Of a stretch of 64,000 bases of DNA, positions 1 through 64,000 are shown one piece after another. The stretch comes from Pseudobdellovibrionaceae bacterium (GTDB lineage Bacteria > Bdellovibrionota > Bdellovibrionia > Bdellovibrionales > UBA1609): NCBI GenBank assembly GCA_018663505.1, contig JABJQG010000048.1:62001-126000 (forward strand). The letters are read 5' to 3'. Under the pieces are notes generated by a model that was not told where the DNA came from, did no database searches, and saw only the letters and a program-made list of their open reading frames with translations. A program made the translations under genes and the position numbers. The stretch's first letter is position 1. Each line of letters starts with the position of its first letter.

Positions 1-3000
1 CCTTCTGTACATATCTCAAAACTAGCGTCGCAGGTATAAGAACCACTAGGGGTAGAATCAAATTCAATAGGTTCAGAATCAGCAATGGCATTAAAATAAT
101 TTGTGGTCATCTCTAAGCTGCCGTCAATGTTTATAATAATATCTGACGTAAATCTTTCACTGGCGTCTTCTGGTTCGCAGCTAGCCAATGCAGCTAAAGC
201 TAAATTATCATTTGGGTCTCCACCCGAATCTTTACATATGTATCCTGTAGAACCTGTGATGGATCCCTTGTGATCTAGTCCAACAACTTCACTAGTGGAT
301 GTTGAATCTCCGTTAGAATGCATGCTCACAGTATTTTTGCTAATTTCAGTTTGGGTAATAACAATATCCGTGATTTCATTTAACACCACTACCCCATTTT
401 CTCGAAGTACGGTGTGGTTTGTAATTGACCCATCAACATTGATTATTTTGCTAGTAAAGGAATCGGCATTGGTTTCATTACACGTGCTTTGCATAGTTAT
501 GGATGACCCAGAACAGCGAGCGTTTATGTCAAATAAAGTATCTCCGCCTGCAGATATTAACATGGATGACCTTAATAATTGGTTGCCGCTGCCCCCGTTA
601 ATACCAATTGTTAAATCAAAAATATCGATTTGTTGTTCTCCGCCAGGGAGAATCTCCACAATTTTTTCAATCACTTGATTTGGTGGCACAGAGACATCAC
701 ATACTTCAAAGGATGTCATTTTTTCTAAACACTTACTGGTAACAGAACTCCCGTTTAACTGAGTAACCACTGTTGTTATATCATAAACTGTATTGCCTCC
801 TTCAACTAAGGCATATGGGTGGATTTCTGTGCGCATTAAACTGCCGTCCAGGAATTTTTTTGATTTCACTTCATATGTATCTACCGGAGGGGTCTCAACG
901 CTACATAAATTTTCTACTACGTTATCCAGTAATTCCACTCCGCCGCTGCCTGAGCTTATGGGTGATGCCGATTGAGTGAGATCTACATTACATTGCATCA
1001 CTAGTTCATCCGTAGTCTGCAAATCTGGGTCTTTATCAATGGTACTTAGAACCATGCTTGCTGGCCCACCTGATAAGTAACTTATATCCACTTGAACCCC
1101 TGCGTTCTCGTCACTCCCATCACCAGCTAAGCCAACATAGGATTCACTGGTGATAAACTCGCCTTCACAAGCTGTGTCTTTAGGAATATTTAAACAGCGC
1201 ACAATATGTACCTGACTTAGGTTTTCATCTTTAATAGTTATAATAATGTTCTCATTATTTTCATCATGAGCCGAAACAACTCTTTGGGTTTCTTGAGTTA
1301 CGCCAGCACCAATAGTAATAAGTTCTGTACTCCCTGTAGTTTCACCATTAGTGCTATTACAAATATCCTCAGCTGCTTTTGTTTCTATTTCAGAGCCATT
1401 GAGCATTAGATCTGCCGCCAAAACTAAACATTGATACTTTACTGTGGACGTTAAACCATTGCTACCTGTGACTTCAAATACTGAGGTCACTATAAAACCA
1501 CCATCCCCATTAGAGATGCCATCAACTTTTACATTCATATTGCCTGAGCCAGATGAGTTGCCAGCCTTATCCTCTAACTCAAACCTAAAAGAATCTTTAA
1601 TATTACAACTACTTGCTGCAATAAGACCATAAGCCTGAGCCGAGTCCGCTGAAAGATTATCGGCCAAATCAACAGGGTCAATGGGCTCAGATGCTGAGGT
1701 ATTATTTACTGAGTCCATAGGTACACTGGATAAATCTACGTCTGCAACAGGAGAACAACTAAAGCTTTCTGAGTCCAGTGTTTCTGTTACAGTATTCTCA
1801 ACAGAACTCCCCATAGTCACTTCAAATGTTCCATCTCCGTTTTCTTTAAAAACAAATTCAGTACCCGCTTGAGCATCTGCAATACCGTCACCATCCAGGT
1901 CGCCTGATGCATCTACTGGAGCACTCACTGAGCCCTCTATATTGGTAACAAACTCACTACCTTGTTTACAGTCCTCAAGATTCTCAACTGCAGAACATTT
2001 TATACTCAAAGTGTTTTTACTCCCAGTATTTACATTTTCATTTTCTTCAGACAATGTGATAGTTGAGGTCCCATTTCCATTATTTATAATATCAAAAGAA
2101 TTTTCTGTGTTTTGTGGCTCAACAAATTCAACATCAAGACCAGAGGCTTTACTAGCATCACTGAGTAAACACTCATCTATTTTGGTTTCTAAAACCACAT
2201 TATTACTGCTGCATGTTTTGCTTAACTTGCTTAATATACTTTCTCCGTCAGGCGCTAAGGTCTCACTTTCAAAAGCAATAGAGTTTTCACCACTTGCATT
2301 TTTAACGAAAGTTGTGTTTAAAGTAGTTTGCTCGCCAAAGGACTCAGTAACTTCTTTACTCGTCACTTGATCCGCATTGTTCGGACCACAGCCACCATTA
2401 AATTCGGGGTTAAAAATTTCACTTAAGCTGGAGTCCACAACCGTTGTGGCAACTGTGGTGGAAGGGTAAGTTTCGTTAAAACAAAAAGCTGTGGTTTCAT
2501 TACCATTATCATCAATCAATGTGGATTTTAAATCTGCAACTGTGGGATTAGCTAAATCCACAGTGCTTTCTGTCTGCAAACTGCCATAAGCACCTAAATC
2601 ATAAACTGTAGATGTCACCGAATTTGTAGCCCCATCACTTTGTTCATTAAAAGATTTTATTGCATTTAAATCCACACTAATAGAAGGAGGACTATCATTT
2701 TGAGTCACTAAGCTGTCCACTAAGCTTTGCTCTACATTTTCTAAAGATAGAGAGGATGTCACTGTACGAGGGGGAGGACCTGGAATAATTTCAGAAAAAC
2801 CAATGGCTAAATCTGATGTTCCATTGTCATTGTGGCTTATCTGTAAATTAAATGGCTGTCCATCATTAGTGGACCCCGATAATGTTTCAGAAATGAGCTC
2901 CCCTTGTTCCACCCCTGCACCATTAGGTACATGACCATAATTTTCTTGGTAAACAATATTTTGAGTATTAATCCCAGTACTATTGTCACCAACAACTGTA

Positions 3001-6000
3001 TTGGCGCTGCTATCATAAGTGGTAATCATGTCTACTAAATCATAAAGAGCCCCACTTGTTTCGTCCTGGAGACCTGCAGTTAAAGCTATTGCAGTGGCTG
3101 CTGCAGATTGAGCCGCAGACACCGCTGCAGCTGCACCAGCATCAAGAACCTCTGATGAGCCTGCGGCTCTTGCAGCATCTATAGCAGCGTTAGCGGCAGC
3201 CACAGCAGTGTCAGCTGCAGCACTCCCTGCCTCTGCAGCATCAGCTGCGGCAATAAGTGCTAAAGATAAAACATCTGCAGCGCTAGCCGCAGCTGTAGCG
3301 GCACTGGCAGCATTAGCTGCGGCTGCGTTAGCTGCAGTAATGACATTAGAAATTTCAACTGCTGTGGCGTCAGGGTCTGCTGCAACCAAAGCTGCTGCTT
3401 CGGCCGTGGTTTGAACAGCTGAAGCTGCTATTGCTGCTGCTTGAGCAGTGGCATTAGCCAGCGTTAATGCTGAATTTACAGCATTAGAAGCAGCTGTGGA
3501 CTCTGCAGCTTTTGTCACTGCCGTTGCTGCGGCATTATCAGCAAAAGCTGCCGCACCTATTGCAGCAGCGGCACTTAGGGGGTCCGTAGCCGTTTCATTA
3601 GCTGCTGTAACCGCAGCTGCTGCTGCATTTGTTGCCACTGTAGCGGCAGCCAATGTGCTGCTTGCAACCGTGGTCCCTGCATTAATGATATCTGGAGCTA
3701 ATACAGCAATTGCCACAGCTGCCGTTGCAGCTGTTATGGTGCCAGAAGCCGTATCTGTAGCCGAATCTGACGCCTGATGTGCTGTAGTGGCCGCAGCCGC
3801 TGCTGTAGCACCTAAAGCTGCCTCAGTGGCTCCTGATTGTACAGCACTAGAGTCACCAGCTACTGCGGCTATTGCTGCAGCAGAACTGACCTCAGCTGCC
3901 ACAACTGCGGCAGCTGCTGAAGCAGGATCTAATGCGATGGATGCACCAGCTGCATTTGCTGCTGTAATTGCTAAATCTGCTGAATCCACAGCGTGTGCAG
4001 TGGCACTACTTGCCACCACCGCTAAGTTGGCAGCTAAATCTAATGCATTCGCTAAGGCTTGAGTGGCAACAGCAGCAGCATCTGCGGCTACTGCCGCTGC
4101 ACCCGCTGTAGAGGATGCTAAATCTATGGCATTTTGTATTTGAGTGGCTGTAGCACTTGGATCTGCAGCTATTGCTGCAGCGGCATTGGCCGCATTAGTA
4201 GCTTGAATAGCTGCATTTGTAGCTGCAATGGCAGCAACAGATGCATTGGTAGCAGCTGAAGTTGCAGCATTGGCTGCGTTAGTTGCATTGGTAGCAGCTG
4301 ATGTTGCAGCATTGGCTGCCGCATTAGCTGTGGCGGCAGCGGCTGTTGCAGCAGTTGCCAAAACTGGATCTGAAGTATTTGCCGCTGCGCTTGTGGCCGC
4401 TGTGGCCGCGTTAATTGCGGCTGTGGCGGCTGAACTGGCATTAGCAGCTGTAGCTAATGTGGCATTAATAACTGCTGCAGAACTTGCTGAAGACGCAGCC
4501 GCTGCTACAGAGGCGGCAATGGCCCCCGCTGCCGCCATGGACGCTCCCCCTGCAGCTGTGGATGGGTCACTCGTGCTTGCTGCAGCTGATGCTCCATTAT
4601 TTGCACTTGCTGCTGCGGCTGTGGCTGCCGTAGCACTACTTGATGGTGCAGAGGCTCCACTACTGGGATCTAGTCTTCTATTCACTGTTTGGGAGACTCC
4701 CGAAGCCAATTGACTTCCCGAACTGGAGCTCACATGAGTCACTCCTGGTGTGTTTGCATTTAAAATTTCAGCTAAGGCAGAAGGATCCGTAAAATCGGCA
4801 CCGTCCAAAGCCGAAGAATCAATATCACCTGCAAAAACATCACTTGATGTATTCCCCTGAGGGTCTGCGCTATCAAAACTAGATTCACCACTCACTCCCC
4901 CATGCCCATCGGATGCAAATTCAATTTTTACTTCTGATTTGGATCCATCACTTGGGTTATCTACTCCGGCTGAAACACTTCCAGAGGTGGCATCAGAAGG
5001 AGGAAGAGTGTCCAGAGCTTCTAAATAAGCCTGAACAGCGTCACCTATTTCTCCAGCTGTAGGAGGCTCACTCATAGTTGGAGGTGTCTGTGGTGTTGGC
5101 ACAGGAGTAATGTTTGAATAATTTAATTCAGAAGAGCTTTGTGCTCCCGTGCTTGGGTCTGAAGCGGAATGATTCACACTTATATTTGCGCCACCGTCAC
5201 TAGCAGGTTCCATGCTAGATTCCCCTGAGGTAATTTTACCACCAGTGGAATCAGTAAAACTTGTATCTACCAGGTCAACACTAGCACTCCCAACTGGACA
5301 ACCAACTGTAGATTCAATTTCACCTAAGCAACTGGTATCAATTTGAGCGGCGTCTCCTGTTGTGGGATCTATTACAGAAAGACTTTGTTTAATATCAAAA
5401 GTTCCATCTCCGTTCGTTTTAACATCTGAAATATTTTCGATGAGTTTTCCGTCTTGTTGTGGTTCTATAGAACCAGAAATTACAGCATCACTATTATCTT
5501 TATTACATGTGCAACTTGGGTCACTAGAATCTGTGGCACAAACTGATGGAGGACTCTCTAAAAGTTCCAGCATAAACTCTTCAGAACAAGCAAAACCTTC
5601 TATATCGGAACCATCCGTTGCTGGGACCCTGGGTGTAGCCACCCTTTGAGAAACCACATTTCCAAACTTATCTTTGATAGTTTTAGTTACTGGCGTAGTT
5701 GCGTTTTCTGGAGTACAGGCAACGCCATTAGCCGGAGCTGGATCACAACCAAATTCTACAATCTCTATCCCACCCACAGGGTCAGCCACTGGCGACTCAA
5801 TAACCACATCCACAGGAGCATCTTTTGGAGGACAAGTGTCACTACTGATTTCTGTAGTAGTACAGTTCACTGTTTCAAGACGTTCAGAATCTCCGTCCTG
5901 AGATCTATCAGTCACGTCTGCATTTGTTGCTTCACCTTCAGAAACAGGATTCCCTTGATTATCGAAAAATTCAATCACTTGGTCCGCATTGTCTGTACTA

Positions 6001-6860
6001 CAGTTAGGGTCACCCTCACACTGAACCACAATTACACTGCCATCAGCATTAGGTTGAGAAAGGGTAAATATGGTATTTGGGTCGTTTAAGTTACAAGGGG
6101 GCATGCTCGGGCAAGATGTTTCCATTGAGCTTCCATCTTCATTAAATTCAGTAAAGGAACTACTAGGTGGCTCTCCATTTTGAGAATAATTCACCTCTAA
6201 TTGAGAAGTGGGTTGAGCTGGCGGAGTGGCAGGAGGATCTGTGGGTGCTCCTGCAATTACTGTTGTGATTTTCCCTATTGGATTGCCCTCTTCATCATAC
6301 TGGGTCACGGTCTGTGTGGTCTTGGATTCTCCGGTCTCTGGATCTGTGGTAGTCAAGCTCACGCTGCCTGCTGTATCAAAATTAAAAGGGGCTGGAGGGG
6401 CTGGAGGATCCGTAAGAACCATTACACTTATGGACCCATCAGGTGCTAGTAACTCATTCACAAGAACTTCACCAGATCCGCTAGCTGGTTTATTACATCC
6501 GCCCTCAGTGTCTACAAAACAGATTTCATCAAATGCAAAGGTATGATCATCACTCCCACCACCACCACCGCCGCCACCGCCGATACTAAAGTCAGGCCCC
6601 GCAATAGCTTTGCAAATATGTTGGATGCAGCCATTCATATAAATTGTTTGCTCTAAGGCAGAGTGAACATAGTTTCCGTTGGGGTCACAGGAGTGGTGAC
6701 TTTGAAGGCGAACCAGTTCTCCATCATGACCAGGATAGAATTCATTATAACAAATATTGTCTGGGGCAAAGGGACCAAAATCTAAGTAGTCTGTGCCAAA
6801 CACAGCTTGGCCATAACCTAGGATCAACACTAAAATTGCCCTCAAGCATGTAGCATTCAA
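1..6860 (-). CDS. Giant exported Ala-rich repeat protein (partial, runs off the left edge)
   Basis: One frame is open without a stop from about 6926 to base 1; I translated it throughout, and 6860 bases give 2286 codons plus 2 bases. No in-frame ATG lies near the 5' end. I chose TTG at 6860, 12 bases after a run of eight G that could serve as ribosome binding site. The N-terminus then has a hydrophobic segment ending AVFG followed by TDYL, which fits a Sec signal peptide. A run of Gly lies near residue 95. Many segments contain N-G-D-G-T/S motifs and paired Cys (for example NADQV at two places), suggesting repeated beta-rich modules. Residues about 737-1263 are dominated by Ala, Thr, Ser and Asn. 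The C-terminus is outside the window. Function unknown; I infer a surface or secreted fibre or adhesin. It follows the 2823-aa lipoprotein gene on the same strand with an 82-base gap. Confidence 0.85.
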   Translation of the reverse strand, partial: MNATCLRAILVLILGYGQAVFGTDYLDFGPFAPDNICYNEFYPGHDGELVRLQSHHSCDPNGNYVHSALEQTIYMNGCIQHICKAIAGPDFSIGGGGGGGGGSDDHTFAFDEICFVDTEGGCNKPASGSGEVLVNELLAPDGSISVMVLTDPPAPPAPFNFDTAGSVSLTTTDPETGESKTTQTVTQYDEEGNPIGKITTVIAGAPTDPPATPPAQPTSQLEVNYSQNGEPPSSSFTEFNEDGSSMETSCPSMPPCNLNDPNTIFTLSQPNADGSVIVVQCEGDPNCSTDNADQVIEFFDNQGNPVSEGEATNADVTDRSQDGDSERLETVNCTTTEISSDTCPPKDAPVDVVIESPVADPVGGIEIVEFGCDPAPANGVACTPENATTPVTKTIKDKFGNVVSQRVATPRVPATDGSDIEGFACSEEFMLELLESPPSVCATDSSDPSCTCNKDNSDAVISGSIEPQQDGKLIENISDVKTNGDGTFDIKQSLSVIDPTTGDAAQIDTSCLGEIESTVGCPVGSASVDLVDTSFTDSTGGKITSGESSMEPASDGGANISVNHSASDPSTGAQSSSELNYSNITPVPTPQTPPTMSEPPTAGEIGDAVQAYLEALDTLPPSDATSGSVSAGVDNPSDGSKSEVKIEFASDGHGGVSGESSFDSADPQGNTSSDVFAGDIDSSALDGADFTDPSALAEILNANTPGVTHVSSSSGSQLASGVSQTVNRRLDPSSGASAPSSSATAATAAAASANNGASAAASTSDPSTAAGGASMAAAGAIAASVAAAASSASSAAVINATLATAANASSAATAAINAATAATSAAANTSDPVLATAATAAAATANAAANAATSAATNATNAANAATSAATNASVAAIAATNAAIQATNAANAAAAIAADPSATATQIQNAIDLASSTAGAAAVAADAAAVATQALANALDLAANLAVVASSATAHAVDSADLAITAANAAGASIALDPASAAAAVVAAEVSSAAAIAAVAGDSSAVQSGATEAALGATAAAAATTAHQASDSATDTASGTITAATAAVAIAVLAPDIINAGTTVASSTLAAATVATNAAAAAVTAANETATDPLSAAAAIGAAAFADNAAATAVTKAAESTAASNAVNSALTLANATAQAAAIAASAVQTTAEAAALVAADPDATAVEISNVITAANAAAANAASAATAAASAADVLSLALIAAADAAEAGSAAADTAVAAANAAIDAARAAGSSEVLDAGAAAAVSAAQSAAATAIALTAGLQDETSGALYDLVDMITTYDSSANTVVGDNSTGINTQNIVYQENYGHVPNGAGVEQGELISETLSGSTNDGQPFNLQISHNDNGTSDLAIGFSEIIPGPPPRTVTSSLSLENVEQSLVDSLVTQNDSPPSISVDLNAIKSFNEQSDGATNSVTSTVYDLGAYGSLQTESTVDLANPTVADLKSTLIDDNGNETTAFCFNETYPSTTVATTVVDSSLSEIFNPEFNGGCGPNNADQVTSKEVTESFGEQTTLNTTFVKNASGENSIAFESETLAPDGESILSKLSKTCSSNNVVLETKIDECLLSDASKASGLDVEFVEPQNTENSFDIINNGNGTSTITLSEENENVNTGSKNTLSIKCSAVENLEDCKQGSEFVTNIEGSVSAPVDASGDLDGDGIADAQAGTEFVFKENGDGTFEVTMGSSVENTVTETLDSESFSCSPVADVDLSSVPMDSVNNTSASEPIDPVDLADNLSADSAQAYGLIAASSCNIKDSFRFELEDKAGNSSGSGNMNVKVDGISNGDGGFIVTSVFEVTGSNGLTSTVKYQCLVLAADLMLNGSEIETKAAEDICNSTNGETTGSTELITIGAGVTQETQRVVSAHDENNENIIITIKDENLSQVHIVRCLNIPKDTACEGEFITSESYVGLAGDGSDENAGVQVDISYLSGGPASMVLSTIDKDPDLQTTDELVMQCNVDLTQSASPISSGSGGVELLDNVVENLCSVETPPVDTYEVKSKKFLDGSLMRTEIHPYALVEGGNTVYDITTVVTQLNGSSVTSKCLEKMTSFEVCDVSVPPNQVIEKIVEILPGGEQQIDIFDLTIGINGGSGNQLLRSSMLISAGGDTLFDINARCSGSSITMQSTCNETNADSFTSKIINVDGSITNHTVLRENGVVVLNEITDIVITQTEISKNTVSMHSNGDSTSTSEVVGLDHKGSITGSTGYICKDSGGDPNDNLALAALASCEPEDASERFTSDIIINIDGSLEMTTNYFNAIADSEPIEFDSTPSGSYTCDASFEICTE
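3060..4650 (-). repeat. Ala/Thr/Ser/Asn-rich low-complexity coding segment
   Basis: About 530 codons inside the giant partial frame are mostly GCN, with ACN, AGT/TCN and AAT. The DNA carries an almost exact 36-base direct repeat, 4242-4277 and 4284-4319, offset by 42 bases (14 residues). At the protein level the motif AADPxATAxxIxN occurs near 4155 and again near 3360, and other DP-containing turns punctuate the segment. The composition recalls the Ala/Ser/Thr/Asn-rich shafts of lambda-like side tail fibres. That likeness is compositional only and does not show descent. Confidence 0.8.
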
Positions 6861-6900
6861 AACTTTAATAATCCCCCCCCGGAATCTAAAAGTGGTGACT

Positions 6901-6927
6901 AGAGCCTCTTTTTCTGCAAAAGGCTCT
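6901..6927 (-). terminator. Hairpin between the two giant genes
   Basis: AGAGCCT at 6901-6907 pairs perfectly with AGGCTCT at 6921-6927, and the inner T-run and A-run extend the stem. It lies 16 bases after the stop of the 2823-aa gene. In the minus direction no U-run follows, so it may be a weak or Rho-type end, a processing site, or part of the leader of the next gene. Confidence 0.35.
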
Positions 6928-6942
6928 TAACTTCAAATAAAA

Positions 6943-9900
6943 CTATCTGCCGCCAGTTAATCGACAAGAGTTCTTCAACAAAAACTGGTTCACAGGATCT
7001 AATGGTTTTGCCGATTTCGTTATTGTTGCAGGTATCGACTCATAGTAACAGCCACTTTCATCACAGACATTCGTTGAATCCACTCGCTGAGCCCAATTCC
7101 CCCTCTGGCTCCGTAACTTCGGATACACTCGTTTTACAGAACCCAAAGTACCATGAGAACTAATTGACTGTCGATATCTGTCGATATAATCACCTACAGT
7201 GTTACTGCGAGAGGTGGCCTTTACTCCTAAAAGCCATCTATATTTGGCAATATCGTCTCCACTCATTCCCGCATTTGTATACATAGACCAGTCATAAGGC
7301 TGTTCAACACCTTTTGAATCTGTCCATCGCCCATCATTGAGAGGGTCAGCTGGATAACCTTCAAAGTAATAAGGCTGAGTCGTTTCATCAATATAGTCTC
7401 CTGTTTCTGGGTCTATAGCTCGCTTAACCAATGATGTTCCGTTCATAACAGGGTAAGGATACAGCTGAAAGGATTCATGATTTTCTTGAAGGGCACAGTT
7501 CATACGTGACTGGTATTGAGATCTCCAGTAATACCTTTTGTGAGAGTCAAAAGTGCCATGATTTTCCCAAGACTCTAGTAAATGGTTTACCCTAGGAAAA
7601 AGCACTTCCGCATAGTCCACAACAACAGCTAAATCATCTTTATTTTGAAAAAATGGTATTTCCTTACATGCTTGCTCTATTTCGTAATACCATATTCTAT
7701 CTCGAGCTGCCTCTGATGACCCCGGCACTTCATCAGCACAAATTTTATTGGGTGTTTTAGGCACAAATGGGTGTTCAGGCTTATCCTTCACATACTGCTC
7801 TACATATACTGGCCGTAGACCTTTGTGCTCATCCCTACAGTCATCAAGCATTGCTGAACCACTGTCACCACTACCAACAATAGAGAAAACCCCTCCCCGC
7901 CGAACTTTTTTCTTTAGGTCACAGTAAAAGGTTCCATAAACATTGGTTACATTTTCAATATGACCTAAAATATCTGCAGAAAAATCCGTGGCGAATTCCA
8001 TAAGTTCATTATTACTATTATTCTCCAAGTATGTTTTTAGAGACCGATTATAAGCTTCTGTGCTTTGATATGCCTGACTGTCTGGATCTTCATTTCTCAC
8101 AGGGAAGCCTTGTGCTCTCACCATCTCCCCTAAATCAGAAGAGTACATATCTACATAACATTCCCATTGACTGGGGATCGTTCTATTTCCTGCCACATTC
8201 GTTTCAGTGATTAAGGTGACTATTTCCATATTTTCTCTCACCCCAACCTGAGCTAAACCTTTACATTGAAGTGCTGGGTCATTAGCATCGTAATAATTTC
8301 CAGTACAGGCCGTTTCCTCAGTTGGAAATCCTTCTAATTGGCAGACCCAATTGTGAGTTCCTGTTTTAACCTCTCCTACAAAACAACCATCATTAACAGG
8401 CAGAGAACTCACTGGGTCTACTACATTTCCAGAGGCACAAACTGTGGACTCAACACGCTCAGAATCAAAGGTCTTACCAACTGTTTTATAGTATTCTGAC
8501 ACCTGTTCTTCACAGGTTTTTGTGTTATCTGCTCCGTCTGGAGGAGTTAAATCTGTATCACAAAATGCTTTGGATTCAAATATGGGGTAATAAGAGGCCT
8601 CTTTAAGAACACTCCCTGGCCCACAATATTCAAGAGCATTGTTAGAGTCCGTAGCGTCTGGCATTTGCACAAAAGGAGCCCGGTGTCCTTGTTGAGACGA
8701 TTTTTTCCCACAAATTGCCGTGTTATAAGTGGCCTCACAACTTAAGTATCGATCACCACAAGCTCCAGCAATGAGTGACGCATTTCTATGTGGTTGAGCT
8801 AAAGCATCTTCACACTCAACCGTAACTGCGGGGTTGCTGCAGTTCCAAGAAAAACCAGTGTGGTTATCTTCACTATCCACATTATAACTAATGGTTTGCG
8901 CGGCTCCATTTTCGCATAAACTAAATCGGTTGGCATTTTCTTGTTTTATACCTACGGTTGTTTTTTTCGCTTCACTTTCAGCACCAAAAAATAAACCTTC
9001 AGCAGGGGTTTGTCCACCTGGTAAATAAAAACTGCCCTCATGAGCCTTACCACAGGCTGGTGATAATACATCTGTACCACTTATGTTGGAAATACTAATA
9101 GGGTCAAAGACGATTAACCCATTTTCAATAAGTACCTTGTCATCTTCAACTAGTGCTGCTTTTTCTGTTAAGGTGAAAACAAAATCATCTTTAGCATCAA
9201 TGGCCACTACGGCTTCTAAAGTAGCCATGGATTGATCAGCTAAATTCACGAGCTTTATATTTGAAATTGTACGATCTGCCTCGGCAGGTTCAACCTCAGC
9301 GCCTCGAATAGCTGCTAAATTCCTTACATCACTGGCCATAAACATACAGTTAATCACCAACTCAGCGTTAGCCTCTCCCGTCCAATTATAAACAATACCA
9401 GACAGTCGACTTCCTGAGTAACTCAATCCTCCATAATAGTTCCCATTACATCCATTGGAACTTAAAGTATTAGAAATGCCTTTAAACTTTACTTCTAATT
9501 CAAAGGCTTGTAATTTTTTACTACTACTAATACTGGCATCAAAATCGAGTTCATCAATCACATCACTATCACTGGGATGATTTGAATACTTAGCACTATT
9601 AAATGACCTGTTTAAACCACTGTCCACCACATTCGTTGAGCTAATGGTTAAGTTATTCGTATGATAAATTCCTGTGGGCTCTGCATTTACATATTCTTCA
9701 ACCATACCTGCAGCTAAACCAGTATATTGATTTAACAAAGCACCATCACTGTCAAAACCCACGGCACGAAACTCAATTTGCTCTGCATCTGCGTACTCTT
9801 CAATGGCCATGACAGAATATAATCTTTGTGCACCATGAACATCTTCATAATGTCTAAAACCAATCAATATAGGTGTTCGTAAATGTTTAGGATCTGTATC

Positions 9901-12900
9901 TGAAGGTTCAACGATAACACTTTCCACCACTTGTACGGATTTTAATGCAATATTAAAGTCGTTATAAGTAGACACTTTCCCAGTGCTGTCAGTCACAGTA
10001 AATATCACCTGGACCATATCGCCCACTTGTGCATTCACAGTATCAGGAATCACCACTCGAACAAAGGAAGCTGTAGCTTCCATAAGTTCAGCCGATGATA
10101 ACACACTTTGGCTTCTTCCAAACAAAAATGAAGAGTTAGCATGAGGCACATTCAGTTCACCTGAAACGGTGGAACCATTTAAGAATTTAACCTCCACATT
10201 AAATTCAAGAGTTTTGTTGGGTGAACTATCAAATTCACCAGCCTCTAACTGCACAACTAAAGTATTTAATCGGCCCTCAACATCTATGGAAAAGTCTGAG
10301 TCCGAAGGCGAAAATTCAAAGAAACCAGCTAAGTTCTGACCAATTTCAGCTAAATCACCTTGTTCATACGCCTCGGTAATCTGACCAGCCTGACTGATCA
10401 TTGTTACAAATGGTACAGGAACTTCTGAAACAACAACGCTCAATGCACCATCCACAAAACCGTAGGGCGCAAGATTTAAATCTTTCGTTACAGAACTGCC
10501 ACCAGCTCCTAAGAGAATTTCCTGGGTTATAAAACTCCCAGAAGCATCAACGCCACCAATGGTAGCTACATAATTTGAGCTACTACTTGGGCCACTAGTG
10601 ACCACTGTAGATGCGGCCCCTTCTGTGTAGGAAAGAAACTGAAGGGCTTGTAAAACTTCTGGCTCATCCAAATCGCTGGTGCTAGTTACTGTTTTCATAA
10701 GATGTACATCTAATGAACTCGTGTTTGTTAAGTTAAACACCGATAGATCAAAGCTCATAGTACCTATATCATCTTCGTCAATATTCAGTTCTTCTCTGTA
10801 TACAGGAAACTCTAAACTAATAGCTTCGCCCGCAGCATCATTACCTGTGAATGCCACGACTAAATTGTTATTCTCTGCAAGAAGAGCTGCAGCAAATGTT
10901 TGCTCATATGTGCGTTTCCCCTCTTGTGTTTTAACAATATGCACAGCAGGAGCTATAACATCATCATCCTGGGCAAATCTTAACATAGGGCGAGTAACAG
11001 CAGTGACTTTGGCACTTGCTAAAACTCCATAAGAAGAAAGGTCTAAAAGCATGCCGCCATCACCGGCACCAGCCGAAGATTCCTCCTTTACCGCCTGAGC
11101 AGAATCTAAAGGAACACGCAGAGTCACTGTATTAGAGTTACTAGTCTCTGCAACAATATAGGCTTCAAATCTTTTACCAGCAGGAACTGCCAATATATTT
11201 GGAATTTTAACCCTAATTTTAGAGTCAGCATCAGCAACTAGATTAAGAATACCAACATCGCTCAATGCTACTTTTTCTGTAGCAGTAAGCTTAACTAAAA
11301 ACTCACTGCCTTGAGGGAACTCACTCATGCTAGATAGATTTAAATCTAATCCATCAGCACTACTTAAACGAGCAAGTTCAGCATCAGAAAATACATAACT
11401 AACAGATCCCAACACTGTTGGATCACCATTCTCATCATCGGCACCATAAACCAAAACTTCCACTAAGTATGTGGAGTTGGCTTGCTGATCTGCAGTGGCA
11501 AGATAAAGATTTAAATGACCATCATCTGTAAATTGTCCATTAATAATATTGGTTCCAGTACCAGCGGCCTCACCATTAAGAAATACTTCTGCTTCTGGTG
11601 TTACAGCCAGGGTATAGGAGTATTCTTGCTGAACAGCAGTGCCCCCAGTAAACCTTACAGAAACTTTCACCGTAAGAACATCTGCAGCAATCACACTGTA
11701 AGTGGTTGTGTCAGACACTGCACTTAAGTCAACGTTAAATCCATCAATAAAATTTTGTGCCACTTGAGCTAATAATGCTGAACTCATTGTCCCAGCAGAA
11801 TTTGTTACTAAAATATCAAACTCTAACTTACCTGCTTCAGAGTCAAACTCATCAGCTGCCAATTTTAATTGAATACTGCTATCACCCACCTGTAACACTT
11901 CATTTTTAACTGGGTTAGCAAATCCCAAAGAGGAGGCCGAACCTGCTCCGGCAGGAGGCGCAGAAAGAGCTTCTACAAAAAAAGAGCTGGTCCTTACAGG
12001 ATTGTCATACCCTGTAATACCAATTTCAAGTTGTAGTTCGTCTCCCACCTGAGCATGCGTAGCACTCAGCGGTATATTGTACCCCGCGCGCCCACTACCA
12101 TCATCCGCTTGTCTCAGAGTAGCCTGAGCCACACCCATTGGATAATGACGTCCAACCTCTTTAAAAGGCAAGAAACTCTCAGTGCCCCCACTGCCCAATT
12201 TAATCACTGTAATGGCAAAATTTATTCCACTTAAAGCTTCAAGATCAGCTAATTCTCCCGATCGTAATTCTACCTGAATCCCACTGGTTAAAGTCACATT
12301 GTCATGAATAAAATCAGGGTATTCAGAAGGCTGTACGTTCCCCCCATTACCTTGTTCCACTAGTTTAAACGTGTTTAAAACAACAGACTGCTCATATCGT
12401 CCGGTGGCTTCGTCATAAACAGACGCCGGGTTACTAACAACAAGTACCACTTCCACATTATCCTGATCTGCCACAAAGGATACGGGAGTGCCTGTACCAG
12501 CGCCTTTCTTGGCATCATGTAAAAGCACATGATAGGCTCCAGAGTCCAAAGCCTTTACAGTTTCTTTATAAGGTGACTCTGTATCTGTAATTTCTGTGGG
12601 AAAGGGACCAAAGCTTTCTGCAGAAATAGCTTCATTACGATCAAATTCGCCATTCACCACATTGGAAGTAGGAACTGTTCCCGCGTGGAAAACGAGAACT
12701 TCATAAACAAAATTCTTATGCTTAAACCGATTCGACAATCCATATGTTTCCATATCATCTAATTTTTTGAGATCAATATTTATATCTAAACCACCATTCA
12801 CTCTCACACTTCCATAGCTCAGCTCTACATTATCAGTGATGTTAGGAATGGACACAGCTAAAACTTTTTCTAAATCTTCGATCTCTGGAAGATTTCTACA

Positions 12901-15414
12901 ATTTTCTAAACCAACGGCGCGTGAGTAACTGGTAAGTTGATCAACAGGCCAACCTAAAGCACCACAAAAATTTATATCATTAACCTTAATTTCACCACCT
13001 CTAAAATAGCAGCCATTAGCAACATTGGCTAAGCACACAGAGGAGTTGTTATATTGATTTTCAAAAAAACCATTAAAAAGTATTGTGTCTGTAAGATCTG
13101 GGTCGGCATCAGGGTTTTCCTTCCACACATAATAATCGCAACTAGGTCCCTCGGAACAAATAGATTCTTCCACAGTTGGTTTTCCAACAGGAACCCCGTT
13201 TGGGTATTCAGTTTGGTAAACCGATAAAACCGTACAATCCTCATCCACTCCATCTTCAAAAACAGGGTCTCCGTTTGAGTCAATATCTATTTTGTGCTTA
13301 CAAGTATGATCTAAAGTTTTACTACAAGTAATAGCTGCACCAGGATTATAAACATCAGAAAAATTTTCCCCATCAGGAATAACTAAATTCATCTCACATT
13401 CATTAGCAACACCAGATCCGGCACTGAGTTTCCATTCATAATCTGGACATTGTTCAAGAATAGGTTCACATAGAGAGCTTGCCATATCCAAGTTTAAATC
13501 AGCCCCATTACAAAAACCAGTGGGTTCAGAACCATCTAATACACTAGCTCTAATGGCCGCACTTGCTCCATTCAACACACCGCTCACAGTACTATCATAA
13601 CTGGGGTTCTCTGTAACCTTCGAACTAACACATTTTACTTGGCTAGGTACATAATAAGAAGCTCCACAAAATAAGTTACTACAGGTCAGAGCTGTTTCTT
13701 CCCACGACCATGTAGATGATGCCTCAGAGGAATGACCCTCAATATCAACAATTAAATTATTAGAAAAGCTATCTCCAGATATTTCTTCAACATAACTGTA
13801 ATCAATGGACAGCTGTGCCTCATGCACATCAGCACTATCTACCCCTGATGTGTACATTATATTGATTTCACAAACAGCGCCTACAGCTAGTGCTGTACCT
13901 CCCACCGGGCAAGCAGGAAAAGTAGGGGTGCCGGGGTTAGTTCCTGGAAAAACACCTCCGGAAAAAGCGAACTGAGCTGCGCCCGTTCCAACAATACTTG
14001 AAGTGGCATCAAGGTCAATAAGGGGTACATCACCTTCATTTTTAAGAAAAAAAGTAACAAGACGTGGCGCTCCACCAACAACGGCAGATGCGTTCACAGG
14101 GTCAGCCCCTGTAAGAACAAGAAGACCTGTTCCGGCTTTATAAACAGTCACTTCAAACTCTTTCATGGTTCGAATACCATTCCCGCTCTGATCTTGAGTA
14201 AAAAACATACCGAAATATTTTACCGAACTACTAGAAGTAAAATCCCCTTCCGAATTATCAATAAAAGTATTACTAGGATCTATGGAAATAATATTAGTAG
14301 AATCTAAAAGAGTATCGTCATCTGTACCATCACAACAAGGTGCTTTGATTAAATCCCCATTTGCACCTTTCACATACTGTCCCATACGTTGCACAACCTG
14401 GGAAAATTCATTGGGTCTCACGCCTTTACCAAGTAGATATGAGTACTTCACTGCAGGCGAACCATAACTATGCGCAAACTCCATCAAAGCTTGAGCATGT
14501 GATGTATCAGCGGCATCATACCTAAGAATAAACTGTGTATCAGAATTTATACCCACATCCATATATTTCATCATAGTACCTTCAGAAGGCCTAATCACAC
14601 GGAAAATATAATCCAGCTTTGCAGAAAGATCCGATTGAGTATCATCCACACGGATAGTCACTTTATAAACACCAGCATGAACATTTTCAGCAGCAAGATC
14701 GTAAAAACCAGCCGCTTGAGCCACCGTTTCAGTATTTGTTTCTAATAAACCAGAAAGGGAGTTCTCATCAGAAAGGGCTCTGCCATCATCCTCATAATGA
14801 GTCACGGACCAAGTGATTTTTGTATCAATTTCATCAGCAATATGAACATCAGAAACAAATCCTATTTGAAAGTCTCTATAAATGATAGATGGATCTGGGC
14901 TTGCATTTATGTCTAAGTTAGCCACTGTAGTTTGTTGAAACTGGCTCTCGCCAAAAAATATGGGACCATCTTCAGGACCTGTAGGCTCTGGAATTTTAGT
15001 AATAATTAATGTTTTGGAATCCGTCGCTTTAGTTTTTGAATCTGTAACAGTAGCTTTAATGGAATATGACTCCACACCATCAAAGCTAAAAGCAAAACTA
15101 GCATTTTCTAAATCTGCAAACTGAGTACTTTCAATACCATTAACTTCCCATTTTGTTGAATAGTTTCCTACATTGTGTAACACAGAAATATAAATAAAAA
15201 ATGTGGTTCCTGGTAATACCCCTTGTGTGATATCGCCTAATCCTGACATAGCAGATATCTGAATGGTTTTGTTAAAGGTCACGGTTGACGCTGGTAAATT
15301 TCTTTTAATAGCTAAGGGCTGTGAACAATTCTGAAACATAAGTAAAACAATTAACAACGCCGCAAATGCCGGTGTTGAAATTTGAGCAAACTTACTGTGT
15401 AATATTTTAGCCAT
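6943..15414 (-). CDS. Giant multi-domain surface lipoprotein (2823 aa)
   Basis: The frame extends to 15477, but the ATG at 15414 has AAGGAG six bases upstream, so I start there. The N-terminus has a hydrophobic stretch ending in the lipobox-like MFQNC, so it is probably a lipoprotein. Residues about 30-270 match the N-terminal layout of the 414-aa protein at 16146 (tryptophan-VNG-I/V then an ADxE block, then an ITWS block). Residues about 430-560 look like a choice-of-anchor D domain (late CPVGGTALAVGAVCEINI). Residues about 880-1700 hold beta-rich repeats with a recurring LDLS/LNLS motif about 95-105 residues apart. Residues about 2118-2200 have a Cys module (CGKAHEG, SLCENG, SWNC). The last 400 residues are unrecognised and Tyr/Arg-rich. 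Probable role is cell-surface adhesion or contact; this is inference. Confidence 0.85.
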   Translation of the reverse strand: MAKILHSKFAQISTPAFAALLIVLLMFQNCSQPLAIKRNLPASTVTFNKTIQISAMSGLGDITQGVLPGTTFFIYISVLHNVGNYSTKWEVNGIESTQFADLENASFAFSFDGVESYSIKATVTDSKTKATDSKTLIITKIPEPTGPEDGPIFFGESQFQQTTVANLDINASPDPSIIYRDFQIGFVSDVHIADEIDTKITWSVTHYEDDGRALSDENSLSGLLETNTETVAQAAGFYDLAAENVHAGVYKVTIRVDDTQSDLSAKLDYIFRVIRPSEGTMMKYMDVGINSDTQFILRYDAADTSHAQALMEFAHSYGSPAVKYSYLLGKGVRPNEFSQVVQRMGQYVKGANGDLIKAPCCDGTDDDTLLDSTNIISIDPSNTFIDNSEGDFTSSSSVKYFGMFFTQDQSGNGIRTMKEFEVTVYKAGTGLLVLTGADPVNASAVVGGAPRLVTFFLKNEGDVPLIDLDATSSIVGTGAAQFAFSGGVFPGTNPGTPTFPACPVGGTALAVGAVCEINIMYTSGVDSADVHEAQLSIDYSYVEEISGDSFSNNLIVDIEGHSSEASSTWSWEETALTCSNLFCGASYYVPSQVKCVSSKVTENPSYDSTVSGVLNGASAAIRASVLDGSEPTGFCNGADLNLDMASSLCEPILEQCPDYEWKLSAGSGVANECEMNLVIPDGENFSDVYNPGAAITCSKTLDHTCKHKIDIDSNGDPVFEDGVDEDCTVLSVYQTEYPNGVPVGKPTVEESICSEGPSCDYYVWKENPDADPDLTDTILFNGFFENQYNNSSVCLANVANGCYFRGGEIKVNDINFCGALGWPVDQLTSYSRAVGLENCRNLPEIEDLEKVLAVSIPNITDNVELSYGSVRVNGGLDINIDLKKLDDMETYGLSNRFKHKNFVYEVLVFHAGTVPTSNVVNGEFDRNEAISAESFGPFPTEITDTESPYKETVKALDSGAYHVLLHDAKKGAGTGTPVSFVADQDNVEVVLVVSNPASVYDEATGRYEQSVVLNTFKLVEQGNGGNVQPSEYPDFIHDNVTLTSGIQVELRSGELADLEALSGINFAITVIKLGSGGTESFLPFKEVGRHYPMGVAQATLRQADDGSGRAGYNIPLSATHAQVGDELQLEIGITGYDNPVRTSSFFVEALSAPPAGAGSASSLGFANPVKNEVLQVGDSSIQLKLAADEFDSEAGKLEFDILVTNSAGTMSSALLAQVAQNFIDGFNVDLSAVSDTTTYSVIAADVLTVKVSVRFTGGTAVQQEYSYTLAVTPEAEVFLNGEAAGTGTNIINGQFTDDGHLNLYLATADQQANSTYLVEVLVYGADDENGDPTVLGSVSYVFSDAELARLSSADGLDLNLSSMSEFPQGSEFLVKLTATEKVALSDVGILNLVADADSKIRVKIPNILAVPAGKRFEAYIVAETSNSNTVTLRVPLDSAQAVKEESSAGAGDGGMLLDLSSYGVLASAKVTAVTRPMLRFAQDDDVIAPAVHIVKTQEGKRTYEQTFAAALLAENNNLVVAFTGNDAAGEAISLEFPVYREELNIDEDDIGTMSFDLSVFNLTNTSSLDVHLMKTVTSTSDLDEPEVLQALQFLSYTEGAASTVVTSGPSSSSNYVATIGGVDASGSFITQEILLGAGGSSVTKDLNLAPYGFVDGALSVVVSEVPVPFVTMISQAGQITEAYEQGDLAEIGQNLAGFFEFSPSDSDFSIDVEGRLNTLVVQLEAGEFDSSPNKTLEFNVEVKFLNGSTVSGELNVPHANSSFLFGRSQSVLSSAELMEATASFVRVVIPDTVNAQVGDMVQVIFTVTDSTGKVSTYNDFNIALKSVQVVESVIVEPSDTDPKHLRTPILIGFRHYEDVHGAQRLYSVMAIEEYADAEQIEFRAVGFDSDGALLNQYTGLAAGMVEEYVNAEPTGIYHTNNLTISSTNVVDSGLNRSFNSAKYSNHPSDSDVIDELDFDASISSSKKLQAFELEVKFKGISNTLSSNGCNGNYYGGLSYSGSRLSGIVYNWTGEANAELVINCMFMASDVRNLAAIRGAEVEPAEADRTISNIKLVNLADQSMATLEAVVAIDAKDDFVFTLTEKAALVEDDKVLIENGLIVFDPISISNISGTDVLSPACGKAHEGSFYLPGGQTPAEGLFFGAESEAKKTTVGIKQENANRFSLCENGAAQTISYNVDSEDNHTGFSWNCSNPAVTVECEDALAQPHRNASLIAGACGDRYLSCEATYNTAICGKKSSQQGHRAPFVQMPDATDSNNALEYCGPGSVLKEASYYPIFESKAFCDTDLTPPDGADNTKTCEEQVSEYYKTVGKTFDSERVESTVCASGNVVDPVSSLPVNDGCFVGEVKTGTHNWVCQLEGFPTEETACTGNYYDANDPALQCKGLAQVGVRENMEIVTLITETNVAGNRTIPSQWECYVDMYSSDLGEMVRAQGFPVRNEDPDSQAYQSTEAYNRSLKTYLENNSNNELMEFATDFSADILGHIENVTNVYGTFYCDLKKKVRRGGVFSIVGSGDSGSAMLDDCRDEHKGLRPVYVEQYVKDKPEHPFVPKTPNKICADEVPGSSEAARDRIWYYEIEQACKEIPFFQNKDDLAVVVDYAEVLFPRVNHLLESWENHGTFDSHKRYYWRSQYQSRMNCALQENHESFQLYPYPVMNGTSLVKRAIDPETGDYIDETTQPYYFEGYPADPLNDGRWTDSKGVEQPYDWSMYTNAGMSGDDIAKYRWLLGVKATSRSNTVGDYIDRYRQSISSHGTLGSVKRVYPKLRSQRGNWAQRVDSTNVCDESGCYYESIPATITKSAKPLDPVNQFLLKNSCRLTGGR

Positions 15415-15740
15415 TCCATTCTCCTTAAACTCATATTGAAACGCACATAACGGTCCGTATGTCTTGTATCGGTACACCCCTTATTAACTTTAACAATACA
15501 GAGGTATTAAATGAGAAATAAAAAATTTATTTGAATGGACTGGGGGAAAGCGTACTAATGTGTGGAATTTCATGTAGTTAGGTGCTACTAAACTTAAGCA
15601 CAAAAAACTTCATTTGTTACTTTTGAAACACTCACTGTGTCTCAATATAATACGCTTTAAAATGATAATTTGAATATTTATTTTGGTTATGTTAGGGCTT
15701 TAGTTTCTGCATAATGGCTTTGCTGTTTTTTAAAAGCCTG

Positions 15741-15907
15741 GTTAATTTGGAAACGTCAAAAAATCTTCGGATATTGTGAATGAAGACCTGGGGCTTTGAT
15801 TCGGCTGAAGAAAAAATGGCCCTTTATCAAAACCTATTTCAGCCGAATCAACGACCCATAAATTTTGCCTTATAATATCCGAGGACTTTATGACGTTACC
15901 GTTAATT
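15741..15907. repeat. Long imperfect inverted repeat (about 70-base arms)
   Basis: The core TGATTCGGCTGAA at 15797-15809 is matched exactly in reverse complement at 15838-15850, separated by 28 bases. Outside it, CTTCGGATATT pairs with AATATCCGAGG, and AACGTCA near 15752 pairs with TGACGTTA near 15891. The arms are about three-quarters complementary over about 70 bases. It occupies the middle of the 731-base gap between two giant-locus genes, just before dispersed repeat copy A. Confidence 0.75.
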
Positions 15908-15914
15908 TGAAGTT

Positions 15915-16084
15915 CAGTGTTTCAAAGTAACAATGAGCCTTCTTAGCTCTCATTGTTTAAAACTCTGGCTCCTGCCCTCACTCTTTCGGAGCGCTTCGCG
16001 TTTTAAACAAACTAATAAAATAAAAGAATTATATTTTTATTGGTCTCGGCCAAATGCGAAGCATTTTGCGAGAAAATAAGGCTG
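15915..16084 (+). repeat. Dispersed structured intergenic repeat, copy A
   Basis: This segment aligns along its whole length with the reverse complement of 47329-47510. The strongest block is GGCTCCTGCCCTC, then CTCTTTC, GGAGCGCTTCGCG and TTTTAAA. It can form several small hairpins: AATGAG with CTCATT near 15932-15954, and AAATGC-GAA-GCATTT near 16051-16065. The remaining parts of the 15415-16145 gap are AT-rich, with no gene that I can support. Confidence 0.8.
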
Positions 16085-16145
16085 AAAAAAGTTGTGAATA
16101 TAGTGGGAGTTACAGCAGCCGCATTCGCCTACACTAATACCTAAA

Positions 16146-17378
16146 TTATCTAGATACAGAAACAGTAAACGGCTCGCTCACTTTGAAACCATGCGAGTCT
16201 TCAACATAGAAAAGGCCATGCAAGTCCACAGACTGAATATCATCAGAGACAAAAAGCTCACTGGGAGTAAAGGCAAGATCAACGCTCCTTAATGTGTCTT
16301 GCACAATGGGGTAAATAACGTCACTACTATCCACTGAAAAATGACCAATAACAACCTCTGTGCCTTCATTAAAAATATAACTGTATTTTACCTCACCCAC
16401 TCGAGTAATCTCACCCTCAGCATGCACACCATGAGCAAAAGTAACACTTACCGATTCACTTATGTTAGAAGTAGCATCTGCCACCGTCACAGCAAGCTCG
16501 GAGGCCGCATCTAAAAATGCTTTCGTCTTAGAATTAACTCTAAAGCGACCAAAGCTTATAGACTCTGTGTCCACGAGAAATAGTTCTCCTGAAGTATCCA
16601 CTATAGACACAGTCAGTTCATAAATTCCAGGCAAGACATCTCCAGACATTATTGTGTAACCACCAGCGGTACTCACTTCTGAAAATTCATTAATTAAGTT
16701 GCTTTCATTCAAAACCATGGAATTAACAACTGGGTATGTGGGGTCATCAGAATATCGCTTATAAGACCAAGTGATCTCAGGGACAGATCCACTAGGGACA
16801 CCATAGCCAACAGCAACATTTAACCCAACACCTTCATAAAAATATCCCAAAGGAAAACTCCCTGGCTCAGTAACCTGAGACAAAATATCCTCTTGTTTTA
16901 AAAACACATGAGTGAGGTGAAATGTGTCCGTTCGAGCTCCTCCCACAGCAAAAGCTACAGATAGAACTTGAGAATCGGTTTCACCAGTAACTAAATCCGT
17001 CACTGTTGCCACTATACTACTATCCCTTGGATCTTCGTTGGTTAGAGTGACAATAATTTTTTCAAAATCAGCATATTCATTATGAACCACACCGTTAATT
17101 TCCCACTGAATTCCATATTGACCTTTATTATTTATAACATCCACTGATACGGAGAAAGGTTTTCCAGCCACAACTTGCATACTTTCTGTGCCATCTTTAA
17201 AAACACTTAACCCAGAGATGGATATTTGGTAGTTGGGATTTGTGTTTAAACTAGATAAAAAGTCCTCTTTTGCCACAAAGCCTGATCCTGAACAATTCTG
17301 AAAAACAAATATTAAAACCAAACCCATGGTGGCAATTGATATCATGGAAAAAATTTTATTTAAGTTGTTTTGAAACAC
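16146..17378 (-). CDS. FQNC-type surface lipoprotein, paralogue of the giant protein's N-terminus
   Basis: The frame begins at TTG 17390. I prefer GTG 17378, five bases after GGGGGCACAT; about 410 aa. A hydrophobic segment ends in the lipobox-like VFQNC followed by SGSG. The rest looks like two Ig-like beta domains. WEINGVVHNEYADFEK corresponds to WEVNGIESTQFADLEN in the 2823-aa protein, and ITWSYKRYSDD to ITWSVTHYEDD, so the two N-terminal regions are homologous. It lacks the long repeat and Cys-rich parts. It is the first gene of the giant-protein run and diverges from the lipoprotein gene at 17558. Function unknown. Confidence 0.8.
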   Translation of the reverse strand: MFQNNLNKIFSMISIATMGLVLIFVFQNCSGSGFVAKEDFLSSLNTNPNYQISISGLSVFKDGTESMQVVAGKPFSVSVDVINNKGQYGIQWEINGVVHNEYADFEKIIVTLTNEDPRDSSIVATVTDLVTGETDSQVLSVAFAVGGARTDTFHLTHVFLKQEDILSQVTEPGSFPLGYFYEGVGLNVAVGYGVPSGSVPEITWSYKRYSDDPTYPVVNSMVLNESNLINEFSEVSTAGGYTIMSGDVLPGIYELTVSIVDTSGELFLVDTESISFGRFRVNSKTKAFLDAASELAVTVADATSNISESVSVTFAHGVHAEGEITRVGEVKYSYIFNEGTEVVIGHFSVDSSDVIYPIVQDTLRSVDLAFTPSELFVSDDIQSVDLHGLFYVEDSHGFKVSEPFTVSVSR

Positions 17379-17557
17379 ATGTGCCCCCAAATATATTCAT
17401 ATTAATATGAAGAATCTCATATTAGCTAATGTAAATCAAAGTGTGTACTATATCGGTACGATGGGGAAAAACTTAAATAATGCTGATTTCATTGAATAAT
17501 TTAGAATTAATATACAGTTTAGATTAATTTACATAAAGCCTAAAGTCTCATGTTGAA

Positions 17558-18277
17558 ATGTCCGATAATAAGACAATGATACTTAAAGAGTTAAAAAAAA
17601 TTAACAAGTTCTCTCTTGCCATTATACTTGGAATGCTCGTGTTGCTCAGCCAATTTGTAAATTGTGCCGAGCCCATTGATGTGGGCAGCCAGGCCCAACC
17701 CACTGAAGAAACAAATTTTGTATGTGAGGACGGCTCCTCTAACTGCACTCCCCCTGAGATACAACTCAATTTGGACAATGATTCATTAGTAAGTATTTCT
17801 CTCAGTAACGGTTATGTGTCTGAAGAGTCTCATTATAGTATAGATGTGGGTGGTATATGCAACGTCGATAGTCTAAGCAGACATAGTATCACATGGGGAC
17901 TTGTGGAGTTTGGAAATGCTTTTTCTATCTACCCTCTACAAACAGGAACAAAAAGCTTAAAAGATAACTGTAATGAAAGTGACCTCCCACTTGATATTGA
18001 AACCATTTGCGATAAAGGAACTTTTAATCTACGAATCCCCTTTGTTAAATGTTTTAAAAGTGCATCCAATCCAGTTCATCCAGAAACTGGCAAATTACAT
18101 TCTTTTTATGTTCACGACCCCAACAATAATTCTAATTTATTAATTGATGACCTTACCAGCCAAGGTATCAGCGGCACCTTTGGCCTTACTATATTTGTTA
18201 ACCAAATCAATGAGTGGGGCGTCCCCTTAGTAGTCAAAAACTCCAACACCGTAACCCTAATTAACTACACAGAGTAA
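17558..18277 (+). CDS. Predicted small lipoprotein, function unknown
   Basis: 239 aa. The N-terminus MSDNKTMILKELKKINKF is followed by a hydrophobic core ending LSQFVNC, a lipobox-like sequence with Cys near residue 37. The mature part has six or more Cys (DGSSNC, GGICNV, ETICDKG, VKCFKS), suggesting disulfides outside the cytoplasm. An internal ATG at residue 7 is an alternative start; neither start has a strong ribosome binding site. It diverges from the 414-aa lipoprotein gene across about 180 bases, which should hold promoters for both. I recognise no domain. Its position suggests a link with the giant surface proteins. Confidence 0.7.
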   Translation: MSDNKTMILKELKKINKFSLAIILGMLVLLSQFVNCAEPIDVGSQAQPTEETNFVCEDGSSNCTPPEIQLNLDNDSLVSISLSNGYVSEESHYSIDVGGICNVDSLSRHSITWGLVEFGNAFSIYPLQTGTKSLKDNCNESDLPLDIETICDKGTFNLRIPFVKCFKSASNPVHPETGKLHSFYVHDPNNNSNLLIDDLTSQGISGTFGLTIFVNQINEWGVPLVVKNSNTVTLINYTE

Positions 18278-18527
18278 ACACGAATAAAAATATTTTTCCC
18301 AAAAACTTCTGCACCTAGTCACAATAAGGTACGCCGATACTTTTTGCGACCACGCGCACAATACCAAAGATAAACTAGTTACTAAATTTAGTAATATTCA
18401 AAATAATTATTATGTTTCACAAAATGTACCGGTCTCAAAACAAGACAAAAATCCATAATTTTCAAGTCATATTGAAAGTTTTTATAGTTTACGCCGAAAA
18501 GGTTAAAGAGAAACAAGGAGACTCTAT

Positions 18528-19178
18528 TTGGCTTGGGACGATATCCCTGATTGGTCATCAACGGTGGCTGATGCATTATTACAAACAGTAAAGATGAAGG
18601 ACCCCTTCACTTTCTATCACTGTTGTCGAGTGGGACGAGCAGCGCGCCGTTTAGCGCAAGCCGCTGGCCTTAACGAATACGATCAGCATCGTCTGGAGTT
18701 TTCAGGTTTGTTTCATGACGTGGGCAAAGTGGGTATCCCAGACAATATTCTGTTAAAACCAGGAAGCCTCACCTCACAGGAATTTGAAACCATGAAGTCT
18801 CATGCACTAAAAAGTGCCGAAATCATAGAGCCACTGAATCATATCGCATTTTTTAAATCTCTATTACCAGGAATAAGATCGCATCACGAGCGTATTGATG
18901 GCAGAGGTTACCCATATAATCTAGAAGGCGATAAAATCCCATTAACAGCTAGGATCATAACAATTGTGGACACAGTGGATGCCATGATGCACACACGCCC
19001 CTATAGAAAAGGTTTAAGTTTCGATATTGTTAAACAAGAGTTACAAGAATTCTCAGGCAGCCAATTTGATGCACAACTTGTAAAAATATATTTGGATGCC
19101 ATTCGCTTCTGGAAAGCCGATCAGGAAGCTGACAAAGAAGAGATGGTCATCGGTCAAATCCTAAAAAAATCTGCTTAA
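18528..19178 (+). CDS. HD-GYP domain phosphodiesterase-like protein
   Basis: 216 aa, TTG start seven bases after AAGGAG; no in-frame ATG fits. The single domain covers almost the whole protein: FHDVGKVGIPD is the HD metal site and HHERIDGRGYP is the GYP motif, followed by RIITIVDTVDAM and RPYRKG. HD-GYP proteins hydrolyse cyclic di-GMP or related dinucleotides. The key His, Asp and GYP residues are present, so activity is plausible. There is no receiver or membrane domain, so it is probably a free cytoplasmic enzyme. It ends 7 bases from the convergent guaA stop. A PilZ protein at 38196 could be another part of cyclic di-GMP signalling. Confidence 0.9.
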   Translation: MAWDDIPDWSSTVADALLQTVKMKDPFTFYHCCRVGRAARRLAQAAGLNEYDQHRLEFSGLFHDVGKVGIPDNILLKPGSLTSQEFETMKSHALKSAEIIEPLNHIAFFKSLLPGIRSHHERIDGRGYPYNLEGDKIPLTARIITIVDTVDAMMHTRPYRKGLSFDIVKQELQEFSGSQFDAQLVKIYLDAIRFWKADQEADKEEMVIGQILKKSA

Positions 19179-19185
19179 TCACAGC

Positions 19186-20709
19186 CTATTCCCACTCGAT
19201 GGTTCCTGGGGGCTTAGATGTGACATCATAAACCACACGGTTGACTCCGCGCACTTCATTTGTAATTCGGTTCGAAACTTCTCTTAAGAAAGCTGGTGGA
19301 AAGTCGAACCAATCTGCCGTCATGCCGTCCTTAGAGGTAACAGCACGTATGGCTAATACCTTGTCGTAGGTTCTTGAGTCCCCTTGGACACCAACTGTAT
19401 GCACAGGCAACAAAACGCAAAAGGCTTGCCAAATTTTATCGTACAAATCATATTCCTTTAAAGCTTTAATATAAACGTCATCAGCGTTTTGTAGAATCTG
19501 TAAATCTTCTTTTGTTATAGCCCCCATAATACGTATACCTAAACCCGGTCCAGGAAAGGGGTGACGCCATAGGTTTTCTCTGGGAATGCCAAGTTCTTTC
19601 CCAATAGCCCGCACTTCATCTTTAAATAATTCTCTTAAGGGCTCTACCAGTTTTAAATTCAGATCTTCAGGCAGGCCACCCACATTATGATGAGACTTAA
19701 TGGTCACAGACTTACCGTATAAAGAAACGCTCTCTATAACGTCCGGATAAAGAGTTCCTTGAGCCAACCATTGCATGGGCACCAAGCCATCTATGGATTT
19801 TTTGAATACATCAATAAATTTCGAACCAATAATCTTTCTTTTTGTTTCTGGATCTGCTTGTCCAGCAAGAGCTTGTAAAAAATCTTCTGAAGCATCCACT
19901 CCCTGAACGTTTAACCCTAATTTTTTATAAATTTCCAGAACCTCTGTAAATTCATTTTTACGTAACAAACCATTATCCACAAACACACAGTTCACTCGAT
20001 CAGCACCAATAGCTTGCGTCAATAATGTGCCCATTACTGTAGAGTCTACACCTCCAGATAAAGCACAAAGAACATGATCTCCCTCAGGGACTAAGTCTTG
20101 AATATATTTTTTCAAACGTTGAATAGTAGACTGAGGGTCCCAGTTTTTTTCAATAGCACAGTGATTAAAAATAAAATCCTCAATTAATTCAGCCCCTAAT
20201 TGTGTATGTGAAACTTCAGGGTGAAACTGAAAACACCAGTTTTTTTCCGACTTCACAACTGCTGGATGTCCAGAATTAGATTTTGCATGAAGTTCATATC
20301 CAGGCGCTAGACGATCCACCACATCCCCATGGCTCATCCAAACTTTTTGTGAGTCCGGAAAGCCAGCATGGGGCACCTGCCACTGCATAGCCGTTAAACC
20401 ATACTCCCTTTGCTCACTAGAGTGAACCTTGCCACCAAAAGTATGCATCATCAGTTGCATGCCGTAACACACTCCCAATAAGGGGGCTAAAGCATCCAGA
20501 GGTTTTAAATCTCTCTGAGGTGCCTCTTTATCATAAACCGAAAAGGGACCTCCGCTTAAAATAATAGCCTTGGGTTCCAAAGCCTTAATTTTTTCAATAT
20601 CATAGTTAAAAGGAAATATTTCAGCATAAACACCACTCTCACGAATACGCCGAGCGATAAGTTGAGTGAACTGCGATCCAAAATCTAAAATAACAACGGA
20701 ATTTTTCAT
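19186..20709 (-). CDS. guaA: GMP synthase (glutamine-hydrolysing)
   Basis: 507 aa. Converts XMP, ATP and glutamine to GMP in the cytoplasm. The N-terminal class I glutamine amidotransferase domain has the nucleophile Cys81 in LLGVCYGMQ and the His/Glu pair in FQFHPEVSH. The ATP-pyrophosphatase domain has the P-loop ALSGGVDSTV, and the C-terminal dimerisation domain ends SKPPGTIEWE. Length is normal for the family. Its ATG overlaps the guaB stop by four bases (ATGA), so the two genes are translationally coupled. Confidence 0.98.
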   Translation of the reverse strand: MKNSVVILDFGSQFTQLIARRIRESGVYAEIFPFNYDIEKIKALEPKAIILSGGPFSVYDKEAPQRDLKPLDALAPLLGVCYGMQLMMHTFGGKVHSSEQREYGLTAMQWQVPHAGFPDSQKVWMSHGDVVDRLAPGYELHAKSNSGHPAVVKSEKNWCFQFHPEVSHTQLGAELIEDFIFNHCAIEKNWDPQSTIQRLKKYIQDLVPEGDHVLCALSGGVDSTVMGTLLTQAIGADRVNCVFVDNGLLRKNEFTEVLEIYKKLGLNVQGVDASEDFLQALAGQADPETKRKIIGSKFIDVFKKSIDGLVPMQWLAQGTLYPDVIESVSLYGKSVTIKSHHNVGGLPEDLNLKLVEPLRELFKDEVRAIGKELGIPRENLWRHPFPGPGLGIRIMGAITKEDLQILQNADDVYIKALKEYDLYDKIWQAFCVLLPVHTVGVQGDSRTYDKVLAIRAVTSKDGMTADWFDFPPAFLREVSNRITNEVRGVNRVVYDVTSKPPGTIEWE

Positions 20710-22163
20710 AGGCGGTAGTTTGGAGCCTCTTTAGTAATGCTCACGTCATGCACATGAGACTCAGTTAAACCCTGATGGGATATTTTAACAAACTTAGCTT
20801 TCTCTTGAAGATCTTTAATGTTTTTCGCACCAATATAGCCCATGCCAGACTTTAATCCGCCCACAAGTTGATGCAAAATACCACTGGTAGAACCCTTATA
20901 AGGAACTTTACCTTCAATTCCCTCTGGTACTAATTTTTCTGCATCGCTCACATCTGATTGAAAGTAACGATCCTTAGATCCCTTAACCATAGCTCCTAAA
21001 GAGCCCATACCACGGTACACTTTATAAGAGCGCCCTTGAAACAATATTGTTTCCCCTGGGCTCTCATCAGCTCCAGCTAATAAGGACCCAACCATTACAG
21101 TGTTGGCACCTAAAGCTAAGGCCTTTGTCACATCTCCAGAGTATTTAATTCCACCGTCGGCAATAATAGATTTGCCGTGGCGTTTAGCCACTGCTGCACA
21201 ATCTTGTACAGCAGAAATTTGCGGCATTCCCACTCCAGAAATAATACGTGTAGTACAAATACTACCAGGACCCACACCAACCTTCACCACATCAGCTCCT
21301 GCATTAAACAAGGCTTCAGAAGCTTCTCCGGTAACCACATTTCCTGCCACAATAATTAAATCTTTAAATTTATTACTCAAGGTGTTTACCATAGTTAAAA
21401 CATTTTTAGAGTGACCATGTGCTGTATCCACAGTCACAACATCCACCCCTTTTTCGCAAAGGGCCTCCGCACGTTCAATATTAGAAGCATCAACACCAAT
21501 GGCTGCACCAACCAATAGCCGACCACGAGAGTCTTTTGTGGCTTGAGGAAAAGTCTGAGCTTTTTCAATATCCTTAATGGTAATTAATCCCACTAAATTA
21601 TAGTTGGCATCTACAACAGGTAGCTTTTCAATTCTATGTTTATGCAATATCCCCTTTGCTTGTTCCAAATCGGTTCCTGCACGGGCTGTAACTAAATTTT
21701 CCACCGTCATAATATTTTTTATTGGCTGCTCAATGTTAGTTTCAAATCTTAAATCTCTATTTGTTAAAATGCCCACAAGTTTATTTTTCACTGTTATAGG
21801 CACACCAGAAATAGAGTACTTAGCCATAAGGCCCAAAGCTTCAGAAACCAAATGATCTGGTCCTAAAGTTATTGGTTCGGATATCATCCCACTTTCATAT
21901 TTTTTAACTTTCTCCACTTGAAAAGCTTGATCTTCAATAGATAAATTTTTATGAATAATTCCTAAACCACCAAGTTGAGCCATAACCCGTGCAATTTTAT
22001 GCTCCGTCACAGTGTCCATTGCAGCAGATAAGATGGGCATCTCAAAATAAGTATCTCTAGCAAAAAATGTTTTTGTGGTCACTTCTGAAGGAATTATTTC
22101 CGAATACTGGGGCACCAACAAAATATCATCATATGTTAGGGCCTGACGAATATCTTCACTCAT
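20706..22163 (-). CDS. guaB: IMP dehydrogenase
   Basis: 485 aa. Oxidises IMP to XMP with NAD+, the committed step to GMP, feeding directly into GuaA encoded next. The barrel is split by two CBS domains (about residues 90-205, for example [17 protein letters not shown]). The catalytic loop [15 protein letters not shown] carries the active-site Cys, and [10 protein letters not shown] follows. Start is ATG at 22163. It forms a guaB-guaA operon; the 86-base gap to the upstream carbonic anhydrase-like gene may hold its promoter, but I see no clear -35/-10 pair. Confidence 0.98.
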
Positions 22164-22249
22164 TTTTAGTTTCCTTTACTTTGAAGGTTTACCTTTTGTG
22201 TCATCTAATTAAATGACTTCCACTATTTAATCGCCTATACACGATTTCT

Positions 22250-22801
22250 TTACTTCTCGTTAGTTTGATTATTTAAATAACAATCTTTATATTTCACATA
22301 TCTCTTATAAGACGCTACAAATTCTTTGTACTCCTTATCCGTAAGCTCACGCACCACTTTTGCCGGACGCCCCATGATCATAGATCCTGAGGGAAAACGT
22401 TTACCAGGAGACAGCAACGAACCTGCTGCCACAAAGCAATTTTTTTCAATGTGTACGCCATCCATTATTGTGGAGTCCATACCAATAAAACATTGATCCT
22501 CAATAGTGCAGCCATGCAAAGTCACTCCATGCCCCACGGTAACTTCTTCTCCAATTTTAACTGCAAACTGTTTAAATGTTCCATGTAGCATACATTGATC
22601 TTGAATATTTGAACGTGCGCCAATTTCGATGGGCATTACATCTCCTCGAAGTACAGTGTTATACCAAATAGACACATCTTCGCCTAAGCTCACATCCCCA
22701 ATAAGCGTAGCCGTTTCTGCCACAAATGCCTTTGTTCCTATACAGGGCTCCTTCAATACTATTTCATCATTTTCATTATAGAAGTTTAATGGATGAATCA
22801 A
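22250..22801 (-). CDS. Gamma-class carbonic anhydrase-like hexapeptide protein
   Basis: 183 aa. Repeated hexapeptides (IGDVSL, VSIWYN, VLRGDV, IGARSN, IGEEVT) predict a left-handed beta-helix trimer. QCMLHG and GHGVTLHGC supply the three His expected to bind zinc, and the length fits the YrdA/PaaY family. Members bind metal and some hydrate CO2, but many have other or unknown roles. The start is TTG, overlapping the TGA of the upstream DUF151 gene, with a GGGG run nearby as ribosome binding site. It is the last gene of the miaB-DUF151 string. Confidence 0.88.
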   Translation of the reverse strand: MIHPLNFYNENDEIVLKEPCIGTKAFVAETATLIGDVSLGEDVSIWYNTVLRGDVMPIEIGARSNIQDQCMLHGTFKQFAVKIGEEVTVGHGVTLHGCTIEDQCFIGMDSTIMDGVHIEKNCFVAAGSLLSPGKRFPSGSMIMGRPAKVVRELTDKEYKEFVASYKRYVKYKDCYLNNQTNEK

Positions 22802-23325
22802 TTTAAATACCCCGGTCTTTGTATTACAGCGCCAGGTATAACTGCCGCTTCGTTATTACTAAACTGTTCAAGATCCACATTTAATTTTCTACATCTATCC
22901 ATATGGTTAATGGTGGAATAAAACTGAACTTTTTCATGAATACAAAGAGACATAGTATAATCTGCTCTCAAACGTATAGGTGCTTTTTTTTCACTTTTAG
23001 GCTTGTTGTCTTTATAACAAATATCAACAAACTGATGGTGCCCTTTAACTTCTTTAAATACACATTCAGAAAGCACTAGCCCCTGTTCCTTGAAAATTTG
23101 ATGACTTAAAGTGTGTGGCGAAGCACTCACTTCAGAATCACCACTCAAAGCCATGGCTATGCCGGCATCAAGTGGACTTAGCCAAACTGGCAAGACATGT
23201 CTTTCTGACTTATCTTTAAATACCAATACTGGGCGATTCTGATCAAGACCAATGGTCACCCCGTATGGAAATATCTCGATAAGCTCTTCTTTGGACTGTA
23301 AGGAAAACTCTAATTTATCTGCCAC
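22798..23325 (-). CDS. DUF151 (bifunctional nuclease) family protein
   Basis: 175 aa with a GTG start that overlaps the last base of the miaB stop codon. Residues about 15-130 match the BFN/DUF151 fold: GVTIGLDQNRPVLVFKD, VLPVWLSPLDAGIAMAL, HTLSHQIFKEQG, and a later ADYTMSLCI. Some family members act on DNA and RNA, but most bacterial ones are uncharacterised, so a nuclease role is only a possibility. Its overlaps on both sides (miaB upstream, carbonic anhydrase-like gene downstream) show one transcript. Confidence 0.8.
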   Translation of the reverse strand: MADKLEFSLQSKEELIEIFPYGVTIGLDQNRPVLVFKDKSERHVLPVWLSPLDAGIAMALSGDSEVSASPHTLSHQIFKEQGLVLSECVFKEVKGHHQFVDICYKDNKPKSEKKAPIRLRADYTMSLCIHEKVQFYSTINHMDRCRKLNVDLEQFSNNEAAVIPGAVIQRPGYLN

Positions 23326-24647
23326 TATACTTTCTCCCCTCTTAAGGTTTGTGGAAAAGCCGTGTTGATTTTAACCATCACCTTCTCACCAATATGTGGC
23401 AAGTCCGACTTAAAATGCACCACTTTATTTTGGGTGGAACGGCCTCTACATACTCCGTCGTTAAACTCTTCAACAAGTATTTCTAATACTTTATTTTCAT
23501 AATCTTTTGCGTAATCAAAGGCCAACGCATTGTGCTTATCAAACAAACGCTGCAAACGGTCCTTTTTCACTTGCTCGGGTACCTGATCTGTAAAGCGAGC
23601 GGCTTTAGTAAATGGACGTGGACTATATTTAAATGCGTAAATAGTTTCATATCGAACCTCATCCAATAAAGACAAAGTGTCTTCAAAAGCGGCCTCTGTT
23701 TCTCCGGGAAAACCAACAATAATATCCGTTGATAAAACGGCATTAGGTAAACCTTTAAAAATCATATCTACTTTTTTTAAATAGTCCTCACGACTATAAC
23801 CACGGTTCATTCTGGCTAAGATCTCTGTGTTGCCAGACTGCACTGGTAAATGAATGTATTCGCACACCTTAGCATTATGGCTATTCATAACATCCACTAA
23901 CTCTTCATTAAAATCCTTTGGGTGGGAGGTTGTGTAGCGTATACGTTCAATGTCCGTCTGTTCAGAAACAGCTTTTAATAAATGAGCAAAATTCCCTTCA
24001 CAGCTAGAAAGGTATGAGTTTACGTTCTGACCTAACAGAGTCACTTCTTTCACTCCCCGCTCAGTTAATTTTTGCACATCGGCCACAACCTCTTGCAAAG
24101 TTCGGCTACGCTCGCGGCCTCTGGTAAAAGGCACCACACAAAAAGTACAAAAATTATCACAGCCCTTAGCTATATTTACAAAAGATGCAATGCCAGGGTT
24201 GCGGATTAAAGTTTCCACACTATAAGCCGACTGATGATCAAACTTAGCTTGCACTTTCTTTTCATTTTCACTTTTCACTTCATTCAATACTTTTGGCAAT
24301 TCATCAATATTATCTGTACCAATGACAAAATCCAGCATGGGTATGTCTTTAAGCAGTTTGGCTTTTTCTTGCTGAGCCACGCAGCCGGCCACTCCAATTT
24401 TCAAATCCGGGTATTGATCTTTTAATTTTCGATACCTGCCCACCTCAGAACGTACTTTATGAACAGGTTTCTCTCTCACACTACAGGAGTTGATAATTAT
24501 GGTTCTCGCCTGATCTGCAGATGTTACGGGGGTATAGTTATCCATTTCTAAAAGCGAATACATACGTTCTGTGTCGTTCACGTTCATTTGACACCCATAT
24601 GTGGAAATATATACGCCTTTTAGCTCAGGTTGTGCTTCATTTTCCAT
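23325..24647 (-). CDS. miaB: tRNA-2-methylthio-N6-dimethylallyladenosine synthase
   Basis: 440 aa from ATG 24647, which has AAGGA upstream; the frame extends 35 codons further without a good site. Radical-SAM methylthiotransferase that converts i6A37 to ms2i6A37 in tRNAs. The N-terminal UPF0004 domain holds three Cys (TYGCQMN, NSCSVREK, GCVAQQ) for the second 4Fe-4S cluster. The radical-SAM motif is GCDNFCTFC, and a C-terminal TRAM-like segment follows (NKVVHF, GEKVMVKI). First gene of a three-gene overlapping operon. Confidence 0.96.
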   Translation of the reverse strand: MENEAQPELKGVYISTYGCQMNVNDTERMYSLLEMDNYTPVTSADQARTIIINSCSVREKPVHKVRSEVGRYRKLKDQYPDLKIGVAGCVAQQEKAKLLKDIPMLDFVIGTDNIDELPKVLNEVKSENEKKVQAKFDHQSAYSVETLIRNPGIASFVNIAKGCDNFCTFCVVPFTRGRERSRTLQEVVADVQKLTERGVKEVTLLGQNVNSYLSSCEGNFAHLLKAVSEQTDIERIRYTTSHPKDFNEELVDVMNSHNAKVCEYIHLPVQSGNTEILARMNRGYSREDYLKKVDMIFKGLPNAVLSTDIIVGFPGETEAAFEDTLSLLDEVRYETIYAFKYSPRPFTKAARFTDQVPEQVKKDRLQRLFDKHNALAFDYAKDYENKVLEILVEEFNDGVCRGRSTQNKVVHFKSDLPHIGEKVMVKINTAFPQTLRGEKV

Positions 24648-24664
24648 AATTTTCCTTAATAAAG

Positions 24665-24693
24665 TTGACACTCTTTTTATATGGAAATAAACA
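24665..24693 (+). promoter_or_regulatory. Possible sigma-70 promoter for the 24728 gene
   Basis: A consensus -35 TTGACA at 24665-24670 is followed, 17 bases later, by TAAACA at 24688-24693 (a weak -10 match). It lies in the 80-base divergent region between miaB and the gene at 24728, with the predicted start site about 30 bases before that ATG. Confidence 0.4.
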
Positions 24694-24727
24694 AAATGAC
24701 AATGCGAATAATAAAAAAGGCGGCTCA

Positions 24728-25201
24728 ATGAACCCAAGGTTGAAATCTTCACAAAAATGGACCAGTTTTCCCACGGAATTTATCCAACAAATCAATGCTG
24801 TGGTGAACGAAAACTTCCAAAAGCTGTCTCCTGATGGTAAATTCTCCATAGATGGACGCATATTCCCCAAAGAGGTGCTCTTTAAAATCAGCCATCAAGC
24901 AAAAAACAGCATCACTCAAAACAGCATTTGGGTGTCAGTGGACTACGATGCTAAAAAAGACAATGTAAATATTGCCCTAAATCTTGCCATAGATTGTGGG
25001 GGATCCCTTATGGTACACCATTTCGAGAACCCAAAAGACGAATTCCCAAGAAGCTGGGCACCCATGGATTTTAACAAAACAGAGGTATTTATTTGTCTTG
25101 ATACACAAAATGATGACCTAGAAGCTCAAGCTGATGCCCTTTTAGGAGAAAGCTCAGAAGAATCTTTGGTTCATATTTCCGAATCTATGGAGGAAGAATA
25201 A
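24728..25201 (+). CDS. Uncharacterised cytoplasmic protein
   Basis: 157 aa from ATG 24728, preceded by AAGGCGG. The longer frame from TTG 24665 would start on the -35 element, so I reject it. No signal peptide, membrane segment or domain that I recognise. The middle alternates short beta-like and acidic segments (VSVDYDAKKDNVNIALNLAIDCGGSLMV is split over two strands), and the C-terminus is very acidic (LEAQADALLGESSEE, ESMEEE). Transcribed alone and divergent from miaB. Confidence 0.75.
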   Translation: MNPRLKSSQKWTSFPTEFIQQINAVVNENFQKLSPDGKFSIDGRIFPKEVLFKISHQAKNSITQNSIWVSVDYDAKKDNVNIALNLAIDCGGSLMVHHFENPKDEFPRSWAPMDFNKTEVFICLDTQNDDLEAQADALLGESSEESLVHISESMEEE

Positions 25202-25413
25202 ATCTTGTTTAAATCTCCTTAAGAGCGATAATATGCTAATTTATTACCATGATAAAGTTCCAATAATTACAAATTACTGATATTATTTTTACAATCAATA
25301 AGTCTTACTCATTAAATTTAAATTAATCCTGGTATAAAGAAACTCAACAGTTAAAACCTACAAAAAATCAGTTCTAACAAAACTGAGGTTGACCTAATAT
25401 CGGGAGTTTTTCT

Positions 25414-27192
25414 ATGAATATAAAGTTAAGTTTATTTACATTATTTCTTACTCTAAGCACAATTGCTTGTGAAAACAAAAAAGTCAGTTTATCTCACCTA
25501 GATAATAATGATTTAGTTAAATATAATCTTGATATACAAATAGCTACTAACAAAACTACACCTCAGCAAATTTTCCGCCTGGTTCAGAGAATCAATTTGG
25601 GTCAACCTGTGAGCTTTAAGTCCTTAACTGATATGATAATTTCAGATCACCTTAAGGCTTATAATACACAGGAAAATCAAAACCTCAGCTTAACTGAAAT
25701 TGATAAAAGCTTAGATACTTTAGTTGCATCCATAAATGAAAAAAGCGATTTAGGCCAAGAAAAATTAAGCTACGAAGATAAGTTAGTAAAGTTAAGTAAA
25801 ACTAAAAAGCTGATGTACAACAAAGCTAAAGTTAGCTTGGTTCACCCTATTAAACAGGGTCTACAGCAATGCTACTCGGGCTCTATTTTAAACTTAGTAC
25901 TCCATCGCAAACAACACTCAGGGAAAGAGTTTCGCACAAAAAATTATGTGATGATCTTTACCTCAGGTCATGTTCTTCCTGGACAAATGATTAAAGAAAA
26001 AGGGGAATGGATCCTAATGGGTCTAGAAACCACATCCAGTGGAAAAGCCTATACTAAAATCAATTCAGCTAAAATGCTAAACTCAGATATCCATGTTATT
26101 GATGCTGATATGGTTAGCTTGTTAGAAGTTTTAAAAAAACACATTACAGCCAAGTCATCCGGTCACCTTGCTTGGTCAATTAGAAAAAAATCCGCTAAAA
26201 AATATGGGATCTCAATCCCCAAATTCCAACCTGCATATTCAGCTTCAACAGGTTCACAACAAAGTCCATTATCAAGTAAAAAAGATAGCCTAAATTCCAT
26301 GCCTTTTGGCTTTGGAGTTGCTAAAGTTGAAGAAGGCAATTTAGATCGCAAGCCTTTTTCTGGCATAGGTAGTCAGTCTCTTACCCACAGAAATGAAAAC
26401 GTAAACTCAAAGAATCATATATTGGTTACAGACAATCCCAGTAAAAATGAAAATAAAAACAAAGAAATTTCTGACCCCAATGATCACAAATTAGCTGAAG
26501 TCCCTTTTCTAAACCAAAGCCCAAAAGAGGTCCTAGATGAGCAACCCCATGAAATTTCAGAAGAACGACAAATCATCAATAAGCATTTAAGCAACCTTGA
26601 TGGTGTTTGTGCGCCCTTATATATTGACCAAGTCCCTGAAAAGCGTGTGATGCTACCCCTCTTTACAAATAAATCGGATGTGAAAAAAATAATAAAAATG
26701 GGAAAGGAAAACTATAGATCCACATACTTCTCCATGATGAAGAAGATAGATAGACTAGAAGAAAGCTTACCTAGATCTAGCGTTTCACCAATCTTTCCCA
26801 CAGCATTAAAGTTTACAAAAGGGTCACTCGCTTTTAACATTCGCAAAATAAGCCTCAGTGATACTAATGATTGGCAAGAACCCTCAATTGAACCCGCTAA
26901 AAATTTAACTCAAATGTATAGCCATAATGCATCCTATGACCATTACTTTTTAGACATACCAGGAACTAAGGTATCCTTCTATTTTGTCTCAGGTTTCATT
27001 GACGAAAGTAAATTATTTTTTGGATCCTCCGTCTTTTTAGCTCGACGTTTAAAAATTGACACAGAACTGACATTTGATCATTCCTTTTCAAATAACAAAG
27101 AAGATGCCGAGACAATTCATGTGGGTCCACATACCTACTATGAGATTGTCCACTATCAATGCAAAAAAGAAGAAATAGTAACTGGGCCTTAA
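25414..27192 (+). CDS. Predicted lipoprotein of unknown function (592 aa)
   Basis: Starts at ATG after CGGGAG. The N-terminus has a short signal ending LSTIAC, a good lipobox, then ENKK. Residues about 145-255 form a compact block (QQCYSGSILNLVLH, RTKNYVMIFTSGHVLPGQM). Residues about 265-390 are Ser/Asn/Lys-rich and probably disordered, and the last 180 residues look beta-rich again. No known domain is recognised. It stands alone and is followed by a bidirectional terminator at 27264. Confidence 0.7.
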   Translation: MNIKLSLFTLFLTLSTIACENKKVSLSHLDNNDLVKYNLDIQIATNKTTPQQIFRLVQRINLGQPVSFKSLTDMIISDHLKAYNTQENQNLSLTEIDKSLDTLVASINEKSDLGQEKLSYEDKLVKLSKTKKLMYNKAKVSLVHPIKQGLQQCYSGSILNLVLHRKQHSGKEFRTKNYVMIFTSGHVLPGQMIKEKGEWILMGLETTSSGKAYTKINSAKMLNSDIHVIDADMVSLLEVLKKHITAKSSGHLAWSIRKKSAKKYGISIPKFQPAYSASTGSQQSPLSSKKDSLNSMPFGFGVAKVEEGNLDRKPFSGIGSQSLTHRNENVNSKNHILVTDNPSKNENKNKEISDPNDHKLAEVPFLNQSPKEVLDEQPHEISEERQIINKHLSNLDGVCAPLYIDQVPEKRVMLPLFTNKSDVKKIIKMGKENYRSTYFSMMKKIDRLEESLPRSSVSPIFPTALKFTKGSLAFNIRKISLSDTNDWQEPSIEPAKNLTQMYSHNASYDHYFLDIPGTKVSFYFVSGFIDESKLFFGSSVFLARRLKIDTELTFDHSFSNNKEDAETIHVGPHTYYEIVHYQCKKEEIVTGP

Positions 27193-27263
27193 AGTAATGG
27201 ATGACCTCAAGAAGGTCAGTACTACTTTGTTTAGATTTACATAAATACAACATAATGCACCAT

Positions 27264-27295
27264 AAAAAAAAGCCACATAATTGTAGCTTTTTTTA
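27264..27295. terminator. Bidirectional intrinsic terminator
   Basis: An A-run followed by GCCACA pairs with TGTAGC followed by a T-run, around a TAAT loop (one C/A mismatch). It is flanked by A8 on the left and T7 on the right, so it can stop both the lipoprotein gene at 25414 and the convergent histone-like gene at 27324. Confidence 0.85.
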
Positions 27296-27323
27296 TTTCT
27301 AAATTTTAAAACTTATAACATTT

Positions 27324-28250
27324 CTAATAATCCGAATCGAAACCACTGCCGCTGCTGTTGTTGTCATTAGGGTCACCAAGAAGGTCATCAGTGAAACCTC
27401 CGCCGCCACCTTCATCCACAGCAACTTTACGTTCAAAACTCGACTCATCTAATTCTAGCTCAATAAATGCCGCTTCAAAGACTTTTGCAGCTTTTAGATC
27501 TTTTCTCAAGATATCTAAGAATTTCTCAGGATAACGTTTAACTAGTTTTCTTAAATATTCTTCAAAAGAGTTGCTGGCCAAAACTTTCTTTTTAACCTGA
27601 ATCTTCTTCCAAAATAATAAATAGTGGTAACGACAGTATTTGTCCACAGAGGCAATTTGATCGCAATCACCAACTCGGCAGTATTCTCTACCATCAGCAT
27701 CAGTAAGTACCACCTCATCTTCTTCAAAGTCCTCATCCACTTCTAAAACCGCAGCTTCTACTTTTTTAGCCTTCTTTTTCTCTTCGGCAACAGGGGCTTT
27801 AGCAGTTTTTACTTTTTCACTAGATTTTGTATTTACAGCCTTCTTTGTGGAAACCACAGCTGTTTTTTTTGTGGTGTTCTTCGTAGCTTTCTTGGCTACT
27901 TTCTTAGTTGCCTTCTTTGCTACTTTCTTTGTAGCTTTTTTTGCCACTTTCTTAGTTGCCTTCTTTGCTACTTTTTTTATAGCTTTCTTGGCCACTTTCT
28001 TAGTCGCCTTCTTTGCTACTTTTTTTATAGCTTTCTTGGCCACCTTCTTCGTCGCCTTCTTTGCTACTTTTTTCGTAGCTTTCTTGGCCACCTTCTTCGT
28101 GGCCTTCTTTACTACTTTTTTCGTAGCTTTCTTGGCCACCTTCTTCGTGGCCTTCTTTGCTACTTTTTTCGTAGCTTTCTTGGCCACTTTTTTAGTGGTT
28201 TTCTTTTTAACTTTAGTTGCTGCTTTTTTAGTCGTTTTTTTCTTAGCCAT
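27324..28250 (-). CDS. Histone H1-like Lys/Ala repeat protein with a CCCH zinc-finger-like segment
   Basis: 308 aa from ATG 28250 (MAKKKTTKK); the frame extends 12 codons upstream without better support. Residues about 1-130 consist of an 8-residue repeat KKATKKVA, like the C-terminal tail of eukaryotic H1 and bacterial H1-like proteins that bind and condense DNA. After an acidic stretch comes EYCRVGDCDQ then DKYCRYH, spaced C-x4-C-x8-C-x2-H, which could bind one zinc. A helical Lys/Glu-rich segment, a Gly run and an acidic C-terminus follow. DNA binding is inferred from composition; the role of the zinc-finger-like part is unknown. Confidence 0.8.
   Translation of the reverse strand: MAKKKTTKKAATKVKKKTTKKVAKKATKKVAKKATKKVAKKATKKVVKKATKKVAKKATKKVAKKATKKVAKKAIKKVAKKATKKVAKKAIKKVAKKATKKVAKKATKKVAKKATKKVAKKATKNTTKKTAVVSTKKAVNTKSSEKVKTAKAPVAEEKKKAKKVEAAVLEVDEDFEEDEVVLTDADGREYCRVGDCDQIASVDKYCRYHYLLFWKKIQVKKKVLASNSFEEYLRKLVKRYPEKFLDILRKDLKAAKVFEAAFIELELDESSFERKVAVDEGGGGGFTDDLLGDPNDNNSSGSGFDSDY
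27881..28200 (-). repeat. 24-base tandem coding repeat
   Basis: About thirteen copies of a 24-base unit encode KKATKKVA with few changes (Val or Ile variants). Synonymous differences between units (CCTTCTT, CTTTCTT variants on the plus strand) show they are not all recent copies. It creates a long antisense open frame that is not a gene. Confidence 0.9.
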
Positions 28251-28304
28251 AGACAACAACCTGATCCATTTTGTTAATTTCGTCAAGTGTTCTCCTCTAA
28301 CTTT

Positions 28305-29345
28305 TTATAATATCTGAATATTTCCACTTTTAGTACGAATATAGGCCCTTCCATTTTCGGAGCCTCTTAGTCGACCTTTTATGACCTTTATATAAGGATA
28401 TCGTGTGACTCTTAAATACCTAGGAGTGTAAAAGTTCCCCTCCACAGTGCCTAAATTCATATTTGCACCACTATTTTTTAATTTTAACTTTACCGCCCCT
28501 TCAAGAGTTTTAACATTAAACTTTAATTCACCGGACAAATCTGCAAAAATAGGTCCGGATTCGGATCGGCCATGAACACTTCCTAAATAATTTAATATTT
28601 TAATGTTGGCAGATTTACTCTTAAAATTAAGTTCTCCCTCACCTTTCACGATTTCCACTTTTCCACGGTTTTGTTGTAAGGTAATATGACCTATGGACCC
28701 ATTCAAGATGGTCTTTCCATCAAAGTTAGAAATCTTCTGCGGTCCCTCTATGGACTGTAAACTCAACTTTGTATTATAACCATTAAAATCCAATTTTCCT
28801 TTGCGTTTGACTATATTCGCTATGCCTTTTTGTTGCTCAACGTGCAAACTCCCCTGCCCCCCAATGACACTCAGTTTCCCTTGCTGTAAATTAATTCTTA
28901 GCTGAGCACTCCAATCATTTATATAGAGATCTCCATGACGCCAAAATACTTCAATATTCATTTCAGGAGCAAATATCACAAGGTTTATCTTGGGTATTTT
29001 TTTTCCACGCAAGGATTTAGCCCAAGTTTCTCTGGACTGGGGTCCTTTAATTTTAACTAAAATTTTACCCACTTTATTTTCATGTTCTCGAGAGGTTTTT
29101 AGTAGCCAATCCTGCATATACTCCTCGTCATCAGCAAAGTTTTGATCATAAGTCGCCACAACCCTTACTTTTGAAACACTACTTTTTTTAAAAGTGATAT
29201 TCCCATGAAATCCTTTTACCTCTAGGACATCGCCTGAAAAATAAGGCACATCGGTTTGCTGTTTATATGCCTCTGTTTTTGCAGCCAATAATAACTGAGG
29301 AATAAAAATCAGAAGCAGAATGTGGCCCATGACACGTTTAATCAT
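28305..29345 (-). CDS. Exported DUF4097-like beta-helix protein
   Basis: 346 aa; ATG follows GGAGAG. A signal peptide (MIKRVMGHILLLIFIPQLLLAA) is followed by repeated short strands with Gly/Asn turns: VKGFHGNITFKKSS, WRHGDLYINDW, QQGKLSVIGGQGSLHVEQ, SESGPIFADLSGELKFN and so on to KSGNIQIL. This pattern is typical of DUF4097/DUF2807 parallel beta-helix proteins. It is probably periplasmic or attached to the envelope; no catalytic residues are recognised. It lies 54 bases upstream of the histone-like gene on the same strand and diverges from the thiolase operon. Confidence 0.75.
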   Translation of the reverse strand: MIKRVMGHILLLIFIPQLLLAAKTEAYKQQTDVPYFSGDVLEVKGFHGNITFKKSSVSKVRVVATYDQNFADDEEYMQDWLLKTSREHENKVGKILVKIKGPQSRETWAKSLRGKKIPKINLVIFAPEMNIEVFWRHGDLYINDWSAQLRINLQQGKLSVIGGQGSLHVEQQKGIANIVKRKGKLDFNGYNTKLSLQSIEGPQKISNFDGKTILNGSIGHITLQQNRGKVEIVKGEGELNFKSKSANIKILNYLGSVHGRSESGPIFADLSGELKFNVKTLEGAVKLKLKNSGANMNLGTVEGNFYTPRYLRVTRYPYIKVIKGRLRGSENGRAYIRTKSGNIQIL

Positions 29346-29444
29346 AAATGCTCTCCATAGTATTAGAATTTTTTACACAGTTGATGTATAAGTGTGGCAC
29401 TCAAGTTCAAGTGTTCAACACAATTACTATATTGGAGATGAATA

Positions 29445-30623
29445 ATGTCAAAATCAACCTATATTCTATCAGCAAAACGAACTCCCATGGGATCCTTTAT
29501 GGGAAGCCTCAGTAGCTTGGCTGCCCCACAACTCGGCGCAACAGTTATTAAGAGCGCCATGGAAACAGCAAATGTCCCCTTTGACAAGGTGGATGAGTGC
29601 ATTATGGGCCAAGTGCTCACAGCGGGTGCAGGACAAGCTCCCGCACGACAAGCTGCTATTTATGCCGGTTTAGAAAAATCAACCACATGCATGACTATAA
29701 ATAAGGTTTGCGGCAGCGGTTTAAAAGCTGTGATGCTAGCAAGTGATTCCATTCAATTAGGTCACTCTCAAGTTGTGGTGGCTGGTGGGCAAGAAAACAT
29801 GTCCTTAGCTCCACATTTACTTTTAGGATCAAGAACTGGTCAAAAAATGGGACCATTAAAAACTGTGGATTCCATGGTTAACGATGGCCTATGGGACCCT
29901 TATAATAACTTTCATATGGGCAATGCCGCGGAAGCCTGCGTTAAAGAATATCAATTTTCTAGAGAAGAGCAAGATGCCTTCGCCATTGAAAGTTACAAAA
30001 AAGCTCAGACAGCACAAAAAAACAATGCTTTTTCTGATGAGATAACAACTGTGGAAATCAAAACCAGAAAAGGCTCCACAGAGGTCAATAGCGATGAGGA
30101 ACCGCAAAAGGTAAACTTTGATAAAATTCCTCAACTCCGCCCAGCATTTGACAAAGAAGGTGCCATAACAGCAGCCAACGCCAGTTCCATAAATGATGGC
30201 GCTGCGGCTCTAGTGCTGGCCAGCGAAGATGCGGTAGCCACCTATAATGCAAAACCCATAGCTAAAATCATTACACACGCGACTTTTGCTCAAGACCCTA
30301 TCTGGTTTACCACTGCTCCTGTGGAAGCCATGAAACGAGCTTTGAAAAAAGCAGACTTAAAAGTAGAAGATATTGACCTTTGGGAAATCAACGAAGCCTT
30401 TAGCGTGGTTACCATGGCTGCCATTAAAGATTTGGAGATTGATGCCAGCAAAGTGAATGTTCACGGTGGTGCTGTGTCTCTTGGCCATCCTATTGGAGCC
30501 AGTGGGGCTCGTATTTTCACAACTTTAATACATGCTTTAAAACAACAAAATAAAAAATACGGAATGGCGAGCCTTTGTATTGGTGGTGGCGAAGCTGTTG
30601 CCGTGATTGTGGAGAACTTATGA
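29445..30623 (+). CDS. atoB: Acetyl-CoA acetyltransferase (thiolase)
   Basis: 392 aa. Interconverts two acetyl-CoA and acetoacetyl-CoA plus CoA. The acylated nucleophile Cys89 lies in [11 protein letters not shown], the active-site His in [10 protein letters not shown], and the second Cys in [10 protein letters not shown]; length is normal. It is the first gene of a three-gene operon with the CoA-transferase subunits: its TGA overlaps the ATG of the next gene (ATGA). With them it would break down acetoacetate or 3-hydroxybutyrate-derived acetoacetate to acetyl-CoA. The gene could also be named phaA or thlA; the biochemical class is certain. Confidence 0.93.
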
Positions 30624-31321
30624 GCCAAAACAAAGTATATAGTTCAGCAGATGAAGCCCTAAAGGGTGTGGCAGATAATATGACCATTTTAGTGGGTGGT
30701 TTTGGACTTTGCGGCATTCCTGAAAATCTAATTTTAGCCCTTAAAAACACTGGGGCAAAAAAATTGACCTGCATTTCCAATAACGCTGGTGTGGACGATT
30801 TTGGTTTAGGTTATTTATTACAAACTAAACAAATTAAAAAAATGGTTTCCAGCTATGTGGGTGAAAACTCAATTTTTGAAAAACAATTCCTAGATAAAGA
30901 ATTAGATGTGGAGTTTAACCCTCAGGGCACACTAGCTGAACGCATTCGTGCCGGTGGAGCCGGTATACCTGGGTTTTACACTCCCACAGGAGTTGGAACT
31001 CAAGTTGCCGAAGGCAAAGAAATCAGAAATTTTGATGGACGTGATTATGTTTTAGAAACAGGTCTTCATGGCGAATTCGCTCTTGTAAAAGCATGGAAAG
31101 GTGACAAATTTGGCAATCTTATTTTCCGAAAAACAGCACGTAATTTTAACCCAATGATGGCCACAGCCGGAAAAATAACTGTCGCCGAAGTGGAGGAGCT
31201 TGTTGAAGTTGGCGAACTTAATCCCGATGAAATACATACACCTGGCATATATGTTCAAAGGATTATCCAAGGTCCTTCATATGAAAAACGCATTGAACAA
31301 AAAACTTTTTTGGAAGGATAG
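30620..31321 (+). CDS. scoA: 3-oxoacid CoA-transferase subunit A
   Basis: 233 aa from ATG 30620, overlapping the thiolase stop; a longer frame from 30575 lies wholly inside the thiolase gene. Features of the alpha subunit: [35 protein letters not shown] and [16 protein letters not shown]. With subunit B it moves CoA from succinyl-CoA to acetoacetate. The third partner in the pathway is the thiolase just upstream. Confidence 0.93.
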
Positions 31322-31324
31322 ATC

Positions 31325-31987
31325 ATGGCTGAAAAACTCAATCGAAATGATATTGCAAAAAGAATCTCACAAGAAATTTCTGACGGCCAAGTGGTCAACT
31401 TGGGAATTGGCATTCCTACTCTGGTAGCCAATTACATCCCCGATGAAGTAAATATTATGTTACAAAGCGAAAACGGTCTTTTAGGTATTGGCCCCTTTCC
31501 TTTGGAAGAGAATATGGATGCTGATCTTATAAATGCCGGTAAACAAACCATTTCAGAAGCTCCAGGGTCTAGCTATTTTTCTTCTGCAGAAAGCTTTGCT
31601 ATGATTCGTGGAGGACATGTGGACCTTACCGTACTAGGGGCTATGCAGGTGGACGAAAGTGGATCTATAGCTAACTGGATGATTCCTGGAAAAATGATTA
31701 AAGGCATGGGTGGCGCTATGGACCTAGTGGCTGGGGCAAAACGAGTTGTGGTTGCTATGCAACATACAGATCGCAAAGGAAACCCAAAACTACTGAAAAA
31801 ATGCAACCTTCCTCTTACGGGCGTTAATTGCATTCATAAAATTGTTACTGATATGGCAGTTGTGGATATTACAGACCAAGGTTTTGTTTTAAAAGAAACA
31901 GCCCCTGGTTTTAGTGTGGAAGATGTTGTTAAAGCTACTGAAGCACACCTAATCATAGACCCAGAAGTTCGTCCTATGGACCTTTAA
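31325..31987 (+). CDS. scoB: 3-oxoacid CoA-transferase subunit B
   Basis: 220 aa, starting 3 bases after the subunit A stop. VNLGIGIPTLVANYIP is the beta-subunit N-terminal motif, and SENGLLGIGPFP carries the catalytic Glu that forms the glutamyl-CoA thioester. GGHVDLTVLGAMQVD and GGAMDLVAGAKRVVV are also typical. Last gene of the atoB-scoA-scoB operon. Confidence 0.94.
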   Translation: MAEKLNRNDIAKRISQEISDGQVVNLGIGIPTLVANYIPDEVNIMLQSENGLLGIGPFPLEENMDADLINAGKQTISEAPGSSYFSSAESFAMIRGGHVDLTVLGAMQVDESGSIANWMIPGKMIKGMGGAMDLVAGAKRVVVAMQHTDRKGNPKLLKKCNLPLTGVNCIHKIVTDMAVVDITDQGFVLKETAPGFSVEDVVKATEAHLIIDPEVRPMDL

Positions 31988-32063
31988 ATTATTACTACCG
32001 CGCAGCAATAGATTCGCTTATCCTATTGGAAGTAAATTCTTTAGCATATAAGTGGATTGAGAT

Positions 32064-33047
32064 ATGGCTGGTGTAAAAATTGTGCAAAAAGGTGAATACC
32101 TGTTCCGAGAAAATGATTCTTCGGACGCAATGTACGTTATCAAAAAAGGTCGCCTTGCTATTACTAAAGCTAAAGGGTCTAAAGAGATTATTTTAGCAGA
32201 ATTGGGCGCAGGTCAAATGCTAGGTGAAATGGCCTTCTTTGATAACAAACCTCGTTCCGCCGGCGCAAAAGCCATAGAACCCACAGAGGCAATAGCCCTG
32301 CCTTTCGACGCTCTTCATGCTCAATTTAAAACTTTTCCTGAATGGCTAAGAGCCATGGTTAAAACAGTAAACACCCATTTACGCATGGCTAACCAACGTA
32401 TAAAAAATTTAGAAAATACAAATAGCCAAACAGACATTGTATTTCCTCCTCACACCATTACAAAATTATGTGCAATTATTTCTTTAATGGGCTTTAAATC
32501 TGGAGTAGATGAAAAGGGGGTTGGCCTAGTTATCCCCTCACACCAGTTAAGAAACTACACCATTCAAATCTTTCAACAGCCCACTAATAAAATGACCAAG
32601 CTCATAGATGTTCTTGCAGAAATGCAAATCATGAAAACAGAAGACCTTGGCGAGGGACAAATCAAAACCATAATTTTAAACCACGACCTGCTCACTCACT
32701 TTACTGATTGGTACAACAAATACCTTTTTGCCAAAGAGGGAGATAAGGTGACCGTAGAAGAACGTGAGCTTCCCGCTCTACATGCACTCATATTTTACGG
32801 TGAAAAGGTAGAAGAAAAATCAGAAGACAAGGTGACCATCAACCTCACTGCCGCACAAAATGACTCTATGAAAGATTTAGGCCATTTATTTCAAGCCACA
32901 GATGTGGACACGCTCATAGAAAAAAAACTTGTGGATGACAAGATCACAGACGACAAAGGCAATTTAAAAGTCAGTTTCGACCTCACTCAATTAAAAACCC
33001 TACACCCCTTCTGGACCCTCATCTACCGCCTACAAAAAGTAACCTAA
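32064..33047 (+). CDS. Cyclic nucleotide-binding domain protein
   Basis: 327 aa. Residues about 1-115 form a cNMP-binding beta-roll: GEYLFRENDSSDAMYVIKKGRL, then the phosphate-binding cassette GEMAFFDNKPRSAGAKA with the Arg that contacts the cyclic phosphate. The following 200 residues contain two segments that look like winged-helix or helical modules (PSHQLRNYTIQIFQ, MTKLIDVLAEMQIMK) rather than the usual Crp C-terminus. Ligand and target are unknown; DNA binding is possible but not shown. It is 76 bases after scoB, on the same strand, and could be cotranscribed. Confidence 0.8.
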   Translation: MAGVKIVQKGEYLFRENDSSDAMYVIKKGRLAITKAKGSKEIILAELGAGQMLGEMAFFDNKPRSAGAKAIEPTEAIALPFDALHAQFKTFPEWLRAMVKTVNTHLRMANQRIKNLENTNSQTDIVFPPHTITKLCAIISLMGFKSGVDEKGVGLVIPSHQLRNYTIQIFQQPTNKMTKLIDVLAEMQIMKTEDLGEGQIKTIILNHDLLTHFTDWYNKYLFAKEGDKVTVEERELPALHALIFYGEKVEEKSEDKVTINLTAAQNDSMKDLGHLFQATDVDTLIEKKLVDDKITDDKGNLKVSFDLTQLKTLHPFWTLIYRLQKVT

Positions 33048-33057
33048 GCCCCACCCC

Positions 33058-33078
33058 AAAAGGTGCCAGGCATCTTTT
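33058..33078 (+). terminator. Terminator-like hairpin
   Basis: AAAAGGTGCC at 33058-33067 pairs with GGCATCTTTT at 33069-33078 (one G-U pair), 11 bases after the stop at 33047. The T-run is only four bases. It is placed to end the cyclic nucleotide-binding gene, and its symmetry may also act on the minus strand. Confidence 0.5.
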
Positions 33079-33131
33079 GCGGATGCATCAGGTCAATTTT
33101 AAATCACAGGAATCATTCAAATACACAACTC

Positions 33132-33497
33132 CTAATGCCAGTTTTCTTTTTTATATTCTAGAGTCTCATCTTCATCATCTGGCTCAATTTCCACTGAGGC
33201 CTGCTCTTGTTGAGCTAAAATTATGCGTTGTATACCTATGAACTCAGCTAACATTTGATCCTTAGCTACCCTTACAGCTTCCATTAGGTCCACTCCTGAG
33301 CCACGAGAGATCAGTACTCCACCAGAGGACTCCACAGATATCTCTACATTCACCTCTTCCACACCCATAGACGAAAGCAATAATGTTACTTGAGTGTTAG
33401 GTAGAAAATATTCCTCAAGTTCAGAAACATATTGGTAAACAGAGGCCCTATCCCCTGTGGACACGCCTTCGAACCCCTTTAAATTAAGCGTTTTCAT
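33132..33497 (-). CDS. Small S30AE/HPF-like protein (tentative)
   Basis: 121 aa, ATG preceded by AGGAGAATCAC. The arrangement resembles the hibernation-promoting factor fold: LNLKGFEG, a helix SVYQYVSELEEYF, strands TQVTLLLSS, EVNVEISVES and GGVLISRGSG, and a helix LMEAVRVAKDQMLAEF. The C-terminus is acidic (EPDDEDETLE), which is unlike typical ribosome-binding HPF, and the basic surface is weak. I therefore make the assignment with caution; otherwise it is an unknown small cytoplasmic protein. Single gene. Confidence 0.5.
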   Translation of the reverse strand: MKTLNLKGFEGVSTGDRASVYQYVSELEEYFLPNTQVTLLLSSMGVEEVNVEISVESSGGVLISRGSGVDLMEAVRVAKDQMLAEFIGIQRIILAQQEQASVEIEPDDEDETLEYKKENWH

Positions 33498-33689
33498 GTG
33501 ATTCTCCTATTAATATGTCTTCCTACTATTATAAAATCACAGCGAGCTCTTGAACATGGGAAATCTGTTTTATCTCAATTTGTGACGTAAATTGTACGGT
33601 TTTTAAACTAATTACAAAGAATTGTATCTCAAATGAACACAGCTACCAATAGCCCTATGGCACAGGGATTGCTATGTTCTGGGGTATAT

Positions 33690-33798
33690 TGTGGTTCGTT
33701 TTAGTTTTTTCAACTATAAACTTGAGCTAAGCCTTGCTGATTCATTCGTCGGGCTAGAAGACTCAACTTTATAATTCAAAGCACTGAGACGAACCACA
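33690..33798 (+). ncRNA. Nested stem-loop, possible structured leader RNA
   Basis: Three helices nest in one hairpin. TGTGGTTCGT (33690-33699) pairs exactly with ACGAACCACA (33789-33798). TATAAACTTGAG (33715-33726) pairs with CTCAACTTTATA (33762-33773) with one mismatch. CTAAGCC (33727-33733) pairs with GGGCTAG (33751-33757) with one bulge, closing a 17-base loop. It ends 30 bases before the ATG at 33829 and occupies most of the 331-base gap. No U-run follows, so a simple terminator is unlikely. It may be a leader or separate small RNA; it does not match a riboswitch class I know. Confidence 0.5.
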
Positions 33799-33828
33799 GT
33801 GTCATGTAACTCAATAAGGAGAGTTCAA

Positions 33829-34479
33829 ATGAAAACAAAGTGGATAGCAAGTTTATTTGTAACTAGTCTCTTAATACTAGGTATTCCCACTCACTCTTTT
33901 TCCCAAGCACATCCAGAAAAGATTAATGATCTTTCTATTGAAGATGAATTAGCTGAGTTAGAAGTTTTTAACGAAAACGAACATGCGCGCATGATAGACA
34001 AAGAAAATCGCATGGAAATTCAACGTAAAAAGAAACTGGAATCAAAAATTAATCGGCTTTCTAGAAAAAAAGTTCGGCTCAATAAAAATATTAAAATCAA
34101 AACGAAACGCTTTAAAACAAGTTTAAAGGTTGCAGATAGAGTTGAAAAAAAAGCGAACATAAAAGAATCTGAAAAAAACAAACTACAAAGTAAAGTTAAC
34201 CGTTTAAATAAAACTGTGAATAAGGTTGAGTCTCGTGCCATTCGCTCAAAAAATAAATATTTGAAATCTAAAGCCCTCATTAAGGCTCAATACAACAAAC
34301 GACAAAAATTAAACAAACGCTTAAAAAATGCTCAACGTATTATAAGTAAATGGAACAGAGTGATTAAAAGAAAAAATAAACAACTAAGAGGTCTTAAAAA
34401 AACAAATTCCAGTTTAGAACAAAAAGTGATTCAAATTGAAAGAAAGGCAATAGCTAAAAGAAAACAAGCCAAAAGCTAA
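33829..34479 (+). CDS. Exported basic coiled-coil protein
   Basis: 216 aa from ATG 33829, which has AAGGAG upstream. A signal peptide (KWIASLFVTSLLILGIPTHSFSQA) is followed by an acidic stretch (IEDELAELEVFNE). About 170 residues then consist almost wholly of Lys, Arg, Asn, Ser and heptad-spaced Ile/Leu/Val, predicting a long coiled coil with a strong positive charge. No domain is recognised. A positively charged rod in the periplasm could bind cell wall or nucleic acid; this is speculation. Its leader holds the nested stem-loop at 33690. Confidence 0.75.
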   Translation: MKTKWIASLFVTSLLILGIPTHSFSQAHPEKINDLSIEDELAELEVFNENEHARMIDKENRMEIQRKKKLESKINRLSRKKVRLNKNIKIKTKRFKTSLKVADRVEKKANIKESEKNKLQSKVNRLNKTVNKVESRAIRSKNKYLKSKALIKAQYNKRQKLNKRLKNAQRIISKWNRVIKRKNKQLRGLKKTNSSLEQKVIQIERKAIAKRKQAKS

Positions 34480-34584
34480 GCCCAACTCCCACCTGGTTCC
34501 TCTTTTTAGTTAAGTTTCAGTTGCAATTTTTGACCAGGCCCGCTAATGTCCAGCCTGTAATAATTACAAATCCGGGGGGAATTC

Positions 34585-35166
34585 ATGAAATTCATCATAA
34601 TTACACTTATAGCGTCAATACTTCCACTTATGGCTCAAGCCAATAACTATACACCTAAACAGTATTTCGAAGACCGCTGTGATTCCTGTCATGGGTCCAA
34701 ATCCGCAGATTTAAATTCACCCATTTTATGGGGGCAAAACAAAGCTTACCTTATTAAGCAATTACAAGATTTTAAAACAGGCAAGCGCCCAGATCTGCTT
34801 ATGTACGAAACTATGAGTGAAATCGCAAAAAATATGACTGACAAAGATATCATAAGAGTATCAGAGTACATTGGATCCTTAAGTCTATGCGCCTATCCAG
34901 CAGAAAAAATTGAATTCCCTGGCAGCATGACTAAGGGAAAAGCCAAAGCAAGTTCGTGTATGGAGTGTCATAAAAATTGGAACCCCGAAGTTAAAGCACC
35001 TATTCTGTTTGGCCAGAAACCTTTTTATATGCGTCACGCACTAAAGTCTTTTCAATCAAAGTTAAGAAAAAACTCTCCTCTAATGAACACTGAGGCAGAA
35101 CAACTTACTGATGAAGATGTGGATGACCTTAGTCTTTATTTTAGCTCTAACCCAAGGTGCATTTAA
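34585..35166 (+). CDS. Exported diheme cytochrome c (c4-like)
   Basis: 193 aa; ATG follows a GGGGGG run. Signal peptide MKFIIITLIASILPLMAQA, then two heme c sites, CDSCH (residues 32-36) and CMECH (about 125-129). Each sits in a similar half (LWGQNKAYLIKQLQDFKTGKR and LFGQKPFYMRHALKSFQSK), so the protein is an internal duplication as in cytochrome c4. It would act as a periplasmic electron carrier. Followed by a strong terminator at 35208. Confidence 0.88.
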   Translation: MKFIIITLIASILPLMAQANNYTPKQYFEDRCDSCHGSKSADLNSPILWGQNKAYLIKQLQDFKTGKRPDLLMYETMSEIAKNMTDKDIIRVSEYIGSLSLCAYPAEKIEFPGSMTKGKAKASSCMECHKNWNPEVKAPILFGQKPFYMRHALKSFQSKLRKNSPLMNTEAEQLTDEDVDDLSLYFSSNPRCI

Positions 35167-35181
35167 TACTCACAGCACAGT

Positions 35182-35205
35182 ATTGAAATTGAAATTGAAA
35201 TTGAA
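35182..35205 (+). repeat. ATTGAA hexamer, four tandem copies
   Basis: Four perfect ATTGAA units lie between the cytochrome stop and the terminator stem. They do not encode protein. Copy number could vary by slippage, without obvious effect. Confidence 0.8.
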
Positions 35206-35207
35206 AT

Positions 35208-35245
35208 AAAAAATGCCACTGACAAGATCATAGTGGCATTTTTTT
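35208..35245. terminator. Bidirectional intrinsic terminator
   Basis: AAAAAATGCCACT pairs perfectly with AGTGGCATTTTTT around an 11-base loop, with T7 on one side and A6 on the other. It separates the cytochrome gene from the convergent REC-DHp gene. Confidence 0.9.
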
Positions 35246-35285
35246 ATCTAATTTAAAATTGATTCGTAGGCTTAAGTAGATTTAC

Positions 35286-36020
35286 TTAGGCCGCGGACTC
35301 CCCGGATCCGCCTGAATCTTCTGGCTCGACTATTTTAACTGAGCTCTCTGACAGTGGTGAGCTTATATCCATCATCTTAGACTTTTCTGTATATCTCACA
35401 GTCTTATTTGCTTCTACGGCTTTAATTTTTTTAACCACATCAGAAATTCTAGCTAAGCTCTCCTTAATTTTATGGAATGCTTTTAACTCAGACACATCTG
35501 ATTTTTTTTCAAGAATCTTCATAAAGCCAATAGCAATTGTCAGTGGGTTATTTAACTCATGATTGTAGGTAGCTACCATACTTTGCACGGCACTTGTTCT
35601 TTGAAAGGAGATTAACTCTTCACGTAAAACTCTTAATCGAATCATTGCACGTATTTTAAGGTTTATAATATCCGGATCAGTGGATTTAAGCACATAATCA
35701 TCCGCACCAGATTCTATAGCTGTCATTATACTTTTTTTACCATCAGATGAGGTTAGCACTATAATTGGAATTTGCCTAAACCCATCATCAGCTTTCACTT
35801 GTTTACAAAAATCAGGACCATTCATCTCTGGCATCTCAAAGTCTGTTAAAATGCAGTCTATAAACTCACAATTTAACACTTTCATGGCTTCACTGGGCAA
35901 TGATGCCGTAATAACATTATAGCCAAAACCAACTAAAAGCTGTTCTAGACGAGTCAGCACAGCTTTACTATCATCTAACACAAGCAGGTTATAATCAGAA
36001 TTATTCATCACATTTGCCAT
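35286..36020 (-). CDS. Response regulator with a C-terminal DHp-like segment and no ATPase domain
   Basis: About 244 aa. I start at ATG 36020 (AAGAGG just upstream); GTG 36038 and ATG 36008 are alternatives. Residues about 8-125 are a full receiver domain: LVLDDSKAV (acidic pair), LTDFEMP (phosphorylated Asp), VLTSSD and YVLKSTD (conserved Thr/Ser and Lys). Next comes YNHELNNPLTIAIGF, an H-box like that of histidine kinases, and a two-helix DHp pattern. There are no N, G1 or G2 boxes, so the protein cannot bind ATP as a kinase does. It may pass phosphate between its Asp and His, or dimerise with the sensor kinase gene 130 bases upstream. The C-terminus is Ser/Gly/Glu-rich. Confidence 0.85.
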   Translation of the reverse strand: MANVMNNSDYNLLVLDDSKAVLTRLEQLLVGFGYNVITASLPSEAMKVLNCEFIDCILTDFEMPEMNGPDFCKQVKADDGFRQIPIIVLTSSDGKKSIMTAIESGADDYVLKSTDPDIINLKIRAMIRLRVLREELISFQRTSAVQSMVATYNHELNNPLTIAIGFMKILEKKSDVSELKAFHKIKESLARISDVVKKIKAVEANKTVRYTEKSKMMDISSPLSESSVKIVEPEDSGGSGESAA

Positions 36021-36150
36021 ATACCTCTTATCGGCCACAAATTAAAAAATATGAATGAAACTATAAGTAGTATCATTCATTAGGGTGAGATTAAACACAT
36101 CTGCTCTTAAGAATTGTTTAGTTTCAAAATGAGACTTTTGTAAAAAATCT

Positions 36151-37914
36151 TTATTGCTCTCCGGAGCAGGGACATTTGGAAAACATAAGTTTAAAAGTGG
36201 TTCCCATTCCTAGTTCGGAGTCTACTTCAATCTTACCCTTCATATTCTGAATCATGCTATACACAATGCCTAGACCTAAGCCTGTTCCTTTTCCCACTTC
36301 TTTTGTGGTAAAGAATGTTTCGAAAATTCTTTGTTTTGTGCTAGAGTCCATACCTTCTCCATTATCTGATATTATAATACTTACCATTTTTACACTTTGC
36401 CGAATGGAAATAGAAATTTCAGCAGCATCATTTTTTTCCACAGCATCTTTGGCGTTGGCTAAAATATTTAACAAAACCTGCATTAACATTCCTGAGTCAC
36501 CAGTAATGCAGCACTCATCCGAAGGACACAAGCTAACCTGAAACTTGATTCCTAGGTTACTATACATGGCGTCTGTAAAATCAAGTGCCTCTTGTACTAT
36601 TTGATTTATGTTCACAACATTAAGTTGCACATCTTCGTTTTTTCTTTGTACCCTTAATTGCCTAACAATAGCGGCAATACGATCAATGGCCTTCAATTGA
36701 ATATTTATCGATTTAGAGAGAAGCCCCTCATCCACAGCCCCTTCTTTAATTTTTTTAATCAACCTTCGTGAATGACCCTTTAACACCATTAAAGGATTAT
36801 TGATTTCATGAGCCACTCCTGCAGCCAACTGCCCTACCATAGAAAGCTGCCCCGATCGCACCACTTCCGCCTGTAGCTCATCATTTTTAAGCCCTAATCG
36901 TGCAACAAATAAAGCAATCATAAAACCTATTAGCGAAAGAAGAGCTGCTAACAAAGTATAATTAAAAAACAACTGAGAGTAGTACTTACTGTAACTTTGC
37001 TCCGAAATATGTCCTATAAACAAAAATTTATTGTCATCTAGACCTGTGCAAATTTGAGCTAAGGAGCACAAATTAATATCATTCAAGTTGACATAACTGT
37101 ATACATTTAGCCCAACTTCTGTATGCAATCGCCCTTCATTATTTGCAAAAAAAGTTGGACTTCCACCATAGGATTCATACATAGACTTCAGGTTATATTG
37201 AGCTCTGTCTTTTAAATTATGCCCCCAGCTATGACCCTTATTTACCGCCCTTATCCAGAAACCCTCTTTATTAGCAATTAACAGTTGCTCTGAAGCAATT
37301 CCAAACTGCCAATGTGCATTTTCAAGAAATCTTGCCATATCAAGATTTATAATTATAATTCCCTCAAATCCATTGGAGCTATAAACAGGTGAAGCCACCC
37401 GTATAACTGGTTGAAAGGGACTGGCAACCTTCCCATGCTCCATATTTAAATCAATATCGCTGATGTAAACCTGGTGTGGATTCAGTTTTTTTGTAGTTTG
37501 AAAATATAAACTATTCGATTTATTCTGCAGGTCTTTTTTAGGAGCAATATGAAGATTTTCATGCTGTCTCTCCACTCTAATAACTTCATGTCCATTTTTA
37601 TCAATGTATCTTATTTGCAAATAAGCTATATTATGCTCAATAAGTTCTTTAAAATAACGGTAGACATAACTATTCCAAACGCTATCTTCATTTTTAACTT
37701 TTACAAAATCAATAGTCTCAGCTGAAGTAAGAGTAAGCGCAGCCACTTTCTCGAGTTTTTCCAACAAAATGGTTTTTTCTAGTTTGACTTTTTGCTCTAA
37801 ATCTATAAATAGTCGCTCTTTTCGAACCTCAGAATGAGTACTGAAAAAAAACATTAGAATTAAGTTGGTAGTAACTACAAATAGTAAAAATGAACGAATA
37901 AAGTATTTAAACAT
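36151..37914 (-). CDS. Membrane sensor histidine kinase
   Basis: 587 aa. Membrane segments near residues 5-22 and 315-340 enclose a long extracellular sensor region of Cache/PAS-like type (IRYIDKNGHEVIRVERQ, FEGIIIINLDMARFLE). The cytoplasmic part has the HisKA H-box VAHEINNPLMVLKGH and a complete HATPase domain: NILANAKDAVEK (N box), SDNGEGMD (G1), ETFFTTKEVGKGTGLGLGI (F and G2). No receiver domain is attached. The likely partner is the REC-DHp protein immediately downstream, on the same strand. Ligand unknown. Confidence 0.93.
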   Translation of the reverse strand: MFKYFIRSFLLFVVTTNLILMFFFSTHSEVRKERLFIDLEQKVKLEKTILLEKLEKVAALTLTSAETIDFVKVKNEDSVWNSYVYRYFKELIEHNIAYLQIRYIDKNGHEVIRVERQHENLHIAPKKDLQNKSNSLYFQTTKKLNPHQVYISDIDLNMEHGKVASPFQPVIRVASPVYSSNGFEGIIIINLDMARFLENAHWQFGIASEQLLIANKEGFWIRAVNKGHSWGHNLKDRAQYNLKSMYESYGGSPTFFANNEGRLHTEVGLNVYSYVNLNDINLCSLAQICTGLDDNKFLFIGHISEQSYSKYYSQLFFNYTLLAALLSLIGFMIALFVARLGLKNDELQAEVVRSGQLSMVGQLAAGVAHEINNPLMVLKGHSRRLIKKIKEGAVDEGLLSKSINIQLKAIDRIAAIVRQLRVQRKNEDVQLNVVNINQIVQEALDFTDAMYSNLGIKFQVSLCPSDECCITGDSGMLMQVLLNILANAKDAVEKNDAAEISISIRQSVKMVSIIISDNGEGMDSSTKQRIFETFFTTKEVGKGTGLGLGIVYSMIQNMKGKIEVDSELGMGTTFKLMFSKCPCSGEQ

Positions 37915-38195
37915 TTATAACAAGCTTCCTGATAGATATCTTATATAGATTCTAACCAAAATAAACAATAATATTAAGCTAAACTGAATGAGACAATCAT
38001 ATGGACTAACTTACTAGACCAATGCCAGTAATTTTTCAGTAACCTCATTGGTTAATATAACTGATGCAGCTTTAAATATCTCAATAAATCAAATTTACAG
38101 TGAATTGGAAACACAAATATTACAAACAATGTGACCATCATATTGAAGGATATTTTCTACCAATTGAGTTGCAAATAAACATCGCATCAAAGAGG

Positions 38196-38873
38196 TTAAG
38201 CGCTTACTAAATGTAAATGTGAATTCACACGAGACTGGTCTTTGATAAAGCTGACTCCAAGTGTAAAATCATTTAAATTATTCCAAGCCACAACTCCCTT
38301 AAAATAGTGCGACTTATTCTTATCCTTACTTGGAATAACCACAGTTAATTGAGTCCCTTTCTTTGGCGGCGCATGATTAAGCTTAACCTTAGCACCCCCT
38401 TTAGATATATCTAATAGATTTACCTGTATTCGCCCGTTGGAGGTTTCAAAATATGCGTATTGATTAACATTAAACCGACAAAAACCTCGAATATACATAC
38501 TCTCTCTTTCTACAATGGCCTGTCTCATAAGATTATTTAAATTGTTAAGCTCAAAATGGTAATCCACAACCGTAGAAAACCTAAAAGAGAGTTGGATAGC
38601 TTCATTTCTTAAAGCATCAGAAATAAACGTGGTTACAAAGGCTATTGGTAGTTCTGGGTATTTGTGCGCCAACTCATCCATATGTTGCAAATGTGCATCC
38701 GAAAATCGTTCCACCAACAAAACTAGGCCTTGTAATTGATTCTCACTCACGACTCGAGCCATATCCTCAACATCAGAATACACATCAACATGAAACTCTG
38801 TTTGTTTCTGCAGTTCTCTTTTAACCTTAAACCTTTTTGCTGATGGCTTTGCCAATATACCGATTCTATACAT
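38196..38873 (-). CDS. PilZ domain protein with N-terminal receiver-like fold
   Basis: 225 aa from ATG 38873 (MYRIGILAKPS), preceded by AGGGA; the frame runs 18 codons further upstream. Residues about 1-115 look like a receiver fold (YRIGIL, HVDVYSDVEDM, LQGLVLLVE, PIAFVTTF) but I see no clear phospho-Asp pocket. Residues about 118-215 are PilZ: RGFCR (RxxxR) and DISKGG (DxSxxG), the cyclic di-GMP contacts, then VVAWNNLNDFTLGVSF. Expected to bind cyclic di-GMP and alter motility or surface traits. Single gene. Confidence 0.85.
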   Translation of the reverse strand: MYRIGILAKPSAKRFKVKRELQKQTEFHVDVYSDVEDMARVVSENQLQGLVLLVERFSDAHLQHMDELAHKYPELPIAFVTTFISDALRNEAIQLSFRFSTVVDYHFELNNLNNLMRQAIVERESMYIRGFCRFNVNQYAYFETSNGRIQVNLLDISKGGAKVKLNHAPPKKGTQLTVVIPSKDKNKSHYFKGVVAWNNLNDFTLGVSFIKDQSRVNSHLHLVSA

Positions 38874-39153
38874 GTCCAATCCCTTTTTGTTTATTAAACT
38901 ATATAAGCAAAGACTGAGCCAAACCAACCCCCTTCAGATTTCATTTGAATAAGTAGTGAAAAATATATAGACAAAATAGTTAACTTTATAGACGTACAAA
39001 ACTGAGACAAAGTACTGAAATGACACATGTTATCCCTTAAATAGCTAGTCGTGTAAAAAGCTTGTTTTTAGTTGGTCATTTCGTGTAATTTGCTTCAAAC
39101 TGTATTTTATTAAAAAACTCAGTGTTTTTATAAACCACAACTAAGGAGATTTT

Positions 39154-39717
39154 ATGAAAAAGCTGACTCTAATTTTAAGTATTTTTTTACTGAGTGCTTG
39201 CGCTAGTGATCTTAAAAAAAGAAACGAAGTGAAGGATCTTGATACAAAGCTTGAAAGCGGAAAAAAGGTTGCCGGAGACGACACCTTGGGAATTCGCGAT
39301 AACACAATGGTGGTACAAAAAAAAGTAGAACTAGCTGAAGAGCTAAGACGTTTAGAAAATCTAGTTTACGGCATGGAATACGAAGTCTACGGAAATCGTG
39401 AGTACGGAACCGTTGGCTTATACGGCGTCTACAGAGATTGTAAAGGCGAAGTCAATTCCACAAAGTTTGGCGGTTCAGGAAAGTTGATTCCTGTAGAACC
39501 CCCAGCACCTGTGATTAAAGAAGAACGTGATTTAAAATTTGGTAAAGATGAAAAAGGGAACCTTGTAGGAATTTCTGAAGAATATTTATCCGAACGCATT
39601 GACCGTTTCAAAAAGTACAGAAAACTGTTAAGAAAACGTCGCCAAGAATACGAAACCAAAGTTAGAATTTGCGAAAACAATCTTAAAGATGCAAAATTCA
39701 AATTAAAAGATAAATAA
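39154..39717 (+). CDS. Predicted lipoprotein with coiled-coil ends
   Basis: 187 aa; ATG follows AAGGAG. The short signal ends LLSACAS, a clear lipobox with Cys16. The mature part is highly charged: an N-terminal helix (KVELAEELRRLENLVYGME), a YG-rich patch with a Cys (NREYGTVGLYGVYRDCKGE), a Pro-rich link (VEPPAPVIKEE), then a long basic helix (ERIDRFKKYRKLLRKRRQEYE). Function unknown. It has its own strong terminator. Confidence 0.78.
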   Translation: MKKLTLILSIFLLSACASDLKKRNEVKDLDTKLESGKKVAGDDTLGIRDNTMVVQKKVELAEELRRLENLVYGMEYEVYGNREYGTVGLYGVYRDCKGEVNSTKFGGSGKLIPVEPPAPVIKEERDLKFGKDEKGNLVGISEEYLSERIDRFKKYRKLLRKRRQEYETKVRICENNLKDAKFKLKDK

Positions 39718-39740
39718 ATTTTAAAATATTTTTCAAACAA

Positions 39741-39768
39741 AAAAAAGCTGGTTATCGCCAGCTTTTTT
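39741..39768. terminator. Strong intrinsic terminator
   Basis: AAAAAAGCTGG pairs perfectly with CCAGCTTTTTT around TTATCG, followed by a T-run. It lies 24 bases after the stop of the lipoprotein gene at 39154. Confidence 0.93.
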
Positions 39769-39986
39769 TATTTGTGATGAGTAAATGCTATGGCATACTT
39801 GTAAGGCTATACATATGGATATCTTTATAGACGAGCATGGAGCACAAGTTTTAACAGCTGGATCCAAGAGGGCCCACCATACTGTTGAAGTATCGAAGTG
39901 GAGATGATTGCCAACCCCCTCCTATAATCTCTTCACAAAACGGTACTACTCTTGACTCCACCTCTTGTTAATGACACTGTGCTTCC

Positions 39987-40562
39987 ATGAATAAAATTAA
40001 CATAACTATCTTAGCCTTAAATGAAGTGCCTTTAGAGGGTGAAAAATTTACTTACACAAGAGCCTCTGGTGAGCTCAATGAGGCTCTGAGTGACCTTATA
40101 AAAGACGCCGATTACACTGTAACTCTTGAGGTTTTTCCCTTCGATGCAGATGCTGGCTACCAATTGCGTGGTGAAGTTCATACAGAAATGCCTTTATCTT
40201 GTTCCCGCTGTGCCATTGACTTTAGCTACAAGGTAAACTGTAAAATTAACGAAGTAGCTTTTGTGGGCCAAGAGTTTGAAGTTAAAGGGGATCAAAGTGT
40301 AAAAACACCGCATTTTTCCCAACATCACAAAACAGATGACCCTGAAACTCTATTTTTAGACCGTCCAGAGCTAAATATTGGTGAATATATTCACGAAGTC
40401 ATAGCCTTAAATGAGCCTATGGCACCCTTGGGCCGACCTGATTGCAATGAAGACTGCCCTAACCTACAGGAAGCTTATAAAAAGGGGTGGATTCAAAAGC
40501 CCGAACCCGAAGATAAAAAAGGTCCATTTGATGTATTAAAAAAAATGTCATTAAATCATTGA
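39987..40562 (+). CDS. yceD: YceD/DUF177 family protein
   Basis: 191 aa. The family shows a conserved CxxC (here PLSCSRCAIDF) and a second pair late in the protein (RPDCNEDCPN), plus the motif IGEYIHEVIALNEP. YceD proteins are linked with 23S rRNA processing or maturation in some bacteria and with ribosomal protein L32, whose gene follows here. Start ATG has no strong ribosome binding site. It heads the rpmF-fab gene string, the usual genomic place. Confidence 0.9.
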   Translation: MNKINITILALNEVPLEGEKFTYTRASGELNEALSDLIKDADYTVTLEVFPFDADAGYQLRGEVHTEMPLSCSRCAIDFSYKVNCKINEVAFVGQEFEVKGDQSVKTPHFSQHHKTDDPETLFLDRPELNIGEYIHEVIALNEPMAPLGRPDCNEDCPNLQEAYKKGWIQKPEPEDKKGPFDVLKKMSLNH

Positions 40563-40688
40563 TTTATATTAAAAGTCGGTTATGTTATGAAGCTTTTAAG
40601 GCTCGAATGAGTATTGAAATTAATAAGTTAGAAATTATAAGTTGAATTTAATTAATAAATATAAAATTTAAATAAAGTTGGTGAAATC

Positions 40689-40868
40689 ATGGCAAGTCCA
40701 AAATCAAAAATCTCAAGAGCAACACGTGGCGGTCGACGCTCACACTCTGCTTTAAAGCGTAACCCTGCTAACAATTGTGACAATTGTGGTTCTCTAAAGA
40801 TGCCACAAATTGTTTGCCCTTCTTGTGGTTACTATAAAGGCAGAGAAGTAGTACCACCAAAATCTTAA
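40689..40868 (+). CDS. rpmF: 50S ribosomal protein L32
   Basis: 59 aa. The sequence starts [20 protein letters not shown] and contains [10 protein letters not shown] and [12 protein letters not shown], the two CxxC pairs of the zinc-binding form of L32. ATG at 40689 follows GGTGA. It lies 126 bases after yceD and 22 bases before fabH. plsX, which often sits between rpmF and fabH, is absent here. Confidence 0.97.
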
Positions 40869-40890
40869 TTTTTAATTAAGATTTCTCATC

Positions 40891-41880
40891 ATGATGTACA
40901 ACTCGCGTATTTCTGGGACTGGCTCCTATCTACCTGAAAAGCAACTCACTAATTCTGATATAGAAAAGATGGTGGATACCACTGCGGACTGGATCAAAGA
41001 TCGCACCGGCATTTCTTCACGACATGTAGCTAAAATGTCAGAAGCCACTTCCGATATTGGCGCTGCCTCAGCCTTAAAGGCATTGGAAATGGCCGGGTTA
41101 AAAGTGGACGATATCGACATGATCATCACGGCCACAATTACTCCCGATCATGTAATGCCAAATACGGCATGTTTGATTCAACAAAAAATTGGTGCACGAA
41201 ATGTAATGAGCTTTGATTTATCTGCAGCTTGTTCTGGTTTTATATTTGGATTATCCGTAGCCGATCAGTTTATCCGCACTGGCGTTCATAAAAATATACT
41301 TGTGATTGGCGCCGAAGTCCTAACAAGAATTGTGAATTACCAAGATCGTGGTACCTGTATTTTATTTGGTGACGGCGGTGGTGCCGCCATTGTTAGTCGT
41401 GCAGAAGAAAATTCAGAATCTCAGTTTTACTCCCACCACGGTCATGGCGAGGGTCGCTATGGTGATCTTCTTATGCTGCCGGCTGGCGGCTCAAAAACAC
41501 CTTTCAACCAAGAAGCCCTTAGTAAAGATGAGCAATTTGTAATTATGAAGGGTAGAGATATTTTCAAACAAGCTGTGCGTACAATGAGTGAGTGTTGCTC
41601 TGAAGCTCTTAATGCAAATAAAATGCAATCCTCAGATATTGACTGGCTGATTCCTCATCAAGCCAACTTAAGGATTATAAATGCTGTGGCAAAGCATTTT
41701 GATTTCCCTAAAGATAAAGTGGTCATTGAAATTGAAGATGTGGGAAACACTTCTGCAGGAACAATACCCATTGCTCTTGATCGCGCTGTTCGCGATGGCA
41801 GGCTTCAACGTGGACAAAATATTTTACTTGCTGCTTTTGGTGGCGGCTTAACCAGCGGAAGTCTATTATTTAAATATTAA
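40891..41880 (+). CDS. fabH: 3-oxoacyl-ACP synthase III
   Basis: 329 aa. Starts fatty-acid synthesis by condensing acetyl-CoA with malonyl-ACP. The catalytic triad is complete: Cys114 in DLSAACSGF, His in IPHQANLRI and Asn in VGNTSAGTIP. Length is normal. Either of two adjacent ATGs may be used. Followed by fabD after 14 bases. Confidence 0.96.
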   Translation: MMYNSRISGTGSYLPEKQLTNSDIEKMVDTTADWIKDRTGISSRHVAKMSEATSDIGAASALKALEMAGLKVDDIDMIITATITPDHVMPNTACLIQQKIGARNVMSFDLSAACSGFIFGLSVADQFIRTGVHKNILVIGAEVLTRIVNYQDRGTCILFGDGGGAAIVSRAEENSESQFYSHHGHGEGRYGDLLMLPAGGSKTPFNQEALSKDEQFVIMKGRDIFKQAVRTMSECCSEALNANKMQSSDIDWLIPHQANLRIINAVAKHFDFPKDKVVIEIEDVGNTSAGTIPIALDRAVRDGRLQRGQNILLAAFGGGLTSGSLLFKY

Positions 41881-41894
41881 ACAAGGATGATATT

Positions 41895-42872
41895 ATGTAT
41901 GGTTTTATTTTCCCCGGACAAGGTAGTCAGCAAGTGGGAATGGGACAATTTCTCTACAAAAACTTCACTAGCGTAAAACACCTTTTTGAAGAAGCTTCGG
42001 ACACCCTAAATATTGATTTTAAATCATTGTGTTTTGAAGATCCAAAGGATCAGCTCAATTTAACACAAAATACCCAACCTGCTCTTTTATTAGTTTCCAC
42101 AGCTTACTTTAAAGTAATACAGGAAATTAAGCCCACAAATGTTAGCGCTTTCGCCGGTCACTCTATTGGTGAATATGCAGCATGTGTGAATGCTAACGCT
42201 CTGTCGTTTTCTCAAGCTCTTTCCACTGTGGAAAAAAGAGGTTTATGGATGCAAGAAGCTGTGCCCGTAGGCAAAGGTTCCATGGCGGCTCTGTTAGGGT
42301 TTAGCGAAGAACAGGTGAGCGACATTTGTAAATGGGCACAAGAAAAATCTGGGCACCAACCTGTAGAGCCAGCAAATTACAACTCTCCAGGACAAATTGT
42401 TATTAGCGGCGATGCTATGGCTATAGATTTTATTTGTAAAAACATGAGCAAAGAGGATTGGCCATATATCTCTTCAACAGAAGCTCCTCGTAGGCTAAAA
42501 GCGATCCCATTAAAAGTTTCAGCCCCCTTTCATTGTTCCTTAATGCAGCCAGCTCAAGAGAAAATGCAAAAACTTCTAAACAATCTAGAGTTTCAAGATA
42601 CCTCAACACCCATTGTTCAAAATGTAGATGGCAAAGCCTACACAGATAAGAATAAGTTAAAACAAAACCTGACCACCCAAGTTTCTGCCCCCGTTAGATG
42701 GACCAGCTGCATGGATACATTCAACGAAATGGGCATTGAAAACATAATTGAATGTGGTCACGGACAAGTGCTTCAAGGTTTATTAAAAAAAATGCCACAC
42801 CCATTCAAGGTCACAAACTTTAATTCCTTGGAAGACATCAAAAACTTCGAAAAAGATAATAATTGTATTTAA
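41895..42872 (+). CDS. fabD: Malonyl-CoA:ACP transacylase
   Basis: 325 aa; ATG follows AAGGATG. Moves malonyl from CoA to ACP. The nucleophile Ser90 sits in AFAGHSIGEYAA, and FPGQGSQQVGMG is the N-terminal oxyanion motif. VSAPFHCSLM carries the active-site His. Downstream lies fabG after 67 bases, probably in the same transcript. Confidence 0.96.
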   Translation: MYGFIFPGQGSQQVGMGQFLYKNFTSVKHLFEEASDTLNIDFKSLCFEDPKDQLNLTQNTQPALLLVSTAYFKVIQEIKPTNVSAFAGHSIGEYAACVNANALSFSQALSTVEKRGLWMQEAVPVGKGSMAALLGFSEEQVSDICKWAQEKSGHQPVEPANYNSPGQIVISGDAMAIDFICKNMSKEDWPYISSTEAPRRLKAIPLKVSAPFHCSLMQPAQEKMQKLLNNLEFQDTSTPIVQNVDGKAYTDKNKLKQNLTTQVSAPVRWTSCMDTFNEMGIENIIECGHGQVLQGLLKKMPHPFKVTNFNSLEDIKNFEKDNNCI

Positions 42873-42939
42873 ACTATATTTACTCATAATGCTTAAATTC
42901 ATTATGAGATAAAAGAAACAGCTTAACCAAGGAATCTTT

Positions 42940-43680
42940 ATGTTTGATTTAAGAGATAAAAATATAATTGTAACTGGCGGGAGTCGTGGAATAGGGAAAG
43001 GTATTGTTGAGTTTTTAGCGAGTCATGGTGCTAATATCGGATTTAGCTACTCCTCTTCTGAAGCTGCAGCCCAACAAATAGCGGAAGAGCTCCCTGGCGA
43101 AGGTCATTTTTGCTTTCAAATGAACATTGCGGACGCTGACTCTGTAAAAAGCGCTTTAGCTGGGGCCTTAGAAAAAATGGGATCCGTAGATGGATTAGTC
43201 AATAATGCCGGCATTACTAAAGATCAAATTTTACTTCGCTTAAAGCCTGAAGATTTCGACCAAGTGATTCAAACCAATCTTAGAGGCACTTTTTTATGCG
43301 TTAAGACACTTTTAAAGCCCATGATAAAGCAAAAAAATGGAGCTATTGTTAATATCACTAGTGTTATTGGCCAAACAGGGAACTCCGGACAGGCCAACTA
43401 TGCCGCCTCGAAAGCTGGTATCGAAGCCTTCACAAAATCCATAGCCCAAGAAGTCGCCTCTAGAAATATACGCTTAAACTGCGTTGCCCCTGGCTTTATT
43501 CAAACAGAAATGACCGATGCCATGGAGGACAAAGCGAAACAGACCATATCTGAGAAGATCCCCTTGGGACGACTGGGGCAGGCTCGTGATATTGCACAAT
43601 CTGTAGCCTTTTTACTTTCTGAAAACGCATCATATATTACGGGACAGACCATCAGCGTCAATGGTGGTTTGAATATGTAA
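42940..43680 (+). CDS. fabG: 3-oxoacyl-ACP reductase
   Basis: 246 aa; ATG follows AAGGAATCTTT. NADPH-dependent reductase of the elongation cycle. Rossmann motif VTGGSRGIGKG, NNAG in LVNNAGITKD, catalytic Ser (ITSVIG), and Tyr/Lys in YAASKAG. The C-terminus ITGQTISVNGGLNM is typical of FabG. A 280-base AT-rich gap follows before acpP and probably holds the acpP promoter. Confidence 0.95.
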   Translation: MFDLRDKNIIVTGGSRGIGKGIVEFLASHGANIGFSYSSSEAAAQQIAEELPGEGHFCFQMNIADADSVKSALAGALEKMGSVDGLVNNAGITKDQILLRLKPEDFDQVIQTNLRGTFLCVKTLLKPMIKQKNGAIVNITSVIGQTGNSGQANYAASKAGIEAFTKSIAQEVASRNIRLNCVAPGFIQTEMTDAMEDKAKQTISEKIPLGRLGQARDIAQSVAFLLSENASYITGQTISVNGGLNM

Positions 43681-43960
43681 AAAAAGGTGACTTTAACTAT
43701 TGAAATCAATAGGCTTTGATAAATAAAAAAGCACTTTGAAAATTATGAGTTTTCATAAATTATGGCACAGCAGCTATAAGTAAAAAAGGGAAGTAAATAA
43801 CAAAACATAGTTTGATAAAGAGTTGTTTTAAGACCTGTTGCATGGATAACAGAATTAACCCCGCTCTCAATTATCACCATGTTAAGGAAACTGATTTAAA
43901 TTTAAAATATTAAGTTATAAATAATTTAAAAATTAAAAGAAATAATTAAGGAGCTAAAAA

Positions 43961-44191
43961 ATGGAAGCACAAATTTCAAAAATTATTGAAGAACAATTGG
44001 GTGTTGAAGCTGATCGTATTAAGCCAGAAGCCTCTTTTATCGAAGATCTTAATGCTGATAGCTTAGACATAGTTGAGCTAGTTATGGCCATGGAAGAAGA
44101 ATTCGACATGGAAATTCCTGACGAAGACGCTGAAGGTCTTAAAACTGTTCAAAATGTTTTAGACTATATGAAATCTAAAGGTAAAGCATAA
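43961..44191 (+). CDS. acpP: Acyl carrier protein
   Basis: 76 aa, acidic four-helix protein. Ser34 in [10 protein letters not shown] is the phosphopantetheine site. ATG follows AAGGAG. It has its own 280-base upstream region, which fits strong separate expression. The stop is 2 bases from the fabF ATG, so the two genes are coupled. Confidence 0.97.
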
Positions 44192-44193
44192 TT

Positions 44194-45435
44194 ATGAGTT
44201 CCCGGCGTGTTGTTGTTACTGGGCTAGGCATGGTTTCTCCTCTTGGATTAACTATGCAAGAATCTTGGCAAAACGCGCTTAAGGGTCAATCTGGCATTGG
44301 CCCCATTACACTATTTGATGCCTCTGTACACAGTGTTCAATTTGCAGGCGAAGTAAAAAACTTTAATGCTGAAAATCTAATTGGCAAAAAAGAAATGAAA
44401 AAAATGGATCGCTTTATTCACCTATGTTTAACAGCCACTGATGAAGCCATTAAAGATTGCGGTCTCGATTTCACAAACGAAGAGCTACAACTAAATACAG
44501 GCTCTATTGTTGGTGTTGGCATGGGTGGCATGCCTATTTTAGAAAAACAACGGGATATCATGACTAGTCGAGGTCCTGGAAGAATTACCCCTTTTTTAAT
44601 TCCCGCTATAATTGCAAATATGGCCTCTGGTCATGTGAGTATAAAGTATGGCCTTAAAGGGCCTAACTACTCAGTAACTTCAGCTTGCGCTTCCGGCAAT
44701 CACTCTCTTGGCGAGTCTTTTAATTACATAAAAAATGGCATGTGTGACGTAATGGTCTCTGGTGGAACAGAGTCCGTAGTCAGCGATCTTGGTATTGGCG
44801 GCTTTGCTGCAATGAAAGCCCTTTCTACCAGAAATGAAACACCTCAAAAGGCCTCACGCCCCTGGGATCAGGACCGAGATGGTTTTGTACTCAGCGAAGG
44901 TTCCTCAATTTTAATTTTAGAGGAGTATGAACATGCAAAAGCCCGTGGCGCTAAAATTTACGCAGAGCTTAAAGGTTATGGGGTGTCCTCGGACGCTCAT
45001 CACATGACCACTCCTTCACCTGATGGCGCTGGAGCCTCTCGAGCCATGAATATGTGTTTAAAAAGTGCTGGTGCCAACCCTGAGGACATTCAGTACGTGA
45101 ATGCCCACGGAACATCCACACCCGCTGGCGATATGTTAGAAACATTAGCTATTAAAAAATCATTTCGTAATCACGCAGACAAACTTTGGGTTTCTTCTAC
45201 TAAATCTATGACCGGGCACACTCTTGGTGCTGCTGGTGCCATAGAGAGTGCCTTTTCCATAATGAGTGTTTTTGACAACAAGGTGGCACCAACAATCAAT
45301 TTAGAGAACCCATCTGAGGGATGCGATTTAGACTATGTGCCGAACACGTCCAGAGAAAAGGAAATCACCATGGCTCTAAATAATAGCTTTGGTTTTGGCG
45401 GCACAAATGCTTGTCTCATCTTCTCAAAAATTTAA
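44194..45435 (+). CDS. fabF: 3-oxoacyl-ACP synthase II
   Basis: 413 aa. Elongating condensing enzyme. The Cys-His-His triad is complete: Cys165 in TSACASGNH, His in VNAHGTSTPAGD, His in GHTLGAAGA; GFGGTNACLIF closes the protein. Directly follows acpP. Confidence 0.96.
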   Translation: MSSRRVVVTGLGMVSPLGLTMQESWQNALKGQSGIGPITLFDASVHSVQFAGEVKNFNAENLIGKKEMKKMDRFIHLCLTATDEAIKDCGLDFTNEELQLNTGSIVGVGMGGMPILEKQRDIMTSRGPGRITPFLIPAIIANMASGHVSIKYGLKGPNYSVTSACASGNHSLGESFNYIKNGMCDVMVSGGTESVVSDLGIGGFAAMKALSTRNETPQKASRPWDQDRDGFVLSEGSSILILEEYEHAKARGAKIYAELKGYGVSSDAHHMTTPSPDGAGASRAMNMCLKSAGANPEDIQYVNAHGTSTPAGDMLETLAIKKSFRNHADKLWVSSTKSMTGHTLGAAGAIESAFSIMSVFDNKVAPTINLENPSEGCDLDYVPNTSREKEITMALNNSFGFGGTNACLIFSKI

Positions 45436-45553
45436 CTCCCCGCTACATATAATAAAAATCTATCTTTAGAAAAAATTAATAAACAATTTTCTAAATGAAA
45501 ATCTAATCTTGCTTTATGAATATTGAAGAGCTAAATTCTTGCTGGAGGTTCTT

Positions 45554-45985
45554 ATGAATGTATACATAGCTTCAGACCACGGTGGGTTTAACCTTAAGTC
45601 TTACCTTATAAAAAATAATCCAAGCATGAAGTTCCAAGATTTAGGGCCAACCAACACGGACTCTGTGGACTACCCAGATTACGCCAAGCAAGTCTGCGAA
45701 AAACTAAAGCAAGACCCTCAGTCCCTAGGCATACTGATTTGCGGCTCAGGTCAGGGTATGGCCATGAGTGCCAACAAGTATGCACATATCCGCGCGGCAC
45801 TGTGCTGGAACCAAGAGTTAGCTGAACTTTCAAAATTACATAATGATGCGAATATTCTTTGCATGGGCGAACGAGTGATTGAAAAAGATTTGGCTTTAAA
45901 TATTTTGTCTACATTCTTAGAAACAAAATTTGAAGGCGGACGTCACGAACGACGCGTTCAAAAAATGAAGGAGATTGCACAATGA
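45554..45985 (+). CDS. rpiB: Ribose-5-phosphate isomerase B
   Basis: 143 aa from ATG 45554, placed after GGAGG; the longer frame from 45539 begins before this site. Interconverts ribose 5-phosphate and ribulose 5-phosphate. [28 protein letters not shown] (phosphate-binding loop and general base) and CMGERVI are typical. Its TGA overlaps the glyA ATG (ATGA), an order rpiB-glyA seen in many bacteria. Confidence 0.95.
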
Positions 45986-47220
45986 TTAAAAGTTCCAATG
46001 ACGAATTTGTATTTTCTGCTATTAAAAAAGAACTCCATAGACAAGAGTTTGGTTTAGAGATGATAGCATCAGAAAATTACGTTTCTAATGATGTTCTCAA
46101 AGCGCAAGGCTCAATTCTTACTAATAAATATGCTGAAGGCTACCCTGGAAAACGTTATTATGGTGGATGCGAGGTGGTAGACACTATCGAGCAGGTTGCC
46201 ATTGATCGGGCCAAAGAAATTTTTTCTGCAGAACATGTTAATGTGCAACCTCACTCTGGATCTCAAGCAAATATGGCTGTATACTTAGCCGCATGTAACA
46301 AGGGTGATACTATTTTAGGTATGGATTTATCTAACGGTGGTCACCTGACTCATGGCTCTCCAGTAAATTTTAGTGGATTACTTTTTAATGCTACATCCTA
46401 TGGTATTGACGAATCCACTCACAGAATTAATTATGATAAAATTTTAGATACTGCAAAAAAAGAAAAACCTAAAATGATTATTGCTGGTTACTCAGCGTAT
46501 CCACGAACTTTGGATTTTGCCAAATTTCGAGAAATTGCAGATAGTGTTGATGCCAAACTTTTAGTGGACATGGCCCACTTTGCTGGGCTTGTAGCCACTG
46601 GCGCTCACCCCTCCCCTATTCCTTATGCCGATTATGTGACAACTACCACTCATAAAACACTCAGAGGTCCCCGAGGCGGAATGATTTTATGCAAAGAAGA
46701 ATATGCTAAAAAATTGAACTCCAGAATTTTCCCTGGTATCCAGGGTGGACCTCTAGAGCATGTTATCGCTGCCAAAGCCGTAAGTTTTAATGAGATTTTA
46801 CAGCCTGAGTTTAAAACATATATCGACCAAGTGGTGTTAAATGCAAAAGCATTAGCAGATAGCTTATTATCTGAGGGTTTTAATTTGGTTACTGGTGGAA
46901 CAGATAATCACTTAATTCTTATGGATTTATCTGACCGTGACATAACTGGTAAGGACGCTGAACATGCCTTAGAGAGTGCCGGAATTACTACCAACAAAAA
47001 TACAGTACCCAACGAAAAAAGATCTCCATTTGTAACTTCAGGAGTAAGACTAGGAACCCCCGCTCTCACCACAAGGGGCTTCAAAGAAAATGAAATGAAA
47101 CTAATTGGAAGTTGGATTTCTGAGGTGTTAAACAATATTTCCAATACAGATGTGCAAGAAAAGATTAAGAATCAAGTGATAGAACTCTGTAAAAAGTATC
47201 CTCTAGGGTATGCTGAGTAG
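45982..47220 (+). CDS. glyA: Serine hydroxymethyltransferase
   Basis: 412 aa. PLP enzyme converting serine and tetrahydrofolate to glycine and 5,10-methylene-tetrahydrofolate. The Schiff-base Lys lies in [13 protein letters not shown], and [28 protein letters not shown] and [12 protein letters not shown] are family motifs. Start overlaps rpiB. The dispersed repeat copy B lies in the gap after it. Confidence 0.97.
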
Positions 47221-47328
47221 TTTTATTTTTTGATTTGCAATTCAGGTTTAAACTCGAAAGTAGATTATATGAGTGTCTGGGTATTGAGTTCGGCTGAAGG
47301 AAATATGTCACTCAATTGAAGTATACAA

Positions 47329-47510
47329 CAGCCTCATTTCCTCACAAATTGCTGCGCAATTGGTCGAGGCCTAAAAATTAAAACAAAGAGCAATATAAGC
47401 TTTTATTTTTTTAGATTCTTTAAAACGCGAAGCGCTCTGAAAGAGCGAGGGCAGGAGCCCGAGTTTTAAAGAATAAGAGCCAGGATGGCTCACTGTTTGT
47501 TTGAAATACT
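47329..47510 (-). repeat. Dispersed structured intergenic repeat, copy B
   Basis: The reverse complement aligns with 15915-16084, with a nearly identical core (GGCTCCTGCCCTCGCTC then CAGAGCGCTTCGCG). CGCTCT-TTC-AGAGCG forms a perfect hairpin, and AATTGCGCAGCAATT forms another. In copy A the same places keep the pairing with changed bases (AAATGC-GAA-GCATTT). The element TTCGGCTGAA, part of the long inverted repeat at 15797, occurs at 47289-47298. The repeat fills most of the 387-base gap between glyA and the M23 peptidase gene. No gene is seen here. Confidence 0.8.
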
Positions 47511-47607
47511 TACCTACAACCTATTACATATGGACTTCCGGCCAAACCCTAACCAGCTTTTAACGCCCCCCCTGTTCATCAAAAGAAAATAAAGTTATGA
47601 TGACTAT

Positions 47608-48180
47608 ATGAAAACTCTGATATTAACAGCAACCTTTGCTCTACTTACAACCTCATGCTCCACAACCTACAGAGCTCCAAGGGGTTATAAGTCACCAGAC
47701 ACATACTCTTCTCCCAACAAGTACCTAGGCCCCAAGTATCGCTCTGCCCAATTATCAACAAATCAAAAAAGAACATCTAAAATAAGACCACAACATGGCA
47801 TAGCTTTTATTTGGCCCATTAATAAAGCTAAATTGTCACAAAAATTTTCTCCAAGTCACAATACATCTCATGCTGGAATTGATTTAGCTAGCCACCGCGG
47901 TACTCCAATTTTAGCCGCCCATGAAGGTACCATAATCTTTGCCGGAAAAAAGTATCGAGGCTATGGCAATATGATCATCATTGAACGGGATGATGACTGG
48001 GGTTCTCTATATGCACATCTTGACAAACTCTATATAAAAAGTGGCGAGTACGTAAAACAAGGCGAAGTGATCGGAACCATGGGGCGTACAGGTCGTGCAA
48101 CAGGTGTGCACTTACATTTTGAACTGATTTATCAGAAAATACCTGTGGATCCAATACCTCATCTAAGACAAGCTATCTAG
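47608..48180 (+). CDS. M23 (LytM) family metallopeptidase lipoprotein
   Basis: 190 aa. The signal ends LLTTSCS, a lipobox with Cys17. After a Tyr/Pro/Ser-rich linker, residues about 65-185 are a LytM domain with the zinc ligands in HAGIDL (HxxxD) and HLHFEL (HxH), and GNMIIIERDDDWGSLYAHL. All ligands are present, so it may cut peptidoglycan cross-links, or act as an NlpD-type activator. Envelope-attached. Followed by a strong terminator. Confidence 0.9.
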   Translation: MKTLILTATFALLTTSCSTTYRAPRGYKSPDTYSSPNKYLGPKYRSAQLSTNQKRTSKIRPQHGIAFIWPINKAKLSQKFSPSHNTSHAGIDLASHRGTPILAAHEGTIIFAGKKYRGYGNMIIIERDDDWGSLYAHLDKLYIKSGEYVKQGEVIGTMGRTGRATGVHLHFELIYQKIPVDPIPHLRQAI

Positions 48181-48192
48181 AAACAAAAAAAA

Positions 48193-48216
48193 GGAGCCCT
48201 AAGGCTCCAATTTTTT
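48193..48216. terminator. Intrinsic terminator, probably bidirectional
   Basis: GGAGCC pairs with GGCTCC around CTAA, with A8 on the left and T6 on the right. It lies between the M23 peptidase gene and the convergent gene at 48237. Confidence 0.88.
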
Positions 48217-48236
48217 AATCTAAATGTAGATTCTAA

Positions 48237-49226
48237 TTACATGGATGCAATAAGAACTAAGTTATATTTTACTTCAGACTCTTTCATAAAAGAAACTGAG
48301 CTTGTGTCCCTAATGTCACGGCCTTGAGTTGCGCTCAAATCAAGACTCAGGTTTTTAATAAGGCTGGCACTAATACCAAAAGTTAAGCCAAGCTCATCTA
48401 GATTACTCACGGAATAATCACCATTTGGAGTTTGCTTTGCAAGTGGTAAAGTTGACTTTGTATCATTAATGTTTTTACCCGTATTATTATACTGATGATA
48501 GTAATAAAGTGTAGAATAGAAACCCACTTTTTTCGTGGTCTGATGTGAAAGTACTAAATCATGGTAGAACCAAGATGCCACCTGACCAGCCTCAGAGTTA
48601 GTGTAACCATACACTGACATAAGGTCATTAAAAGATAGACTTAGTTTTTTACCTAAATCCCAACCCATAGCATTATACATTCTAACATTCTGATTGCCTG
48701 TTTTTTGTAAACCAGCTGTCACAGGAAAATAATATCTAAATTGAGTATCTAAAGTAGTCCCCCAAAATTTTGCCATTTTACTATCGCGGTACCTAACCAT
48801 AACCTTGTCATGCTCTAAAGATCCATCCTGAGAGGTATCAAAAGTAAAATAAGGTCTTACAGAAACTCTTTTACTTAAGTCTTTACCAAATTTGTAATCC
48901 ACATTGATATAAGTCAGACTTGATGTAGCAAAGTTTCCATAATTTACATTTTTGGCCTTAAAACTATTATCAGATAAAATCACTGTACCCCAAGGACTCT
49001 TCTTTGCTCCCGCTTTTTTTTGTGTAATTTTAGTTGTGCTTGTATCAACCAAAGCTGGGGCCATAGCATTAACTGGTGTTGCTTGTGCTGAGGCTGATGT
49101 TTGTACCTTTGAGTTTGTATTGGTCGTTGGCGTGGCGCTAGCTGATGCTGTTGCGTCTGTGTTTGCAAAAGCTATGTTTGCAGAAAGTGCAACGATAATA
49201 GCTCCAATCAGTGATGTTTTATTCAT
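48237..49226 (-). CDS. Outer-membrane beta-barrel-like protein
   Basis: 329 aa from ATG 49226, which follows a GGGGGG run; the frame extends to 49349 without support. Signal peptide MNKTSLIGAIIVALSANIAFA. Residues about 22-70 are Ala/Thr/Ser-rich (TDATASASATPTTNTNSK). The rest alternates aromatic and polar residues in repeated strands (NVDYKFGKDLSKRVSVRPYFTF, KKVGFYSTLYYYHQYNNTG) ending KYNLVLIASM, which fits a porin-like barrel. No family is recognised. Confidence 0.72.
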   Translation of the reverse strand: MNKTSLIGAIIVALSANIAFANTDATASASATPTTNTNSKVQTSASAQATPVNAMAPALVDTSTTKITQKKAGAKKSPWGTVILSDNSFKAKNVNYGNFATSSLTYINVDYKFGKDLSKRVSVRPYFTFDTSQDGSLEHDKVMVRYRDSKMAKFWGTTLDTQFRYYFPVTAGLQKTGNQNVRMYNAMGWDLGKKLSLSFNDLMSVYGYTNSEAGQVASWFYHDLVLSHQTTKKVGFYSTLYYYHQYNNTGKNINDTKSTLPLAKQTPNGDYSVSNLDELGLTFGISASLIKNLSLDLSATQGRDIRDTSSVSFMKESEVKYNLVLIASM

Positions 49227-49684
49227 ATTATTCCCCCTAATATGGTTTATCTTAAACAGCAGCTTCCCCCTTATTGAATCACTACCGCCAAAAATTGATG
49301 TCTTTATCAAAACTCCAATTAGCCCGACTTTAACCCAGCATAGCTTCATAAAACAAAGGAATTCTGAGATTAATTGTAAATTTTACAATGCGTTATCTAA
49401 TTAAATATACAGGGGTTTTTCGATTTCTTTGTAATTTTTATATGGATACATTTGTGTCATTAACGCGGTGCTATTGTCAAAAGTGAAACTATACATTTTT
49501 GTAAAACAGAGGATGAGGCAAGTGTTTATGGTGAAAACAACACTATAATAATTTCAAAAAAGCCTTATATTTTAAACACATAGAGGGGTGTTCCCTTCCC
49601 AAAAATGACAAGACCTGTTATAATCTTCAGCTGTATGGATTAATTGCCACAGCTTTTCTCAAACAAACCATAAAAGGAAATATT
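49227..49684. other. Divergent intergenic region
   Basis: 458 bases, AT-rich, between two outer-membrane protein genes read away from each other. I see one good promoter (49596-49624). No gene or repeat is supported in the rest. Confidence 0.5.
49596..49624 (+). promoter_or_regulatory. Predicted promoter of the 49685 gene
   Basis: TTCCCA at 49596-49601 and TATAAT at 49619-49624 are separated by 17 bases, and TG stands one base before the -10 box (TGTTATAAT). The predicted start is about 50 bases upstream of the ATG. Confidence 0.55.
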
Positions 49685-50692
49685 ATGTTACGTGATTTCA
49701 ATTTAATACACGCAATTAAAGCTCAAAAGAAATTTACGGACGTTCATCTCTACTGCCTACTTATTTTTATTTTTCTAATGGCCCCTTTTACAATGGCAAC
49801 GGAAAAAATATCTAGCCAGGCACCCCTTCAAACTCTAAACACGAAAAGCGCTAAAAAAACAAATCTGAGTGCCGTAAAGCTAAAAACTAAAAAAAGTTTT
49901 ACTAAGGATATAGACAAAACGATTACTAACAAGGAGTTAAGAACTCTAACAGGATCAAAATCTAAATACAGTATGTCCATTGGCTCAACATATATTGGTG
50001 GCAGCATTCTGCAGCCCTTTGGCAAAATACGACCTAGTATTTTTGGTGACAGTCAAGATGCCAGGTCTACTAACCTCTCAGGTACGGTTTCTCTACGCTA
50101 TAGACTCAGCAGTCATGGTTCTATAAGCGCAGGAAGCGGTATTTCATTTTTAAGACCTTGGCACGAAAACAATAACACCTCTCTTAGTGATCCATTTTTA
50201 GCTTATACAACCGCTTACAAACTGGGCCCTTTACAAGTTCTTACAATTCCTAAGTTTACCCTTGGTACCTCCAACTCATCTAGAGAGGTTAGCCGCATTG
50301 GACATTTTGATTTTACAAATTTTTTCTACAACAAGCTTTACGATAGCAGACTCACAGTAGGAATGGTATTTACTTACAGACAATATGACTACTACTCCAC
50401 TGCCGATCCTGAGAGCACTAATTATTTAATTAGTCTTTTGCCGCTAGCTGAGTACAAACTCACTGACACATACGCATTAAAAACATTGTTATCATATTCT
50501 TTTTCACATGGGATTAAAGACAAGTCTCAAAGCCCTTTTGATATGCATCAGGGACGCCTTGTGCAGGCTGTAGGAGTAAGAATTTCAGTGAATCGGGATA
50601 TGAACCTATACCCCAGTATATTATTTACTCCAAAAAACCTGGTGCTTGCTGATACCAACTTTAGCTTAAACTTAACCATGAACGCTTTTTAG
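49685..50692 (+). CDS. Outer-membrane beta-barrel-like protein
   Basis: 335 aa; ATG follows AAAAGGAAA. A long signal region (hydrophobic YCLLIFIFLMAPFTMA) is followed by a Lys/Thr/Ser-rich stretch, then repeated amphipathic strands (LSGTVSLRYRLSSHGSISAG, YDSRLTVGMVFTYRQYDYYS) and a C-terminal Phe (SLNLTMNAF), a typical signal for barrel assembly. No family is recognised. It faces the gene at 48237 divergently; the two have similar layout but no clear sequence match. Confidence 0.75.
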   Translation: MLRDFNLIHAIKAQKKFTDVHLYCLLIFIFLMAPFTMATEKISSQAPLQTLNTKSAKKTNLSAVKLKTKKSFTKDIDKTITNKELRTLTGSKSKYSMSIGSTYIGGSILQPFGKIRPSIFGDSQDARSTNLSGTVSLRYRLSSHGSISAGSGISFLRPWHENNNTSLSDPFLAYTTAYKLGPLQVLTIPKFTLGTSNSSREVSRIGHFDFTNFFYNKLYDSRLTVGMVFTYRQYDYYSTADPESTNYLISLLPLAEYKLTDTYALKTLLSYSFSHGIKDKSQSPFDMHQGRLVQAVGVRISVNRDMNLYPSILFTPKNLVLADTNFSLNLTMNAF

Positions 50693-50780
50693 TAACCATG
50701 AATGACCAATGAGCTTTAAAATATATCTTCACTTGAGTTATTAAAAAACAAACTAGCCTCAAACAAAGTAAAAATAATCA

Positions 50781-51578
50781 ATGGATCAATTTACAAAAAT
50801 TTTAAGTAAAGAACCTCTATCCATACTTCTCCATATACATAAAAAATTTAGAAATTTTGAGAAAGCTATATCACCACAGGACTTAGCTTCTGAAGCTCAG
50901 TTTCATGGACTGCTTGAGCTTACAAATTTGTTTATTCAACAATACAGCGTCGATTATAATAACCTAACACCCTCTTACGAAAGGTTAAAACAAACTCCTT
51001 CCATACCAAATATTTCTCATTTTTTAGCCCTCATTGAACGCCAACTGCACCTCAACAATGTTAAAACTGAATTTGATGTCACCACAATAGACCAGCTCAC
51101 TAAATCTCGAACCACTTTTCCATTATCAATAATTCTACATAATGTGCGATCCGCCCACAATATAGGTTCCATATTTCGTAGCTGTGAGGGCTTAGGAGTC
51201 AAAAAACTATATTTAACCGGCTACACCTCTACTCCAGAAAACCCAAGGCTTGCCACAACGGCACTTGGAGCCGATAAGCATATACCTTGGGATCACACAG
51301 ACGACGTACTTAAAAAAATTAATCAGCTTCAGAAACAAAACATACTAGTGGCTGCATTTGAAACATCTGAACAAGCTATAGTCTATGAAGGCCACAGAAT
51401 TCCCTCAGAAGAAGCTGTATTCGTTTTTGGCAACGAACGCTATGGCCTAGAGCCGGAAGTGCTTCAGGCTGCTGACCGTATCTACAAAGTACCTATGTGG
51501 GGTCGTAAAAACTCACTCAATGTATCCAATACAGTAAGTCTGGTCTGTGCATTAAAACGTGAAAAACATAAGAAGTAA
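50781..51578 (+). CDS. SpoU-family RNA 2'-O-methyltransferase
   Basis: 265 aa. The C-terminal SPOUT domain has all three SpoU motifs: LHNVRSAHNIGSIFRSCEG, VFVFGNERYGLEPEVL and KVPMWGRKNSLNVSNTVSL. The N-terminal 110 residues are a helical extension of unknown role, not the usual RlmB substrate-binding fold. It methylates a ribose in tRNA or rRNA; which one (TrmH, TrmL or RlmB type) cannot be told here. It lies 52 bases upstream of the tRNA-Val gene. Confidence 0.9.
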   Translation: MDQFTKILSKEPLSILLHIHKKFRNFEKAISPQDLASEAQFHGLLELTNLFIQQYSVDYNNLTPSYERLKQTPSIPNISHFLALIERQLHLNNVKTEFDVTTIDQLTKSRTTFPLSIILHNVRSAHNIGSIFRSCEGLGVKKLYLTGYTSTPENPRLATTALGADKHIPWDHTDDVLKKINQLQKQNILVAAFETSEQAIVYEGHRIPSEEAVFVFGNERYGLEPEVLQAADRIYKVPMWGRKNSLNVSNTVSLVCALKREKHKK

Positions 51579-51630
51579 TTGTTTTTCTCCACAATCTTAG
51601 ATAAATTAAAAGTTCATATTTTAACCATCT

Positions 51631-51706
51631 GCGGAATTAGCTCAGTTGGTAGAGCACCAGCTCGACATGTTGGTGGTCACAGGTTCAAGTCCTGTATTCC
51701 GCACCA
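51631..51706 (+). tRNA. tRNA-Val (GAC)
   Basis: Full cloverleaf: acceptor GCGGAAT with ATTCCGC, D stem GCTC with GAGC, anticodon stem CCAGC with GTTGG (one G-T), T stem ACAGG with CCTGT and T loop TTCAAGT. CCA is encoded. The loop TCGACAT puts GAC at positions 34-36, reading valine codons. Position 33 is C where U is normal. The last ten bases recur at 53133. Confidence 0.95.
51697..51706 (+). other. Left direct repeat at the tRNA 3' end (attL-like)
   Basis: TTCCGCACCA is the 3' end of tRNA-Val and is repeated exactly at 53133-53142, on the same strand, enclosing the Fic gene. Exact repeats of a tRNA 3' end are the usual mark of site-specific integration. No integrase lies between them. Confidence 0.55.
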
Positions 51707-51731
51707 GAGTGATTCAAAAATGAATCACTCT
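51706..51731 (+). terminator. Perfect hairpin after the tRNA
   Basis: AGAGTGATTCA at 51706-51716 pairs exactly with TGAATCACTCT at 51721-51731 around four A. It directly follows the CCA end. There is no T-run, so it may aid 3' processing or be a weak terminator. Confidence 0.6.
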
Positions 51732-51870
51732 GATATCAATATCTGAATCTCCACGCCTAATCACTGCGAGGAAACGTCATAAACTTGATGAGCCTCCATA
51801 CTTAACTGCATATACTTACAGCTAGCTTTCTCGCCCTACGCACTAATTATAAGGTTATTTGTGCAAACTC

Positions 51871-51926
51871 TTGATCTATGCATAAATAACACTATAATTG
51901 GTGCATAGGCAGATTCTATGCACCAA
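51871..51926 (+). promoter_or_regulatory. Fic promoter with an operator-like palindrome
   Basis: TTGATC at 51871-51876 and TATAAT at 51893-51898 are separated by 16 bases. Overlapping the end of the -10 box, TTGGTGCATAG (51898-51908) and CTATGCACCAA (51916-51926) form a perfect 11-base inverted repeat. A further CTATGCA half-site lies at 51876-51882, at the end of the -35 box. A protein bound here would block transcription. Confidence 0.7.
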
Positions 51927-51937
51927 GGGATATAAGT

Positions 51938-53005
51938 ATGAGTTCATCACCCATCAGACCACTTCAAGAGTATGAGAACGTTGAAACTACGAGAGTACTA
52001 AAGGCGCTTGTAAGGGCCCATAAAGCGCTTGGAGAGCTAAAAGGGCTGGCTTTGAGCATGCCTAATCAAAATATTCTACTGTCTACCCTTTCATTACAAG
52101 AAGCAAAAGAGAGCTCTGCAATTGAGAATATAATTACAACTCAAGATGATCTTTACCAAAGTAACTACCTAACACAAGAATTTACATCTTCTGAGGCAAA
52201 AGAAGTTCACAGTTACGCCAAAGCATTAAAGGTTGGCTTTGAACTTGTAACCACCACCGGTCTTTTAACAAATAGTTCCATTATTAAGATACAACAAACT
52301 ATTGAAAATAATAATGCAGGCTTTAGGAAACAAGCTGGTACGACATTGATAAACAATAAAACCAAAGACATTATTTACACTCCCCCGCAGTCCGAAAAAG
52401 TGGTTTTAACTTTAATGGGGGAGCTTGAGCAATTTATTAATACAGACGATCTAAGTGATTATGATGTTCTTACAAAAATGGCAATGATCCACCACCAGTT
52501 TGAAAGTATTCATCCATTTTATGATGGAAACGGAAGAACTGGTCGTATTATCAATATTCTATACCTAACAAAGCAAAATATTCTAGGAACACCTATTTTA
52601 TATCTTTCTCGTTTTATTAACCAAAATAAAGATGAATATTACAAACTTTTACAGTCAGTCAGAGAAAGTGAAAACTGGGAACCATGGCTATTATATATGT
52701 TAAAAGCTTTAGAGGTAACAGCTTTAGACACATCTAAGATGATTCAAGATTTAATACTATTGATGCAAGAATACAAACAAACTATAAAGGTAAAACTTCC
52801 TAAAATATATAGCCATGAATTGATCAACAATCTATTTAGTCACCCATACACAAAAAATGAATTTCTAGTTGAAGAGCTCGGTATTCATAGAAACACAGCG
52901 CGAAGGTATCTTGATAGCTTAGTGGTAATAGGTTTACTGAAAAAAGAAAAAATAGGTAATCAAAATTTTTATATAAATAAAAAATTATTTATACTTTTAT
53001 CTTAA
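51938..53005 (+). CDS. Fic domain protein (class II AMPylator type) with winged-helix C-terminus
   Basis: 355 aa; ATG follows AAGGGATATAAGT. The Fic active-site motif HPFYDGNGRTGR (near residues 192-203) is complete, so nucleotide transfer, usually AMP to a protein hydroxyl, is expected. An N-terminal inhibitory motif of the form SxxxEN occurs at Ser59-Asn64 (SSAIEN), as in class II Fic proteins, so activity is probably held in check. The N-terminal helical region matches Fic_N. Residues about 285-355 look like a winged helix (FLVEELGIHRNTARRYLDSL), which suggests DNA binding and possible self-regulation at the palindrome upstream. It is the only gene between the tRNA-Val direct repeats. Confidence 0.9.
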   Translation: MSSSPIRPLQEYENVETTRVLKALVRAHKALGELKGLALSMPNQNILLSTLSLQEAKESSAIENIITTQDDLYQSNYLTQEFTSSEAKEVHSYAKALKVGFELVTTTGLLTNSSIIKIQQTIENNNAGFRKQAGTTLINNKTKDIIYTPPQSEKVVLTLMGELEQFINTDDLSDYDVLTKMAMIHHQFESIHPFYDGNGRTGRIINILYLTKQNILGTPILYLSRFINQNKDEYYKLLQSVRESENWEPWLLYMLKALEVTALDTSKMIQDLILLMQEYKQTIKVKLPKIYSHELINNLFSHPYTKNEFLVEELGIHRNTARRYLDSLVVIGLLKKEKIGNQNFYINKKLFILLS

Positions 53006-53132
53006 GCTTTTAAACCCATAGAAATCGCTTACTTATCACTTTTTTATGAGTAAAAATAAAATGAGTTTGGCTTGTTCATGGCTTGTTTGAAAATAAACCT
53101 AAATGATAATAGGGAGTTATTGATTTTCCATC

Positions 53133-53142
53133 TTCCGCACCA
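53133..53142 (+). other. Right direct repeat of the tRNA-Val 3' end (attR-like)
   Basis: TTCCGCACCA repeats positions 51697-51706 exactly. The spacing gives an islet of 1.44 kb. Ten bases is short for an att site, so the match could be by chance, but it is exactly the tRNA terminus. Confidence 0.5.
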
Positions 53143-53161
53143 ACTACACTTCTTGGTTATT

Positions 53162-53302
53162 TCAACTATCAACCAACTTTAAAAGTCTTTTTACCATAAG
53201 CTTGCTGATGTGCTTACAAAAAATATAATTCAACATCTCGCCTGGAGTTATAACTAAATTAATTTTTGCCTTTTTAAACTCTTTTTTATTAATTTTTTTC
53301 AT
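53162..53302 (-). pseudogene. HigA-like antitoxin remnant (46 aa)
   Basis: ATG at 53302 follows AAGGAG. The product (MKKINKKEFK..., with INLVITPGEMLNYIF) matches the start of HigA-type antitoxins, where PGE-x-L precedes the helix-turn-helix, but it stops after 46 residues instead of about 90-100. The ribosome binding site overlaps the stop of the toxin fragment upstream, as in toxin-first HigBA operons. It ends about 20 bases from the right tRNA repeat, so the rest was probably lost at that boundary. Confidence 0.6.
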
Positions 53303-53312
53303 AAAAATCTCC

Positions 53313-53408
53313 TTAATACTTAAGTGGAGTAATTTCAATCACATATACTTCTAGTTGTTTAGATTCAACTTTATATATAATACGCCATTGCTTATTTAAA
53401 CGAGACGT
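53313..53408 (-). pseudogene. HigB/RelE-like toxin fragment (C-terminal 31 residues)
   Basis: An open frame without start codon reads SRLNKQWRIIYKVESKQ then LEVYVIEITPLKY and a TAA just before the antitoxin ribosome binding site. LNKQWRI and the ending fit the C-terminal strands of RelE/HigB toxins. A TAA at 53411-53409 breaks the frame upstream, so no full toxin remains. Confidence 0.6.
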
Positions 53409-53482
53409 TTAATTCTCCCTATACTCTTGTCACAAAGTAGATTACTATCTCTTATAAGATATATCACTAACCAGGGGTTCTG

Positions 53483-54016
53483 ATGAACAATAAACTAAAT
53501 TTCTCTACACTTAATCTCCAAGATGCACTGGATCTCGCCATTTTGATTGAAGAAGATGCTCAAAATCGCTATGAAGAATTTGCCAAACAGATCGGATCAA
53601 CTCGCAATGATGACGCCGGAAACTTTTTTGCTTCTATGGCAGAAAATGAAGCCAAACACGGGCGCGAGCTTGTGGCCCAAAGAAAGAACCTTTTTGGATC
53701 GAATCGAAGTGTTGTGACTCAAGATATGATTAGTGAAATTTATGAAGTCGAAGCTCCGGAGTACGACCAAGTACGAAGTTTTATGTCTACACGACATGCC
53801 CTAGAGGTGGCCCTTACATCTGAGACTAAGGCTTATGACTTTTTTGATAAGGCCTTAGCTTCCATAAAAAATGAAGATGTAAAAAAACTCTTTACTGAAC
53901 TTAAAAGTGAAGAAGCTGCACACCAAAATCTCATAAAAGATCTCTTGAAAAAAACATCCGACACTATGGAACCTGATGTCCTCCCTGATGACGTTGATGA
54001 ACCAGCCGGCCTATAG
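53483..54016 (+). CDS. Ferritin-like diiron protein (rubrerythrin-type, no rubredoxin domain)
   Basis: 177 aa; ATG follows AGGGGTTCTG. A four-helix bundle with diiron ligands in the usual order: EEDAQNRYEEFA, ENEAKHG (ExxH), SETKAYDFF and SEEAAHQ (ExxH). No C-terminal CxxC rubredoxin domain follows; the tail is acidic (EPDVLPDDVDEP). Members act in peroxide defence or iron handling; the exact reaction is not known. Single gene to the right of the tRNA-Val islet. Confidence 0.85.
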   Translation: MNNKLNFSTLNLQDALDLAILIEEDAQNRYEEFAKQIGSTRNDDAGNFFASMAENEAKHGRELVAQRKNLFGSNRSVVTQDMISEIYEVEAPEYDQVRSFMSTRHALEVALTSETKAYDFFDKALASIKNEDVKKLFTELKSEEAAHQNLIKDLLKKTSDTMEPDVLPDDVDEPAGL

Positions 54017-54236
54017 GCTTGATGTGAAGGGGGCTTACATAACTGCAAATCACACCGAATACATCAAATAATATAAGAACTACACTGCTTTCAATACACT
54101 ATTTTTGCTCTCAATATTGGCTTTTATAGATAACATGGGCTCTATAAAATTGTTTAAAATTCAAATGTTTAAATTATAATCAACAACAATGGGTTCCTTT
54201 GTTAAAAAGGGTTAAATAATTAAACAAAGGAATCTC

Positions 54237-54560
54237 ATGAAAAAAATTATATTTATAACCATTTTAAGCATATTTGCATCACTCTCAACATATGCAAATA
54301 CATGGCAACGTTTTGAAGCTAATGTATCTGTAAATAGCAATTATGTGGAAGCTGAAGTATCTAATATTTGGGGACGACCTCTACTTTGTCGTGGAGATGC
54401 CTTTGCACAAACTTCAAGAGGCTTTTGGAGATCTCAAGCTATGCCCATTACTGTTGTCCCAGCGGGGTTAACAGCGTTTGTACAATTAATGAATACCACG
54501 CCTCAAACAGATCCAATAGTAAATGGTTACGCCAATATTGAGTGTAAATTTCAATTTTAA
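54237..54560 (+). CDS. Small exported protein of unknown function
   Basis: 107 aa; ATG follows AAAGGAATC. Signal peptide MKKIIFITILSIFASLSTYA, then a compact beta-rich domain (WQRFEANVSVNSNYVEAEVSN, PITVVPAGLTAFVQLMN) with two Cys (LLCRG, ECKFQF) that could form a disulfide. No family is recognised. Part of the gene is copied in decayed form at 54820-54921. Confidence 0.75.
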   Translation: MKKIIFITILSIFASLSTYANTWQRFEANVSVNSNYVEAEVSNIWGRPLLCRGDAFAQTSRGFWRSQAMPITVVPAGLTAFVQLMNTTPQTDPIVNGYANIECKFQF

Positions 54561-54819
54561 GTAGAGGTGCAATACAGTTTTCTCTTTCTTAGTGCAAACT
54601 AGGTTTTCTAAATTTTTAAGCCAGGTCTTTCAAATAAATTACGATTGATTTGCTTTCAATGCCGCTTAATCAAATTAGCAAATGCTTCAAGACAGAGTTG
54701 TTATTACTGACACTCTAGTCTTGTAGTTATTAACATGTGCAAGCTCCCGCCAGTTTAAGCGACATAAAATGCGCTATACTTAGAGAATTCAGGATATCAT
54801 AAGTTAATGAAATTACATC

Positions 54820-54921
54820 AAAAGGCTTTGTAGGTCTCTATCTGTACCCATAACCGTTGTCCCAGTGTGGTTAACAGCATTTATACAATTAATGAGTACA
54901 ATGCCTAGAATAACTATTTAA
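54820..54921 (+). pseudogene. Decayed partial duplicate of the 54237 gene
   Basis: The bases from 54841 translate as SVPITVVPVWLTAFIQLMST then MPRITI and a stop, matching PITVVPAGLTAFVQLMNTTP of the gene at 54237. Upstream, AAAGGCTTT corresponds to the codons before RSQAMP, with a one-base deletion. No start codon or signal peptide remains. The 260 bases between gene and remnant hold nothing else that I recognise. Confidence 0.8.
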
Positions 54922-54925
54922 AAAA

Positions 54926-56515
54926 TCATTTACTTTTTTGATATGTACGATAGCCATCAACACTAACAAAATAATCAGGATCCTCAAGCACATTCACGTC
55001 GCAGATTTTCTCAGCCTTTTTAATCAGTCGAGTACAATCTTTACTTAAGTGCCTTAGGTGTATATTTTTCCCGAGTTGCCCATAGGTCTCAGCAATTTTA
55101 TTAATGGCTTCAATTGCAGAAAGATCCATAATTCTCGACTCTTTAAAATCAATAATAACTTCAAGAGGGTCTTCTTCTGGATTAAATTTGCTTAAAAACA
55201 AAGTGGTTGAAGCAAAAAATAGGGGGCCATAAATTTCATAATGGGCAATGCCATGCTCATCCACAGATTTTCTTGCACGAATACGTAAAGCGTTTTCCCA
55301 TGAAAAAATTAATGCAGAAATTACCACCCCCGCAATAACCGCAATGGCTAAATCGAAAACTACAGTCAGTACAGTCACTATAAGTATCACTGCAATATCC
55401 CACTTGGGTACTTTATTAATGATATTAAAAGTACTCCAAGCAAATGTTTTAATTACCACAAAAAACATAACTCCCACTAGAGCAGAAATAGGCACTGCTT
55501 CGATATATGGCGAAGCAAAAAGAATAAAGAATAAAAGAGTAAGGGATGCAACCACACCAGAAAGACGCCCACGACCCCCAGTGGTAATATTTATAATACT
55601 TTGGCCTATCATAGCGCATCCACCCATGCCCCCAAAAATACCATTGAGAAAATTTGCGGCCCCTTGAGCCATACACTCACGATTACCATGTCCACGAGTT
55701 TTAGTGAGCTCATCGATTAAATTTAAGGTCATCAGAGACTCAATAAGACCAATTGCGGTTAAGATCAGTGCGTATGGCAAAATGAAAGTCAAGGTTTCTA
55801 TGTTTAAAGGCACCTGAGGAAAAGCAAAATAAGGCAAGGTTCCTTTTATACCCTCACCGCCATTATGTTGGATAAACGACAAAACAGTGGCCGTATCTAA
55901 ACCTACGAAAAACACCAAAAGAGAAACAATAATTATGGCAATTAATGCACCCGGGGCTTTTTTATGTATTTTTGGAATTACAAATAGAAGAAACAACGTC
56001 AGTGCCACCAAACCTAGCATAAGCCAAAGACTTGAGCCTTGAATCCATTCACCACCAGCTTTGAACATATTTAATTGTGACAAAAATATAACAAGCGCAA
56101 GCCCATTAACAAAACCCATCATTACTGGCCTAGGAACAAGGCGAATAAACTTTCCTAACTTAAAAACACCAGCCAAGATTTGTAAGATGCCCACAGCAAG
56201 TAGAGTAAAAAATAAATACTGTAGGCCTGCATTACCCCCCACAGGACCCATTAGGTTGCCTTCACTCACCAGACTAACCATCACAACTGCCATAGCCCCT
56301 GTGGCTCCTGAAATCATACCTGGTCGACCACCAAATAAGGATGTTATTAGACTCATAATAAATGCACCATAAAGCCCCACCAATGGTGATACGCCAGCAA
56401 CAAAAGCAAAAGCAACAGCCTCTGGAACAAGAGCTAAAGCTACTGTAATCCCAGAAAAAATATCGTTTTGCACACTGCCTTTTGAAGGGGAGATGAGTAT
56501 TGGACTAGATTCCAT
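54926..56515 (-). CDS. SulP family anion transporter with STAS domain
   Basis: 529 aa. About 10-14 membrane segments; the SulP motif starts at SGITVALALVPEAVAFAFVAG, with GLYGAFIMSLITSLFGGRPGMISGATGA and NGIFGGMGGCAMIGQSIIN. Residues about 430-510 are a STAS domain (LEVIIDFKESRIMDLSAIEAI). The family carries sulfate, bicarbonate or dicarboxylates; specificity cannot be read from the sequence. It is transcribed alone. Confidence 0.92.
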   Translation of the reverse strand: MESSPILISPSKGSVQNDIFSGITVALALVPEAVAFAFVAGVSPLVGLYGAFIMSLITSLFGGRPGMISGATGAMAVVMVSLVSEGNLMGPVGGNAGLQYLFFTLLAVGILQILAGVFKLGKFIRLVPRPVMMGFVNGLALVIFLSQLNMFKAGGEWIQGSSLWLMLGLVALTLFLLFVIPKIHKKAPGALIAIIIVSLLVFFVGLDTATVLSFIQHNGGEGIKGTLPYFAFPQVPLNIETLTFILPYALILTAIGLIESLMTLNLIDELTKTRGHGNRECMAQGAANFLNGIFGGMGGCAMIGQSIINITTGGRGRLSGVVASLTLLFFILFASPYIEAVPISALVGVMFFVVIKTFAWSTFNIINKVPKWDIAVILIVTVLTVVFDLAIAVIAGVVISALIFSWENALRIRARKSVDEHGIAHYEIYGPLFFASTTLFLSKFNPEEDPLEVIIDFKESRIMDLSAIEAINKIAETYGQLGKNIHLRHLSKDCTRLIKKAEKICDVNVLEDPDYFVSVDGYRTYQKSK

Positions 56516-56817
56516 ATATATGAGTTCCTATAAAAGCCTTTAAAAGGGAAGGTAAGTTATTACGAATATTTACACCGGAGAGGGGTTTTACTAAGCTAGG
56601 ACTCATTGGTATTTGTATAAGTAGATTGTTGTCTTGATAGCATATATAGAACCACAATCAATCATTATGGTAACGTAATATATTAATTACCACATAGACC
56701 TAGACCATTGAGACTTAAACCCTACTGGACTCCATCACTGCCTCTACAAAACGCTTGCTCATAACTTCTTTATGAGAAAAAATATGAGTATCACTATATT
56801 CATAAGGCTGCTGTGAC
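56516..56817. other. Intergenic region without identified genes
   Basis: 302 bases between divergent genes. One 7-base inverted repeat, CTCATAA and TTATGAG (56758-56776), lies about 40 bases before the gene at 56818 and could be an operator. I see no promoter pair that I would defend. Confidence 0.4.
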
Positions 56818-57519
56818 GTGACAAATGACAAAGAAATTCAAAATGTTTCCATAGAGTACCTTTTCACAAAAGATGAAAAGCCCCTATTTAAATATAAGAT
56901 TAATTTGGACGAAAAAACGAATTTAGTGAGCAACGAATCTGATGAACTCCCACCTGATTGGACATTACTTCAGAATCACAAATGCCCCCACTGCCCTCTT
57001 GATGAGGCTACTACTAAATATTGCCCCATAGCGAAAAATATTTTTTATCTTGTAGAAGACTTTAAAAATGAATTTTCATATGAATCCACTAATGTCATTG
57101 TAAACACCCAAGAGCGTTCTTACTCTAAAGACACCAGTATGCAAATTGGCCTACAATCATTATTAGGCGTAGTAATGGCCACAAGTGGGTGTCCAAAACT
57201 CAATTTCTTAAAACCAATGGCTAGATTTCACCTTCCTTTTTCAAGCTTTGAAGAAACTATGGTTCGCTCTATTTCCATGTACCTATTACGACAATACTTT
57301 GCCCATCAAAACAACATAAAACCTGATTACGAACTTGAAGGCTTGGAAAAAGCTTATGATGAGGTAAACCTTGTGAACAAAAGCCTCTTTCAACGTACAC
57401 GCTCTATAAGTAAAAAAGATGCCAATCTAAACGCCATACTTATTTTAGATACTTTTACTGTTCTGCTAAATAGTGAGCTTGAACGTAATCTAGAGAGCAT
57501 TTCCAGTTTTTTTGAGTAA
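56818..57519 (+). CDS. Uncharacterised protein with CPHCPL motif (DUF6901-like)
   Basis: 233 aa with a GTG start after AAGG. Residues about 60-80 contain NHKCPHCPL then TKYCPIA, three or four Cys that could bind a metal. This and the layout (IEYLF near the N-terminus, LLGVVMATSGCP in the middle, a helical end) recall the family listed as DUF6901, as I remember it. No signal peptide. Function unknown. It lies alone upstream of the DUF898 gene. Confidence 0.65.
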   Translation: MTNDKEIQNVSIEYLFTKDEKPLFKYKINLDEKTNLVSNESDELPPDWTLLQNHKCPHCPLDEATTKYCPIAKNIFYLVEDFKNEFSYESTNVIVNTQERSYSKDTSMQIGLQSLLGVVMATSGCPKLNFLKPMARFHLPFSSFEETMVRSISMYLLRQYFAHQNNIKPDYELEGLEKAYDEVNLVNKSLFQRTRSISKKDANLNAILILDTFTVLLNSELERNLESISSFFE

Positions 57520-57696
57520 ACGCCATAAATGAGTTTAATACACCAAGAGCATCGAAAGTTTATATTTTTAATTTTATTACGAGCTTGAATCGTGATGTCA
57601 TAATACTGTAAAATTTTTGTATATTAACGTTTTAATGATGCAAGAAACTCACAAATTAAGTTTGCACGATACTTCTTTGCACACGGGGGAAACTAC

Positions 57697-58881
57697 ATGT
57701 CTGATACGCCACAAGACTCACAACCATTATCACTTTTTCAACCCAAGTTTCATGGAACAGCAATGGGTTATTTCCGTATTTGGATTGTGAACATGTTACT
57801 CACCGTACTCACTCTGGGCATTTACAGTGCGTGGGCTAAGGTTCGAACTATGAAGTATTTTATGGGCGCTACGGAACTTGATGAATCAAGATTTGATTTC
57901 CATGGGAGTCCTATCGCTATCCTAACTGGACGCATACTAGCAATTATATTTTTTGCCATATATATTATAAGTGGCCGAATCAATCCATATTTTGCAATAG
58001 TTGGAGCGCTCATTCTTTTTTGCATAATACCGTGGATATATGTTAAATCACTTAGATTTAAGCTGGCTTATACTAGCTTTAAAAATCTAAGATTCACTTT
58101 TCGAGGAAAAATCAAAGACGCCTTCGCCCTGTGGTTAAAATATATGGGACCCATGGTTTTAATCTGGATCGCACTCACAATAACGATGATTTACTATGGA
58201 ATAAACGAAAATTTAAAAAACAAAGACGCTGCAGCCTTTGCTCAAGGCGGGGTCATTCCATTTGTAGGACTGTATCTCGCTCTTATTTCCTACTGGCTCT
58301 TTACTGTTCATCGTTTTGTAAATGCTCTATTTACGTTTATTTATAACAATATATTTTATGGCGGACAAAAATTGTCATTTGAATCAACCTCTAAAGAAAT
58401 TTTTAAACATATTTTCAAACCATTCTACAAATACTTTTTTCTCAATATAGCCGCATTTATTGGCTTAGCTATAGTTTCAACATTACTCACAAAAATGGTT
58501 TCTAAACCTTTAGGTACAATAATTTTGGTCTCAGGCTCCATTGCTTTTTACATAGCCTTTATCTGCATTACTTTACTTACTCCTTACCTAACAATCAAAT
58601 ACGTATGGAGTCGCATTCAGGTAGGTAGTTATAGAACTAAGGAATTTTATGATTTTAAATCATTTTTAAAACTATCCATGACTAACTTTCTCGCTGTAGG
58701 ATTTAGCTTTGGGTTTCTCTATCCTTGGGCAAAAGTGCGTATGACAAAGTACCTCGTTGAACATCGTGGCATTGAAATAAATAATTTTGATCATTTTGTA
58801 GCAGATTCCCAACAAAGACTATCTGCTATAGGAGAAGAAGTGGCTGACACATTTGATTTTGATATAGAAGTAGGGCTATGA
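57697..58881 (+). CDS. DUF898 (YjgN family) membrane protein
   Basis: 394 aa; ATG follows CGGGGGAAA. About six membrane segments in two similar halves: each ends with TLGIYSAWAKVRTMKYFMGAT or FLYPWAKVRMTKYLVEHR, the mark of the family. Function unknown. The ATG of the next gene, a membrane-bound M48 protease, overlaps its stop by 4 bases, so the two probably act together. Confidence 0.88.
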   Translation: MSDTPQDSQPLSLFQPKFHGTAMGYFRIWIVNMLLTVLTLGIYSAWAKVRTMKYFMGATELDESRFDFHGSPIAILTGRILAIIFFAIYIISGRINPYFAIVGALILFCIIPWIYVKSLRFKLAYTSFKNLRFTFRGKIKDAFALWLKYMGPMVLIWIALTITMIYYGINENLKNKDAAAFAQGGVIPFVGLYLALISYWLFTVHRFVNALFTFIYNNIFYGGQKLSFESTSKEIFKHIFKPFYKYFFLNIAAFIGLAIVSTLLTKMVSKPLGTIILVSGSIAFYIAFICITLLTPYLTIKYVWSRIQVGSYRTKEFYDFKSFLKLSMTNFLAVGFSFGFLYPWAKVRMTKYLVEHRGIEINNFDHFVADSQQRLSAIGEEVADTFDFDIEVGL

Positions 58882-59945
58882 CCTTAATTGAAGCAAAATA
58901 TTACAACAGTGTAGATTCCAAAACTCACTTGGTCCAAATTCATTTTGACCAAGATAAGCTGTACATTCTTGAAAATGAAAAAACAAAATCAGTCTCAATA
59001 AACCATTGTAAGTTTGAAACACCAATAGCTAGTAACCCAATGATTGTAGAACTTCCTAACAATGAACGTCTAGAGGTTAAAAATAGTACTCTCCTAGTGG
59101 AGGAACTTAAGCGTATTGGTCATAAAAAATCTTTTGCAAGCTATCATATCGAAACGAATACCAAGCTATTCGCCGTAAGTGTCCTTGTGACAATATCCCT
59201 GTTAGTCGTATTTATTAAGTTCGGTATTCCCAAGATGAGTGGCACCATCGCTATGCATGCCCCTTCCTCATGGACCGAAAAATTAGACGATCATATTCTC
59301 TCTGATTTAGATAAACATGTATTTTCGGAAAGCAAACTTTCTGATGAGACTCAAAATCAAATTAGGCATTATTTTTTCAAACAATCCAATACCGAAGCAA
59401 ATCTTCTTTTTAGGAAAGGCAATCAACTCAAAGCAAATGCTTTCGCACTCAGTAATAACACTATTGTTATCACCGATGAGCTTGTTCATTCAGCAAAAAA
59501 CTTGAACCATCTACTTGCCATATATTTGCATGAATACGGTCATCTGCAACAAAAGTATGTACTAAAAACAATTGTGTCTTCATCTTCACTCGCTTTGCTT
59601 TCATTAATGCTTGTAGGAGACCTTCCTGGGTTATCAGAAAGTTTAGCTAATTTAAATTTCGTACTTCTATCTAGAAGCTACAGTAGGGGTTATGAAACCA
59701 GTGCTGATGACTATTCAGTAAATTTCCTCAATGCATTAGACAAGTCTACTCGTTGTATGAGTGAAGCTTTACTTGTATTCAAAAGTGTCCACAAAGAAAC
59801 CTCAGAAAACAATATGATCATAGAATATTTAGCAACTCATCCAAATATTGATTTAAGGATCGCCAAAATTGTAAAAAGTTACCCACTAGATAAAAGTTGC
59901 CAAGTGGCAACTTTGCCTATGACTGAAGACTCAACTTCTAATTAA
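58878..59945 (+). CDS. Membrane-anchored M48 family metallopeptidase
   Basis: 355 aa. Residues 1-90 are a soluble beta-rich domain, followed by one membrane segment near residues 97-116 (LFAVSVLVTISLLVVFIKF). The protease domain has YLHEYGHLQQ (HExxH zinc site) and the third ligand in YETSADDYSVNFL. All ligands are present. Coupled to the DUF898 gene; the pair may work on a membrane substrate. Its last 4 bases overlap the convergent LysR gene. Confidence 0.88.
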   Translation: MTLIEAKYYNSVDSKTHLVQIHFDQDKLYILENEKTKSVSINHCKFETPIASNPMIVELPNNERLEVKNSTLLVEELKRIGHKKSFASYHIETNTKLFAVSVLVTISLLVVFIKFGIPKMSGTIAMHAPSSWTEKLDDHILSDLDKHVFSESKLSDETQNQIRHYFFKQSNTEANLLFRKGNQLKANAFALSNNTIVITDELVHSAKNLNHLLAIYLHEYGHLQQKYVLKTIVSSSSLALLSLMLVGDLPGLSESLANLNFVLLSRSYSRGYETSADDYSVNFLNALDKSTRCMSEALLVFKSVHKETSENNMIIEYLATHPNIDLRIAKIVKSYPLDKSCQVATLPMTEDSTSN

Positions 59946-60784
59946 AAAGCGATGGAATTTACGGCATCAACAAAAAGTCTTCCACGTTGAGTTTTAATAA
60001 ACTCGGGCTTGAAAACTAGACAAATTCTATCTTTAAAAATGGGAGCTCCTTTAATAGCAACTACTTTTTTAATATCGAAACTCTCTACCACTCTTTGAGG
60101 TAAAATTGCATAGCCAGTACCTGAAAACATGAGCTGAGCAATGACCTCTAAACTTGCAGATTCAATGATATTAGAAAAATTCATTTTAATTTTACTTAGT
60201 TTTTTTAAGACATCTTGAGTTTGTAAAAGACTTGGCTCAATAAGCAAGGTCTGTTTATTGATTAATTTTTTTGGACACCACAAAGTAACTACGTCCCTAC
60301 ATACTTGTTTTATAACAAGATCCGGATGTGGCATTGGATTCACCACAAAAGCCACATCAATTTTATTAGTAATAATTTTTTCATTCAGCACCCTAGAGAG
60401 ACCATGACTTAACTGAATTTGAATTTTTGGAAATTCATTTATAAAATTTGGCAACAAAGGCGGCAACATATACTTAGCTACAGCTGTGTGACTCCCCAAG
60501 CGAATAGTCCCCACTGCTGCTTCCACTTCATCTTTTACCGATGAGTAAACTTTCATCCAGTTTTCTTCAAGAATTTGTGCCTGGTTATAAAACCTTTCAC
60601 CTGCTGCTGTTAAATAAACCCCTTTTTTTGTTCTTACAAAAAGTTCGGCCCCTAAATCTTCTTCAATCTTTTTTAAACAGTGACTTAATGTAGGTTGAGT
60701 CACACCCAAACGGTGAGCTGCCTTAGACACATGATTTAACTTTGCCACTTCCATAAAATATTTCAAATCTACTGCTGATATCAT
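59942..60784 (-). CDS. LysR family transcriptional regulator
   Basis: 280 aa. N-terminal winged helix (YFMEVAKLNHVSKAAHRLGVTQPTLSHCLKKIEEDLGAELF) followed by a LysR substrate domain (GTIRLGSHTAVAKYMLPPLL). Inducer and targets are unknown. It could regulate the divergent exported-protein gene at 60888, 103 bases away, the usual layout for LysR genes. Confidence 0.93.
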   Translation of the reverse strand: MISAVDLKYFMEVAKLNHVSKAAHRLGVTQPTLSHCLKKIEEDLGAELFVRTKKGVYLTAAGERFYNQAQILEENWMKVYSSVKDEVEAAVGTIRLGSHTAVAKYMLPPLLPNFINEFPKIQIQLSHGLSRVLNEKIITNKIDVAFVVNPMPHPDLVIKQVCRDVVTLWCPKKLINKQTLLIEPSLLQTQDVLKKLSKIKMNFSNIIESASLEVIAQLMFSGTGYAILPQRVVESFDIKKVVAIKGAPIFKDRICLVFKPEFIKTQRGRLFVDAVNSIAF

Positions 60785-60887
60785 AAATTCTATCTATCAT
60801 ATATATTTGAAATATTCACTATATTTATCACTACAATAAAACTACTTTGTTTTTAGAGATTAATTCATCCACTTTAGGAGGGGGATA

Positions 60888-61358
60888 ATGAAAAAAACAC
60901 TAATAACAGCAATAATATTTATGGGATCAATTGCCTTTGGTCAAAATGCTCCAGTAACAAAAATTACGAATTTATCGCAGGTAACAACAACTGTTAACGT
61001 TGATATAAATTCAGAAATGTTAAAACTATCTATAGCTGACTACTCATCACCAACGGTAAAAATTCTTGTGCCTGAACTAGCTGCAGTAACAATCTTAGAT
61101 CACCGAAACACAAATGAAGGAGCGCCCTGCTTAGCCACTTATGATACCTACGTTCCTAGTGATGTGATTCAAAACAATCCTGCAATTGAGCCTACTTTAT
61201 TCAAAATTGCATTAAACAGAAAAACCATTTCAGACCCCATAGCTAAAACATGCCATGTGGAGCTGGAAGAAATTGTAACAGCCGACATAAGAGGCTTTAG
61301 TTTTTATCACCAAAGATCACACAATATTGGCGAACGACATCTTGAGGATTGCCAGTAA
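60888..61358 (+). CDS. Exported protein of unknown function
   Basis: 156 aa; ATG follows AGGAGGGGG. Signal peptide MKKTLITAIIFMGSIAFG. The mature part has three Cys (APCLATY, KTCHVEL, EDCQ) and alternating strands; no domain recognised. It diverges from the LysR gene and ends in a strong terminator, so a small monocistronic message is likely. Confidence 0.75.
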   Translation: MKKTLITAIIFMGSIAFGQNAPVTKITNLSQVTTTVNVDINSEMLKLSIADYSSPTVKILVPELAAVTILDHRNTNEGAPCLATYDTYVPSDVIQNNPAIEPTLFKIALNRKTISDPIAKTCHVELEEIVTADIRGFSFYHQRSHNIGERHLEDCQ

Positions 61359-61372
61359 CCCCTTCTTTTTTG

Positions 61373-61404
61373 GCCCCAAGCAATTTTGCTTGGGGCTTTT
61401 TTTT
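61373..61404 (+). terminator. Strong intrinsic terminator
   Basis: GCCCCAAGCAA pairs perfectly with TTGCTTGGGGC, followed by eight T. It lies 15 bases after the stop of the gene at 60888. Confidence 0.95.
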
Positions 61405-61443
61405 GATTTCACATTCATTTGAGGCTTAAAATTAGACACTATA

Positions 61444-61956
61444 TCAGAAATCCAATTCTTTATTTAAATCAAAACTATATTCAAAGTCTTCACCATTATG
61501 TGTAAAAGTAAGTCTAAAAGATGTTTCTTGGTACTTACCAAAATATTTTGTAGCAAATATTCCTGGCTGCAAGCCTTCTCTATTATAAAAGTCTTTTCCA
61601 TTTAATCGTTCAGTATCTGTATATAGATTATCATCAATATATCTCACTAAGGCTCCTATAACCAGGCTGCGATCTTCACCTAAACCAAATCCCATGCCCC
61701 CTTCAATGGTAAATGTAGCGTTATTTGATCGATCACCATCTTGGTAGTCCAACCTTTGTAACAACGACATGGCAGCAAACATCAAAGAATCTCCATTATA
61801 GTCCGTGTTGGCACCTGTCATATTCACCCCAATTGTGTCATAATCCACATTACTCTGAATAGAGAGACCAATAGATAGACCTTCCTTTCTGTTTGCCATA
61901 GCTACATTTCCAACTAACAATGATGTCAGTATGAGTATTAAAATATTTTTCTTCAT
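61444..61956 (-). CDS. Exported, probable outer-membrane barrel protein
   Basis: 170 aa from ATG 61956, placed after GGAGG; a start four codons earlier is possible. Signal peptide MKKNILILILTSLLVGNVAMA. The rest alternates polar and hydrophobic residues (GLSIGLSIQSNVDYDTIGVNM, FTIEGGMGFGLGEDRSLVIGAL) and ends FDLNKELDF with a terminal Phe, which fits a small barrel. No family recognised. Confidence 0.72.
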   Translation of the reverse strand: MKKNILILILTSLLVGNVAMANRKEGLSIGLSIQSNVDYDTIGVNMTGANTDYNGDSLMFAAMSLLQRLDYQDGDRSNNATFTIEGGMGFGLGEDRSLVIGALVRYIDDNLYTDTERLNGKDFYNREGLQPGIFATKYFGKYQETSFRLTFTHNGEDFEYSFDLNKELDF

Positions 61957-62125
61957 AATTGCCTCCAATTATTTTTTAAAAATTCTTAAGCGCAGAATTG
62001 CTCATAAAAATTTTATGTTTTTGTTTAAATCCTGATTTAACGTATTAACAGACGCTCATTTTTTAAACAAAAATTTGAGAACAATAGTGTTTACCTTGAA
62101 GGGTAAACAGGAACTTATTACAAGC

Positions 62126-62944
62126 TCATTTAGTCAGTGGGAATAGCTGTATATTCAGCTGATAGATTTCCTGAGGGTCATCTTCAACAAGTTCTTCCGA
62201 CATTTTATAAAGAAACTCATTAATTTTCTTACTGGATAAATTAATTTTATTTAGTGACGTTGCAACAGTGGCTCCTGTCACTAGACGTTTTGAGTAAGAA
62301 GATGATCTATCACTAGCAGGTTTTAATTCTTCCAAAGCCTTAATTATCATTTGTTGATGATACTGGTTTACTAAATCATTACTAACCTTATTGGGCAAAC
62401 GTAACTTCTTATTTACTTTTGAAATATTCCCGCCTTCATCTTTTTGCAATGCTTTCAACTGGATTAAGAATTCAATGGCAATTTCTACCTCCATCACACT
62501 AATACCAAGACGTGAGGAAATCCAACGTGAATCACTTTTAAAATTTTTAGTGGTTGTTAAATCCAATATGGCTATGTTGTACCACTTACTTAAAATGGAA
62601 TATTTCTTTTTTTCCAATGGATAGTATTTATTTAAAAAATTAAAATCACTTTTTGAAGTGATTCCACCTGTTTGGGAAGGCTCCTTAACTGGTCCATCTA
62701 ATGCCCTTTTTAATTGCAAACAGGCCACTTCATCCATATCAAGAATATCTATAAAATTTGAGATTCTATTTTCTGGTAATTTCTTTTTCCCCGAAAGTAC
62801 GCCACTCACAAAACCTGGGGACAAATCTAAATCACGCGACAAAGCCCTTAATGAATAGGCCACGTTAATTGTTTTTTTTCTTTCGTAATACTGCCTTAAA
62901 ATATCATGTGGCTTAAGATATTGTTCTGTCACAGCATATACCAT
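62126..62944 (-). CDS. TIGR02147 family regulator-like protein
   Basis: 272 aa. The N-terminal 60 residues form a helix-turn-helix (YSLRALSRDLDLSPGFVSGVLSGKKKLP). The long C-terminal domain (ILSKWYNIAILDLTTTKNF, WISSRLGISVMEVEIAIEFLIQLKALQKDEG) contains a second winged-helix-like part, the layout of TIGR02147 proteins known from Bdellovibrio and Fibrobacter. Its start overlaps the stop region of the exported gene upstream by 16 bases, so the two are coupled. Targets unknown. Confidence 0.85.
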   Translation of the reverse strand: MVYAVTEQYLKPHDILRQYYERKKTINVAYSLRALSRDLDLSPGFVSGVLSGKKKLPENRISNFIDILDMDEVACLQLKRALDGPVKEPSQTGGITSKSDFNFLNKYYPLEKKKYSILSKWYNIAILDLTTTKNFKSDSRWISSRLGISVMEVEIAIEFLIQLKALQKDEGGNISKVNKKLRLPNKVSNDLVNQYHQQMIIKALEELKPASDRSSSYSKRLVTGATVATSLNKINLSSKKINEFLYKMSEELVEDDPQEIYQLNIQLFPLTK

Positions 62945-63807
62945 ATGTTTTCATCAAATAAGTCTTCTTCTTTCTCTAACAAGTATTCAGAAAAATAGTT
63001 AAGAAAATCAAAATGATCCTGATCACTAAGCTCAAAGTAGAAAATGAGTGGCTGTATAAAATATTTACCCTTACGCAGTTCAACATTACTGTCCCAGTTT
63101 ATTCCTTTTTCATTTTTTTCAACGTGTTTAGGCTTTAGTGACTGCTCCAAAGGCGAATACAATAATCTTTTAAATACGTATTTTTTTTCAGAGTCATTTA
63201 ATTGAGGGTGATCTTTGGCTAGCCATTTTCCAACTAAATCTAAGCAACGGGATTTGAAATTGATAATTTCATTTTGCCCGCCTCCTCCAACCACTGTTAT
63301 GCCACCTTCACCTTCGTAGAGAGCCTCTCCTTCTCTGTATTCTAAGTCTCCAATGATTGGTCCTATAAACTGTAATTGTTCAGTTAACTCAGGTCCACGA
63401 TCTATTCTAGAGAGACGATCAATAGAAATACTAATATGATAGTTTTCATCTAGTATGCCCAAAGCACCCACGGCCTCATGTAAATACCAGGCGTCCACAT
63501 ACTTGCCAACAGCTTTATCTAAAGAAAGTTTATTAATTAAAACCCCTTGTTCTTCTACAATATATACTGATGAGGTTCGAGTCTTACCTGAACCTAAAGC
63601 AAAAACATCTTTCAGCAAACCCCACTTAACAGTTTCTATATCTTCTGACAAAGAAAGAAGGCCTATACTCCCCACATGAGTTACATCTTTTTCTAAAAGT
63701 CGGTTTATGCTTCTTTGTGCAACTTGCGTGTATGTCTGGGTTTCTGCCCATACCAATAGAGAGAAAAACTGCACTACAAAAATAAATATCAAGCCACTTA
63801 ATTTCAT
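62929..63807 (-). CDS. Exported protein with a HE-containing helix, partner of the TIGR02147 gene
   Basis: 292 aa; ATG follows CGGAGTTTTA. Signal peptide MKLSGLIFIFVVQFFSLLVWA. WYLHEAVGALG near residue 110 resembles but does not match HExxH (Gly in place of the second His), so protease activity is doubtful. A Gly-rich patch (GEGGITVVGGGGQNE) lies in the middle. No domain is recognised with confidence. It overlaps the downstream TIGR02147 gene, a repeated pairing in Bdellovibrio-like genomes as far as I know. Confidence 0.72.
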   Translation of the reverse strand: MKLSGLIFIFVVQFFSLLVWAETQTYTQVAQRSINRLLEKDVTHVGSIGLLSLSEDIETVKWGLLKDVFALGSGKTRTSSVYIVEEQGVLINKLSLDKAVGKYVDAWYLHEAVGALGILDENYHISISIDRLSRIDRGPELTEQLQFIGPIIGDLEYREGEALYEGEGGITVVGGGGQNEIINFKSRCLDLVGKWLAKDHPQLNDSEKKYVFKRLLYSPLEQSLKPKHVEKNEKGINWDSNVELRKGKYFIQPLIFYFELSDQDHFDFLNYFSEYLLEKEEDLFDENIWYML

Positions 63808-64000
63808 TAAAACTCCGAGGATTACAGCTCTGTTTATTATGGTTTGAAGCTAATATAACGCACTCAATAACTTCTTGCTGTAAAACTAGTCACTCTTGTA
63901 AATCTTACTGATACAGCCATGATATTCACACATTAAACACAAATGGATTTTTGTATCATAAATGAATCAGAGATTTCACGAAATGCACTCCTTCCAAATA

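Follow-up and report, generated by a model that had tools for sequence, protein, structure and literature searches.

SoFic-type Fic proteins are known from Shewanella and Escherichia coli, and the E. coli Sofic is described as acting by abortive infection, with a 47-aa antitoxin gene (AS1) lying downstream of it (PMC12249575). A second relevant protein is CccR, a class II Fic protein with a C-terminal HTH, which is reported to repress its own gene through palindromes in the promoter (PMC9755527). As regards small inserts at tRNA genes, Methylophilaceae have been described to carry islands of 330 bp to 42 kb, with 1 to 63 CDS, next to repeated copies of the 20 nt at the 3' end of tRNA-Lys (PMC10872708). 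Our literature search on tycheposons with att sites found no paper.

We report here a Fic gene located downstream of a tRNA gene in a stretch of 64,000 nucleotides (the window) from a Pseudobdellovibrionaceae bacterium. The reading that we favour, with moderate confidence, is that a laterally acquired, self-regulated SoFic-type Fic gene occupies the spacer 3' of tRNA-Val(GAC), and that the repeat of the tRNA end found beyond the gene is likelier a chance match or a scrap than an att site.

The Fic gene (51938-53005, + strand) encodes a SoFic-type class II protein of 355 aa. Its Pfam domains are Fic_N, Fic (60 bits, cut-off 24) and SoFic-like_C (PF21248, 96 bits, cut-off 27), the SoFic model of PADLOC recognizes it with 363.6 bits (3.3e-109), and the solved structures of SoFic (PDB 3eqx and 9vjc) match it at 1e-75 to 1e-78. 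The NCBIfam equivalog NF046030 gave 353.8 bits, below its cut-off of 550, which makes the protein a relative and not the equivalog. Class II Fic proteins carry their inhibitory motif, (S/T)xxxE(G/N), in the N-terminal part. This motif is found here as SSAIEN at residue 59, aligned with SSRIEN of 9vjc, and the FIC motif HxFx(D/E)GNGRxxR is present as HPFYDGNGRTGR at residue 192. With both motifs in place, it is very likely that the protein functions as an adenylyltransferase that is active and inhibits itself. Judged from its sequence, the gene is a bacterial Fic of a known anti-phage type, and the toxin or defence cargo proposed in the preliminary description agrees with the single-gene defence toxin type recognized by PADLOC. 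AMPylation and a role in defence would follow from this family membership: the inhibitory helix bearing SSAIEN would hold back the HPFYDGNGRTGR active site until the protein is released, as occurs on phage infection in known SoFic, after which it would AMPylate host proteins and growth would stop. No ORF of at least 50 aa was found on the + strand from the Fic stop codon to 53483, hence there is no obvious counterpart of AS1.

Upstream of the gene lies a sigma-70-like promoter, TTGATC-16-TATAAT (51871-51898, + strand), agreeing at 10 of 12 positions; the region is no richer in sites of this kind than shuffled sequences are. A putative operator, TTGGTGCATAG-N7-CTATGCACCAA (51898-51926, + strand), starts where the -10 box ends and overlaps the promoter. 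It forms a perfect 11-bp palindrome, and none of 300 shuffles contained one of equal length. Among 11 upstream regions of SoFic-type genes, where the start codons of G012 and of the phage record were guessed, a palindrome at P<0.05 was found in five (the window, the genome's own C8 copy at 0.047, G001, G113 and one plasmid), and this level was not reached in the six others. By analogy with CccR, we infer that the Fic gene is autorepressed through its palindrome, most likely by binding of the C-terminal winged-helix-like domain to the site that overlaps the promoter. The locus would offer a clean system for testing autorepression in SoFic-type proteins. Another SoFic-type Fic promoter (L003, G001:C1) presents several direct and inverted GATAGATATAC-like copies within about 150 nt upstream, which likely form an operator array.

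The tRNA-Val(GAC) gene (51631-51706, + strand; CCA encoded; Rfam RF00005, 68.3 bits) is the single tRNA found in the window by ARAGORN and Rfam. As the preliminary description had pointed out, its exact 3' end, TTCCGCACCA (51697-51706), recurs about 1.44 kb downstream (53133-53142), and these two copies, both on the + strand and some 1.43-1.44 kb apart, are the only exact occurrences in the window. Between them lies a single ORF, the Fic gene with its own promoter, in agreement with the one-gene unit first proposed. The match is exactly 10 bp long, as the bases flanking the two copies differ at once on either side. A decayed second tRNA was considered for the right copy and rejected, since the match is limited to the last 10 bases and no tRNA is recognized there by ARAGORN or Rfam. 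Directly 3' of the tRNA, and beginning within its CCA end, stands a perfect 12-bp inverted repeat with a 4-nt loop (51705-51732, + strand) and no T run after it; this stem is the longest found directly 3' of any of the 32 tRNAs of the genome.

How far such a repeat exceeds chance depends on the scale considered. A first-order model of the window predicts 0.0010 copies of TTCCGCACCA for 1.5 kb and 0.0067 for 10 kb. As a control, we took every tail from the 32 tRNAs detected in the genome (30 different tails) and compared it with the downstream regions of other tRNAs of the same genome; these mismatched pairs gave 14 matches in 21.55 Mb. This rate corresponds to 0.00097 matches in 1.5 kb, and to 0.028 when the 1.5-kb flanks of all 32 tRNAs (42.8 kb in total) are taken together. 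Among these 14 matches are two real tRNA genes and, on contig C65, a long copy of the tail of another tRNA, perhaps a relic. Genome-wide, TTCCGCACCA occurs eight times, compared to five for the reversed pattern, and ARAGORN detected no tRNA at the six other places. With about 0.001 expected for tRNA-Val alone and about 0.03 over 32 tRNAs, the repeat is above chance locally and only marginally so genome-wide; as the case stands, a 10-mer from a tRNA tail is by itself marginal evidence. The copy on C65 (L193, around 6120-6140) is a long exact copy of the tail of the tRNA on contig C6, CTCTCCCTCTCCGCCAATT, located 0.5 kb downstream of another tRNA, and may be either an old attachment site or a low-complexity coincidence.

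Elsewhere in the genome, attachment sites of integrated elements can be recognized. When about 400 kb of sequence downstream of the 32 tRNAs was considered, tail recurrences of 10 bases or more came to light at three of them, namely tRNA-Val and the tRNAs on contigs C58 and C6, and the latter two recurrences both go with integrase-bearing elements. On C58 (L128, G000:C58:34707-53029), a 17-bp exact repeat of a tRNA-Asp (anticodon read by eye), with copies 9.3 kb apart, bounds the element by CGTCCACCCCGCCATTT, with attR near 9336-9349; a tyrosine integrase lies near the right copy, and the element also has a primase-like gene known from ORF reading. On C6 (L138, G000:C6:24000-42129), a 90-nt tRNA is followed by an 18-bp repeat with one mismatch about 15 kb away, a tyrosine integrase stands between the copies, and the 3' part of an ORF for a serine recombinase contains the right copy. 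Both repeats extend beyond CCA into TTT, a triplet present within eight bases of CCA in 23 of the 32 tRNAs and at neither copy of the tRNA-Val tail. Compared to these 17-18 bp reaching past CCA, the tRNA-Val repeat is shorter and stops exactly at the tRNA end. The idea of a working 10-bp att site served by a helper is not supported, as the bona fide elements have repeats that include TTT whereas both flanks at tRNA-Val differ after CCA. Elsewhere in the same genome (L206, G000:C59, 3989-7980 and 16087-16482), an HTH and Fic pair resembles the "mobile mystery proteins A/B", and two AbiE-like genes occur at this locus along with a tyrosine recombinase that has a truncated near-copy 8 kb away, all these names coming from reading of the translations.

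For the downstream copy, chance or a scrap that carries no information is a likelier explanation than a functional attachment site: it ends at 10 bp, about 0.03 such copies are expected over all tRNAs, and it does not extend into TTT. What counts against chance is the low expectation for tRNA-Val taken alone and the fact that, on C58 and C6, the recurrences of 10 bases or more both accompany integrases. An islet bounded by att sites is a possible, less likely reading.

Just outside the right copy, the preliminary description had noticed a toxin-antitoxin remnant, and this was borne out by homology to an intact pair in another genome (G016:C62), in which toxin and antitoxin genes are complete, adjacent and in the same order, whereas both are incomplete in the window. 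The antitoxin remnant (53165-53302, - strand) retains the N-terminal portion of an antitoxin of XRE type (48% over 23 aa; E 0.08 when taken alone); the likeness stops after TPGEML, some 80 bases before the right TTCCGCACCA is reached. The toxin remnant (53316-53408, - strand) retains the last 30 codons or so of a RelE/HigB-like toxin (57% over 30 aa, E 1.4e-6; Txe/YoeB model, E 0.0096). Neither Pfam nor tblastn against plasmids gave a match to the remnant, which was identified by the family search; the break after TPGEML and the intact pair of G016:C62 together indicate that this identification is right. The further suggestion that several cassettes were inserted in turn was not supported, with one remnant only and no repeat beyond it. 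A single exact tail copy exists in the 19.3 kb downstream of tRNA-Val, besides a mismatched site at 17.9 kb, and the several tail repeats separating cassettes that mark an additive flexible island were not found at tRNA-Val.

These broken genes adjoining the right copy are one reason to consider, as a tentative alternative, that the locus is what remains of a larger tRNA-Val element, inserted by a tyrosine integrase and then deprived of integrase and cargo by deletion, with the Fic gene and a shortened attR left in place. The coincidence of the repeat with the exact tRNA-Val end, the two integrase-bearing elements at other tRNAs of the genome and the lateral ancestry suggested for the Fic gene (see below) are in line with this scenario. 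However, its repeat would be of 10 bp instead of 17-18 bp, with TTT after neither CCA, and, as first noted from the window, no integrase is present: none of the 13 matches to Phage_integrase (PF00589) in the genome falls on the 170-kb contig that bears tRNA-Val. The comparison of this tRNA locus among relatives, which the preliminary description had called for, also argues against the scenario, for at 11 further tRNA-Val(GAC) loci within the order no tail repeat was found, the longest match being 7 bp (in 1.6 to 19.9 kb of available downstream sequence), although at one of them (G040) the tRNA end lacks CCA and the tail is possibly mis-set. The comparison genomes included none of the same genus. 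Two other, distant Fic genes of the class adjoin tRNAs on their 3' side (tRNA-Arg in G035, tRNA-Glu in G113) with no tail repeat longer than 6 bp, which indicates that Fic genes can adjoin tRNAs without such repeats.

The closest sampled relatives of the Fic gene are plasmid-borne and come from other phyla, namely from Pseudanabaena (58%) and Pontibacter (56%), which suggests lateral transfer; the best matches in its own class reach 52-53% (G059, cut by a contig end), then 39-42%. The protein matched 797 of 72,556 plasmid records, 446 of them over at least 80% of its length, and 25 of 50,697 phage records, seven of them over at least 80%, and one scan of IMG/VR returned no viral relatives. In a tree of 15 rows, from which G014 and G113 were excluded owing to internal stops, the window Fic groups with plasmid, phage and G059 rows with modest support (84/88). 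The GC content of the gene is the second lowest among 37 window genes, and its codon usage is not foreign, being the fourth closest to the average of the same set. This last trait would suit an old resident of the spacer, acquired neither laterally nor recently, which we regard as unlikely given that only six of 143 class genomes, its own included, present a Fic match at E<=1e-40 and that no Fic gene was seen, by ORF reading, at the three closest tRNA-Val(GAC) loci (G015, G002 and G007), where other genes stand. Translations read at these three loci revealed LipB-like genes nearby, as well as DnaE-, M23-peptidase- and PilZ-like genes near two of them, and a peptidase of the M23 type is likewise read from a translation at 47608 of the window. 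An anchor search with SpoU in the genome contigs led to two distant loci only.

Weakest of all is the idea, put forward in the preliminary description, of a genuine islet of one gene that is moved in trans by a helper integrase from elsewhere, which we hold to be very improbable: the Methylophilaceae islands described beside tRNA-Lys tail repeats (PMC10872708) and the 13 PF00589 matches elsewhere in the genome speak for it, but the 231-bp left part occurs only once in the genome, which also shows no second cassette with the tRNA-Val tail and no sign of any resident integrase using tRNA-Val. More generally, no other copy of the islet was found in the genome beyond short matches. In its full form, which is just as improbable, a minimal 1.44-kb islet carrying a self-repressing SoFic toxin would integrate at the tRNA-Val 3' end via a 10-bp core, with an integrase borrowed from other elements. 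Were it mobile in trans, it would be a defence cassette of very small size, in which a single abortive-infection toxin, inhibited and repressed by features of its own, travels without antitoxin or integrase.

Taking up again the reading of a laterally acquired, self-regulated Fic gene beside tRNA-Val, the locus may be set against the known systems. With the additive flexible genomic islands of Methylophilaceae, as described (PMC10872708), it shares copies of a tRNA 3' end that border inserts down to one gene; the islands, however, have 20-nt repeats, several copies and evidence across strains, compared to 10 nt, one extra copy and one genome here. Similarly, the elements on C58 and C6 also repeat the 3' strand of the acceptor stem plus CCA, whereas their repeats are 17-18 bp long and reach past CCA, the elements being of 9-15 kb with tyrosine integrases; the tRNA-Val repeat is of 10 bp. 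CccR is described as a secreted T6SS effector (PMC9755527), and there is no hint of secretion for the window Fic; both nevertheless combine Fic with a C-terminal DNA-binding-type domain, a promoter palindrome and the same numbering of His192 and S59/E63. Finally, although the window protein scores under the NCBIfam equivalog cut-off and has no obvious counterpart of the antitoxin AS1, it aligns over its full length with SoFic (Shewanella SO4266, PDB 3eqx and 3zcn; E. coli Sofic, as presented in PMC12249575) and shares with it the domain order, the inhibitory motif, the FIC motif and the C-terminal domain.
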